This document shows positions 1 through 41,455 of a DNA stretch of 41,455 nucleotides, piece by piece (position 1 is the first letter of the stretch; each line of letters opens with the position of its first letter). A program made the translations under genes and the position numbers. Under the pieces are notes generated by a model. It was not told the DNA's origin. It ran no database searches and saw only the letters and a program-made list of their open reading frames with translations. Source of the stretch: a virus. Location of the stretch: positions 1-41,455 of IMG/VR virus record IMGVR_UViG_3300017527_000021. One strand, given 5' to 3'.

Positions 1-2
1 AT

Positions 3-761
3 GACACTGTGACTGTTGGAGACGTTTGGCAGAAGCGTAAGATCGGTACACCTGATCAGCAAGAAACCAAAGACAACGTGTTGATGGGCAAGATGGAGAT
101 GCTTAACGGCTCTTACGACATCACTCAAGAGTACGCTAAATGTCAAGCAATCCAAGGTAACAAGTTTGCTCCTAACGGAACAATTGATACTGGTACTACT
201 TGGTACGGTGAGTTCGGTAAAACACAACAAAACAAAAACTTCGATTTCGCAGGTGCTTCTGACCAGCGTGAAAATATCCAAGAAGTTGTTGCACACATTC
301 AAGATCAATGGAAAGCTGGTGGTGTACTTGAGAACATTACGTTCTACTGTACTCCAAACTTCTTCTCAGCGTTAATCTCTAACGCACAGGTTGAAGCGGC
401 ATACACATACTACAGCTCTACCCAAGAGCCTCTACGTAACTCGTTACGTAACGGTATGTACCGCATCTTCGAATGGCAAGATGTAACATTCATCGAGTAC
501 CGTGGTAAACTTCCAGATGGCACAGCAATGTTCCCTGAAGTTACTGGTGGTCAAGCTTGGGCTGTTCCAAGCGGTGGTAACGGATTCGTAGAGTACTACG
601 CTCCAGCTTATCGTTTCGATGAACTAGGTTCAACAGGTAGCGAACGTTACATGTGGACTTACGAAGATCGTGCTTCGAGTCAGATCGAAGTAATGTCAGA
701 GAGTAACTTCCTGACAATGAACAAACGTCCTGAGTTAGTGGTACTATGTACTAACACTTAA
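3..761 (+). CDS. Major capsid protein, C-terminal part (5' end outside window)
   Basis: The reading frame is open from the first bases of the window and ends at a TAA, so the N-terminus is missing. The visible 250 or so residues end with a segment (ESNFLTMNKRPELVV) resembling the C-terminus of the lambda gpE-type major capsid family, preceded by a glycine-rich AWAVPSGGNGFVEYYAPAYR stretch also typical of that family. It would form the capsid shell. It is followed directly by a strong terminator, as is common for highly expressed capsid genes, and the head-tail connector genes lie further downstream after an accessory fibre block. The family assignment is by recognition of motifs and position; the missing N-terminus cannot be evaluated. 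Confidence 0.8.
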   Translation, partial: DTVTVGDVWQKRKIGTPDQQETKDNVLMGKMEMLNGSYDITQEYAKCQAIQGNKFAPNGTIDTGTTWYGEFGKTQQNKNFDFAGASDQRENIQEVVAHIQDQWKAGGVLENITFYCTPNFFSALISNAQVEAAYTYYSSTQEPLRNSLRNGMYRIFEWQDVTFIEYRGKLPDGTAMFPEVTGGQAWAVPSGGNGFVEYYAPAYRFDELGSTGSERYMWTYEDRASSQIEVMSESNFLTMNKRPELVVLCTNT

Positions 762-787
762 GACTTAGTTCAGACGAAAGTCTAAAA

Positions 788-815
788 GAGGGAGTCCTGA
801 TGGACTCCCCTTTTT
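788..815 (+). terminator. Rho-independent terminator after the capsid gene
   Basis: An 8-bp perfect stem (GGGAGTCC, 790-797, with GGACTCCC, 802-809) closes a TGAT tetraloop and is followed by five T residues. It sits 28 bases after the capsid stop codon and separates capsid expression from the fibre block. Confidence 0.9.
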
Positions 816-871
816 CGTATATGCTTATTGAGTTTATATGAAAGAGATTAACATGATTACATAGGAATGCT

Positions 872-2152
872 ATGAGTAATACAGATAACATTTGGGGCAC
901 AACCCTAATTGAAAGGCAGACTGGTGCGAGAGCATCTGTAGCGTCAATTATAGCAGCAGCCGAAGGTGGTGGTGGTGGTGGAACTGATCCTGCTAAAGTC
1001 ACTATCGTAAATGCTAAGTCAGATTTCCCTGATCCAGATGTATCTAATGTGATCAACCTATTAGACGGTGAGACTTATTTAATCTCAGGAAACATTAATA
1101 TAGGTGGTGATCGTATTTCATTCGGCATAGGTTCAGCCATCATAGGATCAAACCGTTTCACAGATTTTATCACTTATACAGGAACAGACACTCTATTTAC
1201 TGCAACATCTCAACACAAGATTGAAGAGATAGGCATTATAGCTTCGTTAGCTCAAGTGTTTGATTTATCAGGTACAACATCAGAAACAGCTGTGTATACA
1301 AATTCATATATTGTGTCTTGTGATTCTGTAGGTACGATTCATGACTGGCGTACAATAGTATTCAGAAGCTTCTCTGTTGTTGGTGCAACCACAGGTGGAT
1401 TAACTTTCACAGGTGATATTGAAGCATTCGATATGACAAACTCATATTGGAGTGATGGTGTAGCAGGAACAATGTTAGATTTGAATGGTGCTACGTTTGA
1501 TCGTGTGCAGGTTCTATCTGGTAACAGATTTAATGTCTTAGGTGGTGTTACAGCTATTGATGGAGCTGTAGATAATGGTAATCTAAATGCAGGAGGTCGA
1601 GGACTTATCGAAGGTTGTATCTTTGAAGGTGCAGGAACTTACCTTAATAATATTACTACACAAGACACACAATGGACTATGCAAGGTAATGCTGGTATAG
1701 GTGATACATCAAAGAATGCCCAAGGGTATAACCACACTATAACACTAACAACTATTGGCACAGGGGATGGTAATATTGGTAATCCTAAAGTTATGTCAGG
1801 CTCAACAAATTGGTTAGAGGAACAGTTAGATCAATTTGAGATGACAACTGGAGGCCGATTCACATATAAAGGTGAAGACTCAGCAGAGTTCCATATAAGA
1901 GCTGTAATTAATGGCACAGCTCAGTCTGGAACTAACAGAAACTTTAACCACTATTTAGGTAAGACTGGTACAATAATTACTGCATCAAAGATCACCCGCG
2001 AATACCATTCAGGGAACAATGGTACGGTCACAACAGCTGCCATAGTTACATTAGCTAAAGATGACTTTATCGAGGTTTTTGTCGAGAATATTAGTGGAAC
2101 CCAAAACTGGGAAACAAATATTGTAAATGTGATTATTGCAAGATCAGACTAA
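872..2152 (+). CDS. Putative head or tail fibre/decoration protein with modular N-terminus
   Basis: A 426-residue protein starting at ATG 872 with an AGGA Shine-Dalgarno at 863-866. The first ~33 residues (MSNTDNIWGTTLIERQTG and the following AxxV/I-rich helix) are nearly repeated at the start of the small protein at 24877-25116, which suggests a shared virion-attachment module. A poly-glycine hinge (residues ~32-37) follows. The middle is rich in G, T, N and short hydrophobic strands, as in beta-helix or beta-prism fibre shafts. The last ~100 residues look like a compact beta-sandwich (C1q/TNF-like pattern of alternating strands). Position right after the capsid gene suggests a capsid fibre, but a tail appendage is equally possible. 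No catalytic motif was recognised. Confidence 0.55.
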   Translation: MSNTDNIWGTTLIERQTGARASVASIIAAAEGGGGGGTDPAKVTIVNAKSDFPDPDVSNVINLLDGETYLISGNINIGGDRISFGIGSAIIGSNRFTDFITYTGTDTLFTATSQHKIEEIGIIASLAQVFDLSGTTSETAVYTNSYIVSCDSVGTIHDWRTIVFRSFSVVGATTGGLTFTGDIEAFDMTNSYWSDGVAGTMLDLNGATFDRVQVLSGNRFNVLGGVTAIDGAVDNGNLNAGGRGLIEGCIFEGAGTYLNNITTQDTQWTMQGNAGIGDTSKNAQGYNHTITLTTIGTGDGNIGNPKVMSGSTNWLEEQLDQFEMTTGGRFTYKGEDSAEFHIRAVINGTAQSGTNRNFNHYLGKTGTIITASKITREYHSGNNGTVTTAAIVTLAKDDFIEVFVENISGTQNWETNIVNVIIARSD

Positions 2153-2176
2153 TTTAGAAATAATTGAAATAAATGT

Positions 2177-2206
2177 TTGACAGAACTGAACTTATCGGAC
2201 TATAAT
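2177..2206 (+). promoter_or_regulatory. Sigma-70-type promoter upstream of tRNA cluster
   Basis: Perfect -35 TTGACA (2177-2182) and perfect -10 TATAAT (2201-2206), 18-bp spacer. The -10 is followed by GATC, giving TATAATGATC, shared with other promoters of this window, and preceded upstream by the AT-rich TAATTGAAATAAA, also seen before the promoter at 35831. It would transcribe the tRNA/HNH/structured-RNA region. Confidence 0.85.
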
Positions 2207-2346
2207 GATCTTATAAGTTAATGAATTAAAAAGGTATATTAATCATGAAAACTATATTCAACATAGTATATCCCTATCCGAGTCAACAACTCTCTTCGCA
2301 GAGTTAGATTCGGAGGTAACTTTGTGTTCCTTCGTAAATAAAATAC

Positions 2347-2432
2347 GTGGGAGCAGAACTAGATGGACGAAATCATCAGTCTGTAAAACTGAGGCGAGAG
2401 CTGCGAAGGTTCGATTCCTTCCTCCCACACCA
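2347..2432 (+). tRNA. tRNA-Tyr (GTA)
   Basis: Cloverleaf with acceptor GTGGGAG/CTCCCAC (7 bp), anticodon loop CTGTAAA (anticodon GTA), a long variable arm as expected for tyrosine type II tRNAs, and T-arm loop TTCGATT. Discriminator A and CCA (2430-2432) are encoded. 86 nt. Confidence 0.93.
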
Positions 2433-2439
2433 AACAAAT

Positions 2440-2515
2440 CTCGGTGTAGGGCAGTTGGTAGCCTATTGGATTTGGAATCCAAATGTCGCTGGTTCGAGTC
2501 CAGCCACCGAGACCA
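2440..2515 (+). tRNA. tRNA-Pro (TGG)
   Basis: Acceptor CTCGGTG/CACCGAG (7 bp), anticodon stem TTGGA/TCCAA with loop TTTGGAA (anticodon TGG), T-arm CTGG-TTCGAGT-CCAG, discriminator A and encoded CCA (2513-2515). 76 nt. Lies 7 bases after the tRNA-Tyr CCA, so both are likely processed from one transcript. Confidence 0.93.
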
Positions 2516-2518
2516 AAT

Positions 2519-2869
2519 ATGAAAGTTTGTAAAAAGTGCTTGTTAGGAAGAGGTTTAGACCAGTTCTATACAAATGGTAAAACACCTAATGGCACACAGA
2601 AATACAAACCTAAGTGTAAGTCTTGTGAGCTTGAGTCGCAGAAAGCGCGGTTTTGGGATATAGTTGAAGAGTTCTATGGTGAGTTGAAATGCTCAGAATG
2701 TGGTTATGACAAATGTCGTAGCGCACTGGAGATGCACCATAGAGATACTCATAGTAAAGATTATGAACCATCTAAGTTGAAGACACACTCTAAAGCTACA
2801 ATAGTAGCAGAATTGAAGAAGTGTGATCTACTGTGTTGCAGATGTCATAGAGAGGCGCACTTTTTATAA
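2519..2869 (+). CDS. HNH homing-type endonuclease nested between tRNA genes
   Basis: 116 residues. It contains several CxxC pairs (CKKC near residue 4, CKSC near 36, CSEC near 60, CCRC near 107) and an HNH-like core with LEMHHRDTHSKDY (residues ~72-84), the pattern of zinc-containing free-standing HNH nucleases of phages. These cut DNA to spread their own gene. The ATG lies 3 bases after the CCA of tRNA-Pro and the stop lies 2 bases before the next tRNA, so the gene fills the gap between two tRNAs. An upstream extension of the frame would run inside tRNA-Pro, so ATG 2519 is chosen. No Shine-Dalgarno is visible because the preceding bases are tRNA; translation may be leaderless after tRNA processing, or weak. 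Confidence 0.85.
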   Translation: MKVCKKCLLGRGLDQFYTNGKTPNGTQKYKPKCKSCELESQKARFWDIVEEFYGELKCSECGYDKCRSALEMHHRDTHSKDYEPSKLKTHSKATIVAELKKCDLLCCRCHREAHFL

Positions 2870-2871
2870 TG

Positions 2872-2946
2872 CGCGAGTAGAAGGAATAGCGACTTAATAG
2901 TTTCATAAGCTATTAGTACTGATTGCAAATATCAGACTCGCAACCA
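2872..2946 (+). tRNA. Initiator-like tRNA-Met (CAT) with degenerate elbow
   Basis: 75-nt cloverleaf of correct arm lengths: acceptor CGCGAGT/ACTCGCA with a C1-A72 mismatch (the hallmark of bacterial initiator tRNA), anticodon stem ATAGT/GCTAT with loop TTCATAA (anticodon CAT), 5-nt variable loop, T-stem CTGAT/ATCAG with loop TGCAAAT, discriminator A and encoded CCA (2944-2946). The ends CGCG...CGCAACCA match fMet tRNAs. Odd points: the D-loop lacks the GG pair, T-loop position 55 is G rather than T, and the three G-C pairs of an initiator anticodon stem are absent. Could be a decaying gene, or a specialised variant. Confidence 0.7.
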
Positions 2947-2974
2947 ATCTGGAGGCAAACCATAAGGAAGATTT

Positions 2975-3433
2975 ATGAAGTTGTCTCGACAAAGATACGT
3001 TTATACGTTAGATAGAGATATCGTCTTTAACACAGTTCACAACTTTGGTGAAGGTGTTAGATATTATAAAGATGAACATGGTAAAATCTGGATGTCAACT
3101 AAAGGCAGTCAGGTAATAGTAGAGAAAGGTTACTCATGGGATGGATGTACTCCCAAATTTAAGCTGAGTGCTTTCGGTAGGAGTTTTATATTTGGTACTC
3201 CTGATGGTAAAAACATCTACCACAAAAATCTTAAAGAGATTGCACCAATGAGAAAATACGCATCACTATTACATGATGTGTTATGTCAGTTCCATAAAGA
3301 GATAGATTGTGATTCAGATATTATTCACGACGAGTTCTTTATAGCACTGAGAGAAGTAGGAGACAAACGAGCTAGACTTTATTTGAAGGCTGTTAGATTC
3401 TACTGGAATAAGATAAAACGCTTGGTTAGTTAA
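2975..3433 (+). CDS. DUF1353-like phage protein
   Basis: 152 residues, starting at ATG 2975 behind AAGGAAG. Contains the pattern of the DUF1353 family: a G-x-SWDGCTP segment (residues ~52-59), a LLHDVLCQFH stretch (residues ~98-107) and a C-terminal helix with DEFFIALREVG and RARLYLKAVRFYW. Family members are common in tailed phages next to structural or tRNA genes; their role is not established, although the conserved D, H and D residues suggest a metal site. Transcribed within the tRNA region, probably from the promoter at 2177. Confidence 0.65.
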   Translation: MKLSRQRYVYTLDRDIVFNTVHNFGEGVRYYKDEHGKIWMSTKGSQVIVEKGYSWDGCTPKFKLSAFGRSFIFGTPDGKNIYHKNLKEIAPMRKYASLLHDVLCQFHKEIDCDSDIIHDEFFIALREVGDKRARLYLKAVRFYWNKIKRLVS

Positions 3434-3567
3434 CTTGGTATAACAACGGTAGAGCATGGAGCGTAACCATGAGAGTACACCAAATAATAATTCATGAATA
3501 GGCTAAGGCTCTCATGATAGTCCATGGGGCTACCCTCAGTGAGAAACTGTAAAGCTCCACCAATTAA
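3430..3567 (+). ncRNA. Self-complementary structured RNA segment between DUF1353 gene and tRNA-Phe
   Basis: Nested complementary arms are visible: TTAA+TTGGT (3430-3433, 3435-3439) with ACCAA+TTAA (3559-3567); GGTAG (3448-3452) with CTACC (3530-3534); CATGGA (3455-3460) with TCCATG (3521-3526); CATGAGAG (3468-3475) with CTCTCATG (3509-3516). Together they form one long interrupted hairpin of about 28 bp. It contains a tRNA-like GGTAGAGCAT string but cannot be folded as a normal tRNA, because no acceptor/T-arm pair fits. It overlaps the DUF1353 stop codon and ends one base before tRNA-Phe. Function unknown; it could be a processed small RNA, a tRNA relic with an insertion, or a spacer structure. 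Confidence 0.5.
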
Positions 3568-3568
3568 T

Positions 3569-3643
3569 GCACCTATAGCTGAGAAGGATTAGCGCAATCT
3601 TGAAGAGTTTGAGAGAGTGGTTCGATACCATTTGGGTGCGCCA
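3569..3643 (+). tRNA. tRNA-Phe (GAA)
   Basis: Acceptor GCACCTA/TGGGTGC (one G-U pair), D-stem GCTG/TAGC, anticodon stem CAATC/GTTTG (one T-T mismatch), loop TTGAAGA with anticodon GAA (3602-3604), T-arm AGTGG-TTCGATA-CCATT, discriminator G and encoded CCA (3641-3643). 75 nt. The discriminator G is unusual for Phe (normally A). Confidence 0.8.
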
Positions 3644-3666
3644 TATGTAAGCCCTGCTAAGTGGGT

Positions 3667-3724
3667 CGCTTGTTTTTGTTTGTATGAGTTCTGACGAGTT
3701 CCATGCATAAGGGTATGCCAAGCG
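3667..3724 (+). other. Inverted-repeat segment between tRNA-Phe and tRNA-Gly
   Basis: CGCTTG (3667-3672) pairs with CAAGCG (3719-3724), enclosing a second hairpin GCATA-AGGG-TATGC (3705-3718) that abuts it. The enclosed loop is T-rich. No protein or tRNA fits here. It may be part of the structured spacer RNA of this cluster or a relic. Confidence 0.35.
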
Positions 3725-3749
3725 TTAAAATGTAACTCTTACTAACAAT

Positions 3750-3823
3750 GCGGGTTTGGTATATTGGCAGTGCCTTTGGCTTCCACCCATTTGATCTGAG
3801 TTCGATTCTCAGAACCCGCACCA
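3750..3823 (+). tRNA. tRNA-Gly (TCC)
   Basis: Acceptor GCGGGTT/AACCCGC (7 bp), D-arm GGTA/TGCC, anticodon loop CTTCCAC (anticodon TCC), T-arm CTGAG-TTCGATT-CTCAG, discriminator A and encoded CCA (3821-3823). The anticodon stem has only three good pairs (TGG/CCA). 74 nt. Confidence 0.85.
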
Positions 3824-3845
3824 AAGTTCAGAATCCGCGCTAATA

Positions 3846-3895
3846 GCATCTGTTAGCCGAAGAAGCGGTGGTTTGAGTCCAAAGATGCCCTAACA
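3846..3895 (+). other. Possible pseudoknot / tRNA-like relic
   Basis: GCATCT (3846-3851) is complementary to AGATGC (3883-3888), and TGTTAG (3851-3856) to CTAACA (3890-3895); the two pairings interleave, as in an H-type pseudoknot or two alternative folds. A T-arm-like TGG-TTTGAGT-CCA (3869-3881) lies inside. A truncated tRNA remnant is another reading. The rest of 3824-3954 holds no gene that I can recognise. Confidence 0.3.
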
Positions 3896-3954
3896 ATTCT
3901 ATATAGCCCATCTTGGTGGTGGGAGTCCAATCCCTTCTTATTTAAAGGTATCAA

Positions 3955-4314
3955 ATGTCATCTACTTGTAATAGCAATGCGACAACAGAACTAGAAGCCA
4001 TATTCCAAGGTGACACCTTAACACTCAATTTAACTCTTACTGATGCCAATGGTGACCCAATAGATATTACTGGTGATACCATGGAGCTTACTATTAAAGA
4101 GTCTCCTAACGCATCTGCTGACCTTCATAGTGAAGTTGATGTAACCATGACAGACCCACTTCAAGGTCTAAACACAATGGTTGTCCTTCCAGCAGTAACA
4201 GAAACATTTCCAGTACGTAGTAATACTTTAAGCGTTGTGTGGACTCGAACAGGTTCAACAAATGAAGTCGTTACAATCCTATACGCAAGCCTTCCAACGA
4301 GACGTAAACTATAA
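3955..4314 (+). CDS. Small beta-rich appendage protein, BppU-N-like
   Basis: 119 residues. The segment FQGDTLTLNLTLTDANGDPIDITG (residues ~18-41, given here only as a description of its motif class) followed by D/E-rich strands resembles the N-terminal Ig-like domain found in baseplate upper proteins and other phage appendage proteins that begin with a QGD-type strand. It lies at the head of a run of closely spaced genes ending at 7368, directly before two collagen-like proteins, and is likely a base or adaptor for that appendage. Start ATG 3955 follows an AAAGGT Shine-Dalgarno. The family call is tentative. Confidence 0.45.
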   Translation: MSSTCNSNATTELEAIFQGDTLTLNLTLTDANGDPIDITGDTMELTIKESPNASADLHSEVDVTMTDPLQGLNTMVVLPAVTETFPVRSNTLSVVWTRTGSTNEVVTILYASLPTRRKL

Positions 4315-4323
4315 GGAGTTACA

Positions 4324-5064
4324 ATGGCTACTTATAATTTTACACTAACACTTCCAATAGGTGTCCAAGGCGAACAAGGTCTACAAGGCGAACAAGGTCT
4401 ACAAGGCGAACAGGGTCTACAGGGTCTACAAGGCGAACAGGGTCTACAAGGCGAACAGGGTCTACAAGGTCTACAAGGCGAACAGGGTCTACAAGGTCTA
4501 CAAGGTGAGCAAGGTGAGCAAGGTCTACAGGGTCTACAAGGTGAGCAAGGTCTACAAGGCGAACAGGGTCTACAAGGTGAGCAGGGTCTACAAGGTGAGC
4601 AAGGTACTAATGGAACAAACGGTACTAATGGTACTAATGGTACTAATGGAACAAACGGTACTAATGGATTAGGTGTAGATTCTGTTGACTTCTACATTGA
4701 TTGGTCAACTGGAGTAGAGCAACCTGAAACACAAGATACCGCTACAAACATCGCGTTAAATAATAGGACAGAGCATTTATTTAGTGCTATAACAACACCT
4801 AACGCTGACACTTTAGATAATTATCAAAATATTACAGTTCAGGCTGAGATACTATTAGGGGGTGTATGGCATAAAACTGGTTGGTTGTACTCTGGTGGTG
4901 GGTACGGTGTTGTGTCAAATACCTATGATGGTAATAAATTCTATATTCAATCAGGTAATCTAGCATTGATGTGGAACGCTTATGGTGGAGGTGGTTCTAC
5001 AAATATCGTTGTAACAGCAGCAACTCCATGTAGAGTACATATTATGGCTATTAAGCAGGTATAA
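4324..5064 (+). CDS. Collagen-like fibre protein (GLQ/GEQ and GTN repeats)
   Basis: 246 residues. After a 12-residue strand-like N-terminus, residues ~13-115 consist of uninterrupted Gly-X-Y triplets: first mixtures of GLQ and GEQ, then seven GTN. The Gly-X-Y periodicity predicts a collagen-type triple helix, hence a trimeric rod. The C-terminal ~130 residues form a beta-rich globular head with [16 protein letters not shown] near its start and a final ~30-residue strand set ([21 protein letters not shown] region), like a C1q/TNF-type trimerisation or receptor-binding head. Start ATG 4324 has AAGGAG 8 bases upstream. Such proteins are found as phage capsid or tail fibres. The repeat number is likely to vary by recombination. 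Confidence 0.75.
4360..4668 (+). repeat. Tandem Gly-X-Y coding repeat (18-bp and 9-bp units)
   Basis: In-frame 9-bp units GGTCTACAA and GGCGAACAA (or GGTGAGCAA) alternate irregularly, then give way to GGTACTAAT/GGAACAAAC units. Copies are near-identical at DNA level, so length changes by slippage or unequal recombination are likely. The repetition is protein-coding and is not a CRISPR. Confidence 0.9.
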
Positions 5065-5067
5065 CTG

Positions 5068-5574
5068 ATGGCAGAAGTAGATAACAACATTTATGTTACA
5101 GTGGCTACTGGTTCTTCAATACAACTAAGTACAACAGCTCTTAATGGGCAAGATGGTACTAACGGTACTAACGGTACGAATGGTACTAACGGAACTAACG
5201 GAACTAACGGTACGAATGGTACTAACGGAACTGATGGTGATGACGGTGCTAAAGGTGATGACGGAACTAACGGAACTAACGGTACGAATGGTACTAACGG
5301 TACGAATGGTACTAACGGAACTAATGGTGATGACGGTGCTAAAGGTGATAAGGGTGACACAGCTTACCCAACAACTTCAGAGCATGTCCTATTGACAGGT
5401 GAAGACACTGTAACACACACAGCTGCATTAGAAAGAACAGTTGTATATTTCAATGGAAGACGACTTAAAGGCACTGACTGGACAAATCCTTCAGGCTTAG
5501 ATATACAGTTAGTTTCTCCAGTACAGACAACAGCAGATGCTGACATCTTAGTAGAGACATTCAACACACTATAA
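5068..5574 (+). CDS. Second collagen-like protein (GTN/GDD/GAK repeats)
   Basis: 168 residues. A 26-residue N-terminus is followed by about 24 Gly-X-Y triplets (residues ~27-98), mainly GTN with GDD, GAK and GDK, then an ~70-residue C-terminal domain (TAYPTTSEHVLLTGEDTVTH onwards) with two predicted beta hairpins. It would form a second triple-helical rod. It starts 3 bases after the stop of the previous collagen-like gene, without a clear Shine-Dalgarno, so translational coupling is likely. Charged Gly-X-Y triplets (GDD, GAK, GDK) set it apart from the upstream protein and may specify which chains trimerise. Confidence 0.75.
   Translation: MAEVDNNIYVTVATGSSIQLSTTALNGQDGTNGTNGTNGTNGTNGTNGTNGTNGTDGDDGAKGDDGTNGTNGTNGTNGTNGTNGTNGDDGAKGDKGDTAYPTTSEHVLLTGEDTVTHTAALERTVVYFNGRRLKGTDWTNPSGLDIQLVSPVQTTADADILVETFNTL
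5146..5361 (+). repeat. Tandem Gly-X-Y coding repeat (GGTACTAAC-type 9-bp units)
   Basis: Two blocks of GTN-coding 9-mers (GGTACTAAC, GGAACTAAC, GGTACGAAT) separated and followed by GATGGTGATGACGGTGCTAAA-type units (partly shown). In-frame and coding; the frames on both strands are open here only because of the repeat. Confidence 0.88.
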
Positions 5575-5578
5575 TCCT

Positions 5579-6541
5579 ATGAGTAATCAAAACATAACAT
5601 TCGGAAAGCTGAAGAACGTAACACGTTTTAATGATACTGTTTATAGCCGAGGTTATGGCAATACTTATGCTGACGGTTATGAAACACCAGACATACAAAT
5701 AACATCTAACACTAATCTTATAGTTAGGATTGGTTTAAATGGTATTAATACTTCATCTAATTGGGGTGGTAGTAGGACTGAAGTATACTACTCAACTGAT
5801 TCTGGAGCTACTTGGATTTACTTAGGTAATACTGGGTATGATGTAGCAATGTGTAATGATCTAGGTTGTGCAAGTATGAGCGCACACAATATTCCTGTTC
5901 CCAATATAAGTGTTGGAACTGTTAGATTTAAAATGAGACATAACTCTCATTCAGGAACTGTCTATTTTAATAACACATCTTATGGCTTTGGCGCACAAAC
6001 ATTAGATGAAGTCTTTTATAACAATGTCACGATAGAAGAGTATGAGATAGATACAGGGGAAGACCCTAACTACTCTTCTACGACAAGGCAACTAGCAGCC
6101 CAAGCAGGCACTGGAGTCGTGGCAGCATATAGACAGTTGAATACATCAACTGGAACTGTCACATATCCGAACACAGTAGACGTAGATTTACCAATTGTTA
6201 GTAAAGGTGTTGGCACAAGTATGTATGCTGTGATAAACCTAGCGAGTGGTATTAATAATTCTCTCAATACCACGGCATGTTGGCAATATGAGATATTGTA
6301 TACAGTCAATGGTGTTGATTATGTCTCTTATGGTATAACAAATACAACTGGTATAAATTATGCGACAAGCTATAGTAATAGCCAGTTCACAATACTGATC
6401 AAAGATATCCCAGAAACACGATTTGGTTTACGTATAAATATGAAGCCAAGGGTTCACCCAAGCAGATATATGCGGTGGGGTGGTAGTGCATCAGATGAAA
6501 ACTTTAGAACTAATGCTTTTTTACAAGAGTTAGATATATGA
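5579..6541 (+). CDS. Beta-rich virion appendage protein with two related domains
   Basis: 320 residues, no recognised family. Two halves (residues ~1-155 and ~165-320) share a pattern: a strand pair, an S/N-rich EVYYSTDSGATWIYLG or YEILYTVNGVDYVSYG hairpin, a loop with C or N, a RFKMRHNSHSG or GLRINMKPRVHPS strand, and an ending in E-Y-E-I or Q-E-L-D-I. The same pattern appears once more in the next gene. This points to a duplicated ~160-residue beta-sandwich, probably a carbohydrate- or surface-binding module of the appendage encoded by this cluster. ATG 5579 follows the previous stop by 4 bases, and its own stop overlaps the next start (ATGA). Confidence 0.5.
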   Translation: MSNQNITFGKLKNVTRFNDTVYSRGYGNTYADGYETPDIQITSNTNLIVRIGLNGINTSSNWGGSRTEVYYSTDSGATWIYLGNTGYDVAMCNDLGCASMSAHNIPVPNISVGTVRFKMRHNSHSGTVYFNNTSYGFGAQTLDEVFYNNVTIEEYEIDTGEDPNYSSTTRQLAAQAGTGVVAAYRQLNTSTGTVTYPNTVDVDLPIVSKGVGTSMYAVINLASGINNSLNTTACWQYEILYTVNGVDYVSYGITNTTGINYATSYSNSQFTILIKDIPETRFGLRINMKPRVHPSRYMRWGGSASDENFRTNAFLQELDI

Positions 6542-7038
6542 GTATAGCATTTGACCAAGAGAATACAGGAAACTATGGTAAGGTAGTTAGTACAAACTGG
6601 CAAGCACTGCCTGCACGAGTTGGTGTAGGTGCTTCTTTTGTGGATGTCCTAATATACGATGCTGTTCCTAAGCAGACTAATACAGACATACTTGTCGACT
6701 TCTTTGTACCAGCCAAAAACGATTATAACTATTGGGGTGGAGGTTATCTAGAACCTTACTATAGTGAAGATGATGGTGTCACTTGGATTTCAGTAGGACA
6801 CACAGGGCACTATTTATGTATGTCTTATCCTTATGGAGTTAGATACCCTTACAATAGGGATTCACATTCTAACAGCTTCCTACTAACAGGCCTGACAACT
6901 GACACAATCAGGATTAAACTACAAGCACGTAGTCATAATTCAACTTTGTATGTTAATGGTAATAATGGGTCAGATGCAGGTACAGATGGATATGCAAGAT
7001 TTCAATCAAACATCATATTAACAGAGCTGGAGGTTTAA
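6538..7038 (+). CDS. Single-domain paralogue of the preceding appendage protein
   Basis: 166 residues, overlapping the previous gene by 4 bases (ATGA), so translationally coupled. It contains one copy of the domain seen twice upstream: PYYSEDDGVTWISVGHTG (residues ~78-95) matches EVYYSTDSGATWIYLGNTG, RIKLQARSHNSTLYVNG (residues ~126-142) matches RFKMRHNSHSGTVYFN, and both end in a similar E-L-E-V / E-Y-E-I strand. Likely arose by duplication and probably sits in the same appendage. Function unknown. Confidence 0.5.
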   Translation: MSIAFDQENTGNYGKVVSTNWQALPARVGVGASFVDVLIYDAVPKQTNTDILVDFFVPAKNDYNYWGGGYLEPYYSEDDGVTWISVGHTGHYLCMSYPYGVRYPYNRDSHSNSFLLTGLTTDTIRIKLQARSHNSTLYVNGNNGSDAGTDGYARFQSNIILTELEV

Positions 7039-7368
7039 GTGGATTTGTTAGAAGATATTGGTAAACCTACGGTACATGAGGCAGTACAAGCTCTTATAGG
7101 CAACGTAGGGTTTTACACAAATAATGGACAGGTAGTCTTCCTTCCAGATGCTAGTCGAAGACCTGATGTAAAAGAAATAGAAGACAAACTAGCTGAGTTG
7201 TCAGCCGAATGGGATAGAACAGAATACCGAAGGTTGAGAAAGTCTGAGTTCGATGACAAAGACTTTGGAGAGCAGAGCGATATGATGTATCACGATATGA
7301 TCCATGGCACAACGAATTGGATAGAGTGGGTTGCATCTATTAAAGAGAAATATCCCAAACCAGAGTAA
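7039..7368 (+). CDS. Hypothetical acidic protein ending the fibre cluster
   Basis: 109 residues starting at GTG 7039, chosen because a GGAGG Shine-Dalgarno lies at 7029-7033 inside the end of the previous gene. The N-terminus (residues 1-45) contains a strand pair with NGQVVFLPDASRRPDV; the rest is a helical, acidic segment with KEIEDKLAELSAEWDRTEYRRLRKSEFDD. The combination of a small fibre-like strand region and a charged helix resembles short fibre-assembly or chaperone-type proteins encoded after fibre genes, but I do not recognise a family. Confidence 0.45.
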   Translation: MDLLEDIGKPTVHEAVQALIGNVGFYTNNGQVVFLPDASRRPDVKEIEDKLAELSAEWDRTEYRRLRKSEFDDKDFGEQSDMMYHDMIHGTTNWIEWVASIKEKYPKPE

Positions 7369-7373
7369 AACAA

Positions 7374-7835
7374 ATGGCAATTAATTTAGACTTAACAAAT
7401 CCTACGAATGTCATTAGAGCTATGGTAGGTGATGTTGATATGTGTGACCCGATAATGTCGGAGATGATGTATCAACAGATATATGATATACACAATGTTG
7501 ATGGCAAAGAAGAGAACACTGTTATATGGCTTTCAGCTATTCAAGCCTGCTTCTACATCAAAGCTCATTATGCACCAGAGGCAATGCGTTATAGAGAGCG
7601 TGTTAATGCTGTCGAGTTCGAACAGTATGGTGGTGAGAGATATAAAAACTACTGTGACCTAATGGATTGGTTGAGAGGTAATCCTCCAGCGATATCAACA
7701 GGTGCTCCACTATTTCATTTCGGTGGCACATACACTTCATACGATAAGATTTCAATGCTTCAGTACATGAATATTTGTTTAGAAACCTATTGGGGTTATG
7801 TCTGGAGAGATGGATATTACGTAGAGGCTGTATAA
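7374..7835 (+). CDS. Head-tail connector (head-completion) protein
   Basis: 153 residues, largely alpha-helical with many aromatic residues. The size, position (first of four overlapping genes before sheath and tube) and helical content fit the adaptor proteins that dock on the portal ring (lambda-gp6/HK97-gp6-type role). The central HYAPEAMRYRERVNAVEFEQYG helix (about residues 61-82, shown in part) may be the ring-forming helix. No domain was confidently recognised. The stop TAA shares a base with the next ATG. Confidence 0.5.
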   Translation: MAINLDLTNPTNVIRAMVGDVDMCDPIMSEMMYQQIYDIHNVDGKEENTVIWLSAIQACFYIKAHYAPEAMRYRERVNAVEFEQYGGERYKNYCDLMDWLRGNPPAISTGAPLFHFGGTYTSYDKISMLQYMNICLETYWGYVWRDGYYVEAV

Positions 7836-8245
7836 TGGCTATCAGAAAGAAGTTAAAACTATTACAGACCCACAACATCACGTTTACACGTCATGGGAGC
7901 GACACCAGCGAGACTTATATAGATGAGTACGGTGATAGCATCGCTCCAACAGAAACGTCTGAGATCGAAACCTGTGGCTCTCTACAGCCATTCTCTTCAA
8001 AGAGACAAAGGGTGATGCTTCCAGAGGGTTCTAGAGAGAGTGATTTCTTGGTGTATTACACACAAGAGGTCTTGGTGGCAACTGATCTCAGAACTACAGG
8101 TCAATTCGACAACACTATTCCAGACACATGTACGATCAAAGGTCTTAACTATAAAGTGACAAAGACAGGCGATTGGGATGAATATGGATTGGCTGTAAAC
8201 AACAATGAATATGTATTACAGCTTATACAGCCTGAAGGTTCATAA
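7835..8245 (+). CDS. Head-closure / connector-like protein
   Basis: 136 residues from ATG 7835, which overlaps the previous stop by one base. The frame is open further upstream but that extension would lie inside the connector gene, so the coupled ATG is preferred. The protein is beta-rich: ETCGSLQPFSSKRQRVMLPEG (residues ~47-67, part) followed by LVYYTQEVL and YKVTKTGDWDEYGLAVNN, a pattern shared with small head-closure proteins that form a beta-barrel with a conserved W-D/Y turn. Followed by a one-base-overlap start of the next gene. Confidence 0.5.
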   Translation: MAIRKKLKLLQTHNITFTRHGSDTSETYIDEYGDSIAPTETSEIETCGSLQPFSSKRQRVMLPEGSRESDFLVYYTQEVLVATDLRTTGQFDNTIPDTCTIKGLNYKVTKTGDWDEYGLAVNNNEYVLQLIQPEGS

Positions 8246-8748
8246 TGATTAAAGGTAGGATAGTAAGAAAGAAAAAGACTCTCCTATCTATCAAGGCTTC
8301 TGTGAAGAAGATTGATGAACAGAAAGTTGAGGCAGGTTACTTCGCATCCCAAGGTGTACACAAAGGTGGTTGGGGTATGAGGGAGTACAATTATCCAGCT
8401 CTAGCACAAGCGTTAGAGTTAGGTATATTCGAAGCTTCTGGTCAGCAACGAGAACCAATGCCTTTCATGAAGATAATTGGTAGAAATATCATCAAGAGGA
8501 TGAAGACAGACTCAGGTGTCAAGCAAGGCTTTAAAAGGTGGTCAAGCAAACTGGATAAGAATGCAAGGCCTAAACTTTGGTTAGATGCAGTTGGTGAGCT
8601 GGCAATCAAAGAATCTGAAAACGTATTCAATAATAAAGCATACTTCCCTCAAGCACCACGTAACGCTACACCGTTATGGGAGACAGGAGATTTTGCTAAA
8701 CACTTCGCCTATAGAACATCGATAGGAAAGACAGTAAGGACTAAATAG
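8245..8748 (+). CDS. Neck / tail-completion protein, HK97-gp10-like
   Basis: 167 residues, basic at both ends. The central motif EAGYFASQGVHKGG...YNYPALAQALELG (residues ~31-60) recalls the V/I-E-V-G-x-x-x-x...VA-x-x-x-E-x-G core of HK97-gp10-like and Mu virion-morphogenesis proteins, which bind between connector and tail. Further residues R-E-P-M-P-F-M (residues ~72-78) match the R-P-F-M/L segment of that family. It overlaps both neighbours by one base. Confidence 0.6.
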   Translation: MIKGRIVRKKKTLLSIKASVKKIDEQKVEAGYFASQGVHKGGWGMREYNYPALAQALELGIFEASGQQREPMPFMKIIGRNIIKRMKTDSGVKQGFKRWSSKLDKNARPKLWLDAVGELAIKESENVFNNKAYFPQAPRNATPLWETGDFAKHFAYRTSIGKTVRTK

Positions 8749-9347
8749 TGGCTCTTGATTATAAAGAAATTCGTAAGACAATCATTGACACAGTTAAGGC
8801 TGCTATTGGTGACGACTTAACACAAATGACTAACCCAGTATCTACAGAGACATACGGGCTTGTAATGAATGCAAGACCTAATCCTGAGAAGCCAATACCT
8901 AGTTATCCTTATGCGGTTCTAGATATTACAGGTACAAGAGATACACAATGGCATACAACCAACCTCACTTATGACGGGCTAACAGATTTCTGGGAGTACG
9001 ACACACATAAGACTATGGACTTGCAGATAACTGTCTATGGCAATAATGCCACGATGGATGCACACGAAATAGCTGAGAAGTTAGCCACATCATATCGTAG
9101 AGACGATATAAGAGAAATCCTTAGTTTAGGTGATCTAGGACTTGTTGATGTTGAGGCAGTTCAGATTCAACCAGAGCTATTACAAACTGACTTTCTTGAG
9201 GTCTCTGTTGTACAGATGAGTATACGTGTTAATGATAAGTTTGTAGACCCAAGTATGGAGAGTATCGAAGATGTTATTCTACATGGAGAACTTGATTGTA
9301 CAGTATCAGGTGACCCGTTAGATATAGATATTGATACTACGGTGTAA
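8748..9347 (+). CDS. Tail terminator / neck protein
   Basis: 199 residues from GTG 8748, which overlaps the preceding stop (TAGTG). The composition, length and position immediately upstream of sheath and tube fit tail terminator proteins, which cap the tail tube: N-terminal helix (YKEIRKTIIDTVKAAIG), a strand with YPYAVLDITGTRDT, a MDLQITVYGNN strand and a dimer-type helix MDAHEIAEKLATSYRRDDI. The final ~25 residues are acidic. No catalytic role expected. In many relatives the sheath gene follows at once; here a decayed HNH gene intervenes. Confidence 0.6.
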   Translation: MALDYKEIRKTIIDTVKAAIGDDLTQMTNPVSTETYGLVMNARPNPEKPIPSYPYAVLDITGTRDTQWHTTNLTYDGLTDFWEYDTHKTMDLQITVYGNNATMDAHEIAEKLATSYRRDDIREILSLGDLGLVDVEAVQIQPELLQTDFLEVSVVQMSIRVNDKFVDPSMESIEDVILHGELDCTVSGDPLDIDIDTTV

Positions 9348-9348
9348 T

Positions 9349-9637
9349 GTGAAAATTATCTCAAGAAAAGATGCTAAGGCACTTGGTCTAAACAGCTAAA
9401 CGTAGAGCCTCAAAGATAAAAAGAACACCGAGTTGGCTAACTGAAAATGACTTTAGAGAGATCAACAGTCTATATAAGAAAGCGCAACTCTTAACGAAAT
9501 ATTGTGGTCAAACTTACCATGTTGACCATAAGATACCACTGCAAGGTAAGCTTGTTAGTGGATTACATGTTCCCTCGAACTTGAGGGTAATACCTAAAAC
9601 AGAAAACCTTTCAAAAGGGAACAAATATGAAATTTAA
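9349..9637 (+). pseudogene. Decayed HNH endonuclease gene (internal deletion and frameshift)
   Basis: The 300 bases between tail terminator and sheath contain two remnants in different frames. From GTG 9349 a frame reads 16 residues starting KIISRKDAKALGLN, the conserved N-terminus of a common phage HNH family, and stops at 9397. A second frame, open 9392-9637, reads the C-terminal HNH part: RTPSWLT near its start, then HVDHKIPLQGKLVSGLHVPS and NLRVIPKTENLSKGNK. The zinc-finger middle expected between them is missing and the join shifts the frame by one. The gene is therefore probably non-functional, unless the C-terminal part is translated separately. Confidence 0.75.
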
Positions 9638-9658
9638 AATTAAAGGGGACAGTGAATA

Positions 9659-11062
9659 ATGGCACTTCAAGACATTGCTCAGGTTTCAATCAGCCTTAAC
9701 ACAGGTGGTGTATCACGCGCAGGCTTCGGTACTCCGATATTCCTTACAGCACACAATTACAACACAGATGTAGTACGTTCTTATAGTTCAGCAACTGAAG
9801 TGGCAGCAGACTTGACAGTCGGGTCTAACGCTTATGCAGCAGCTCTATCAGTCTTTGCTAACAGTCCTTCTGTTGACACATTCAAGATAGGTCGTATCAA
9901 TGGTGCGTCTTCAACTATAGCTCCAAGCATTTATAAAGCTGATGGTGTGACAGTTAACACTGGTGCAGTGACAGCAATAACAGTAACTGATGAACTTGGT
10001 AACCCAGTTACAGCTACATACACAATCCAAGGTGGAGACACTCCATCGGATGCAGTAACAGACTTAGTTTCAGATATTAATGCTGTACTTGGTTCTGGTG
10101 GTTCAGCAGCAGTTGTTGTAACAAACAATGGTGATAACTTCACTATCGTACGTGGTGTACAGTCTAACGCTGACTTCAGTCTATCTGTAATAACTAACTG
10201 TGGAGTAACACAAACAGGTGGTGATGACATCGTAGTTGCTCTAGCAGCAATTCAAGAAGTTGATAACGACTTTTATGTGGTTACAACTGAAGATCACACA
10301 ACACTTGGTACAGAATCTCCAGCTGTTGGTATCCTTGGTTTGGCAAAAACACTTGAAGCTCAAGATAAATTGTATTTTGTAGGTTCAGCTCACGTTGACA
10401 CAATCGATACAGGTTACACAGCTGGTGAAGACCCATCAAGCTCTGACGACATTATAGGTTGGCTAATCGCTGGTAACTTTGGTCGTACAGTCGGCTTCTG
10501 GCATCAAGATGCAGACACAGCTTTTAATGAGTTGACTTATGCTGGTTACGGACTTCCATTCGATGCTGGTTCAACAATCTGGGTTAATAACAAATTACCT
10601 ATGTCTAACGGACGTAACCCAGACGGTAACGCTCTAGACACAACTCAACAGAATAACCTGAACAACCGTAATGCTAACTGGACAGCCTTTAAGGGTGGAG
10701 TTACATATAGTCGTGTTGGTAAAGTGGCTGCTGGAGAGTGGATCGACACAATTCGAGGCCGAGATAATCTTAAGAGCGATCTTGAGGCTGATATCTTCGA
10801 CTTACTAACGAATCAACAAGGTAAGAAAATCCCTTACACAGATGCTGGTATTAATATCGTTGCTGGTGTAGTGGAAACACGTTTGAATGATTACAAGGTT
10901 AATCGTGGATTCTTAGCCGACCCAATCACAATCTCTGTTCCGAAAGCGAAAGATATTTCACGTGCAGAAAAAGTAACCCGTATCTTAAATGATATGACAT
11001 TCTCAGCAAATCTTGCAGGCGCAATCGTAATGGTTGATCTTCAAGGTTCATTAAACGTTTAA
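9659..11062 (+). CDS. Tail sheath protein (DUF3383-type)
   Basis: 467 residues. The N-terminus (QVSISLNTGGVSRAGFGTPI, residues ~8-27) and C-terminus (SANLAGAIVMVDLQGSLNV) match the DUF3383-type sheath family: the N-terminal strand and C-terminal strand are the linker arms that knit neighbouring sheath subunits together. The central region (residues ~95-200), with repeated TVT and G-D strands, would be a surface-exposed inserted domain. It contracts on infection around the tube encoded next door. ATG 9659 is preceded by AGGGGA. 11 bases separate it from the tube gene. Confidence 0.85.
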   Translation: MALQDIAQVSISLNTGGVSRAGFGTPIFLTAHNYNTDVVRSYSSATEVAADLTVGSNAYAAALSVFANSPSVDTFKIGRINGASSTIAPSIYKADGVTVNTGAVTAITVTDELGNPVTATYTIQGGDTPSDAVTDLVSDINAVLGSGGSAAVVVTNNGDNFTIVRGVQSNADFSLSVITNCGVTQTGGDDIVVALAAIQEVDNDFYVVTTEDHTTLGTESPAVGILGLAKTLEAQDKLYFVGSAHVDTIDTGYTAGEDPSSSDDIIGWLIAGNFGRTVGFWHQDADTAFNELTYAGYGLPFDAGSTIWVNNKLPMSNGRNPDGNALDTTQQNNLNNRNANWTAFKGGVTYSRVGKVAAGEWIDTIRGRDNLKSDLEADIFDLLTNQQGKKIPYTDAGINIVAGVVETRLNDYKVNRGFLADPITISVPKAKDISRAEKVTRILNDMTFSANLAGAIVMVDLQGSLNV

Positions 11063-11073
11063 GGAGAAATTAA

Positions 11074-11586
11074 ATGGCTGATTCATTAAGCGTATATAGT
11101 GCAAGAGAAGTTGTTGTTGCATGGGGTCTTGTCAATATGGAAGGTTTCTCTTCTGACAATATCCTGTCAATGGAATACAACTCAGACCTGACAAGTGAAA
11201 CTGTTAGTGCAGATGGTAAGCTTGCCACAGCAATTACACCAGACCGTACAGGTACTGTGACTGTTGAGATTATGCAAACGTCTAAGACTAACATGGTTCT
11301 ATCAGGAATCTTAGCACATCAAAATAACCTAGAAGATACTTCTGACATCGTTAAGGCAGACTTTGCCGTAGCCGACCCATCAGGTTCTGTTCTTGCAGTA
11401 GCGCGTAATGCCTACATCAAGAAAGCTCCTTCGATTGGACTTGGTGTTGAGCAAAGCACTTACGAATGGACATTCTGTTGCGAGAAGCTAGAGTTCTTAT
11501 CTACACCACGTGGAGTTGAGGACGTTGCACTAGCAGCTGAAGTAGCAGGTATCATCACAGGTATGGTTGCATTAGGTAGCCGATAA
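11074..11586 (+). CDS. Tail tube protein (DUF3277-type)
   Basis: 170 residues. The pattern AREVVVAWGLVNMEGFSSDN (residues ~9-28), then GTVTVEIMQTSKTNMVLSGI (residues ~60-80), KADFAVADPSGSVLAVARNAYIKK and a strand EQSTYEWTFCCEKLEFLS matches the DUF3277 tail tube family, with the K-x-P and Y-E-W positions conserved. It polymerises into the inner tube. Good Shine-Dalgarno AAGGAG at 11061-11066. Follows the sheath gene as in other contractile-tail phages. Confidence 0.85.
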   Translation: MADSLSVYSAREVVVAWGLVNMEGFSSDNILSMEYNSDLTSETVSADGKLATAITPDRTGTVTVEIMQTSKTNMVLSGILAHQNNLEDTSDIVKADFAVADPSGSVLAVARNAYIKKAPSIGLGVEQSTYEWTFCCEKLEFLSTPRGVEDVALAAEVAGIITGMVALGSR

Positions 11587-11609
11587 AAACAAAATGGAGG
11601 GCATTCATT

Positions 11610-12128
11610 ATGTCACAAGCAGAATTTGACACAGAAACAATTAAGATAGGGGATGATACTTACGGTATCAATCTCCTTGACACATCTACAGCATTCAATA
11701 TTAGCCAAGAGTTAATGAAACTCTCGCTACCATCATTAGGAGCAGCAGCTGACGGTATGTTCTCTCAAGACTCTTGGGAAGACCCATCAACATTTACAGC
11801 TATTGCATTCCACTTTATACGTCAATCATCAGAAGTCAATACTCTAGTCATCATAAAAGAGATGTTAGAAGGCTCAACAGTAGATGGCGCATTCATAGAT
11901 TTCGATAGACATTTCAGAGGTAAACCTGATTTGTTAGCTAAAGTTGTAGGATTTGCATTGAAGGAAAACTTCGGTGGACTTTTTACGATGCTGGGTTTGA
12001 AGGAACGCTTAGCGACCTTTACGAAGGATTTGAATCCAGAGATGTTAGAGCAACTTATATCGGACGTGTTGGGCAAATTATCGACAAACGATCAAAACTC
12101 TCAAACAGAGACAGATTCTTCTTCATAG
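11610..12128 (+). CDS. Tail assembly chaperone
   Basis: 172 residues, acidic, ending in a D/S-rich tail. Content and place between tube and tape-measure genes fit the tail assembly chaperone that holds the tape measure before tube polymerisation; the helical YGINLLDTSTAFNISQELMK and ENFGGLFTMLGLKERLATFTKD stretches match this class. A second open frame begins within its 3' end and runs to the tape-measure start, as in the G/GT arrangement made by -1 ribosomal frameshifting. Start ATG 11610 has GGAGGG at 11596-11601. Confidence 0.75.
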   Translation: MSQAEFDTETIKIGDDTYGINLLDTSTAFNISQELMKLSLPSLGAAADGMFSQDSWEDPSTFTAIAFHFIRQSSEVNTLVIIKEMLEGSTVDGAFIDFDRHFRGKPDLLAKVVGFALKENFGGLFTMLGLKERLATFTKDLNPEMLEQLISDVLGKLSTNDQNSQTETDSSS

Positions 12129-12295
12129 TATCTAACTCAGAGTTTTGTCACGAACCGTTATTGACACTTCAATATAAATTCTCTATGCGTCAGTTCCTTG
12201 CATATAAAGAAAACGTTATGCACCAAGAACTGTTTAAAGCTGCTCGTCTCCGTGATGAGAAAAGAGAAAGAGACAAAGAGAGAGATAAAAAATAA
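12122..12295 (+). CDS. -1 frame extension of tail assembly chaperone (GT-like)
   Basis: This frame is -1 relative to the chaperone, is open far upstream inside it, and runs past its stop to TAA 12293-12295, where the stop overlaps the tape-measure ATG by one base. Past the chaperone stop it codes for about 56 residues (IVSNSEFCHEPLLTLQYKFS, then a strongly charged C-terminal helix rich in RERDKERDKK). No good start codon with Shine-Dalgarno exists for independent translation. I therefore infer production as a C-terminal extension by -1 programmed frameshifting. No classical slippery heptamer in the right phase is obvious, so the slip site is unassigned; the start given here is only where the extension becomes distinctive. 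Confidence 0.6.
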   Translation, partial: FIVSNSEFCHEPLLTLQYKFSMRQFLAYKENVMHQELFKAARLRDEKRERDKERDKK

Positions 12296-14214
12296 TGTCT
12301 ACTACTGTTAAAGATTATACTTTAGAGCTTCAGTGGAGTGGTAAGAAAGTTACCGAGGGCATTGATAAGTTAGAAAAGAAGCTTGCAGCATTAGGTGTTG
12401 CAGCTTCTAAGCTCGAACAAATGGGTAACCCTGTACAGCCTAAGAAAAAGCTGGCACAGATGGATGCTCACATGGCGAAGTACCGTGAGATGAATAAAGC
12501 TCATGGTGAAGGCATAAAAGAAAACACAAGACGACTACGTGAACAAGATAAGGCTGCTCGGTTAGTATTAAACTCTGAGCGTGAGACTCTTAATGTAGAA
12601 CGTCAACGTAACTCTACAATGGCTCGACTTGATGCCAGAGTTAGAAAGATGCAAGACGCTATGGACTCGGCAGGTAAGGGTGACAGAGCTGATAAGCTTA
12701 GAAAGAGCTTAGACTTACAGATAAAGAAAATTAGAAAGTTCCAAGAGACTTGGGATAAAGCTAGTGTACAAACAAGACGTGATCTCCTAATGATGGAGAG
12801 ATCAATGCGTCCACTTATCAATGAAACTGATAATGCGTCAAGGGCAGCTCGTAGAGCAGCTAAGTCGTATGGGTTATTCGGTAGCATCGGTAAGAGAGCG
12901 ATGTCTACATTCACATCTTATGCAGCAGCTGGTATCGGTGCATACGCTCTTGTAAACCTTGGTAGAGAAGCTTATAGAGCAGCTCAAGGTTATGAAGCGT
13001 TAGAGGTATCAATGCAAGCAGCGTTTGGTTCACAAGCAGAAGGAACAAAACAGTTAGAGTACTCTGAGCATGTTGCTAAGAAATATGCACTAGATATATT
13101 CGCAGTAGGTGATGGTTGGGCTAAAATAGCTCTGTCAGCTAAAGCAGCTGATATGCCTATGAAGGACGCTCAAGAGATATTCGAGAACACAGCTGCATCA
13201 GCATCAGCATTTAACTTATCAGCAGACGACACTAAAGGTGCTATGCGCGCGATAGTGCAAATGTTAGGTAAGGGAAAAATAAATGCAGAGGACATGCGTC
13301 AGCAGCTAGCTGAAAGAATCCCTGCGGCAATGCCAATACTTGCTAAATCGTTAGGTGTAACCTACGGTGAGATGGAAGATATGATGGCACGTGGTGAGCT
13401 AGGAGCTGAGAAGCTTGTAGGCTGGTCACAGACAATGGCTAAAATGGTAAAAGATTCTGGAGCATTAGCTAAGTCATTGACAACAATGCGAGCTGGACAA
13501 ACTTGGATGATGAACTCATTGAAGAAGTCAGCTAAGATTCTATTCGAAGGTGGAATAGATGGCGCTATGGGTAGACTGTTCGGTACGTTCGCTAACTTCA
13601 TGGACACCAATCAGGAAACTGTTGGAGCTATAGGTGAAGCGATTGCGTCAATGGTGGACGGTTTCACTAACCTGTTTGATATTGTGTCACCATTTATTGG
13701 AGCAATACTTAAAGGTTGGGGTGAAATTTATAAGCTAGTTTCAGAGACCTCAATGGTTGATCTGGCAGATGTTGGTAAGCTTGACCCATTCATGAAGACA
13801 ATCAGATGGATAACTGGTGAACTACATCTTATAAAGAATGGTTGGCTAAGTATCGGTGGTCTTATGAATAGCATCTTAAGCGAGCCAGAGCTACACATCA
13901 ATGCAATCACATTCGCTATTGAGCGTTTCATTCAGACAATGCGTAAGTGGACAGGAATGTCTTACACTGACGACGCTGGAGAACAGCATCAAGGTTGGGG
14001 AGCTGACGGTGATGATGCTATGGCAGACTTTGCAACAACACAGTCTCAAAAAGCAGCAGCAGCAATCACTAACACTAACAGTAGTGTTGTTAATAGTAAA
14101 GAGTTCAAGTTCATCATCGACGGTGTTGAGTTTGCTTCTGACAGTCTTATGGACGCTGTTAATGGTGCATTAGATATGGTCAATGAATCCGCAATAGACC
14201 CAGTAGGAAGGTAA
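12295..14214 (+). CDS. Tape measure protein
   Basis: 639 residues. Residues ~15-190 are lysine- and glutamate-rich and predicted coiled coil. Residues ~205-420 match the N-terminal-type tape-measure domain: AGIGAYALVNLGREAYRAAQ, then YEALEVSMQAAFGS, and MLGKGKINAEDMRQQLAERI with the following KSLGVTYGEMEDMMARGEL, which is a hallmark segment. Hydrophobic stretches near residues 455-475 (FDIVSPFIGAILKGWGEIY) may insert in the host membrane during ejection. Using about 0.15 nm per residue the tail would be near 95 nm. Start ATG overlaps the previous stop; it is followed by baseplate genes. Confidence 0.85.
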   Translation: MSTTVKDYTLELQWSGKKVTEGIDKLEKKLAALGVAASKLEQMGNPVQPKKKLAQMDAHMAKYREMNKAHGEGIKENTRRLREQDKAARLVLNSERETLNVERQRNSTMARLDARVRKMQDAMDSAGKGDRADKLRKSLDLQIKKIRKFQETWDKASVQTRRDLLMMERSMRPLINETDNASRAARRAAKSYGLFGSIGKRAMSTFTSYAAAGIGAYALVNLGREAYRAAQGYEALEVSMQAAFGSQAEGTKQLEYSEHVAKKYALDIFAVGDGWAKIALSAKAADMPMKDAQEIFENTAASASAFNLSADDTKGAMRAIVQMLGKGKINAEDMRQQLAERIPAAMPILAKSLGVTYGEMEDMMARGELGAEKLVGWSQTMAKMVKDSGALAKSLTTMRAGQTWMMNSLKKSAKILFEGGIDGAMGRLFGTFANFMDTNQETVGAIGEAIASMVDGFTNLFDIVSPFIGAILKGWGEIYKLVSETSMVDLADVGKLDPFMKTIRWITGELHLIKNGWLSIGGLMNSILSEPELHINAITFAIERFIQTMRKWTGMSYTDDAGEQHQGWGADGDDAMADFATTQSQKAAAAITNTNSSVVNSKEFKFIIDGVEFASDSLMDAVNGALDMVNESAIDPVGR

Positions 14215-14218
14215 GAGT

Positions 14219-14845
14219 ATGGCAGGTAAGTTTTACATAAAGAGTGAAGATAACGAACTTATCTATGAGCTTAGTGCGACAACTGACATCGCTATATCTG
14301 TACCTTCTAAAGTATCTGCATATGCAATCGAAGATGGTTCGACGGTAACTGATAATATTATAACGAAGAACGAAACGTTATCTATGTCAGGTATCGTCAC
14401 AGACGTATCTCAATCATCAGGCCTAAGCCCAATCGGTGCTTTAATAGATGTGATCACACAGCAAGAGCAGGGTGACAGTGATATAGAAGAAGTTGAAGAC
14501 TATATTCGTACACTGAGCCTTGCTATCAGCAATAAAGAGACATTCTCTGTTCATTTCTCAGACAAGCTGGCATACATCCCAAACTGTGTAATAACTAACT
14601 TCACCTACAAGAAGACTAACACTCTAGGTGGAGAGGCATGGCTGGTGTCACTGAGTCTTAAGGCTATCAGGATAGCTAAGAGGGCTGGCAGAACAGGACA
14701 ACCTAATGACGACTTTAAAACTTTGGTTGCTGCAAAGGAGAAAGCGGCACAAGCACCTTCTGATGTTGATCAATCTAAGGTTGATAAGGTTGAGGACACA
14801 AATAGAACTAACATGGAAAGCCAAGGCAAAGCGTTTGGAGCGTAA
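14219..14845 (+). CDS. Dit-like baseplate/distal tail protein
   Basis: 208 residues. The N-terminal ~150 residues contain a repeated strand pattern (SVPSKVSAYAIEDGSTVTDN, then KNETLSMSGIVTD) typical of the Dit-like N-terminal domain of small contractile-tail phages, including the SAYAIEDG turn. It would form the first ring at the tail end below the tube. The last ~50 residues are a charged helical tail, rich in K/D, without recognised fold. Sits directly after the tape measure and before the plug and hub genes, the expected order. Confidence 0.7.
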   Translation: MAGKFYIKSEDNELIYELSATTDIAISVPSKVSAYAIEDGSTVTDNIITKNETLSMSGIVTDVSQSSGLSPIGALIDVITQQEQGDSDIEEVEDYIRTLSLAISNKETFSVHFSDKLAYIPNCVITNFTYKKTNTLGGEAWLVSLSLKAIRIAKRAGRTGQPNDDFKTLVAAKEKAAQAPSDVDQSKVDKVEDTNRTNMESQGKAFGA

Positions 14846-14850
14846 AATAA

Positions 14851-15180
14851 ATGATACAGATACCAGTAACAGTTAACGGTAACTCTGAGTTTGATATATC
14901 CTTGGATGGTACTGTTTACACATTTAGATACACATACAACACAAGAAACAAGAGAGTATATTTATCAATCTTCTTGGAAGGCGAACCTATCATAGAAAGC
15001 TTAAGGTTGATTGAGGATAGCACACCTATCTTATACTACCCTTTAGCTCAATTCACTGGTGGTGAGTTACTTGTAGTTGAGTTTGAGAAAGGTACAGGAT
15101 TCACAACACTTGGTAACTTTGGTATAAATTTAGAATACTCTTTAGTGTATGTGTCTCCAAGTGAATTTGTTGGAGGATAA
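14851..15180 (+). CDS. Baseplate plug protein (Pam3 gp18-like)
   Basis: 109 residues. A compact all-beta protein with an N-terminal IPVTVNGNSEFDISLDGTVY and a central TFRYTYNTRNKRVYLSIFLE strand pair, then EPIIESLRLIEDSTPILYYP. This resembles the small plug family described from cyanophage Pam3 gp18, which seals the tube end. Position between a Dit-like and a hub gene supports this. Start ATG 14851 follows the previous stop by 5 bases. Confidence 0.7.
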   Translation: MIQIPVTVNGNSEFDISLDGTVYTFRYTYNTRNKRVYLSIFLEGEPIIESLRLIEDSTPILYYPLAQFTGGELLVVEFEKGTGFTTLGNFGINLEYSLVYVSPSEFVGG

Positions 15181-15182
15181 TT

Positions 15183-16169
15183 ATGGCAGTACCTATAAGA
15201 GCCTATGAACTTTATATAGGTTATATAAAAGAGTTAGACGATAAAGTCAAAGAACTTGTGGCAGGTACTGGTTCAAATAAAGCTGACATCGACATGCAAA
15301 CATTACCTACTGGTAATAATTTTGTAAAGCTTGGTGGCACTAACAGAACTGATACCTATCATCAAATAAAGGCTAACATCAATTTTCCTAAAGAGGGAAA
15401 GGGTGCTAAGAATCCTCAACAGACAATCGAAATAACAAACCCTTCACCAGAAACAATCGAACAGATTAGAAAGGCTAATGTCGTAATATTGGCAGGCGGC
15501 TACACAGATCAAGAACACCTCCCTATTATATGTGCTACACAGATAGTTAAAGCTACTGCCTCTAAGAAACAAGAGAACATTACGCTTAAGCTTGTTTGTG
15601 CTGACGCATACAAAGTTAAACGTACAACACGTATCAGTGAAACATACCTTAAAGAGAGAACCTATGCTGAGACTATCCAAGACATATTGGATAAGTTAGC
15701 TACATACGGGATCTCATCTCACGCTGAACTTGATGAACTTCAAGATAAGCAACTTGGTAAAGCAAGGATGTTCACAAACACAATATTCCAAGCCCTAGAA
15801 GAAATCCTTGAGCCAATCAACTATAAGTTTTTTATGGCTGCTGGTATCTTATACGTAGAGCCTAAGAATAAGAGTGTTGAAAAAGGTTTAACAAATGTTA
15901 TTGATATAAACCTTCATAACATAAAAGATTCCATTGAAGAGATTAAAGCCACAAGCAATAAGAATTTGGCTGAGACTAAGCAAGATGGTAACGGTGTTAG
16001 AGTTAAGGTCAATCTGAATGGCGACATGTCTACAGGAGATGGTGTCAGGATTAATATCAAAGACGAGAACTACAGTCAACATAATGGTGTTTACCTAGTG
16101 ACATCGGTTAAGCATGTTATGGATTATGAAGGTGGTGCTTGGGACACAATAATAGAATGTAAGAGATAA
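15183..16169 (+). CDS. Baseplate hub protein (gp27/gpD-like)
   Basis: 328 residues. The sequence has the four-domain hub layout: an N-terminal beta domain (residues ~1-135, with FVKLGGTNRTDTYHQIKANI), a helical insertion around residues 150-200 (ERTYAETIQDILDKLATYGI) and a second beta domain (residues ~210-328) ending with NGVYLVTSVKHVMDYEGGAW and DTIIECKR, the usual C-terminal motif of late-control gpD/hub proteins. It is a trimer connecting tube and spike. Ends two bases before the spike gene. Confidence 0.75.
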   Translation: MAVPIRAYELYIGYIKELDDKVKELVAGTGSNKADIDMQTLPTGNNFVKLGGTNRTDTYHQIKANINFPKEGKGAKNPQQTIEITNPSPETIEQIRKANVVILAGGYTDQEHLPIICATQIVKATASKKQENITLKLVCADAYKVKRTTRISETYLKERTYAETIQDILDKLATYGISSHAELDELQDKQLGKARMFTNTIFQALEEILEPINYKFFMAAGILYVEPKNKSVEKGLTNVIDINLHNIKDSIEEIKATSNKNLAETKQDGNGVRVKVNLNGDMSTGDGVRINIKDENYSQHNGVYLVTSVKHVMDYEGGAWDTIIECKR

Positions 16170-16171
16170 CA

Positions 16172-16930
16172 ATGACAGAACTACCAGACGTTATACAGTC
16201 ATACATACAAAGCAATAATGAGAACCTGTTTACAAACATACCAGCAATAATAACAGACGTTAGCAAACTTGTTAGCGATAATGTGGTAAGTGTGCAACCA
16301 GCTTTGAAGATTGTTCTCTCAGAGGGAGAACCTTATGATATGCCTGTTATACCAGATATTACAGTTCAGTGGCCTTCGGGTGGCGGAGCTTTACTATCAT
16401 TTCCCTTGGCAGTGGATGACGAGGTACTGGTAGCTTTTTCAATGAGGTCAATTACAGAGTGGTCTTCAAGTACTGAAGGTACAGTAAATCCATTCGACCA
16501 ACGTACTCACAACATGGCTGATGCGTTTGTTATTCCTTGTATCTACAGAGATCAGAATAATCCATCTCCTAATGCTGATGATGTTGTTCTTAAATATAAA
16601 GATGGTAAGATCAGGATAAATAAAGATTCATCTGTTCATGTTACATCAGAGGAAGAAGTCTACGTACAGTCTGCTAAAGATGTACTAGTTAATGCTACAA
16701 GAGATGTACTCATGGCGGCTAGGTACATTGATCTTGGTGATACTGACCTTGAGCCGATGTTGATGGGAGACGCTCTAGCAGCTTGGATGGCAGCATTCGA
16801 GGCTAACTATGCAGCACACACTCATACAGGGAATATGGGAGCACCTACAACACCTCCATTAGTTGCAATGGACTTTACTAGTGTTAAAACTGGTGGTAGC
16901 TCCTACTCAACTAAGAATAGGACTCAATAA
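16172..16930 (+). CDS. Membrane-puncturing spike (gp138-like)
   Basis: 252 residues. An N-terminal OB-fold-type domain (residues ~20-140: IITDVSKLVSDNVVSVQPAL, VQWPSGGGALLSFPLAVDDEV) resembles the Gp138 N-terminal domain of phage phi92. A short beta-helix follows, and the C-terminus has AHTHTG near residues 215-220, the histidine pair that in gp138 and P2 gpV spikes binds the iron at the tip; here it is followed by a further ~30 residues. It pierces the outer membrane. The stop overlaps the next start by one base. Confidence 0.8.
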   Translation: MTELPDVIQSYIQSNNENLFTNIPAIITDVSKLVSDNVVSVQPALKIVLSEGEPYDMPVIPDITVQWPSGGGALLSFPLAVDDEVLVAFSMRSITEWSSSTEGTVNPFDQRTHNMADAFVIPCIYRDQNNPSPNADDVVLKYKDGKIRINKDSSVHVTSEEEVYVQSAKDVLVNATRDVLMAARYIDLGDTDLEPMLMGDALAAWMAAFEANYAAHTHTGNMGAPTTPPLVAMDFTSVKTGGSSYSTKNRTQ

Positions 16931-17526
16931 TGCCAGCCACTCCAGAAGACCTAACAGGTACAGTACTTATATGTATGAACCCCACATTTGTTTGGCCGAC
17001 TCTGGCTGAATCTGGATTCCCAACGATTGTTGTTGGAGGTATGGCATCAATGCTTGCAGGGTTAGGTTTGGTCTTACCATTCATAGCGTTAGACCCAGAG
17101 GACTTACCAGATTTTACAGTACCAGACATAGACGTGTTCATAACAGCTATGATGGGAGCAGCTGGTGGATTACCATCATTCCCAGAGACAACATTATCTA
17201 TCTCTGGATTGTCAGTACCTCTCCCAGCTTATTCAGGAATACCTTCACCAACTATACCACCACTTAATGGCAGTCCACTACCACAGTTTGACCCAACGAC
17301 AGTGGTTGAGATGGTTGGAATGTTTATAGCTGTTCCATTCTTAATAATCCAAGAGATACTCGATAAAATACTTCAACTAGAATTGTTCATACCAGACGCG
17401 GCATTCGTTATTGCTATTATAGCAGCAGCTGGTGCAGATTTAGGTTTTACTGTTCCAGCAATAGAGTTGTTCTCAGCATGCTTTGCTACATCGTTAGTGA
17501 CAATGATAACTGAGACTCTCGTATAG
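16930..17526 (+). CDS. Highly hydrophobic protein in the baseplate operon
   Basis: 198 residues, proline-rich and very hydrophobic. Likely membrane segments are near residues 33-58 (TIVVGGMASMLAGLGLVLPF), 70-90 and the stretch 120-150 (VEMVGMFIAVPFLIIQEILD), and near 155-180 (FVIAIIAAAGADLGF). Between them lie proline-rich spacers (LPAYSGIPSPTIPPLNGSPL). Encoded between spike and gp25, it is presumably a virion component, for example a tail-tip protein that enters the host membrane, but no family was recognised. Alternative: an internal baseplate protein with hydrophobic packing. Start ATG 16930 overlaps the spike stop. Confidence 0.45.
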   Translation: MPATPEDLTGTVLICMNPTFVWPTLAESGFPTIVVGGMASMLAGLGLVLPFIALDPEDLPDFTVPDIDVFITAMMGAAGGLPSFPETTLSISGLSVPLPAYSGIPSPTIPPLNGSPLPQFDPTTVVEMVGMFIAVPFLIIQEILDKILQLELFIPDAAFVIAIIAAAGADLGFTVPAIELFSACFATSLVTMITETLV

Positions 17527-17534
17527 GATAAGAT

Positions 17535-17903
17535 ATGTCAAATGATTTATACATGAACCCAGCTACTGGTGATATTGATGTCGCAAGCGGAACAACAATC
17601 CGCTTATGTGATACGGTAGAAGAGTTAACAAGACAAAGATTAGAAATCACTCTCAGGACATTCCTTGGTGAGTGGTTTGCTAATACAGAATTTGGTGTAC
17701 CATACTTCCAATCAATATATGGGAAAGGTACTAAAGGCGCAACAGACGTTGCAATCAAGAATGTAATTAACAGCGTAGACGGAGTCACCAAGTTGATCTA
17801 CTATAAGTCAACTGTTGATAAGGCATTACGTAAAATATTAATAGATTTCAAAGTGGTTGGTGAATCAGGTGAAATCATTTCATTGCAGGGGATTGACCTA
17901 TAA
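17535..17903 (+). CDS. Baseplate wedge protein, gp25/W-like
   Basis: 122 residues. DLYMNPATGDIDVASGTT at the N-terminus is followed by VEELTRQRLEITLRTFLGEW (residues ~30-49), the conserved L-x-T-x-x-GE-x-W helix of the gp25/W family, and then NTEFGVPYFQSIYG. gp25-like proteins bind the first sheath ring and start sheath polymerisation. One-base overlap with the next gene. Confidence 0.8.
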   Translation: MSNDLYMNPATGDIDVASGTTIRLCDTVEELTRQRLEITLRTFLGEWFANTEFGVPYFQSIYGKGTKGATDVAIKNVINSVDGVTKLIYYKSTVDKALRKILIDFKVVGESGEIISLQGIDL

Positions 17904-19390
17904 TGGCTATTTCAGAAACAGGGTTGTCAGTTCAAACATATGAAGAACTGTTAGATGACATTGAACAATCTGAACAAGAGAATGTCAGTGATACAATCGA
18001 TATAGACGAGGATACAATCCTTGGTCAATTGAATATGATCTTTGCAGCACAACTTGCATTGGCAAACCAAGGTATTCAGGATGTGTATGATGGACGTAAG
18101 ATATCAGTAGCTGAAGGTATTGTTTTAGATGATGCTGTGTCATGGCGTGGTATTACAAGGCAGGGTGCGGTAGCAACAGCTGGTGAGCAATGGTTTGTTG
18201 GTAAAGATGGGACAGTGTTGTCAGCAAACAGTCTTGTACAAAATGCTTCATCAAAAGAGAACTACACCTTAGACGAAGCGTTAACTATAACGAAAGGTTC
18301 TGCTAAAGAATTAACATTCTCACTTATAAATGCTATTGATGCAACAACTTATACAGTGACAGTTGATGGTAACCCATACACATTCTTAAGTGTTACAGCA
18401 GACGAACAAGATATCCTAACAGGTATTGTTGCAGCGGTTACAGCAGGTACTGGAATTACATGTGTTGATAACACTGACCTAACAGCTACAATAACAGCTG
18501 ATGATCCAGACGATACGATGATTATTTCTGTAGATTCTAACATCAAGATAGAAGATGTTACTACAGCTGGTCAAGTTACTGGTACAAGCACTGGTGCGAT
18601 AGCTGCTACAGCAAACTCTGTCACAACTATCCTAACACCTACATCTGGTTGGTTGTCAACATACAACAATGTTGCACTAATTATTGGACGTGCTGAAGAA
18701 ACAGATGCAGAGCTTCGTGAGAGAGCTGTACAACTGTCAAGTGCTTCAGGAAGGGCTACAGTAGACTCAATAATCTCAGCAGTTCTAGCTATAGATGGTG
18801 TATCTAATGTGGCTGTAAACGAGTGGTATGTGTCAGAGGGAGTTCCTAGACCGTCTAACTCACAACCATTAGGTTCTATACAGGTTGTTGTGACAGGTGG
18901 TACAGACACTAACGAAATCGCTCAAGTTATTTGGGACACAAAGCCAGCAGGCGTTGAGATATGGTCAGTGTCAGGAGGTACTCAAGAGAGTGAAGTCGTT
19001 TCTGATATAAATGGTAATGATCAGACTGTTAAATTCAATAGGCCAACAGCTGTACCGATGGAAGTTACTGTAAACTATACAGTGTTTGACACTGAGTTGT
19101 ACGGAATAACAGACATAGAGGCAGCAGATGCTATCAAGGCAGTTGTTGTAGAATTTGGTAACTCATACAGTTCTGGTGAGAATGTGGTACCAAAAGAGTT
19201 CTTGACATCAATATTCTGTGCAGTAGGTGGACTAGAGCGTGTAGTTGTGACAGTTAACGCAGTTACAGCAGGGGCTGGTGTTGAAACATCAGACACACCA
19301 TATGCCAACCCACCAGCAGAGTACTCAATAGCATCTAACGAGGAATCAACATTCCTAGAGGCTAACGTAACAGTATTTAACGATACATAG
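17903..19390 (+). CDS. Baseplate J-like wedge protein
   Basis: 495 residues. Typical J-like elements: N-terminal helix YEELLDDIEQSEQENVSDT, then DTILGQLNMIFAAQLALANQ (residues ~34-53), a repeated beta region (residues ~100-240) and the core TDAELRERAVQLSSASGRAT (residues ~267-286) with the following ILAIDGVSNV-type strand (here VLAIDGVSNVAVNEW). These are the marks of the baseplate J/gp47 family. It forms the wedge with gp25-like and gpI-like partners encoded on either side. ATG overlaps the previous stop. Confidence 0.85.
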   Translation: MAISETGLSVQTYEELLDDIEQSEQENVSDTIDIDEDTILGQLNMIFAAQLALANQGIQDVYDGRKISVAEGIVLDDAVSWRGITRQGAVATAGEQWFVGKDGTVLSANSLVQNASSKENYTLDEALTITKGSAKELTFSLINAIDATTYTVTVDGNPYTFLSVTADEQDILTGIVAAVTAGTGITCVDNTDLTATITADDPDDTMIISVDSNIKIEDVTTAGQVTGTSTGAIAATANSVTTILTPTSGWLSTYNNVALIIGRAEETDAELRERAVQLSSASGRATVDSIISAVLAIDGVSNVAVNEWYVSEGVPRPSNSQPLGSIQVVVTGGTDTNEIAQVIWDTKPAGVEIWSVSGGTQESEVVSDINGNDQTVKFNRPTAVPMEVTVNYTVFDTELYGITDIEAADAIKAVVVEFGNSYSSGENVVPKEFLTSIFCAVGGLERVVVTVNAVTAGAGVETSDTPYANPPAEYSIASNEESTFLEANVTVFNDT

Positions 19391-19398
19391 GTTTAATA

Positions 19399-20559
19399 AT
19401 GGTAGATATAGTAAAGATTGACCACGTAGTCGAAGGCTTGGATAAGCTACCTTCTCAATGGAAGGATAAACCTAACATACGTGGTCTACTAACAGGTTGG
19501 CTTGACCCTCTAAATGACTTAGAGGAAAGCCTAATAGGAGTCAGAGATGGCTTCAACATAAACACAGCAGTAGGTGCTCAGTTAGATATAATTGGTGCTT
19601 ACTTCGATAGAGAGCGTTTAGGTAGAAATGATGATGACTACCGAACATTAATTCTTACAAGTATAGCCTCTAGCAGCGGCAGTGGAACACCCAATGAGCT
19701 AATAGATTTATTTGGCTCAATAGCAGGCACTAGCGATGTAAGATACTGGGAGCATTACCCTTTGTCACTATTTATGGTGGCAGTTGAAGGTAAAGTAATC
19801 TCTCCAACAGCTGTTGATGACATGTGGTCAGCAAAGGCAGCATGTACTGAGATAGGAGCTTTGGTCTATGACCCTAACAACTATGCTTGGGTTGGTGGCG
19901 AGACTGCTAAGGGCGAAGCAGACTTAACCACAGAAGAACCTACAGAAGACAATATCATAGATGATTTATCTAACCAGATAGTTGTTACAGCTGAGTACGA
20001 GATTGTTGGAGACGGTAATTTCAGAAGTTCATTCGTTGATGTGTCTATTGATGCTCTCGTCGAAGGTGGTGAGACTCAGACAGGTTACGGACTGAATTAT
20101 GGTGAACAGTATGGTGGTTCTTTACAAGGCTTCAGTCAGCTTGCAGACGCTTCTACGAGAGGCAACTCAGACTCAATTGTAAATGGTGGTAATGGCTATC
20201 TGCTTTGGGCTGGTGGTGATAGTGTTCAAGGTGAGTCTGAAATAGACCCAGTGACATTCACAACCAATAAAGCTGAGCCAATACAGCAGATTAAAGACTC
20301 TGGACTGAAGCATAGACAACCTATGCCACGTCAATTCTTTAATTGGATGATCGCACAGATCGATAGCTGGTTTCAAAACTTCGCTAACAGGGCAGCAGTT
20401 GGTACAGTGAAATTTACAACAGATAACACAAAGACTATAACTGATTACGGAAATCAATTTATAAACTCAGATGGTACATCAAGTACATGGGTATACATTG
20501 GTACATTTGATGTTACAGCTTCTTTAATACCAGTATACATGTTTAAGAGGACAGCATAA
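19399..20559 (+). CDS. DUF2612-type tail protein (gpI-like), wedge end and fibre adaptor
   Basis: 386 residues. Residues 1-190 match the DUF2612 family: LPSQWKDKPNIRGLLTGWLD, then NTAVGAQLDIIGAYFDRERL and DDDYRTLILTSIASSSGSGT. This is the gpI-equivalent wedge protein in small contractile phages. The C-terminal half (residues ~200-386) includes two degenerate G-Y-G-x-N-Y-G/G-G-D repeats and a KHRQPMPRQFFNWMIAQIDS segment similar to the N-termini of tail fibre proteins, so it may carry the fibre attachment site. One-base overlap with the next gene. Confidence 0.75.
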   Translation: MVDIVKIDHVVEGLDKLPSQWKDKPNIRGLLTGWLDPLNDLEESLIGVRDGFNINTAVGAQLDIIGAYFDRERLGRNDDDYRTLILTSIASSSGSGTPNELIDLFGSIAGTSDVRYWEHYPLSLFMVAVEGKVISPTAVDDMWSAKAACTEIGALVYDPNNYAWVGGETAKGEADLTTEEPTEDNIIDDLSNQIVVTAEYEIVGDGNFRSSFVDVSIDALVEGGETQTGYGLNYGEQYGGSLQGFSQLADASTRGNSDSIVNGGNGYLLWAGGDSVQGESEIDPVTFTTNKAEPIQQIKDSGLKHRQPMPRQFFNWMIAQIDSWFQNFANRAAVGTVKFTTDNTKTITDYGNQFINSDGTSSTWVYIGTFDVTASLIPVYMFKRTA

Positions 20560-20927
20560 TGGCTCAACCTACAGTATTGCCAGAATGGGCAACACAAGAT
20601 GAATTAGACACTATATATAATACTTCTAATAAGGCTATACCGTCTGATGAAAAACAGAAGTGGGGTCAGCGTGGAGACAAGAATACTCTACGTCAAGATA
20701 TAAACTACCTATTCAATAAGACAAGAGAGTGGATAGAATACTTTCGAGACCAAGATGATTTAGGTACTGTCTATATTGCAGCAAGCACAGGCGGAATTGT
20801 ACCAGCAGATATAGATGATCTGTTAGGTGGAACATGGCAGTACATAGACGGTGGAGCAGAGCCAAATGGTGGTGGTACTACACTTGCTGGTGAGGCTGTA
20901 CAAGTATTTGAAAAAATAGGAATGTAA
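20559..20927 (+). CDS. Small tail/fibre-associated protein
   Basis: 122 residues. An N-terminal LPEWATQDELDTIYNTSNKA and central NTLRQDINYLFNKTREWIEY (residues ~45-64) match the leading segment often found in tail fibre or collar proteins, also seen in the C-terminal part of the preceding gene. The last ~50 residues form a glycine-rich tail (GGTWQYIDGGAEPNGGGT) that could be a fibre-tip or linking strand. Lies between wedge and long-fibre genes, overlapping the former by one base. Confidence 0.5.
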   Translation: MAQPTVLPEWATQDELDTIYNTSNKAIPSDEKQKWGQRGDKNTLRQDINYLFNKTREWIEYFRDQDDLGTVYIAASTGGIVPADIDDLLGGTWQYIDGGAEPNGGGTTLAGEAVQVFEKIGM

Positions 20928-20930
20928 ATA

Positions 20931-22592
20931 ATGGCGAACATTAATATTAAAAATTTACCAAGCATATCTAGTGTGCTTGATGCTGACTTTATCCATGTGA
21001 GTCAGAGTGATACAGATTATAAGATAGCTGTATCTGACCTGTCATCAAAGTTTGGTGAGGTTGATATCTTTGGTATGTCTCTCCAAACTGTGCCTTCAGG
21101 TGGACTATTTCTAGCTACTGGACTAGATGCTACAATCTCGAATAACAGAAAGCACACCTTGAACAGTGTGTCAGACTTGTTCCAGACAGACACATACTAC
21201 GTAGATGGTTTAACTACAGACTTAATAGATAAGGTTGTATATCGTATTGATGGTGAGGCAACTCTTAAGCATACAACAATACAATCGATTGCAGACTTGA
21301 CATTAGACTTCTCTCCACGTGCAGCTCTAACCACTACAGCTACTGGTGACTTGTTCTCAGTATATGATGTTAGTGGTACACCTACAAGCAAGAAGATAAC
21401 AGCAGCTAACCTGCGTAAAGATGTGTTAACACCAACCAACCTCAACTCAATGGTTAATGGTGATATTTCAGGTGGTAATGATCTTGTATATCTTTGGGAT
21501 GCAGATGCTGGAGAAACTAAGAAAATCACATACAACCAATTCGCTAGTGGACTGGGTGGTGGTGGCGGCTCTCCAGATTTATCAGATTACTGGAACTACA
21601 ATAGTACAAGCAATATCACAGTTAAGAACACTCAAGTATACTTCGAAGGTGCTGGTGGTCTTCGTGTAAATAAGATCAATACCTACGGTGGTGGTGGAAC
21701 ATTAGACTTCACTAACATAACTACTGCGGCCTTTGGTAACTTAGTTACTGCTACACAATTCCAAGGTACATTCGATGGTAACGTGTATGGTAAGTTGATG
21801 TCAGAAACTGAGAGTAACTTCAATGACTACTTAGCTATAAAGACTAACGGAGATGCTGTATGTACTTCAGATTCGTTCTATCCAGAGCACTCTGGTGGTG
21901 GAACACTATCTAGTAGCTTCCTTGGTCTGTCAACAAGACCTTGGAGACACGCTTATGTGAATAGACTTAACTTCGAACAGCCAGCTGGATACCCTGCACC
22001 ACAAGCAAGGTTACCTACTCTGACATACATTAATGGTGTTCCATTGATGGGTTCTGGCTCTCCAGAAAACACTGAGATTAATACAGGAATCTTGCCAACA
22101 TCAACAATACCTTCTGGTGTAGGTGGTTCATCTATCCAAGGTGCATTACAAATTGCCAACCAGAATCAAGTTGAAGACGGTGATGGTACAGTACATGCTG
22201 TAACAGGTGATGTGTTAGGGAAGTGTCACACACACTCAACTTTGACAAGTCAAACTGTGTATAACGCAAATGGTACTGTTGACAGTTCGAGGACAGCTTT
22301 AGTTGCTGGTGGCAGTATGAAGATTGGTTCTTTAATATTCAATTACGGATATGTAAAACTGTCGTCTGCTGTGTCAGGTGGTGGAAGATACGTTAAGATA
22401 AACCTTAATGCAGCACCGTTCCAGAGATATACAGGTGACTTATTCTCAGTGACAGGTACTGCAATCGACGCTGATGTCATAAGTGGGTTTACAGTAACAA
22501 GAATGGCAGCAACAACTTGGACAGAATTGCGATTAGGAATGGAAGGCAGTGGTTCTTATGAAGGTTGTTCATTCCAAGCAATGGGATATTAA
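20931..22592 (+). CDS. Tail fibre protein
   Basis: 553 residues. N-terminal helix/strand (ININIKNLPSISS-type start) with VSQSDTDYKIAVSDLSSKFG, typical of tail fibre heads that dock on the baseplate. Glycine-rich linkers (GLGGGGGSPDLSD, residues ~202-214; GGGTLDFTNI near 256) separate beta-rich shaft parts. The C-terminal domain (residues ~430-553), with CHTHSTLTSQTVYNANG and SGGGRYVKINLNAAPF, is likely the receptor-binding tip. Host range would depend on it. No chaperone tail was recognised. Confidence 0.65.
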   Translation: MANINIKNLPSISSVLDADFIHVSQSDTDYKIAVSDLSSKFGEVDIFGMSLQTVPSGGLFLATGLDATISNNRKHTLNSVSDLFQTDTYYVDGLTTDLIDKVVYRIDGEATLKHTTIQSIADLTLDFSPRAALTTTATGDLFSVYDVSGTPTSKKITAANLRKDVLTPTNLNSMVNGDISGGNDLVYLWDADAGETKKITYNQFASGLGGGGGSPDLSDYWNYNSTSNITVKNTQVYFEGAGGLRVNKINTYGGGGTLDFTNITTAAFGNLVTATQFQGTFDGNVYGKLMSETESNFNDYLAIKTNGDAVCTSDSFYPEHSGGGTLSSSFLGLSTRPWRHAYVNRLNFEQPAGYPAPQARLPTLTYINGVPLMGSGSPENTEINTGILPTSTIPSGVGGSSIQGALQIANQNQVEDGDGTVHAVTGDVLGKCHTHSTLTSQTVYNANGTVDSSRTALVAGGSMKIGSLIFNYGYVKLSSAVSGGGRYVKINLNAAPFQRYTGDLFSVTGTAIDADVISGFTVTRMAATTWTELRLGMEGSGSYEGCSFQAMGY

Positions 22593-22604
22593 GAGGAAAT
22601 AATT

Positions 22605-24251
22605 ATGGCTAGTTCTAACGACCCGAATATGGGTCTACAATACGGTTGGGATTTAGGGGAAGATGGTTGGAACACAGGTATGGACAGAAACCTTGTCCTA
22701 CTTGGTGCTCTTTCATTACTCTCAGTTATAAGCAGAACCGTAACAGCTGCTCCAGCTACACCAGCTGATGGTGACAGGTATTACGTCCCTGTCGGAGCGA
22801 CAGGCGTTTGGTCAAGCTACACTAAGAATATAGCGGTATGGTCTGCATTTACAAGTGAATGGCACTACGCACCTACTAAACGTGGCTGGCAATTCCGCAT
22901 AGAGGATGAAGCAGACGCTTCGGTATACTACGATGGTACAAACCTACAAGATTCTGTAAACTCGTCAGGGTTCATTACAGAGTCTTCAAGTTACACTTCT
23001 AGTGGAGATGTGATATTTAGTAGCTCTGTTAAGTTCTCTGGTTCACACACTGCTGACACGACTGAGCTTGCGACAATGGGTGATGTTGCAGACGCTGTGG
23101 ATAATAGAGACTTATCTGCTGTAGTTCAGCTGGCAGACGTTGCCCAAGCTATAGATGGTGATAAGTCATTTATTAAAAACGTTAGTGGTATCGGTGCAAC
23201 TGACCCAAATCACTTTGCGATACTTAGTGATATAGAGGCTGCTAGTGGTAACACAACAGCGTCTAATGTCGGTGGATTTATAGGAGTATTCTTACAGAAG
23301 ACTGGTGCAGACTTAGAATTTAAGACTCTACAGTCAAGTGATGCTTCAGTAAGTATTACATCTAATGCAACTGACATTGATATAACAGCTTCTATACCAA
23401 CATTGATTGACACATTTGAAGCTCTAACAGATACACCAAGCTTTGCAGGAAATTCTTTGAAGTATCTCAGGGTTAACCTTGGTGAGACTGATGTAGAAGC
23501 TATAGAGCTACCTGCTGGTGGATTTGATGATACGTCATTAGGTGCATACATAGCAAATGGTGCTATAAGCCTATCTACGACAGGCTTTGATGATATAAGT
23601 CTCACTTCAGCAGCTGATATGGTTCTTTCTGCTACTCACTTTGAGATACGTGACAGTGTAGGTGGTCAAGAGGTATCTTACAAGTTTTATAATTCAGTAT
23701 CATCTAACAGTGGGTCTATAGCTACGACACCAACAGGTCTTGCAGTTATTGGTGATGATGACCTTAATCTAGAAGCAACAGATAGAATCACATCAAGCGT
23801 ACAGACAAGTGCGATGACTGGTGGTACGTCAGACGACTATATTGCTACTAAAAAGTATGTTGATGATAATGCTGGTGGTGGAGGTGCTCCAACAATAACT
23901 TGGAGTACTATATCAACAGCAGCTAAAACAGCTGTAGCTAACGAGGGTTATATAAATACATATGACGCTGGAGCTACAGTCACTTATACACTACCAACCT
24001 ATGTTGGATTGAGTCAAGGTGATAAAATCATTATAGGACATAGTGGTGACTACTCTATGTCAAGAGTGGATTTCCAGATTGACCCAGATGGTTCAGAATT
24101 GTTCCAAGGGTTCAATGGATCTTACACATTCGACCCGAATGGTGGTGGTTTTGATGTAGGCAGTGGAGTTATGCCAATGCTAACTGTAGAGTATAGCGGC
24201 AGTACGAGTGTAGGTTGGATTGCTGTACAGCATTTCGGCTTAACAACATAG
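22605..24251 (+). CDS. Tail fibre protein with DUF2793-like domain
   Basis: 548 residues, starting behind AAGAGGAAA. Residues ~45-110 resemble DUF2793: TPADGDRYYVPVGATGVWSS, followed by an ends-in-W segment (SEWHYAPTKRGWQFRIEDEA) and VYYDGTNLQ. Downstream come several copies of short helical adaptors with the form A-T-M-G-D-V-A-D-A / A-T-K-K-Y-V-D-D-N (near residues 155 and 420), usual for long tail fibre shafts, then a glycine-rich C-terminal tip. Last gene before the terminator at 24273, ending the tail operon. Confidence 0.65.
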   Translation: MASSNDPNMGLQYGWDLGEDGWNTGMDRNLVLLGALSLLSVISRTVTAAPATPADGDRYYVPVGATGVWSSYTKNIAVWSAFTSEWHYAPTKRGWQFRIEDEADASVYYDGTNLQDSVNSSGFITESSSYTSSGDVIFSSSVKFSGSHTADTTELATMGDVADAVDNRDLSAVVQLADVAQAIDGDKSFIKNVSGIGATDPNHFAILSDIEAASGNTTASNVGGFIGVFLQKTGADLEFKTLQSSDASVSITSNATDIDITASIPTLIDTFEALTDTPSFAGNSLKYLRVNLGETDVEAIELPAGGFDDTSLGAYIANGAISLSTTGFDDISLTSAADMVLSATHFEIRDSVGGQEVSYKFYNSVSSNSGSIATTPTGLAVIGDDDLNLEATDRITSSVQTSAMTGGTSDDYIATKKYVDDNAGGGGAPTITWSTISTAAKTAVANEGYINTYDAGATVTYTLPTYVGLSQGDKIIIGHSGDYSMSRVDFQIDPDGSELFQGFNGSYTFDPNGGGFDVGSGVMPMLTVEYSGSTSVGWIAVQHFGLTT

Positions 24252-24303
24252 TATCCTCTTGATACTAATTATCCACCTATAGGCAATCTGTAGGTGGGGT
24301 TTT
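24249..24303 (+). terminator. Terminator after the tail fibre genes
   Basis: Two hairpins in a row: TAGTATC-ctctt-GATACTA (24249-24267, starting in the stop codon), then CCACCTATAG (24273-24282) with CTGTAGGTGG (24288-24297), 10 pairs including one G-U, loop GCAAT, followed by GG and four T. The second is the likely terminator. Confidence 0.75.
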
Positions 24304-24333
24304 AAACCTAACTAAGAACTAAGGAATACTGGA

Positions 24334-24672
24334 ATGGACGGTATAACCGTAGCAGACATATTGATGACTATATTTGGAACAGGTAATGCTGCCTTTTGGG
24401 GTCATTATTTCATGACTAAACGTAACAAGCAAAAACTGTGGGACGCACTACGAGATAGAGTTCTGAAGTTAGAGCAAACATCAGTAAAGGAACATAATGT
24501 GAAAGAACTTGTTGAGGAATCTATACAACCTATTGAACGTGGTATAGAGGACATTAAGCTTTTAATGGTAACGATGCAGGGTGATATCACTGAAATGAAA
24601 CTAGATCAGGCTCGTAGGGAAGGTGCTGAAGAAGCACTAGAGAAAGCGAAGTTAGATTTACACAAATCTTAA
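24334..24672 (+). CDS. Membrane-anchored coiled-coil protein, lysis region
   Basis: 112 residues. An N-terminal hydrophobic segment (residues ~7-27, ADILMTIFGTGNAAFWGHYF) is followed by a basic patch (MTKRNKQK) and a long charged coiled coil (residues ~35-112). It looks like a type II membrane protein with a cytoplasmic or periplasmic coiled coil, as seen in hemolysin-XhlA-like or accessory lysis proteins of phages. Its place just before a holin-like gene supports a lysis role. No firm family. Confidence 0.45.
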   Translation: MDGITVADILMTIFGTGNAAFWGHYFMTKRNKQKLWDALRDRVLKLEQTSVKEHNVKELVEESIQPIERGIEDIKLLMVTMQGDITEMKLDQARREGAEEALEKAKLDLHKS

Positions 24673-24682
24673 GGAGACTGCT

Positions 24683-24877
24683 ATGAGTAGGAGAAAGGCA
24701 GTAGCAGATAGACTGTTAGATAGCTTGGTGAGTAAGAAATTAACAGTATTTAGTGTTGCTACTGTTTTTGTCTCTCTTGAAATAATAGCGGGTGACGCAT
24801 GGGTTGATCTCGCATTAATGTATATTGGCACTCAAGGCGCAATAGACGCAATAGTTAAATTAAGGGGTTCTCGATAA
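24683..24877 (+). CDS. Small holin-like membrane protein
   Basis: 64 residues with a basic N-terminus (MSRRKAVADRLLDSLVSKK) and two hydrophobic segments: KLTVFSVATVFVSLEIIAGD (residues ~19-38) and VDLALMYIGTQGAIDAIVKL (residues ~41-60). Size and topology are typical of small holins, which open the inner membrane. It is followed after a one-base overlap by a decoration-type protein and then by the spanin pair. No endolysin gene is visible nearby, so the endolysin must be elsewhere. Confidence 0.5.
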   Translation: MSRRKAVADRLLDSLVSKKLTVFSVATVFVSLEIIAGDAWVDLALMYIGTQGAIDAIVKLRGSR

Positions 24878-25116
24878 TGAGTAACACAGACAACATTTGG
24901 GGAACTACCCTAATAGAAAGACAAACAGGTGATAAGGCAACTGTCGCAGACATTGTTTTAGCAGCTAAAGGTATTTTTGGATCACTGCAAGAGTTTGAAG
25001 ATGACACAGCGGCTGGTGTAGGAGGCTTATCTTCAGGAGAACTTTACCACACAACTGCAACAGGCACAGCTAACGGAATAGTTACTGGAGACCTGATCTT
25101 AAAAGTTAAAGCATAA
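24877..25116 (+). CDS. Small protein sharing its N-terminal module with the fibre at 872
   Basis: 79 residues. The first 18 (MSNTDNIWGTTLIERQTG) are identical to the start of the protein at 872-2152 and similarity continues to about residue 33 (A-x-V-A-x-I helix). The rest, with FEDDTAAGVGGLSSGELYHT and ending TGDLILKVKA, matches the short C-terminal domain (DDAAAxAGGxxxGxxYxT form) seen in many phage head-fibre or decoration proteins. It may be a minimal version of the virion-attached fibre. Overlaps the upstream holin-like gene by one base, an unexpected place for a virion gene. Confidence 0.5.
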   Translation: MSNTDNIWGTTLIERQTGDKATVADIVLAAKGIFGSLQEFEDDTAAGVGGLSSGELYHTTATGTANGIVTGDLILKVKA

Positions 25117-25126
25117 CGGGGGCAGT

Positions 25127-25381
25127 ATGGATTGGTTATATAAAATAGGAGCCAAGTTCGGACTTCAGATCGCTGGAGTCTTGGCTATAGTACTAGCGTT
25201 AGTCGGTGTCAGACAATCTGGCAAGAGTGATGCAAAGAATGAGTATGAAGCAAAGACAACAGAGAAAGCACTTGAACGTGCTATGAAAGCTAAGGAGGTA
25301 AGACGTGAAAATCAAGAACTCTCTCATGATGATATTGATGATAAGCTTGATCGTTGGGTGCGGGACAACCCAAATAAGTAA
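25127..25381 (+). CDS. Inner-membrane spanin (Rz-like)
   Basis: 84 residues. An N-terminal transmembrane segment (KFGLQIAGVLAIVLALVGVR, residues ~10-29) is followed by a charged, alpha-helical periplasmic part rich in K and E (KTTEKALERAMKAKEVRREN, residues ~43-62) as expected of i-spanins. The gene for the partner lipoprotein is embedded in its 3' half in another frame. The two join inner and outer membranes in the last step of Gram-negative lysis. Confidence 0.8.
   Translation: MDWLYKIGAKFGLQIAGVLAIVLALVGVRQSGKSDAKNEYEAKTTEKALERAMKAKEVRRENQELSHDDIDDKLDRWVRDNPNK
25292..25299 (+). promoter_or_regulatory. Shine-Dalgarno of the embedded o-spanin
   Basis: AAGGAGGT lies inside the i-spanin coding sequence, 5 bases before GTG 25305. 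It is a near-perfect anti-16S match and decides the GTG start of the overlapping lipoprotein gene. Confidence 0.85.
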
Positions 25382-25499
25382 TGGATGTGAGTGGATAGAA
25401 CCATTATTCATTACATCAGATGATAAAGCCTGTATGTCTTATTACCTAAAAGAGCAGATTGTCAACCTTAACGATCTGTGGCTAGAAAATTGCAATTAA
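25305..25499 (+). CDS. Outer-membrane spanin lipoprotein (Rz1-like), out-of-frame overlap
   Basis: 64 residues from GTG 25305. The N-terminal signal (KIKNSLMMILMISLIVGC) is basic then hydrophobic and ends in a lipobox L-I-V-G-C, with Cys19 as lipidation site. The mature part is short, with three further cysteines. 77 bases overlap the i-spanin in a different frame, the classical Rz/Rz1 arrangement, and the gene extends beyond it. The lipid-anchored protein binds the i-spanin C-terminus. The cysteines could form intra- or intermolecular disulphides. Confidence 0.85.
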   Translation: MKIKNSLMMILMISLIVGCGTTQISNGCEWIEPLFITSDDKACMSYYLKEQIVNLNDLWLENCN

Positions 25500-25500
25500 T

Positions 25501-25553
25501 GTAAGTTTGTCAGGAACTTACCTTTAGAGCTGCCCTTCGGGGTGGCTTTTTTT
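25501..25553 (+). terminator. Terminator ending the structural/lysis block
   Basis: First a 7-bp hairpin GTAAGTT/AACTTAC (25501-25521), then AGCTGCCC-TTCG-GGGTGGCT (25528-25547) with a UUCG-type tetraloop, two G-U pairs and seven T (25547-25553). This marks the boundary between late genes and the replication block. Confidence 0.88.
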
Positions 25554-25576
25554 ATGCCTGAAATTTATGATAAGGG

Positions 25577-25605
25577 TTGACAGAATTTTTAAATCTTACA
25601 ATAAT
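25577..25605 (+). promoter_or_regulatory. Promoter of the replication operon
   Basis: TTGACA at 25577-25582, 17-bp spacer, -10 AATAAT at 25600-25605, followed by GATC (AATAATGATC, matching the window's promoter family). Reads into 25631 onwards and the primase-helicase. Confidence 0.75.
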
Positions 25606-25630
25606 GATCGTATAACAAGAGGAAATATTG

Positions 25631-25804
25631 ATGGATAAGTACATCGTTGTGCTTTTTAATGGAAAACGTGAGCACATTTATAAATCATTGATTGCAGAGA
25701 ATCTACCAGATGCCTGTAATCAAGCGTACAAGCTGTATAAAGCCAAGAACAGTATCAATGGAAATGAGACTATGGAGGCATTTAAGATGGCGGGAGGAAA
25801 GTAA
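25631..25804 (+). CDS. Hypothetical 57-residue protein
   Basis: A short frame starting at ATG 25631 behind AGAGGAAA, ending at TAA 25802-25804. The sequence begins MDKYIVVLFNGKREHIYKSL and ends ETMEAFKMAGGK. It has a small-domain alpha/beta composition and no recognised family. First gene after the promoter, placed where small early regulators or host-takeover proteins often lie. Its last codons hold the Shine-Dalgarno of the next gene. Confidence 0.6.
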   Translation: MDKYIVVLFNGKREHIYKSLIAENLPDACNQAYKLYKAKNSINGNETMEAFKMAGGK

Positions 25805-26059
25805 TTGATATCAGAATTATTAGAGAGACAGATAAAGTCAGAGATTGATTTTATCGACAAGAATATGGAAAGCTTTGTAAGACATTTCTTTGGTGAGCGT
25901 GAGTACGGGGTATATGATCAGATGAAATACTATGTAGCCTTACAGAAGACCGAGATATACGTCCAGAAGTTCTGGGTTGATGTTGATGGTGATGATTGCG
26001 ACGACGAGGCAGAAATTTGCTATAAAGATTACAATAAATGGTGGGAGACAGTTAAATGA
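25805..26059 (+). CDS. Hypothetical 84-residue acidic protein (TTG start)
   Basis: Starts at TTG 25805, directly after the previous stop and 7-8 bases behind GGGAGGAAAG (25792-25801), so a TTG start is preferred. The sequence begins M-I-S-E-L-L-E-R-Q and contains aromatic, charged stretches (VRHFFGEREYGVYDQMKYY, residues ~21-39) and a D-rich region (WVDVDGDDCDDEAE). No family recognised. Its end overlaps the primase-helicase ATG by 4 bases, so translational coupling is expected. Confidence 0.55.
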   Translation: MISELLERQIKSEIDFIDKNMESFVRHFFGEREYGVYDQMKYYVALQKTEIYVQKFWVDVDGDDCDDEAEICYKDYNKWWETVK

Positions 26060-27858
26060 GTGAGAGTGAAGAGATAGAAACAATGTATATACCGAATCAG
26101 CCTTGTGTTGATCAAGAGAACTGTGGCAGTTCAGATGCTATGGCGATATACATACCTAAAGGTGCTAAGGTTAATGCACACTGTTTTTCCTGTGAGACCC
26201 ATTTCTTTGAGAAAGACTTGGCAGACTTGGATATAGACTCTGAGGCAGGCATTGAGAGGCTCATTAAAGCCACTAAAGCCGTACAGAAGTCAACAGGCAA
26301 GCCAATCAGCCAAGAGCAGATAGACACCATTAAAATGCGTTCTACGCTGAAAGGTAAGATGTTTAGAGATATTGATGACGAGACTTTATCATTCTACAAG
26401 ATACGAACAGAATTTCATCCAGAGACAGGTGAGCCATTCAAGAGATATTACCCTAACACATTAGATGGTAAGCCATGCTCATATCAGGTTCGTGTTGTGA
26501 CTCCTAAGAAGATGTTTTTCTTTATTGGTCATGCAAGCTCTAAAATGGATTTCTTTGGACAGAATAGATTCCCAGATGGTGGCAATAAGCTATTGATCGT
26601 TGGTGGACAAGAAGACTGTGCAGCAGCCTCACAGATGTTGTGGAATTACTCTAAGCGCAGAAATCAGACACAATATGGTCGTACAGCTGTTGTATCAACT
26701 CCATCTGGTGAGAACTGTGTCAAGGTAATCAAGAACCAATATAAGTGGTTAGATTCATTTGATGAAATCATCTTTGGTTTGGATAACGACGAAGCAGGCC
26801 AGAAGGCTATGGAAGACGCTCTACCGTACTTTCCAAAGGGCAAGGTTAAGGTAGCATCATGGGCTGGAAAAGACCCTAACGCTATGTTACAGTCGGGTAA
26901 TCAGGATCAATTCATTAGTAACTTCTTTAAGGCTAAGAAAGAGATACCAGTTGGTATAGTTGGCTCTGGTGAGTTGATGGAAGATATGCAGATTGAGATC
27001 AGTCAACCTAAGATACCACTACCACTATTCATGAAAGACCTTGAAGACAAGTGTGGAGGGGGTTTCCCACTAGGGTATATTATCAACATAGGTAGTGCGT
27101 CAGGTGCAGGTAAGACCACTGTAATCAATGAAATGATCTATTACTGGATATTTAATAGCCCGTACAAGCCTGCAATCATCTCTATGGAGTTGAATAAAGG
27201 TCAATATGGTCTAGCAATCCTTTCAAGACACATTGAAAAGAAGCTTGCGTTGATTTCAGACCCACAACAGGCACTAGCATACCTAAATACACCAGAGGTT
27301 AAGGCGAAACAAGAGGAATTATTCTTCACAGAGGAAGGAGATCACCGTTTCATGTTGGTTGATGACCGTGATGGTGGCTTGAAAGAGCTTCAAAACATAG
27401 TTGAAGAGTTAATTGTGTCGTGTGATTGCAAATTAATCGTGTTAGACCCTCTTCAAGATGTGTTAGATGGACTTTCTAACGAAGATCAGGCCTTATTCAT
27501 GAAGTGGATGAAGGGTGTTATCAAAGCTTACAACGTTACATTCATAAATATTAACCATGTTCGTAAGAGTGGTGGTGGTCAACAGCAAAATAGTACTGGT
27601 GCTGACCTGTTTGAAGAAGATTTCCAAGGAACTTCTGCGATATTTAAGTCAGGTGGTTGTAATATCTTGTTCAACAGGGATAAATATGCTGACACTGAGC
27701 TTGAAAAGAACTCTACCAATGTTACTGTGTCTAAAATACGTTGGACAGGGTATACAGGTAAGGTAAACCCATGGTATTATGATGGTATAACACATAAGAT
27801 GTATGACCTAGAGGACTGGATGGCTAACAATACCAGTCAGGGCGTACAAACAGTATAG
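26056..27858 (+). CDS. Primase-helicase (T7 gp4-like)
   Basis: 600 residues. N-terminal zinc-binding segment with C17, C23, C43 and C46 (CVDQENC...HCFSC). A TOPRIM primase domain at ~175-290 (LLIVGGQEDCAAASQM and the IIFGLDNDEAGQKAMED signature). A RecA-type hexameric helicase domain from ~320, with Walker A GSASGAGKTT (residues ~345-355), Walker B LIVLDPLQDVLDG (~458-470) and a conserved FININHVRKSG (~494-504). It unwinds DNA and makes RNA primers in the T7-type fork. Ends 8 bases before the polymerase. Confidence 0.9.
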   Translation: MSESEEIETMYIPNQPCVDQENCGSSDAMAIYIPKGAKVNAHCFSCETHFFEKDLADLDIDSEAGIERLIKATKAVQKSTGKPISQEQIDTIKMRSTLKGKMFRDIDDETLSFYKIRTEFHPETGEPFKRYYPNTLDGKPCSYQVRVVTPKKMFFFIGHASSKMDFFGQNRFPDGGNKLLIVGGQEDCAAASQMLWNYSKRRNQTQYGRTAVVSTPSGENCVKVIKNQYKWLDSFDEIIFGLDNDEAGQKAMEDALPYFPKGKVKVASWAGKDPNAMLQSGNQDQFISNFFKAKKEIPVGIVGSGELMEDMQIEISQPKIPLPLFMKDLEDKCGGGFPLGYIINIGSASGAGKTTVINEMIYYWIFNSPYKPAIISMELNKGQYGLAILSRHIEKKLALISDPQQALAYLNTPEVKAKQEELFFTEEGDHRFMLVDDRDGGLKELQNIVEELIVSCDCKLIVLDPLQDVLDGLSNEDQALFMKWMKGVIKAYNVTFININHVRKSGGGQQQNSTGADLFEEDFQGTSAIFKSGGCNILFNRDKYADTELEKNSTNVTVSKIRWTGYTGKVNPWYYDGITHKMYDLEDWMANNTSQGVQTV

Positions 27859-27866
27859 GGGGTATA

Positions 27867-30005
27867 ATGAAAAAGATAACTAATTGGCGTATGGCTACCG
27901 TATTTGATATAGAGGCAGATGATCTTCTTAAGGGTGCAACTAAGATGCACGTACTCTCAAGCATGCTTTCTGGTAATGGCATAGAGTCTATAAAAGGCTC
28001 TGACCATGAACAGATAAAGAACCTAATGCTATTTCACATTGAGAATAAGATTCCTGTGATTGCACATAATGGTATCAGCTATGATGTGCCTCTCATAGAG
28101 AAACTGTTAGGCATTGATTTGTCTGAGCTTATGGTGATCGATACGCTAATGTTATCTTGGGCATTGAATCCAGATCGTCCTAAGCATGGTCTGGAATCCT
28201 TCGGTGTTGATTACGGTATTCCGAAAGTTGAAGTAGATGATTGGGAGAACCTAACGTATGAAGAGTATGAGCATCGTTGTGTTGAGGATGTTAAGATAAA
28301 CTCTGCTTTGTGGGATGACCTTAAGGCACGTCTTATTGAGATATACACAATGGTTAAGCAGCAGGTCGATGATCTTGCTGTAGGTGGTGCTAGAACATCT
28401 GAGGACGAAGTGTTATACATAGACCGTTATGTGCATACATCAACAGTAGATGAATACATTGATCGCTACCTGACATTCTTAATGTACAAAGGTGACAGTG
28501 GTCGTCTTAGAGAGAAGACACAATTCTTAGTTGATGTGCCTCATGTATTTGAGAGACACGATCACCTTGAAAGTGAGTGTGAGGCTGCTAAGGCAGAGCT
28601 TGAGACTATTATGCCAGAGCAACCAATCTACGCTGTTAGGAATCTACCAAAGAATCCTCGTAAGAAGCTTACACCAAAGCAAGTGAAGGATGGACAAAAG
28701 CAAGGTGACCTTTCTGTCTCTGGTAAGAACTGGAACAAAGCGTTAGAGAATATTGGTGTCTGGGATCACCTTGGCAATGAATTAACTATGACTGTTGAAG
28801 GTAAGAGTGACCAGATCAAGGTGTTGACTGGATATAAGGAAGCCAATGCCAACAGTACAGAGCAGATTAAGAAATTGTTATTTTCAAAGGGATGGCAACC
28901 ACGTAACTTTAAGTTTGTTAAAGACGACAACGCTATGCAAGAGTGGGTTGATTCAGGCTTTATGGGTGATAAGCCAAAGCCAAGAGCTGTAGCACAAGTG
29001 ACTATAGATGGTGATGGTGGTAAAGTGTTATGCCCATCAGTTGAGTTGTTAGCAGAAGAGTCTCCTGAGATACACAAGTACGCTAACTATGGCATGCTTA
29101 AGCATAGGTTTGGATTGTTCAAAGGTTTCATTAGAGATATGGATGGTGGAGAACACCTCCAAGCTCAAGTAGGAGGTTACACTAACACTCTCCGCGATAA
29201 ACATAGAGTGTTAGTAAATCTACCACAGCCTTCCCGTCCTTACGGAGCTGACTTACGTGGTTCGCTCATTGCTGGAGAAGGTAATACGGCTTTAGGTTCA
29301 GATTTATGTTCATTAGAAGATCGTATTAAACACATGTTCATGATGGCACACGACCCTGACTATGTGAATACAATGATGGCTGATGACTATGACCCGCATA
29401 TTCAAATGGCTCTAACAGCTGGACTAATTAGTCAAGAAGAGTTTGACAACTTTAAGAAAGGTGAGAAAACTAATTGGGCTGTAGAGCAACGTAGGATTGG
29501 TAAGAAGGTAAACTATGTAGCTGTGTATGGTGGTGGTGCAGAAGCAATTGCACGTGATGCTGGTGTTAGTAAGCGTGAAGGTAAGAATCTTCATACAGCT
29601 TATTGGGAGCTTAACTGGAGTGTTAAAGCTATTGCAGAAGAACAATGTGTTATTGTTGATAGTCGTAAACAAAAGTGGCTAATCAATCCTATCAATGGAT
29701 TTGCTTACTCGCTCCGTACAGAGAAAGATAGATTCTCGACACTAGCACAAGGTACTGGTAGCTTCTTCTTTGACAGGTGGGTTGATAATGTTCTAACACT
29801 TATGCAACAGAGGTTTGGTGTCAAGAGATTATCAGCGGCATTTCACGATGAATTTGTTGCTGTGTTTAAAGATACTGAAAAGAATAGAACCACTATGGAA
29901 GAGATTACTCACAAGGCAATAGAGATGGTTAATGAAGAGTATGGGTTGAGACGTAAGCTTGCATGTGATGTAGCCTTTGGTAAAAACTACAGTGAGATAC
30001 ATTAA
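27867..30005 (+). CDS. DNA polymerase, family A (T7-like)
   Basis: 712 residues. The 3'-5' exonuclease domain holds the Exo I motif FDIEAD (residues ~13-18), Exo II HNGISYDVPLIEKLLG (~69-84) and Exo III EEYEHRCVEDVKINSALW (~132-149). The polymerase domain has motif A GSDLCSLEDRI (~474-484), motif B RRIGKKVNYVAVYGGG (~541-556) and motif C FHDEFV (~658-663), so all catalytic aspartates and the HDE are present. Length and order match T7 gp5 and its homologues. It cooperates with the primase-helicase encoded upstream. Start ATG 27867 has GGGGG 6-10 bases upstream. Confidence 0.92.
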   Translation: MKKITNWRMATVFDIEADDLLKGATKMHVLSSMLSGNGIESIKGSDHEQIKNLMLFHIENKIPVIAHNGISYDVPLIEKLLGIDLSELMVIDTLMLSWALNPDRPKHGLESFGVDYGIPKVEVDDWENLTYEEYEHRCVEDVKINSALWDDLKARLIEIYTMVKQQVDDLAVGGARTSEDEVLYIDRYVHTSTVDEYIDRYLTFLMYKGDSGRLREKTQFLVDVPHVFERHDHLESECEAAKAELETIMPEQPIYAVRNLPKNPRKKLTPKQVKDGQKQGDLSVSGKNWNKALENIGVWDHLGNELTMTVEGKSDQIKVLTGYKEANANSTEQIKKLLFSKGWQPRNFKFVKDDNAMQEWVDSGFMGDKPKPRAVAQVTIDGDGGKVLCPSVELLAEESPEIHKYANYGMLKHRFGLFKGFIRDMDGGEHLQAQVGGYTNTLRDKHRVLVNLPQPSRPYGADLRGSLIAGEGNTALGSDLCSLEDRIKHMFMMAHDPDYVNTMMADDYDPHIQMALTAGLISQEEFDNFKKGEKTNWAVEQRRIGKKVNYVAVYGGGAEAIARDAGVSKREGKNLHTAYWELNWSVKAIAEEQCVIVDSRKQKWLINPINGFAYSLRTEKDRFSTLAQGTGSFFFDRWVDNVLTLMQQRFGVKRLSAAFHDEFVAVFKDTEKNRTTMEEITHKAIEMVNEEYGLRRKLACDVAFGKNYSEIH

Positions 30006-30012
30006 TAAGGGG

Positions 30013-30041
30013 TTGACAAAAATCTCAATCCGATCAATAAT
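30013..30041 (+). promoter_or_regulatory. Promoter of the SSB gene
   Basis: TTGACA (30013-30018), 17-bp spacer, AATAAT (30036-30041), followed by GATC (AATAATGATC). It reads through a 115-base leader (30042-30156) with a small GGGTGC/GGCATCC hairpin near 30075; I see nothing else in that leader. Confidence 0.75.
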
Positions 30042-30156
30042 GATCTTATGTGGTTATAAAGAATTATAAGTAAGGGTGCTTAGGCATCCTGAAAACATAA
30101 TAGGTTTGTGGCTTGAAACACTACTAACTTAAACATTTAGAAAAGGTAAAGATATT

Positions 30157-30801
30157 ATGAGTAAATTAGAACTGAACGAAGCTAACGAGAAGAACTTCCA
30201 AGAGGGCTTTCTACGTGACGCTTACTTCCTGTATGCCTCTATCAAAGAGCCTCGCTTGAAGTATAAAAGCAACACTGAGTACGTGTTAGAGCTACAAGCT
30301 TGTATCGATGAAGACACAGCTGATGCGTGGGAAGAAATTTTCAAAGCTAACAAAGTACATAAGTTCACCAAAGAAAAGTTTGAAGAAACTTTCAAATGTG
30401 ATGCTCCATTCGATGCTAAGAAACAGTACGTTGTAAAATTCACTGTTGATTACAAGGGTGAAGATATGCCTGAGTTGGCTCACAACGCATACAAACGTAC
30501 CAAGGTTTGGGAAAAGACTGCCGCTGGTAAGATGAAAGATATCACCTTAGAGAAGTTGGTGGGTAATGGCACTTTAGGTGACGTATCCTTCTACATCTCT
30601 AGACCAAAAGAAGGTGGTGCTTATCCTAAGATGACAGGTCTGTTGGTTAAAGACTTAGTTGAGTATGTAGATAACGGTGGTGCTGGTGGTTGTGCTTTCG
30701 GTGAAACTGAAGAAGCTCCAACTCCATTCACTGAAGACGAGGCTGAAGAACAAGCTCCTGACACTAGTGAGTTCACTGAAGATGCTGACCCAGACTTTTA
30801 A
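30157..30801 (+). CDS. Single-stranded DNA-binding protein (T7 gp2.5-like)
   Basis: 214 residues. Position between polymerase and exonuclease, size, and a strongly acidic C-terminal tail (residues ~180-214: TEEAPTPFTEDEAEEQAP, ending in DADPDF) fit a gp2.5-type SSB, whose acidic tail with a terminal Phe contacts polymerase and primase-helicase. The N-terminal ~175 residues contain OB-like strands (YVLELQACIDED, KKQYVVKFTVDYKG). It coats ssDNA at the fork. Preceded by a long leader; good GGTAAAG element upstream. Confidence 0.75.
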   Translation: MSKLELNEANEKNFQEGFLRDAYFLYASIKEPRLKYKSNTEYVLELQACIDEDTADAWEEIFKANKVHKFTKEKFEETFKCDAPFDAKKQYVVKFTVDYKGEDMPELAHNAYKRTKVWEKTAAGKMKDITLEKLVGNGTLGDVSFYISRPKEGGAYPKMTGLLVKDLVEYVDNGGAGGCAFGETEEAPTPFTEDEAEEQAPDTSEFTEDADPDF

Positions 30802-30823
30802 TCACTGTTAGTGAATGATCTAT

Positions 30824-30848
30824 AAGGGCAGCTTCGGTTGCCCTTTTC
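30824..30848 (+). terminator. Terminator after SSB gene
   Basis: AAGGGCAGC-TTCG-GTTGCCCTT (30824-30845), 9 pairs with one G-U and a UUCG-type loop, followed by TT. It would reduce readthrough into the exonuclease gene. Confidence 0.85.
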
Positions 30849-30868
30849 ATTTTAGACAGGAGAGAAAA

Positions 30869-31828
30869 ATGACAGAACTTCATAATTTTATAGACGCTGA
30901 TACAATACTTGTTAGTGCATGTATGATGTCCCAGACAAATTACGTAGTCTATACAAAAGAGGGTAAACGTGTTAGTCCAGCCAAATCTAAAAAGAATTGG
31001 TGTGAGCTAAACCCAAAGAAAGACCCTAACGATTATAACTTTGTGCAAGAAGCTACTCTGATTCAGAAAGGCTTTACGCCTACTATCAGTATCTGTAAAA
31101 GTAATGTAACAGCAAGCATAAAGAGAATCTCGGACAAATATCCAGACCATAAGACTTGGGTATGTATTGAGGGGGAAGGTAACTATAGAGATGATTTATA
31201 TCCATACTATAAAGGCAATCGTAATGGTGAGATTCTATTACGTAGAGAGCTTTCACAGTGGGTTATAGACACATTCCCAAGGGTTATCGTTAGTGAGGGT
31301 TGTGAGACGGATGATACGGTTGCTACACAAATGTGGAAAGGTCACCAAGACTTTCTGAAAACTGGTGTCCATACTCGAATGATTTCGTGTTGTGATAAAG
31401 ATTTGATGACTGTGGCTGGCAAGTTGTACAACTACGGTAAAGATAAAGAACATATCATAGACGAACTGGAAGCTGATAGGTGGTTCTGTACACAATTACT
31501 ATATGGTGATTCAACAGATAACATTAAAGGTATCAATAATCCGCTACCTGAAGAATTCCTTAAGAAGTATGGTGTAAGAGCTAATGCTAAGGGCGTGGGT
31601 GAGAAAACTGCTGCTGCTCTTGTGGCTGGCTTAGAGAAGTCTTCGGATTGCTTTGAGAGAGTTATAGAGGCTTACAGAGAGGTGTACGGTGATGAATGGT
31701 TACCAGCACTTCAAGAGGAAGCAATAGCGTTACGCATGTGTCATCATGACTATGAGAAAAAGTCTGGTACACACTATAAGATCGAGAATCACTTAAGGGA
31801 GTTAGGTATAAATGCCAGAGACTATTAA
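30869..31828 (+). CDS. 5'-3' exonuclease, FEN family
   Basis: 319 residues from ATG 30869, chosen for the AGGAGAG Shine-Dalgarno; an in-frame upstream extension would lie in the terminator. Contains acidic FEN motifs: FIDADTILVSACM at the N-terminus, a DDLYPYYKGNRNG segment (residues ~112-124), SEGCETDDTVATQM (~149-162), SCCDKDLMTVAGKLYNYG (~174-191) and the helix-hairpin-helix GVGEKTAAALVAGL (~247-260). It removes RNA primers or degrades host DNA. Its stop overlaps a small coding frame starting at 31812. Confidence 0.88.
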   Translation: MTELHNFIDADTILVSACMMSQTNYVVYTKEGKRVSPAKSKKNWCELNPKKDPNDYNFVQEATLIQKGFTPTISICKSNVTASIKRISDKYPDHKTWVCIEGEGNYRDDLYPYYKGNRNGEILLRRELSQWVIDTFPRVIVSEGCETDDTVATQMWKGHQDFLKTGVHTRMISCCDKDLMTVAGKLYNYGKDKEHIIDELEADRWFCTQLLYGDSTDNIKGINNPLPEEFLKKYGVRANAKGVGEKTAAALVAGLEKSSDCFERVIEAYREVYGDEWLPALQEEAIALRMCHHDYEKKSGTHYKIENHLRELGINARDY

Positions 31829-31901
31829 AGTGGTTAGTAGGAAGGAGGCTCTCGAAAGGGGGCTTTCTAGATTTTTTAAAGGAAACCGTTATGAAGCATA
31901 G
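31812..31901 (+). CDS. Orphan SRKEA-motif microprotein overlapping exonuclease and HNH genes
   Basis: A 29-residue frame starting MPETIKVVSRKEALERGLSR and ending F-F-K-G-N-R-Y-E-A. The segment VSRKEALERGLSRFFKG is the conserved N-terminal module of a phage HNH-type family (also seen at the start of the decayed gene at 9349), but here it stops before the zinc finger. It overlaps the exonuclease stop by 17 bases and the HNH start by 11. It could be a remnant of an HNH gene that was replaced, a translation-coupling leader, or a small protein of its own. Confidence 0.45.
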   Translation: MPETIKVVSRKEALERGLSRFFKGNRYEA

Positions 31902-32436
31902 ACCGTGGGAATATAGTGATGTATGGGATAACCAAAGCCAATTCCTGACATGGCTACGTGGGCAGTTGAGACAAGTTTGGAGTGCTTACCCTGTTAGAAC
32001 AGAACATAAGGACTCAATGTGTGTTAAAGTTACACCTGAACTTAGGGAAAAATATGGGTTACACAGACAGACAAAAAAGGCAGGTGCTTGTAGCTTCTGT
32101 AAGAAACTCTTCCCTAAAAGTAAGTTGGAGTCTGACCATATAATTGGGAATGCGCGTTTAACACAAATGGATGACATAGACTCATACTTAGACCATCTGT
32201 TATGTTCGCCTAACAACTTACAACTTGTATGTAAGAGTTGTCATAAAATAAAGTCTTATAGCGAACGTCAGGGCATATCATTCGAGGAAGCAAGACTAGA
32301 GAAAGCTGTTATAGAGTGGTTGAAGAGACCAGTGTCTGAACAGAAAGAGATATTAACAATGTCTGGATTCTCTGATGATGATATCAAAAACGCTGGCAAC
32401 AGACGTAAAGCAGCACGAAAATTATTGACTCCTTAA
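31891..32436 (+). CDS. HNH endonuclease
   Basis: 181 residues from ATG 31891 (Shine-Dalgarno AAAGGAAA). Residues ~70-130 carry a zinc ribbon and HNH core: CSFCKKLFPKSKLESDHII (residues ~68-86), a D-H-L-L-C-S-P-N-N-L core and CKSCHKIKSYS (~111-121). The N-terminal half is helical with W and R residues that may bind DNA; the C-terminus is a charged helix. Such enzymes cut DNA at specific sites; the role may be DNA processing linked to the upstream exonuclease or selfish homing. Followed by a terminator. Confidence 0.8.
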   Translation: MKHRPWEYSDVWDNQSQFLTWLRGQLRQVWSAYPVRTEHKDSMCVKVTPELREKYGLHRQTKKAGACSFCKKLFPKSKLESDHIIGNARLTQMDDIDSYLDHLLCSPNNLQLVCKSCHKIKSYSERQGISFEEARLEKAVIEWLKRPVSEQKEILTMSGFSDDDIKNAGNRRKAARKLLTP

Positions 32437-32439
32437 TAG

Positions 32440-32470
32440 AAGCCTGACCTGTAATGGGTTGGGCTTTTTT
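32440..32470 (+). terminator. Terminator after the HNH gene
   Basis: AAGCCTGACC-tgtaatg-GGTTGGGCTT, 10 pairs with two G-U wobbles, followed by a T6 run. Confidence 0.85.
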
Positions 32471-32552
32471 GTGCCTATAATATTGGTACATTTCATGTAT
32501 ATAGATGCTTTTGTCTATTATTCTAGGCAGAATAAAAATTTCAAATAAAAGC

Positions 32553-32580
32553 TTGCACAACCTGATCAGGCATGTATAAT
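32553..32580 (+). promoter_or_regulatory. Promoter of the 32611 gene, TATAATGATCACAAC type
   Basis: -35 TTGCAC (32553-32558), 16-bp spacer, perfect -10 TATAAT (32575-32580), followed by GATCACAACTTAACGAAACG. The same downstream string, with one extra A, follows the promoter at 35831, so both leaders and initially transcribed regions are near-identical. Confidence 0.8.
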
Positions 32581-32610
32581 GATCACAACTTAACGAAACG
32601 GAGACACATT

Positions 32611-32829
32611 ATGAAAGCACTTGACAAGATATACAGTGACTTAGGCGAACAAGAGTACAGCCTTATTGTTGAGTACAATGATGTTATGGCTCAGATTGAA
32701 GAACAAAAGATTCTGAACGATGGTAATTATGACTTGAATTTACTAGCCAACTCTGTAGCATTAGAGAAAGCAATTAGCCATGTGAAAGATGCTCAAAAAG
32801 AATTAAGAAAATTAGTTGACATAAAGTAA
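32611..32829 (+). CDS. Hypothetical 72-residue protein
   Basis: Starts at ATG 32611 behind CGGAG; an in-frame upstream ATG lies over the -10 element and is rejected. The sequence is acidic and helical (MKALDKIYSDLGEQEYSLIV at the start; NSVALEKAISHVKDAQKELR near the end), with a coiled-coil look. No family recognised. It has its own promoter, and its 3' end overlaps the -35 of the next promoter and one arm of the operator at 32813. Confidence 0.55.
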   Translation: MKALDKIYSDLGEQEYSLIVEYNDVMAQIEEQKILNDGNYDLNLLANSVALEKAISHVKDAQKELRKLVDIK

Positions 32830-32844
32830 TCATTCAACTATATT
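32813..32844 (+). promoter_or_regulatory. Promoter with operator-like inverted repeat, RNA1
   Basis: TTGACA (32816-32821), 17-bp spacer, TATATT (32839-32844). Overlapping both elements is an inverted repeat TAGTTGA (32813-32819) / TCAACTA (32834-32840) with 14 bases between arms; half-site centres are 21 bp apart, two helical turns. The same arrangement recurs at 33044. Predicted start near 32851, exactly at the first base of the RNA1 stem. Confidence 0.75.
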
Positions 32845-32849
32845 AAGAA

Positions 32850-33036
32850 CATGAACTGATGAGTAGGTAAGGTAATTATCGAGAGCAGTTCATTAGCAAG
32901 CCATCAGAGTACGGTGGTAAATCTTGAGGACGCACCCTCTCGTGCTTGCGAAACTTGTGTACAGGTAACTGTGACAGAGCACAGAACGTCCACAGAAAGC
33001 ACGTGGGTAGCGTTGGCGGGGAGACTGTACAGATTT
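32850..33036 (+). ncRNA. Structured non-coding RNA candidate 1
   Basis: No protein fits. Complementary arms: ATGAACTG (32851-32858) with CAGTTCAT (32886-32893); GCAAGC (32896-32901) with GCTTGC (32944-32949); TGTACAG (32958-32964) with CTGTACA (33025-33031), enclosing CTGTG/CACAG (32969-32984) and CCAC/GTGG (32990-33006). A dedicated promoter places the start at the first stem. Short frames in the region cross the stems on both strands, have no Shine-Dalgarno and no family resemblance. The region may reach about 185 nt, ending before the second promoter. I recognise no named RNA family. Confidence 0.6.
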
Positions 33037-33043
33037 AAAATAG

Positions 33044-33075
33044 TAGTTGACAGAAGAGAAACATTCAACTATTAT
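33044..33075 (+). promoter_or_regulatory. Promoter with identical operator-like inverted repeat, RNA2
   Basis: TTGACA (33047-33052), 17-bp spacer, TATTAT (33070-33075). Inverted repeat TAGTTGA (33044-33050) / TCAACTA (33065-33071) with the same 14-base spacing as at 32813, and shared CATTCAACTAT around the -10. Predicted start near 33082. Confidence 0.78.
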
Positions 33076-33081
33076 ACCATT

Positions 33082-33350
33082 GACGACTGGGAGAGTGGTG
33101 TCCGAAACATCCGACTTACTCCACCGAGGGTAAGCCTCCCAGACGCTTCGATTAATATAAGCTGTAGGGTAGCTCAGTGTGAACTTGTTGATGACGACTG
33201 CGACGGTAGTGAGGCAGGTTGCGTAGGGCATAGGTTAAGATGTGAGGGGTCATGAATCCTTACAATACTATCTGTGTCTGAGGCTTAGAGCACTATACGT
33301 GGAGTATGGAGGACACCCTTGAAAGGTCTCTACAGCTTATATTAAACGAC
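33082..33350 (+). ncRNA. Structured non-coding RNA candidate 2
   Basis: Two domains. Domain I: CTGGGAG (33087-33093) with CTCCCAG (33136-33142), enclosing GTGG (33095-33098) with CCAC (33121-33124). Domain II: a perfect 16-bp stem TTAATATAAGCTGTAG (33152-33167) with CTACAGCTTATATT-AA (33330-33345), enclosing 162 bases with several small hairpins (for instance GTGAGG/CCTTAC near 33242-33262 and ATAC/GTAT near 33295-33307). A dedicated promoter lies upstream and tRNA-Ile begins 11 bases after the closing stem. Large ornate RNAs (GOLLD, ROOL) are known beside phage tRNAs; whether this is one cannot be judged by eye. Confidence 0.65.
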
Positions 33351-33355
33351 TTTAG

Positions 33356-33468
33356 ACTGCATATAGCTCAAAGGTCTATAAGGGTGCAAACCTTATAGAA
33401 CTCGGCAGAGGTAGAGCATCCGATTGATAATCGGGAGACTGTAGGTTCGATTCCTACGTGCAGCACCA
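33356..33468 (+). tRNA. tRNA-Ile (GAT) with a hairpin insertion in the D-loop
   Basis: Acceptor ACTGCAT/GTGCAGC (A-C mismatch at the first pair, last pair T-G), D-stem GCTC (33366-33369) with GAGC (33414-33417), anticodon stem TCCGA/TCGGG with loop TTGATAA (anticodon GAT, 33426-33428), variable loop AGACT, T-arm GTAGG-TTCGATT-CCTAC, discriminator A and encoded CCA (33466-33468). The D-loop is 44 nt instead of 7-11 and contains a perfect 9-bp hairpin TCTATAAGG-GTGCAAA-CCTTATAGA (33375-33399). There are three bases between acceptor and D-stem. The 3' two-thirds are canonical; the insertion makes the total 113 nt. Confidence 0.75.
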
Positions 33469-33483
33469 ATAGGAGAGTATTGA

Positions 33484-33666
33484 ATGGCAGATGAATTTAA
33501 ACAAGAAATGACTAGACGTTGTTGTGTAGGTGGGTTACACTGTTGGTGTTGTAATGATTATATGAAGAGTGGTGAGAAGCCGATCTTAAGAAGACAAGCT
33601 CGTAGGAGCTTAAAGCAAGAGACCAAAAAAGAAATTAAAAAGGAACTAAATAATGACGAAACTTGA
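33484..33666 (+). CDS. Hypothetical Cys-rich small protein
   Basis: 60 residues from ATG 33484 behind AGGAGAG, 15 bases after the tRNA-Ile CCA. The N-terminal half contains CCVGGLHCWCC (residues ~13-23), a possible zinc-binding cluster, and the C-terminal half is a strongly basic/acidic helix (RRQARRSLKQETKKEIKKEL). Probably a small nucleic-acid-binding or regulatory protein; no family recognised. Its 3' end overlaps the next gene by 14 bases. Confidence 0.5.
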   Translation: MADEFKQEMTRRCCVGGLHCWCCNDYMKSGEKPILRRQARRSLKQETKKEIKKELNNDET

Positions 33667-33922
33667 AAAAGCTATTGAAAAATTTCTTGAAGGTGTGCAT
33701 AATATAGACCCTGATGCAGAGGTTGCAACAGAGCAGAATTATTACAGAGGTCAGGTTAAAGAAATACCATCTGGTAGACGACTTGATTACACAGGTAAAG
33801 TAGCACAAGACTTGAAAATACAGGTTAGATCAACTAAATTTAGAACCACTTGCACATACGTTGTGTGGGAAAATAGAGGTGGTACTATTGAAGGTTCACA
33901 ACATGGGGTATTAAATATATGA
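33653..33922 (+). CDS. Hypothetical 89-residue protein
   Basis: Starts at ATG 33653 within the end of the previous gene, behind AAGGAAC. The sequence opens TKLEKAIEKFLEGVHNIDPD and closes with VWENRGGTIEGSQHGVLNI; the middle has basic strands (LKIQVRSTKFRTTCTYVV) of the sort found in small alpha/beta proteins. I recognise no domain. The C-terminus overlaps the next gene by four bases (ATGA), so all three genes 33484-34254 are likely one operon. Confidence 0.5.
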   Translation: MTKLEKAIEKFLEGVHNIDPDAEVATEQNYYRGQVKEIPSGRRLDYTGKVAQDLKIQVRSTKFRTTCTYVVWENRGGTIEGSQHGVLNI

Positions 33923-34254
33923 GTTGTCCAGACAAATGTCCAAAATGTGATGCAGCATGGAAGCAAGATGAAACCATCTACGATCACTTTAAAAGAACAT
34001 ACACAGAGGAAGGTGTGCCACACTATAAAGAAGGCATGACTGTTAAAGAAGCAGCAGCAGACTCTGCATCCATGTATGGATGTACGAAAGAGAGTCCTAA
34101 AAGCTTTGGTGTTGATGTAATTGGCATAGAGATACAAGGCATGTATGATGGTGTTCTCTACTGGCAGTGTAAAAAGTGTGAAGGTTACTTGCATCGGTTC
34201 GATGGTACGTGGTACAATGAATTTCCAACAGAGCATAGGAGTCCATACAAATGA
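33919..34254 (+). CDS. Zinc-ribbon protein
   Basis: 111 residues. Two CxxC pairs: C-P-D-K-C-P-K-C at residues ~3-10 and CKKCEGYLHRFDG near residue 89, with an AAW-x-Q segment after the first. Together they make a split zinc ribbon. The central helix (DHFKRTYTEEGVPHYKEG) and acid-base mixture do not reveal a function. It is probably a DNA- or RNA-binding early protein. Ends with a four-base overlap with the ligase start. Confidence 0.55.
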   Translation: MSCPDKCPKCDAAWKQDETIYDHFKRTYTEEGVPHYKEGMTVKEAAADSASMYGCTKESPKSFGVDVIGIEIQGMYDGVLYWQCKKCEGYLHRFDGTWYNEFPTEHRSPYK

Positions 34255-35471
34255 GTCTAGCAACATTGTATAAACCAACATCAAAAGGTAAAGTACGTCA
34301 ATGGAGAGTCTGGTCAGAGGGTAACATTGTCTGGGTGGAATATGGTGACGTTGATGGAAAGCTGACACGTAAGAGTAGTGTTGCTAAGCCTAAGAACGTA
34401 GGCAAGAAAAATGAGACTACTGCACAGCAACAGGCTGTACGGGAAGCACTCTCTAAATGGATTGAGCAATTATGCCGTGAAGACTACCATGAAGATGTGA
34501 ATAAGGCTGGCAAGCAATTACGTCCACAGTTGGCTCTTGATTATAATACAAGTGGTCATCAAGTGCTTTGGGGTAAGCATTCTTACTCAGGTATGCGTAA
34601 GCTTGATGGTGTTCGTTTGGCTTATGCAAAGCGTTATGAAGATGATGCCTCTTATGAGTTCATGACACGTAAAGGTGAGTTGTATAAAGTTGACCACATG
34701 GAAACACCATGCAGTGTTATGTTAGGGCTTGTTAGAGATATACTTGAGAGAGAATACCCTCATGAGTCTTATATTTGTCGTGGTCTAGATGGTGAAGGGT
34801 ATATTCATGGTCTTAAGCTAAACAAAATATTGTCGTTAGTTAAGTCATACAAACCTAAGCCTAGTGCCACAAATCCGTACAAGACTGAAGACGTTGAGTT
34901 TCACTTATTCGATCTATACATTGATGGTCTAACATCTGAAGAGAGGTATTGGATTCTTAATGAGGCAGTAGAGAGCTATAGGTTCTTAAACCCAGACTGT
35001 AAAACAATAAACATTGTCGAAAGTGTTAGCTTAGGTTCTCATGATGAAATGGAAGGCTACCATGATCAGTTTGTCGGTGAAGGTTATGAAGGTATTATCA
35101 TCCGTGATGACCTTGCTATGTACACAGAAGGTAAGCATGCTGGTGTCATGTACAAGTTCAAGAAGTTCTTTGATAGTGAGTTTCAAATCTTCTCTACATG
35201 GGCTGATGAAAATGGTTGTATTATGTTTGATATAATCTTGAAGAAAGGCTTTGTGTTAGGTGATGGAAGTGTGATTCCAGAAGATTGTGTTTGTGGAGCT
35301 ACACCAAAGCTGTCTCACAAAGAGCGTCAAGAGATGATGAAAAAATCAGATACGTACATCAATCAATGGTGGACAGTAAAATATCAAGGCATGTCAGGCG
35401 AAGGTAAACTTGACTTCCCTGTCGCACTTCAAGAGCGTAAGTGTGATTCATTCGGTAACCCTTTGGAGTAA
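34251..35471 (+). CDS. ATP-dependent DNA ligase with WGR-like N-terminus
   Basis: 406 residues. Residues ~1-75 resemble a WGR domain: LYKPTSKGKVRQWRVWSEGN followed by VWVEYGDVDGKLTRKSS. Nucleotidyltransferase motif I, KLDGVR, is at ~116-121 (catalytic Lys 116); motif III is LDGEGYIHG near ~180; motif IV EGYEGIIIRDD near ~276 and motif V YKFKKFF near ~300. The OB-like C-terminal region follows. It seals nicks during phage replication. WGR domains bind DNA ends in PARPs and bacterial ligase fusions; the fused form is a less common phage ligase layout. Confidence 0.85.
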   Translation: MSLATLYKPTSKGKVRQWRVWSEGNIVWVEYGDVDGKLTRKSSVAKPKNVGKKNETTAQQQAVREALSKWIEQLCREDYHEDVNKAGKQLRPQLALDYNTSGHQVLWGKHSYSGMRKLDGVRLAYAKRYEDDASYEFMTRKGELYKVDHMETPCSVMLGLVRDILEREYPHESYICRGLDGEGYIHGLKLNKILSLVKSYKPKPSATNPYKTEDVEFHLFDLYIDGLTSEERYWILNEAVESYRFLNPDCKTINIVESVSLGSHDEMEGYHDQFVGEGYEGIIIRDDLAMYTEGKHAGVMYKFKKFFDSEFQIFSTWADENGCIMFDIILKKGFVLGDGSVIPEDCVCGATPKLSHKERQEMMKKSDTYINQWWTVKYQGMSGEGKLDFPVALQERKCDSFGNPLE

Positions 35472-35473
35472 CT

Positions 35474-35812
35474 ATGGGAACACCACATAAGATCACAGAG
35501 AGCAGACTCAGAGCGTTAGTGCTTCGGGTCTATCTCCAGTGTGAAAGATTGTCAGGTAAGCCTAAGTTTAGAGTTCAGAAGAATATCTATATTGGTAAGC
35601 TTGAACAGGATGAACTAGCAGACACATGGCAAGTGCTCAATAAGAGCTACCTGTCGTTCTCTGACGAGTTTATTGGCTCAAGGCATGTGCAACTATTGGA
35701 AGATGTGATACGTCATGAAATGGCTCACGTTTGGGCTGGTACAGAGAATCAACACAATGCTAAATTCAAGAGGTTCGCTAAGCTATTTAAGGCTCCAATA
35801 TATTTTTATTAA
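35474..35812 (+). CDS. SprT-like metalloprotease domain protein
   Basis: 112 residues, starting 3 bases after the ligase stop. A zinc metalloprotease motif HEMAHVW (residues ~76-82) with a preceding helix (VQLLEDVIRHE) and following H-N-A-K-F-K fits SprT/Spartan-type proteins. The zinc ribbon that completes many SprT proteins is absent, so this is the catalytic domain alone. Spartan proteins cleave DNA-bound proteins; a phage version beside the ligase may clear crosslinked proteins from replicating DNA. An N-terminal Leu/Arg helix is the only other feature. Confidence 0.7.
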   Translation: MGTPHKITESRLRALVLRVYLQCERLSGKPKFRVQKNIYIGKLEQDELADTWQVLNKSYLSFSDEFIGSRHVQLLEDVIRHEMAHVWAGTENQHNAKFKRFAKLFKAPIYFY

Positions 35813-35830
35813 AATAATTGAAATAAAAGC

Positions 35831-35858
35831 TTGCATTAATCTGTGAGAAGCGTATTAT
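35831..35858 (+). promoter_or_regulatory. Promoter of the DUF932 gene
   Basis: TTGCAT (35831-35836), 16-bp spacer, TATTAT (35853-35858), followed by GATCACAACTTAAACGAAAC. Almost the same leader follows the promoter at 32553, and the upstream TAATTGAAATAAA string is shared with the promoter at 2177. Confidence 0.78.
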
Positions 35859-35891
35859 GATCACAACTTAAACGAAACGGAGATAAATACT

Positions 35892-36860
35892 ATGACTAAC
35901 TTATTCGCAGACAACGTAATCAGCTTGGCAGATCGTGCAAAGAACTCTATTGCTGGTCGCCTGACCTCAATGGGAATCCTTCGTGAAGAAGGTGCTTTGT
36001 ATGACATCGTAAAGCTTAAAGATACCTATACCAATCCAATCACTGGTCAAGTAGAAGAGACAGGTCGTGTTGATCTTATCAACGGTGACACTGGAGAGTT
36101 TGTATCAAACATGTCGGCTGGCTACACTGTAGTTCAAAACGCTGAAATATTTGAGGCAATGGAGCGTCAAATCGCAACCTCTGGTCTTGATATCACTGGC
36201 ATGGAGATTAAGGTTGATGTTGGTATGGCTGGTGGTAATGTGTGCGTACAGTACATCTTCCCTGCACATTCAGTTGACACAAGCGATGGTGATAGCACAT
36301 CTCTTATGATCACAGCGATCAATAGCTTCAATGGTTCATCTGCATTCTGCATCTACCTTGGCGGATTCCGAGGCTACTGTATGAACACACAGGTGTTCGG
36401 TACAACAATCGTATCATACCGCAAGCAACATTGTCGTGGTCTGTCTATCAATAAGGCAGCTGATGTAATCCGTAATGGTATCGATGTATTCAATCAGGAA
36501 GGTGAAGTGTGGAAGCGTATGGCTAAGACTTCTGTTACTGATGAAACAGCATTCCGCGCTCTAGCAGACTTTGGTGATGTGAAGGTTAACTCCTTTGATT
36601 CATACTCTGACTACCAAGTTTGGGCAGACACTCAAAGACGTACTCAGAAGCTAGAGAACTACATGCGTATCTTTAAGACTTATGTTCGTGAGATGGGTAA
36701 CACAGAGTTTGCTTTGTATAACACTTTCACTCACATCAATACTCACGGCTCTGCTAAGGTTGGTAACCGTAAGCAATCTGTTAGCGGGTTTGAGACACGT
36801 GCTAAGGATGCTACAAAGGTATCACAAAAATGGTTGACTTCATACGCTGTAGCAGCCTAA
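35892..36860 (+). CDS. DUF932 protein
   Basis: 322 residues starting at ATG 35892 behind CGGAG. Matches the DUF932 phage/plasmid family: SAGYTVVQNAEIFEAMERQI (residues ~77-96), then EIKVDVGMAGGNVCVQYIFP, an MITAINSFNGSSAFCIYLGGFRGYCMNTQVFG-type core (residues ~141-172, shown only as pattern) and FKTYVREMGNTEFALYNTFT near the C-terminus. The family is frequent in large phages and plasmids and is expressed early; its biochemical role is not known to me. Confidence 0.75.
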   Translation: MTNLFADNVISLADRAKNSIAGRLTSMGILREEGALYDIVKLKDTYTNPITGQVEETGRVDLINGDTGEFVSNMSAGYTVVQNAEIFEAMERQIATSGLDITGMEIKVDVGMAGGNVCVQYIFPAHSVDTSDGDSTSLMITAINSFNGSSAFCIYLGGFRGYCMNTQVFGTTIVSYRKQHCRGLSINKAADVIRNGIDVFNQEGEVWKRMAKTSVTDETAFRALADFGDVKVNSFDSYSDYQVWADTQRRTQKLENYMRIFKTYVREMGNTEFALYNTFTHINTHGSAKVGNRKQSVSGFETRAKDATKVSQKWLTSYAVAA

Positions 36861-36911
36861 CGATTATCATAGTAGCCACAAGGAAGTGGCAAGTTATTTG
36901 GAGGTACAATT

Positions 36912-37154
36912 ATGGAACAGTATGAAATGTGGATTATGGTAGGTAGCATCATGGGTGTGATCTACTTAAAGATGGCAGGGTTTATTATGATCAGTGCTAT
37001 CATGTTTCTTGCAGCGATGTGGGAAGACAATGAAATGACAATCAAAACACCGTTAGGTAAAAAGATTGCATGGTTCTTATTATGGTTGCCAGTATTTTAC
37101 GCATTCTGGTTTGGTAGTCACGGTTTATTAAGTTACGGAGCAACATCACTATGA
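36912..37154 (+). CDS. Small membrane protein
   Basis: 80 residues from ATG 36912 behind TTGGAGG. Two or three hydrophobic segments: MWIMVGSIMGVIYLKMAGFI (residues ~6-25) with MISAIMFLAAMW, and KIAWFLLWLPVFYAFWFGSH (residues ~50-69). A short charged loop separates them. Likely inner-membrane; no family. The intergenic 36861-36911 has a hairpin GCCAC-aaggaa-GTGGC but no T-run. It overlaps the next gene by four bases (ATGA). Confidence 0.5.
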   Translation: MEQYEMWIMVGSIMGVIYLKMAGFIMISAIMFLAAMWEDNEMTIKTPLGKKIAWFLLWLPVFYAFWFGSHGLLSYGATSL

Positions 37155-37687
37155 ATACATTAGAAGACGCAAGACAATTCGCAATAGCTGCACACAAAGG
37201 TCAGGAAAGAGACTTCTCTGGTGAGGCCTATGTAAATCACTGCTTCAGAGTTGCATCAACATTATACAATATGGGTTACCCTATGTATGTCGTTATGGCA
37301 GCAGTAATCCATGACACTGTTGAAGACACAGACACGACAGTTGAAGACATTAGAAATCAATTCGGGGAACGGGTTGCATCACTTGTGTTAGCTGTCAGTG
37401 AGCCTTCAAAGGTTCGTGGTGACAAAGGTATGACAAAGAGTGCTCGTAAGGCTGAGTTCAATCAACAGCTCCTATTGGCAACAGAATACGCACAAGCGAT
37501 TAAGTTAGCTGACATCCTAGATAACACACAGGATATGACAAATCACGCCACGCACAACTCTCCACGTGCTGAGAGGTTTCTAATGGCAAAGCGCACAACA
37601 CTTGCATTACTAACTCGCGGTAATATTATTTTACAACAATTATGTGATAAAGCACTTGACGGACTGGAAGAAGCGTTGCTACAATAG
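37151..37687 (+). CDS. HD-domain alarmone hydrolase-like protein (RelA/SpoT HD, MESH1-like)
   Basis: 178 residues. Hydrolase motifs of the RelA/SpoT HD domain are in order: a conserved AIAAHKGQERDFSGEAYVNH (residues ~11-30), VVMAAVIHDTVEDTDTT (residues ~50-66, with the HD and the ED typical of (p)ppGpp hydrolases), FGERVASLVLAVSEPSK, and LADILDNTQDM (residues ~117-128). No synthetase or TGS/ACT domain is present, so it is a single-domain small alarmone hydrolase. It would remove (p)ppGpp or a related nucleotide in the infected cell. Translationally coupled to the preceding membrane protein. Confidence 0.7.
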   Translation: MNTLEDARQFAIAAHKGQERDFSGEAYVNHCFRVASTLYNMGYPMYVVMAAVIHDTVEDTDTTVEDIRNQFGERVASLVLAVSEPSKVRGDKGMTKSARKAEFNQQLLLATEYAQAIKLADILDNTQDMTNHATHNSPRAERFLMAKRTTLALLTRGNIILQQLCDKALDGLEEALLQ

Positions 37688-37717
37688 GTTCATCAAATGA
37701 CGAAGCGGAGAGGTAAA

Positions 37718-37858
37718 ATGAAAAGCTTTAAACACCCTGATCATGTAGAGCGTCAGAGCTTTACTGCCAAGAATGATCACAATAAGGGTAGCAGGCATGA
37801 AGATAAATCAAAATACCAACGCAGAAAGAAACATAGGGGGAAGCAACATGATGGATAA
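37718..37858 (+). CDS. Small basic protein
   Basis: 46 residues from ATG 37718 behind GCGGAGAGG. Rich in H, K and R (MKSFKHPDHVERQSFTAKND at the start; KYQRRKKHRGKQHDG at the end), suggesting nucleic-acid binding. No family recognised. Its last 11 bases overlap the start of the next gene, including that gene's Shine-Dalgarno. Confidence 0.45.
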   Translation: MKSFKHPDHVERQSFTAKNDHNKGSRHEDKSKYQRRKKHRGKQHDG

Positions 37859-38087
37859 ATTGTTTGAAAAGATGGGTATAAAGTCTTATGAGAGCCTTCA
37901 GGCATTTCGATTCTGGATGTCAACAGGTATATTTTTATCTATTATAATGATGTTTGATAGCGCATTTGATAGAGATACTTTCATTATGGCTATTGCAACA
38001 GTTGCTGGTTTCGGTTATACTACACTTCGTATAGAGGCAGTTAAAAGAATTGCAAAAATTGATAACGACAGGGGGTGGAAACGATGA
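37848..38087 (+). CDS. Small membrane protein
   Basis: 79 residues from ATG 37848, preferred over a longer upstream extension because AGGGGGAAG lies 5-13 bases before it. Two hydrophobic segments: FWMSTGIFLSIIMMFDSAFD (residues ~22-41) and FIMAIATVAGFGYTTLRIEA (residues ~45-64), with a basic C-terminus (VKRIAKIDNDRGWKR). Probable inner-membrane protein of unknown role. The stop overlaps the next ATG (ATGA). Confidence 0.5.
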   Translation: MMDKLFEKMGIKSYESLQAFRFWMSTGIFLSIIMMFDSAFDRDTFIMAIATVAGFGYTTLRIEAVKRIAKIDNDRGWKR

Positions 38088-38341
38088 TTGAAGCAGGTGA
38101 TAAAGTAAAGATTCTTGAGGTTGGTGATGGGGATAGCTTCAAAAATAGCCCTGACCTGATTGGTAAGACAGGTCATCTTGCAAGCATTGTTGGTCAGCAT
38201 GCAGATGGTTGGTGTACAGCTGCTGTTATTGTTGAAGGTGAGGTTACTATTTCAGATGGTGATGAAACCTATACAGCAGATTTTACAAGCCCATTCTTTT
38301 TTGTAGAAGTTAAACTGGAGGTGATTTATGAGAGCGTTTAA
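38084..38341 (+). CDS. Hypothetical beta-rich protein (SH3-like appearance)
   Basis: 85 residues from ATG 38084 (coupled to the preceding stop; AGGGGG Shine-Dalgarno at 38070-38075). The start IEAGDKVKILEVGDGDSFKN, followed by IGKTGHLASIVGQHADGWCT, resembles the G-D-x-V-x-I...G-x-x-G-x-V pattern of small beta-barrel (KOW/SH3-like) proteins. Function unknown. Overlaps the next gene by 14 bases. Confidence 0.5.
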   Translation: MIEAGDKVKILEVGDGDSFKNSPDLIGKTGHLASIVGQHADGWCTAAVIVEGEVTISDGDETYTADFTSPFFFVEVKLEVIYESV

Positions 38342-39176
38342 ACTGTCGTATGACCAAGATCACACACAGATGACAAGTATTGTTTTCTCTGGTGGTGAGA
38401 TTCATGTAGACCTAAGCTACCTACCGACAAAGGTTAGTGAGTATACACTTAAAGCACACCTACAATCTAGTGAAGACATTATGCACTTCTTCATGGTATG
38501 TGATGCACTTGGTCGTAAGTGGCCTGACGCTAAGTCTACAGTGTTCATCCCTTATATGCCTTATGCACGTCAAGACCGTATGTGTTCAGATGGTCAGCAC
38601 TTTGGCTTAGAGGTGTTCGCTAAGATGCTTAATGGTATTCCACAGCGCAACCTGATCACGTATGATCTTCACAGTGAAGTCTTACTTGACCTGTTAGATG
38701 AAAGCTTTATTGTAAATAATGTCACTCAACGTACAATCATTGGTCGCTCTGTTTTGGATGACTTGCTGAATGATACAGACATGTGGATTGTGTCTCCAGA
38801 TAAAGGTGCTAAAAAGAAAGCTATCAATGTTGCCAGTAAATATTGCCAGCGACCTATCTTTGGAGATAAGGTGCGTGACCCACAGACAGGCGATCTTACA
38901 GGTTTCACATCTAACTTTGAAGACTACAATGGTCGTGATTTACTTATCGTTGATGACATAATGGATAATGGCGGCACATTCCTTGGCTTGGCTGAAGAAT
39001 TGAGGGGTAAAGGTGCAGGAAAGATTAGTCTTTATGTTACCCATCTTATCGCTGAAAAAGGTGTGAAGCATTTTGAGGGGATTATAGACACAATATACAC
39101 AACAGACTCATTTAGGAGAGGTGGGCTAAAGCTACAGGTAGATGGGGATGTTAAGATTGTTACTATCAAGCTCTAA
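38328..39176 (+). CDS. Ribose-phosphate pyrophosphokinase-like enzyme (Prs family; possible ADPR-PP synthetase)
   Basis: 282 residues, start ATG 38328 behind GGAGGTG. Prs-type motifs in order: the flexible-loop PYMPYARQDRMCSDGQHFGL (residues ~77-96), a nucleotide-binding histidine in ITYDLHSEV (~109-117), VSPDKGAKKKA (~151-161) and the PRPP-loop LLIVDDIMDNGGTF (~206-219). In ordinary metabolism it makes PRPP from ribose-5-phosphate and ATP; in phage NARP1 the homologue (Adps) transfers pyrophosphate to ADP-ribose. The directly following NAMPT-like gene makes the latter plausible, but the sequence alone does not separate the two. Confidence 0.8.
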   Translation: MRAFKLSYDQDHTQMTSIVFSGGEIHVDLSYLPTKVSEYTLKAHLQSSEDIMHFFMVCDALGRKWPDAKSTVFIPYMPYARQDRMCSDGQHFGLEVFAKMLNGIPQRNLITYDLHSEVLLDLLDESFIVNNVTQRTIIGRSVLDDLLNDTDMWIVSPDKGAKKKAINVASKYCQRPIFGDKVRDPQTGDLTGFTSNFEDYNGRDLLIVDDIMDNGGTFLGLAEELRGKGAGKISLYVTHLIAEKGVKHFEGIIDTIYTTDSFRRGGLKLQVDGDVKIVTIKL

Positions 39177-39229
39177 CACATCCTTACTGAAGAGTTCGGT
39201 GTTGCCATTCATTAAGAGTGGCTCACCTG

Positions 39230-39251
39230 TTAGTTTAACCGATTTAACTAA
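39230..39251 (+). other. Inverted repeat in the Prs/NAMPT intergenic region
   Basis: TTAGTT (39230-39235) with AACTAA (39246-39251) around TAACCGATTT. The 143-base gap 39177-39319 contains no other recognisable element apart from the Shine-Dalgarno of the next gene. An operator or weak hairpin is possible. Confidence 0.3.
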
Positions 39252-39319
39252 GAGACTATAACTTGAAGGATTTCTTAAATCATATACAAAGAATTATTAA
39301 CAATAGAGGGGAAAATATT

Positions 39320-41077
39320 ATGGCTAAAGCAAGACCTGTGTTTGGAGAGAGAGAGATTATCTTAGCGCCAAACTTATTAGATTTCTACAAAACATGTCAT
39401 CACTTCTTATATAAGAGTGGTATCACAGAGGTCTGCACTAACATGACAGCTCGTTCTGGCAACCATACAAACATACCTAACGGTAAGACTTATATGGCAG
39501 GCGGAGCACAGTCTTTCGTTAACTCTATCTTGGTGATCGAATGGAACAAATTCTTCGATGCGCCTAAAGAGAAAGCTGTGTATGATTACAAGCGTATCAA
39601 TGGGCATGGTATTGGTGTTGAGTGTGACACATCTCACTTGGAAGCCTTACATGATCTCGGATATCTGCCACTTGAGGTACGTTCTTTAGAGGAAGGGACG
39701 GAGGTTGACTATGGTATTCCATTCATCACCGTACGATCAACCCACCCTGACTTCTTCTGGTTAGCTAACGCTATCGAGACTATTCAATCAAATCAGGTTT
39801 GGCCTATCCAAACATCACTGACTACTGCAACTGAGTATAAGCGTACAATCAAAGAGTTCGCTGATATTGATGGTACACCTGAATGGTTGCAAGCATTGTT
39901 AGGTCACGACTTCAGTATGCGTGGTATGATGGGTGGTAAGCTTGATAGTGGTGCTACACTGTCTGGTACTGGTCACTGTCTATCTGGTTTAGCTGGTTCA
40001 GATACATTGCCAGTAGGCTTTCAGTTAGAACGTGACTATGGTGCATCGTTAGACCCAGCAACTCCATTCACTACGATGGGTTCTGTGTTTGCTACAGAGC
40101 ATAGTGTACAGTGTTCATATAACAACAATGATCTGGAATACTTCAACACTTGTATTGATCGTGTTGGTGATGAAGCTATTCTTAGTCTAGTGTCTGATGG
40201 TTACGACTTCTGGGAATTGGTTACAGGTATCTTGCCACAGTTGAAAGATAAGATTATGGCGCGTGCTGGTAAGGTTGTTATCCGACCTGACAGTGGAGAC
40301 CCAGCTGATGTGTTATGTGGTATTCAAGTCGGCACTGTCAGTTATGATGGCGATGACTATGACATGTGGAGACAGTCTGTTAAAGATGACCTTCATAATT
40401 CTTTGTCAGAACAAACACCTCATGGTGAGGATGGTTATGCTATCAGTGGCTACTACAGCTTCAATGGTGATGTTTACTTATGTAATTATGCCCCTGATTG
40501 GAATCGTTATGATAAACAGTATTATTTCATAGAAGAGTACGGTGATCAGATGACCGAGGAAAAGGTTGAGCTTACAGCAATCCAAAAAGGTCTAGTAGAA
40601 GTGTTATATGACATGTTCGGTGGTGAAGAGGTTGGTGGATTCAAATTCCTACACGGAAGCATAGGTACAATCTATGGTGACTCTATTACTCTTGCACGTC
40701 AACGTGATATCTATGAGCGTCTACACGCTAAAGGTTTCGCAATCGCTAACGTAGTGCTTGGTATCGGTTCATTCACATACCAATACGTAACACGTGATAC
40801 ACATGGTTCGGCTGTTAAAGCTACACACATTGTGTTAGATGGTGTTGATACTCCGATCAGTAAAGAAGTTAAAGGTTGTGAGTTCAAGAAGTCTGCTAAA
40901 GGTTTCTTATGGGTAGGTCGAGGGCATGATGGCAAGTATGTGTTAGAAGATAATGTATCAAGAGAGCGATTTGAGCATGTCTCTAACGAGTTGTCAGTAA
41001 TCTGGAAAGATGGTGATTGGAAAAAGATCATTACTCTTGAAGAAGTACGAGCCAACGTTGCTAAAGCAATAGGCTAA
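39320..41077 (+). CDS. Nicotinamide phosphoribosyltransferase-like enzyme (NadV/NAMPT family; possible Namat)
   Basis: 585 residues from ATG 39320, chosen for GAGGGGA 8-15 bases upstream; the frame is open to a TTG at 39263 without such a site. NAMPT signatures: TARSGNHTNIPN in the N-terminal part, an LLGHDFSMRGMMGGKLDSG segment (residues ~195-213), SGLAGSDTLP (~221-231), FATEHSVQCSY (~257-267), VVIRPDSGDP (~323-332) and FLHGSIGTIYGDSITL, then ANVVLGIGSFTYQYVTRDTHG (~475-495, shown in part). It makes NMN from nicotinamide and PRPP, or NAD+ from nicotinamide and ADPR-PP in NARP1. Length slightly exceeds the ~490 residues typical of NAMPT because of insertions. Confidence 0.85.
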   Translation: MAKARPVFGEREIILAPNLLDFYKTCHHFLYKSGITEVCTNMTARSGNHTNIPNGKTYMAGGAQSFVNSILVIEWNKFFDAPKEKAVYDYKRINGHGIGVECDTSHLEALHDLGYLPLEVRSLEEGTEVDYGIPFITVRSTHPDFFWLANAIETIQSNQVWPIQTSLTTATEYKRTIKEFADIDGTPEWLQALLGHDFSMRGMMGGKLDSGATLSGTGHCLSGLAGSDTLPVGFQLERDYGASLDPATPFTTMGSVFATEHSVQCSYNNNDLEYFNTCIDRVGDEAILSLVSDGYDFWELVTGILPQLKDKIMARAGKVVIRPDSGDPADVLCGIQVGTVSYDGDDYDMWRQSVKDDLHNSLSEQTPHGEDGYAISGYYSFNGDVYLCNYAPDWNRYDKQYYFIEEYGDQMTEEKVELTAIQKGLVEVLYDMFGGEEVGGFKFLHGSIGTIYGDSITLARQRDIYERLHAKGFAIANVVLGIGSFTYQYVTRDTHGSAVKATHIVLDGVDTPISKEVKGCEFKKSAKGFLWVGRGHDGKYVLEDNVSRERFEHVSNELSVIWKDGDWKKIITLEEVRANVAKAIG

Positions 41078-41095
41078 ATGATTTTAGGATACTTG

Positions 41096-41124
41096 TTGAC
41101 ACATGTTAGCGGGTATCCTACTAT
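41096..41124 (+). promoter_or_regulatory. Promoter downstream of the NAMPT gene
   Basis: TTGACA (41096-41101), 17-bp spacer, TACTAT (41119-41124). Lacks the GATC extension of the other family members. Reads into 41178. Confidence 0.6.
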
Positions 41125-41177
41125 ACACATTCTGACATTCAGTCAGGAAAACATTAATAATCTGGAGGGGTTAAAAT

Positions 41178-41348
41178 ATGGCTAGAAGTATAAGAAGTAA
41201 TAGTGGTGTTAATGGTAGCTTTATCGGAATTGGGATTGTTGGCATATTGGTCACATTGATTGCCTTGAATTGTTGGACAATCGTTCCAGCTAACCATGAG
41301 GCATCGGCAACATCGTTTGGTGACAATACAAGCATGTTCATTAAATAA
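41178..41348 (+). CDS. Short membrane protein, SPFH-N-terminus-like
   Basis: 56 residues from ATG 41178 behind GGAGGGG. A hydrophobic segment (GSFIGIGIVGILVTLIALNC, residues ~13-32) is followed by WTIVPANHEASATSFGDNTS, which resembles the first strand of SPFH/prohibitin domains (I-V-P-x-x-x-x-x-V-x-x-F-G), but the domain stops at once. Either a truncated gene or a small membrane protein of its own. No other function can be proposed. Confidence 0.45.
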   Translation: MARSIRSNSGVNGSFIGIGIVGILVTLIALNCWTIVPANHEASATSFGDNTSMFIK

Positions 41349-41354
41349 AGACCA

Positions 41355-41399
41355 TATAAGGTACGTTAGCCCCCAAATTGGATCTTAATGTACCTTATA
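41355..41399 (+). repeat. Inverted repeat TATAAGGTAC/GTACCTTATA
   Basis: 10-bp perfect arms (41355-41364 and 41390-41399), extended by GTT/AAT, with a 22-base loop containing CCCCC. No T-run follows, so it may be a bidirectional or Rho-assisted terminator or an operator. The last 50 bases (41405-41455) repeat AGTAACA three times and hold no gene. Confidence 0.5.
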
Positions 41400-41455
41400 A
41401 GAACCTTTAAGTAACACTACTATTGCACAGTAACAGAAGTAATGTTACAGTAACA

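Follow-up and report, generated by a model that had tools for sequence, protein, structure and literature searches.

Twin sigma-70-like promoters ahead of a conserved structured RNA and a tRNA-Ile-like gene in a virus genome fragment

We suggest, with a probability of about one half, that the 41,455-base virus fragment analysed here (the window) carries a stable-RNA/tRNA operon headed by twin sigma-70 promoters which are copies of one element; the twin promoters of such an operon are the best-supported core of our interpretation. Transcription by host RNA polymerase would begin at about 32851 and 33082, and the resulting transcripts would overlap: both would carry RNA-B, RNA-C and tRNA-Ile, and the one from promoter 1 alone RNA-A as well, with read-through presumably adding the following genes and host processing enzymes presumably cutting the RNAs out. 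The inverted repeat shared by both promoters would most likely be a by-product of one promoter element having been duplicated. The twin promoters, the RNAs, the tRNA-Ile-like gene and the ORFs that follow it all lie on the plus strand.

Judged by their hexamers, both sites look like strong sigma-70 promoters. Promoter 1 (TTGACA-N17-TATATT, 32816–32844, predicted start ~32851) and promoter 2 (TTGACA-N17-TATTAT, 33047–33075, predicted start ~33082) have hexamers starting at 32816/32839 and 33047/33070, respectively. Each matches the sigma-70 consensus at 11 of 12 positions, and the spacer of 17 bp in both lies within the 16–18 bp range. The -35 of promoter 1 sits within the last codons of a 72-aa ORF (32612–32829). 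Both are overlapped by TAGTTGA-N14-TCAACTA (32813–32840 and 33044–33071), with arms that are perfect 7-mers separated by 14 bases and covering the -35 and the start of the -10, so that inverted half-sites overlap the promoter at both sites, as they would in an operator; at the second site the arms reach 11 bp with one mismatch. The full sequences are TAGTTGACATAAAGTAATCATTCAACTATATT for site 1 (32813–32844) and TAGTTGACAGAAGAGAAACATTCAACTATTAT for site 2 (33044–33075). Promoter 1 is contained in the first copy of a 40-nt direct repeat (32802–32841), to which the second copy (33033–33072) is 78% identical. The two promoters, their symmetric arms and predicted starts that coincide with the first predicted stems were all part of the original prediction, and all were found as described. 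That prediction had also proposed searching the genome for the inverted repeat at 14-base spacing; the whole record contains these two 0-mismatch matches alone, with no third perfect copy, and at up to three mismatches there are five matches against 4.05 expected. A two-mismatch copy with weak hexamers lies at 33809–33836, inside the ORF at 33653–33922.

The idea that the twin promoters head a non-coding RNA is borne out by RNA-C (33148–33349, folding z-score -5.0), which is a real, conserved RNA with compensatory changes. It comprises helices P1 (33148–33167/33330–33349), P2 (33182–33188/33214–33220), P3 (33197–33201/33206–33210) and P5 (33293–33298/33304–33309), and came to light through a match of 58 nt to Stenotrophomonas phage Bhz51, then by pattern in a 105-kb phage contig (L007). 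A model built from the window, Bhz51 and L007 matched those three alone in 64 sources (1.07 Mb). With the Bhz51 copy as query, blastn against 50,697 phage records returned 16 Stenotrophomonas phage records; five further Menderavirus copies bring the set to eight RNA-C sequences, all scoring at least 105 bits, the three used to build the model included. Six distinct rows were aligned over 18 pairs in three helices, of which 96.2% are paired. Changes on both sides occur in 7 of the 18 pairs, compared with 2.4 in shuffled alignments (0 of 500 as high) and at most 2 in slid versions, a count biased towards the structure by an alignment that was fitted to it. Four of the six rows lack pairing at one P5 position. 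P1, which lies outside the model, is paired at 17/17 positions in Bhz51, 8/8 in L007 and 19/20 in the window, with differing sequences. In all seven other cases (Bhz51, the five further Menderaviruses and L007) a tRNA gene stands immediately upstream of the RNA, and the order is reversed in the window, where RNA-C is upstream of the tRNA-Ile-like gene.

RNA-C is apparently undescribed so far as a phage RNA. Rfam release 15 (GOLLD, ROOL and others included) returned only the tRNA at the gathering score and nothing meaningful below threshold. A group I intron, tmRNA, RNase P RNA and 6S RNA, considered by their motifs, were rejected, none of them being returned by Rfam. We also rejected the idea that the conserved motif is coding (VDDDCDGS), with an in-frame stop three codons upstream in Bhz51 and changes in P3 that occur in pairs. 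Searches of open-licence literature on phage tRNA-associated structured RNAs, Menderavirus and T4 stable RNAs turned up no description of RNA-C, and a word search of a Menderavirus article (PMC9025141) gave no mention of a non-coding or structured RNA or of tRNA-Gly.

Searches for further copies of RNA-C covered 41 whole records (five named phages and 36 IMG/VR contigs), of which 39 had been reached as DNA-polymerase relatives and two as RNA-C relatives; the relatives are distant. Beyond the two positives already known, only two matches came up, both weak and taken as chance: one in Klebsiella phage 05F01 (17.4 bits), limited to the P5 hairpin without P2-P3 and lying under an annotated small ORF, and one in contig G032 (8.1 bits). 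Three looser patterns returned seven stretches (L007, which is real, and six that look like chance), 20 stretches (L007 and 19 others) and 38 stretches in bacterial genomes; the 57 new stretches from the last two scored at most 18.4 bits with the model and lacked most of the structure. Long unannotated gaps before the primase gene in vB_CoeS_P1, where the gap looks coding, and in Shewanella phage 1/4, where it is AT-rich, hold no RNA-C.

RNA-A (32851–33037, G+C 0.48) is a non-coding stretch whose folding signal is weak (z -1.2, computed on 32850–33037), and no relative of it was found. It is therefore the least certain RNA of the set, given the z-score of -5.0 for RNA-C. The predicted 5' end of transcript 2 is occupied by RNA-B (33079–33146, z -1.9), a GC-rich hairpin. 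The tRNA-Ile(GAT)-like gene (33357–33468, 32.1 bits in Rfam) has a 34-nt hairpin insertion (33370–33403) in its D arm; ARAGORN misses the gene as it stands but, with the 34 nt removed, identifies it as tRNA-Ile(gat). It could be a broken gene, a processed gene or a tRNA-like RNA. Beyond it are ORFs of 60, 89, 111 and 406 aa (33484–35471), the last of which, at 34251, is a DNA ligase by PHROG. The first ORF begins 15 bases past the tRNA-Ile-like gene, and a terminator scan found no terminator-like site on the plus strand between 32840 and 35977, although that scan is incomplete, having missed an evident hairpin and T run near 32440–32471. The short gap and the lack of a terminator-like site make co-transcription of the small ORFs and the ligase likely, so the ORFs from 33484 on are probably transcribed together with the RNAs. 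The earlier claim of a regulator that controls only the non-coding RNAs finds no support as worded.

As the source of the symmetry we rate common ancestry of the twin promoters about twice as likely as a dedicated operator. Six of the 14 arm bases come from the hexamers in any case (TTGA in the -35, TA in the -10), in line with a by-product. An inverted repeat of at least 7 bp lay anywhere across the promoter in 6.6% of 20,000 simulated promoters, which had a fixed -35 and -10 frame and intergenic base composition, and such repeats were present in 45 of 677 promoter-like sites of the fetched loci (window included, its own sub-loci L003–L006 excluded). At this rate a reader of eight promoters would often meet one such repeat, and site 2 is not independent of site 1, because both lie in the direct repeat.

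Several observations count against a mere by-product. The exact symmetric geometry of the twin sites arose in only 0.015% of simulated promoters, and the nine differences between the copies all leave the 14 arm bases untouched (P 0.011). Without the hexamers, which would be kept anyway, P is 0.041, and both values come from two copies only. The bases adjoining the arms are kept as well (CA after TTGA, CAT before TCAAC), as is a block CATTCAAC before the -10 that is outside the sigma-70 consensus. Arm conservation is at most a mild hint that the arms may be under selection.

The leading alternative makes TAGTTGA-N14-TCAACTA the binding site of a dimeric regulator, of phage or host origin, with half-sites 21 bp apart on the same helix face; bound there, the regulator would block or time the polymerase at both promoters. 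This is possible, if doubtful. It would account for perfect arms lying over the -35 and the start of the -10 at both sites, for arms kept at 14/14 positions against 9/14 in the spacer, and for the difference between the twin sites and those promoters of the phage that end in GATC. Against it, no further perfect copy occurs in the record, no DNA-binding regulator family was recognised among the 16 distinct window ORFs scanned, and the 41 other records at up to two mismatches gave 26 matches compared with 37 for a reversed, equally palindromic control, none of the 26 below two mismatches. Recurrence at other promoters or in related phages was therefore not seen in the phage's own record or in these 41 distant ones, and the dedicated dimeric regulator of the original prediction gains nothing from them. 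An excess of the symmetric form at promoters in general is likewise rejected: TCAA stood at the symmetric position in 3 of 203 promoter-like sites (129 sources, 1.58 Mb, 47 selected loci left out), and all three are in this window. That a dedicated dimeric regulator times an operon with RNA-C as its main product, along with the insertion-bearing tRNA-Ile, appears to us rather unlikely.

Possible further support for an operator comes from 47 viral_contigs stretches with the strict pattern TAGTTGACA-N12-TCAACTATNNT, an uncontrolled number which is not counted as an excess. Grouped by flanks, these represent about 10 separate loci, most rows being one locus of related phages. ORF context was read for 14 of the 47, and several of the loci are upstream of protein genes; one precedes a tRNA-Leu-like sequence and one is within coding DNA. 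One of them (L135/L175) has 8 of 12 spacer bases in common with site 1, and another (L140) has perfect arms of 13 bp; a closer pattern that also required CAT ahead of the right arm gave no matches. In one phage contig (G037/L173), two matches are exact and two have one mismatch; three of these four, together with a two-mismatch one, are copies of one repeated promoter sequence. Some of these copies have lost the right arm and retained the spacer ACTGGGTA, so that the inverted repeat there is incidental.

Comparison between phages was limited by distance. The window DNA polymerase shares 54–56% identity with its counterparts in vB_CoeS_P1 and Shewanella phage 1/4, no DNA-polymerase relative exceeded 56%, and scans of viral_contigs with two single window proteins found no close relative. 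Among the DNA-polymerase relatives, promoters lie near the polymerase gene in L046 (3520), L067 (9945), L047 (1697), L048 (2492), L065 (9945), L050 (9944) and L041 (9947), about 55 nt before the gene and further upstream in L047. Their -10 is inside a long inverted repeat, the arms of which change together between phages, often around CTTCGG. In L030 (4566) and L060 (4341) a promoter ending in TATACTGATCC is spanned by GTTGA...TCAAC and precedes a short non-coding stretch rich in TTAAGAGTAnnCTTAA-like palindromes.

Six other intergenic promoters of the window were chosen by eye from a promoter scan. The claim that all of them end in TATAATGATC is exact for only two, with -35 at 2177 and 32553, while those at 25577, 30013 and 35831 end in AATAATGATC or TATTATGATC, and that at 41096 ends in TACTATACAC and has no GATC ending. 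Given this last promoter, it was too strong to say that the twin sites differ from all the others. Promoter 41096 lies within an 8-bp inverted repeat of its own (TAGGATAC-N20-GTATCCTA, 41085–41120). GATC directly follows the -10 in five window promoters (2177, 25577, 30013, 32553 and 35831), and it is rarer in the window than expected (109 vs 158.7).

Two further readings of the symmetry are weaker than either shared descent or an operator. The repeats might act in RNA, folding as hairpins which mark cut sites flanking RNA-A, with the promoters lying within them. Both hairpins do appear in the predicted fold of 32806–33080, on either side of RNA-A, and the second reaches -9.7 kcal/mol alone; however, the first is weak (-4.6 kcal/mol, 14-nt loop) and absent from the promoter 1 transcript, and near-consensus hexamers at N17 in both copies would be left unexplained, so we consider this improbable. 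It is highly improbable that the symmetry lets polymerase bind both ways, with site 2 yielding an antisense RNA to RNA-A: the minus strand offers TTGAAT-N17-TAATTT at site 1 and TTGAAT-N17-TACTAT at site 2, but these match the consensus at only 7/12 and 8/12 positions, below the scan threshold of 9/12, and according to PMC10268837, which cites Warman et al. 2021, bidirectional sigma-70 promoters have starts 7–25 bp apart, mostly 18, compared with ~49 bp between the starts predicted here. Such promoters have symmetric DNA in common with the twin sites, whose spacing and hexamer strength do not fit.

Twin promoters descended from one element thus remain our preferred reading. RNA-C, a conserved stable-RNA candidate, occurs in three phage lineages; its structure can be tested, and the promoter pair would tell when it is made. 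The symmetry of the promoters matters only if a regulator is demonstrated; were that reading true, the regulator would time an operon of an undescribed RNA common to distant phages.

MexR-type GTTGA inverted repeats have half-sites about 5 bp apart. They have the half-site letters GTTGA/TCAAC in common with the twin sites, which however have 14 bp between the arms. Stable RNAs are long-familiar members of phage tRNA clusters. In T4, rnaC and rnaD (the stable species 1 and 2 RNAs, 139 and 119 nt) lie at the end of the tRNA cluster; we know of no role for either. RNA-C resembles them in adjoining phage tRNA genes, but it is ~200 nt long with a long closing stem and, unlike T4 rnaC, does not end in a T-arm-like sequence. 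The RNA-C model reached at best 7.8 bits in the T4 stretch, outside rnaC/rnaD, giving no sign of relatedness. The likeness to Menderavirus (Stenotrophomonas phages Bhz51, IME-SM1, Moby, Mendera, Ps15, Yut2 and others) is much closer: these phages carry an unannotated RNA-C relative with the same P1-P2-P3-P5 plan and the motif TGATGACGAC, which follows tRNA-Gly, whereas RNA-C of the window precedes its tRNA and stands behind promoters of its own.

What the first reader, a model, noticed from the sequence alone, without database searches (positions are those of the whole stretch)
33082..33350. A large RNA closed by a 16-bp perfect stem, next to a tRNA
TTAATATAAGCTGTAG (33152-33167) and its exact reverse complement (33330-33345) enclose 162 bases rich in further small complementary arms, and a separate 7-bp stem precedes it. 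A perfect 16-bp stem across 160 bases in AT-leaning, non-coding DNA is very unlikely by chance. Large ornate RNAs such as GOLLD and ROOL are known beside phage tRNAs, so this could be a member of one of them or a new class.
Basis: partly seen in the sequence, partly recalled or inferred. Interest (0 to 1): 0.85.

Follow-up and report, generated by a model that had tools for sequence, protein, structure and literature searches.

The report
Phage RNA built around tRNA core

Summary
The 16-bp stem (33152-33167/33330-33345) is the only inverted repeat of its size in the window, and it closes a real structured RNA. It is not GOLLD or ROOL. No Rfam 15 family matches it. Pattern, BLAST and covariance-model searches found homologues in unrelated phages: all 16 Menderavirus records hit, Aeromonas phages Akh-2 and TS3, a 200-kb phage, Pseudomonas-type prophages and a GOLLD-bearing tRNA cluster. 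Models built without the window find it at E about 1e-17. Across 20 members, 95.5% of base-pair cells are paired and 33 of 37 pairs show two-sided changes; sliding the partner by one column drops pairing to about 40%. The junction is that of tRNA: linkers 2/1/4-5/0; invariant U8, R9, A14, A21, R26; variable loop AGGUC; a 5-bp arm with the 7-nt loop CGYGGAG. A ~107-nt domain replaces the D loop, the acceptor is mostly 17-29 bp, and T loop and CCA are lost. A model trained only on prophage members ranks tRNA-Pro first among tRNAs in six of seven tRNA sets. phiAH14a carries a tRNA-like RNA with a 20-bp acceptor in the equivalent slot. Best reading: a free-standing tRNA(Pro)-like mimic or decoy. 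Structure is near certain; target and function are inferred.

The parts
33047..33075 (+). sigma-70-like promoter TTGACA-N17-TATTAT; predicted start about 33082
   Evidence: 11 of 12 consensus; consensus match only, similar numbers of weaker sites occur in shuffles
33087..33142 (+). leader stem-loop (7-bp closing stem CTGGGAG/CTCCCAG with two inner hairpins)
   Evidence: z -1.3; no homologue found; may be incidental
33152..33345 (+). the RNA element as a whole (closing stem to closing stem)
   Evidence: R1 92.5 bits E 2.4e-17 (33170-33311), R2 77.3 bits E 3.1e-17 (33162-33335), window held out of both
33152..33169 (+). P1 5' arm (extended acceptor-like stem; inner 8 bp modelled)
   Evidence: pairs with 33328-33345; about 17-29 bp stems of different sequence in most members
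33170..33171 (+). 2-nt linker UA = tRNA U8, R9
   Evidence: U 20/20, purine 20/20
33172..33175 (+). P2 5' arm GCUC (D-stem-like), followed by invariant A14 at 33176
   Evidence: 98.8% paired, all 4 pairs change on both sides across members; A14 20/20
33182..33220 (+). P3/P4 hairpin: AACUUGUU/GGCAGGUU, internal loop with UGAUGACG, ACUG-[CGACGG]-UAGU
   Evidence: helices 3 and 4; loop sequence conserved in lytic-phage subtype
33224..33282 (+). P5 variable arm (rest of the D-loop insertion)
   Evidence: helix 5, 91.8% paired; sequence highly variable
33283..33291 (+). conserved GCUUA (last A = A21) and P2 3' arm GAGC
   Evidence: A21 20/20, though GCTTA was part of two search patterns
33293..33309 (+). 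P6, anticodon-arm-like: CUAUA-[CGUGGAG]-UAUGG (5 bp + 7-nt loop), preceded by R26 at 33292
   Evidence: loop CGYGGAG in 18 of 20 members
33310..33314 (+). AGGAC = variable-loop-like linker (family consensus AGGUC)
33315..33327 (+). P7, T-arm position: ACCC-UUGAA-AGGU (no T-loop motif)
   Evidence: helix 7; all 4 pairs covary across the family
33328..33345 (+). P1 3' arm, directly abutting P7 (0-nt linker as in tRNA)
33356..33468 (+). downstream tRNA-Ile (GAT)-like gene with a hairpin inserted in its D loop; neighbour, not part of the element
   Evidence: Rfam tRNA 32.1 bits for 33404-33457; fold

Best explanation
A member of a phage-encoded RNA family not in Rfam. It is a tRNA-like RNA, most like tRNA-Pro, in which (i) the acceptor stem is extended, mostly to 17-29 bp, so the ends are sealed and there is no free CCA end, (ii) a ~107-nt structured domain (P3/P4 and P5) replaces the D loop, (iii) the anticodon-like loop keeps YGG (the UGG/CGG proline anticodons) but lacks U33, and (iv) the T arm is short with no T loop. 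It cannot be charged or decode. Most likely it acts in trans as a stable tRNA(Pro)-shaped decoy or competitive inhibitor of a host factor that handles tRNA (a tRNA-cleaving defence or toxin, a modification or processing enzyme, or a synthetase), helping the phage keep control of translation. Shown: the family, its secondary structure and its tRNA-like core. Inferred: transcription as a separate RNA, the decoy action and the target.
For: Held-out models detect the window at E 2.4e-17 and 3.1e-17, and each subtype model finds the other subtype. Covariation: 95.5% of cells paired, 33/37 pairs changed on both sides, covariation score 0.757 against at most 0.148 when slid and 0.231 when shuffled. 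G-U pair types point to RNA. tRNA core: U8, R9, A14, A21, R26 in 20/20, G10 in 19/20, linkers 2/1/4-5/0, commonest variable loop AGGUC. R2, trained with no tRNA, gives tRNAs as its best non-members, and tRNA-Pro ranks first in the window (33.0 bits against 4.8 for the next tRNA), L062 (both tRNA-Pro genes first and second), L074, L075, L076 and L078, and second in T4. Pseudomonas phage phiAH14a holds, between the same flanks, a tRNA-like RNA (T loop UUCGAAU) closed by a perfect 20-bp acceptor. L063 has a TTGACA-N16-TAGAAT promoter directly upstream and a GC hairpin plus T run visible downstream. One copy per genome. Precedent: YrlA combines an end-pairing stem with a tRNA-like domain and was proposed as a competitive inhibitor of an anticodon nuclease (PMC7790460, PMC8394870).
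Against: No expression or binding data. The tRNA resemblance is in architecture and key residues only: Rfam's tRNA model does not score the element itself. The rankings use one model, and phage tRNA-Pro genes are related, so they are not independent. The residues conserved in P3/P4 and P5 have no explanation in a simple decoy. A defence target specific to tRNA-Pro is not known to me. Many members were found with patterns containing GCTTA and CGYRGAG, which inflates the apparent conservation of those two motifs. L013 and L062 have only about 8 bp of P1.
Confidence: 0.5

Rival explanations
1. A partner or processing/assembly element of tRNA-island RNAs such as GOLLD: the RNA helps build, load or mature phage tRNA/GOLLD particles or the tRNA-array transcript.
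For: Most lytic-phage members lie in or beside tRNA genes; in L062 the element starts about 50 nt after a GOLLD with a tRNA in its linker.
Against: Prophage members have no tRNA or GOLLD nearby, nor do L017 and L021; L063 has its own promoter-like site; most tRNA arrays examined lack the element.
Confidence: 0.15
2. A regulatory RNA that acts by base-pairing or protein titration unrelated to tRNA, the tRNA-like junction being only a stable scaffold inherited from a tRNA gene.
For: Stand-alone placement in the early region of prophages; conserved motifs (UGAUGACG, CGACGG, GGUUGCG, GCUUA) not needed for tRNA mimicry.
Against: The conserved residues include the tRNA tertiary-contact set; the loop of the anticodon-like arm is among the most constant parts.
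Confidence: 0.2
3. A cis-acting structure in the mRNA/tRNA operon (transcript stabiliser, processing site or terminator-like barrier).
For: In the window it lies between small ORFs and a tRNA and could be co-transcribed.
Against: Conserved internal domains, one copy per genome, different neighbours in each lineage.
Confidence: 0.1
4. A DNA-level inverted repeat or decaying tRNA pseudogene.
For: Long inverted repeats also occur at mobile-element ends; tRNA-like residues could be relics.
Against: Two-sided compensatory changes in all seven helices, with G-U pairs, over unrelated phages.
Confidence: 0.02

Closest known systems
Bacterial Y RNA YrlA (tRNA mimic with an end-pairing stem)
   Same: Small non-coding RNA, 5' and 3' ends pair in a long stem, tRNA-like domain, not a functional tRNA.
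   Different: No match to any Rfam family in the window element (E up to 10); no TROVE/Rsr gene in ten carrier records; keeps the anticodon-like arm and lacks the T-loop motif; D loop replaced by ~107 nt.
tRNA-Pro
   Same: Junction linkers, U8/R9/G10/A14/A21/R26, GCGC-type D stem in some members, AGGUC variable loop, YGG in the anticodon-like loop; best-scoring tRNA for model R2.
   Different: Extended acceptor, no CCA end, no U33, no T loop, ~107-nt D-loop insertion.
GOLLD (RF02032) and ROOL
   Same: Phage/prophage non-coding RNAs often beside tRNA islands.
   Different: No sequence or structure match; a quarter to half the size; coexists with GOLLD in L062.
T4 stable RNAs rnaC and rnaD
   Same: Small stable RNAs of unknown function in a phage tRNA cluster; rnaC carries a T-arm-like hairpin.
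   Different: Not detected by R2 even without filters; different size and layout.
tmRNA
   Same: Larger stable RNA with a tRNA-like domain.
   Different: No CCA end or tag reading frame seen; not found by ARAGORN or Rfam.

Membership tests
GOLLD (RF02032) | Match to the GOLLD covariance model | tested here: not met
   No hit in window at gathering or at E up to 10; a true GOLLD is found elsewhere by the same search
GOLLD (RF02032) | Length of 400-800+ nt with conserved 3' region | tested here: not met
   Element is 194 nt
ROOL | Match to the ROOL covariance model | tested here: not met
YrlA / Y RNA | Match to the Rfam models | tested here: not met
YrlA / Y RNA | Partner Rsr/Ro60 (TROVE) gene in the same element | tested here: not met
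   0 of 10 carrier records, positive control rings; several records are fragments and a host-encoded Rsr is not excluded
tRNA (RF00005), functional | 7-bp acceptor, CCA end, T-loop motif, U33 | tested here: not met
   Rfam tRNA model does not hit the element
tRNA-like architecture | Four-way junction with linkers 2/1/4-5/0 and U8, R9, A14, A21, R26 | tested here: met
   20 of 20 members for the residues
tRNA-like architecture | L-shaped tertiary fold | not testable with these tools
   needs chemical probing or cryo-EM
This family (models R1, R2) | Window detected by models trained without it | tested here: met
   E 2.4e-17 and 3.1e-17

The most novel reading that the evidence does not exclude
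Phages of several unrelated lineages carry a dedicated tRNA(Pro)-shaped, uncharged RNA that counteracts a host tRNA-targeting defence or toxin by occupying its active site: an RNA inhibitor that works by tRNA mimicry, with the D-loop domain giving it affinity or specificity.
Probability: 0.3. Interest if true: 0.95.

Novelty: new variant of a known kind. Interest (0 to 1): 0.84.

Why it matters
It adds a well-supported RNA family, absent from Rfam 15, to phage genomes, with members in cultured phages (Menderavirus, Aeromonas phages Akh-2 and TS3) and prophages, so it can be tested at once. The tRNA-Pro-like core gives a concrete lead on what one of the RNAs in phage tRNA islands might do, and suggests looking for tRNA mimicry among the others (T4 rnaC, phiAH14a). 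If it is an inhibitor, it would point to an unrecognised tRNA-centred conflict between phages and bacteria.

Tried and rejected
GOLLD/ROOL and every other Rfam family. Homologues of region 32830-33150: none found by blastn in phages, folds no better than chance piecewise. Most early DNA-pattern hits (L003-L012, L014-L016, L018-L020, L022-L036, L043-L046) were rejected by eye: mostly coding sequence with GATGACGAC..CGACGG (Asp-rich motifs) and no matching closing stem. Genome-contig scans found nothing genuine. No plasmid match. T4 rnaC/rnaD not members. The DNA-polymerase relatives (Shewanella phage 1/4, Vibrio phages vB_CoeS_P1 and helene 12B3, Klebsiella 05F01) lack the element within 9 kb of that gene, so it looks like an accessory of the window's lineage. 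Pseudomonas phages ventosus, UAVern and phiK7A1 share flanks with L063 but not the element. Bacterial genomes could not be searched by kinship because the window is a virus record.

Full report
Observation. The arms TTAATATAAGCTGTAG at 33152-33167 and 33330-33345 are exactly complementary. Scanning the whole window, this is the only inverted repeat with arms of 12 bp or more within 250 nt; simulated sequence gives 0.03 repeats of 14 bp or more per window. The enclosed RNA folds 5.2 standard deviations better than shuffles. No Rfam 15 family matches it at gathering score. At E up to 10 the only match inside it is a chance-level one (v-snoRNA-1, 18 bits against a gathering score of 75); the partial tRNA is just downstream.

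Finding relatives. A distant blastn search of phage records gave one hit in the element itself, 58 nt at 83%, in Stenotrophomonas phage Bhz51, directly after tRNA-Gly in a tRNA cluster. That locus also has a perfect long stem around the match, with a different sequence (GAAAGTGCTGCTCTTTG...CAAAGAGCAGCACTTTC). Sixteen Menderavirus records carry it. Pattern scans of IMG/VR based on the shared core added L013, L017, L021, and a scan on the P6 end added a 200-kb phage, L042. A looser P6 pattern added about twenty loci, mostly Pseudomonas-type prophages (host inferred from matching Pseudomonas phage flanks), plus a tRNA-cluster contig that also carries GOLLD. A model search later found it in Aeromonas phage Akh-2, and blastn in its relative TS3.

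One family. Two covariance models were built, R1 from six lytic-phage members and R2 from seven prophage members, neither containing the window. R1 finds the window at 92.5 bits (E 2.4e-17) and every prophage member; R2 finds the window at 77.3 bits (E 3.1e-17) and every lytic member. Coding-sequence pattern hits included as negatives are not hit. Over 20 distinct members the seven helices have 95.5% of cells paired, 33 of 37 pairs with changes on both sides, and a covariation score of 0.757; sliding the partner by one to three columns gives 36-43% and 0.09-0.15, and no shuffle reaches the observed values. That alignment is fitted to the R2 structure, which favours it, but the same pairs appear in MAFFT alignments of each subtype that were not structure-fitted. 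The closing stem is 17-29 bp in 18 members, with unrelated sequences between lineages; L013 and L062 keep only about 8 bp. Each record examined has one copy; L042 is missed by the filtered whole-record search although it scores.

Architecture. The order is P1, 2 nt, P2, a ~107-nt domain (P3/P4 and P5), P2', 1 nt, P6, 4-5 nt, P7, P1' with no linker. These are the linkers of a tRNA cloverleaf. In all 20 members the tRNA positions U8, R9, A14, A21 and R26 hold the tRNA-typical base, G10 in 19; the commonest linker before P7 is AGGUC, the usual variable loop of class I tRNAs (from general knowledge); P6 is a 5-bp stem with a 7-nt loop CGUGGAG or CGCGGAG in 18 of 20. Caution: GCTTA (which includes A21) and CGYRGAG were part of the pattern that found most prophage members; U8, R9, A14 and the variable loop were not, and the members found by other routes share them too.

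tRNA-Pro. R2 contains no tRNA, yet run without filters on tRNA-rich DNA its best non-member hits are tRNAs, aligned arm for arm. The top tRNA is tRNA-Pro in the window (33.0 bits, next 4.8), in L062 (both tRNA-Pro genes), in Bacillus phage BcoS-136, Aeromonas phage Akh-2 and Caulobacter phage CcrSC and in Klebsiella phage FZ41; in T4 it is second. The Menderavirus clusters L002 and L038 show no tRNA-Pro, and there tRNA-Ala and tRNA-Asp lead. The tRNA-Pro genes are related to one another, so these rankings are not independent tests. The anticodon-like loop carries UGG or CGG in 18 of 20 members, both proline anticodons, but has G where tRNA has U33.

An equivalent RNA. In Pseudomonas phage phiAH14a the locus with the same flanks as the prophage element holds a shorter RNA: D-arm-like and T-arm sequences (GGGUUCGAAUCCC) closed by a perfect 20-bp stem. 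A tRNA-like RNA with an over-long acceptor stem in the same slot supports tRNA-likeness as the selected property.

Expression. The window has a promoter-like TTGACA-N17-TATTAT ending at 33075, just before the leader hairpin. L063 has a promoter-like site directly before the element and a GC hairpin with a T run after it, as expected for its own small-RNA gene; the automated scan did not list that terminator. These are consensus matches, not measurements.

How it most likely works. The ends are sealed in a long duplex, there is no CCA, no T loop and no U33, so it cannot be a working tRNA; the core residues and the anticodon-like arm are kept. The simplest account is a stable mimic or decoy that binds a host tRNA-handling factor. 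Phages are known to answer tRNA-targeting defences with their own tRNAs (PMC11555353 abstract; PMC13096335), and YrlA, an RNA with similar overall logic, was suggested to inhibit an anticodon nuclease competitively (PMC7790460). The target here is unknown. The conserved P3/P4 loop and internal loop suggest the D-loop domain has a specific partner.

Place among known things. It works like a tRNA mimic of the YrlA sort but is not a YrlA member by Rfam, and none of ten carrier records has a Ro60-like gene. It is not GOLLD, ROOL, tmRNA or T4 rnaC/rnaD by the tests made. I did not find it described in the literature searched, which covers open-licence papers only.

Noticed in passing
window 33356-33468: tRNA-Ile (GAT)-like gene with a ~32-nt hairpin (TCTATAAGG/CCTTATAGA) inserted in the D loop and an A-C mismatch at the top of the acceptor; missed by ARAGORN.
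   Followed up: partly
window 32816-33045: A second promoter-like TTGACA-N17-TATATT (32816-32844) starts a ~200-nt gene-free stretch upstream of the element; no homologue and no significant fold found.
   Followed up: partly
L070 7910-8010 (Pseudomonas phage phiAH14a): Unannotated tRNA-like RNA closed by a perfect 20-bp stem, in the slot where related prophages carry the element.
   Followed up: partly
L071 2608-3030, with corresponding gaps in L072 and L073: Pseudomonas phages ventosus, UAVern and phiK7A1 have a 380-450-nt gene-free region; in ventosus it ends in the terminator-like hairpin that follows the element in L063. It holds a different sequence with no Rfam match.
   Followed up: no
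L042 405-560: A tRNA-like sequence with a long internal insertion follows the element in the 200-kb phage.
   Followed up: no
L062 9588-10275: GOLLD with a tRNA in its linker lies about 50 nt before the element, inside a 14-tRNA cluster.
   Followed up: yes
L077 2409-2547 (T4 rnaC): T4 stable RNA C carries a T-arm-like CCGGGTTCGAATCCCGG near its 3' end, so it may be tRNA-like too.
   Followed up: partly
L079 4300-5005 and L080 3677-4410: About 700-nt gene-free gaps in the window's DNA-polymerase relatives; no Rfam or R2 match; the one in Vibrio phage vB_CoeS_P1 is next to a tRNA-His guanylyltransferase gene.
   Followed up: partly
window 38328-41077: Adjacent ribose-phosphate pyrophosphokinase and nicotinamide/nicotinate phosphoribosyltransferase genes: a phage NAD-salvage pair.
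   Followed up: no
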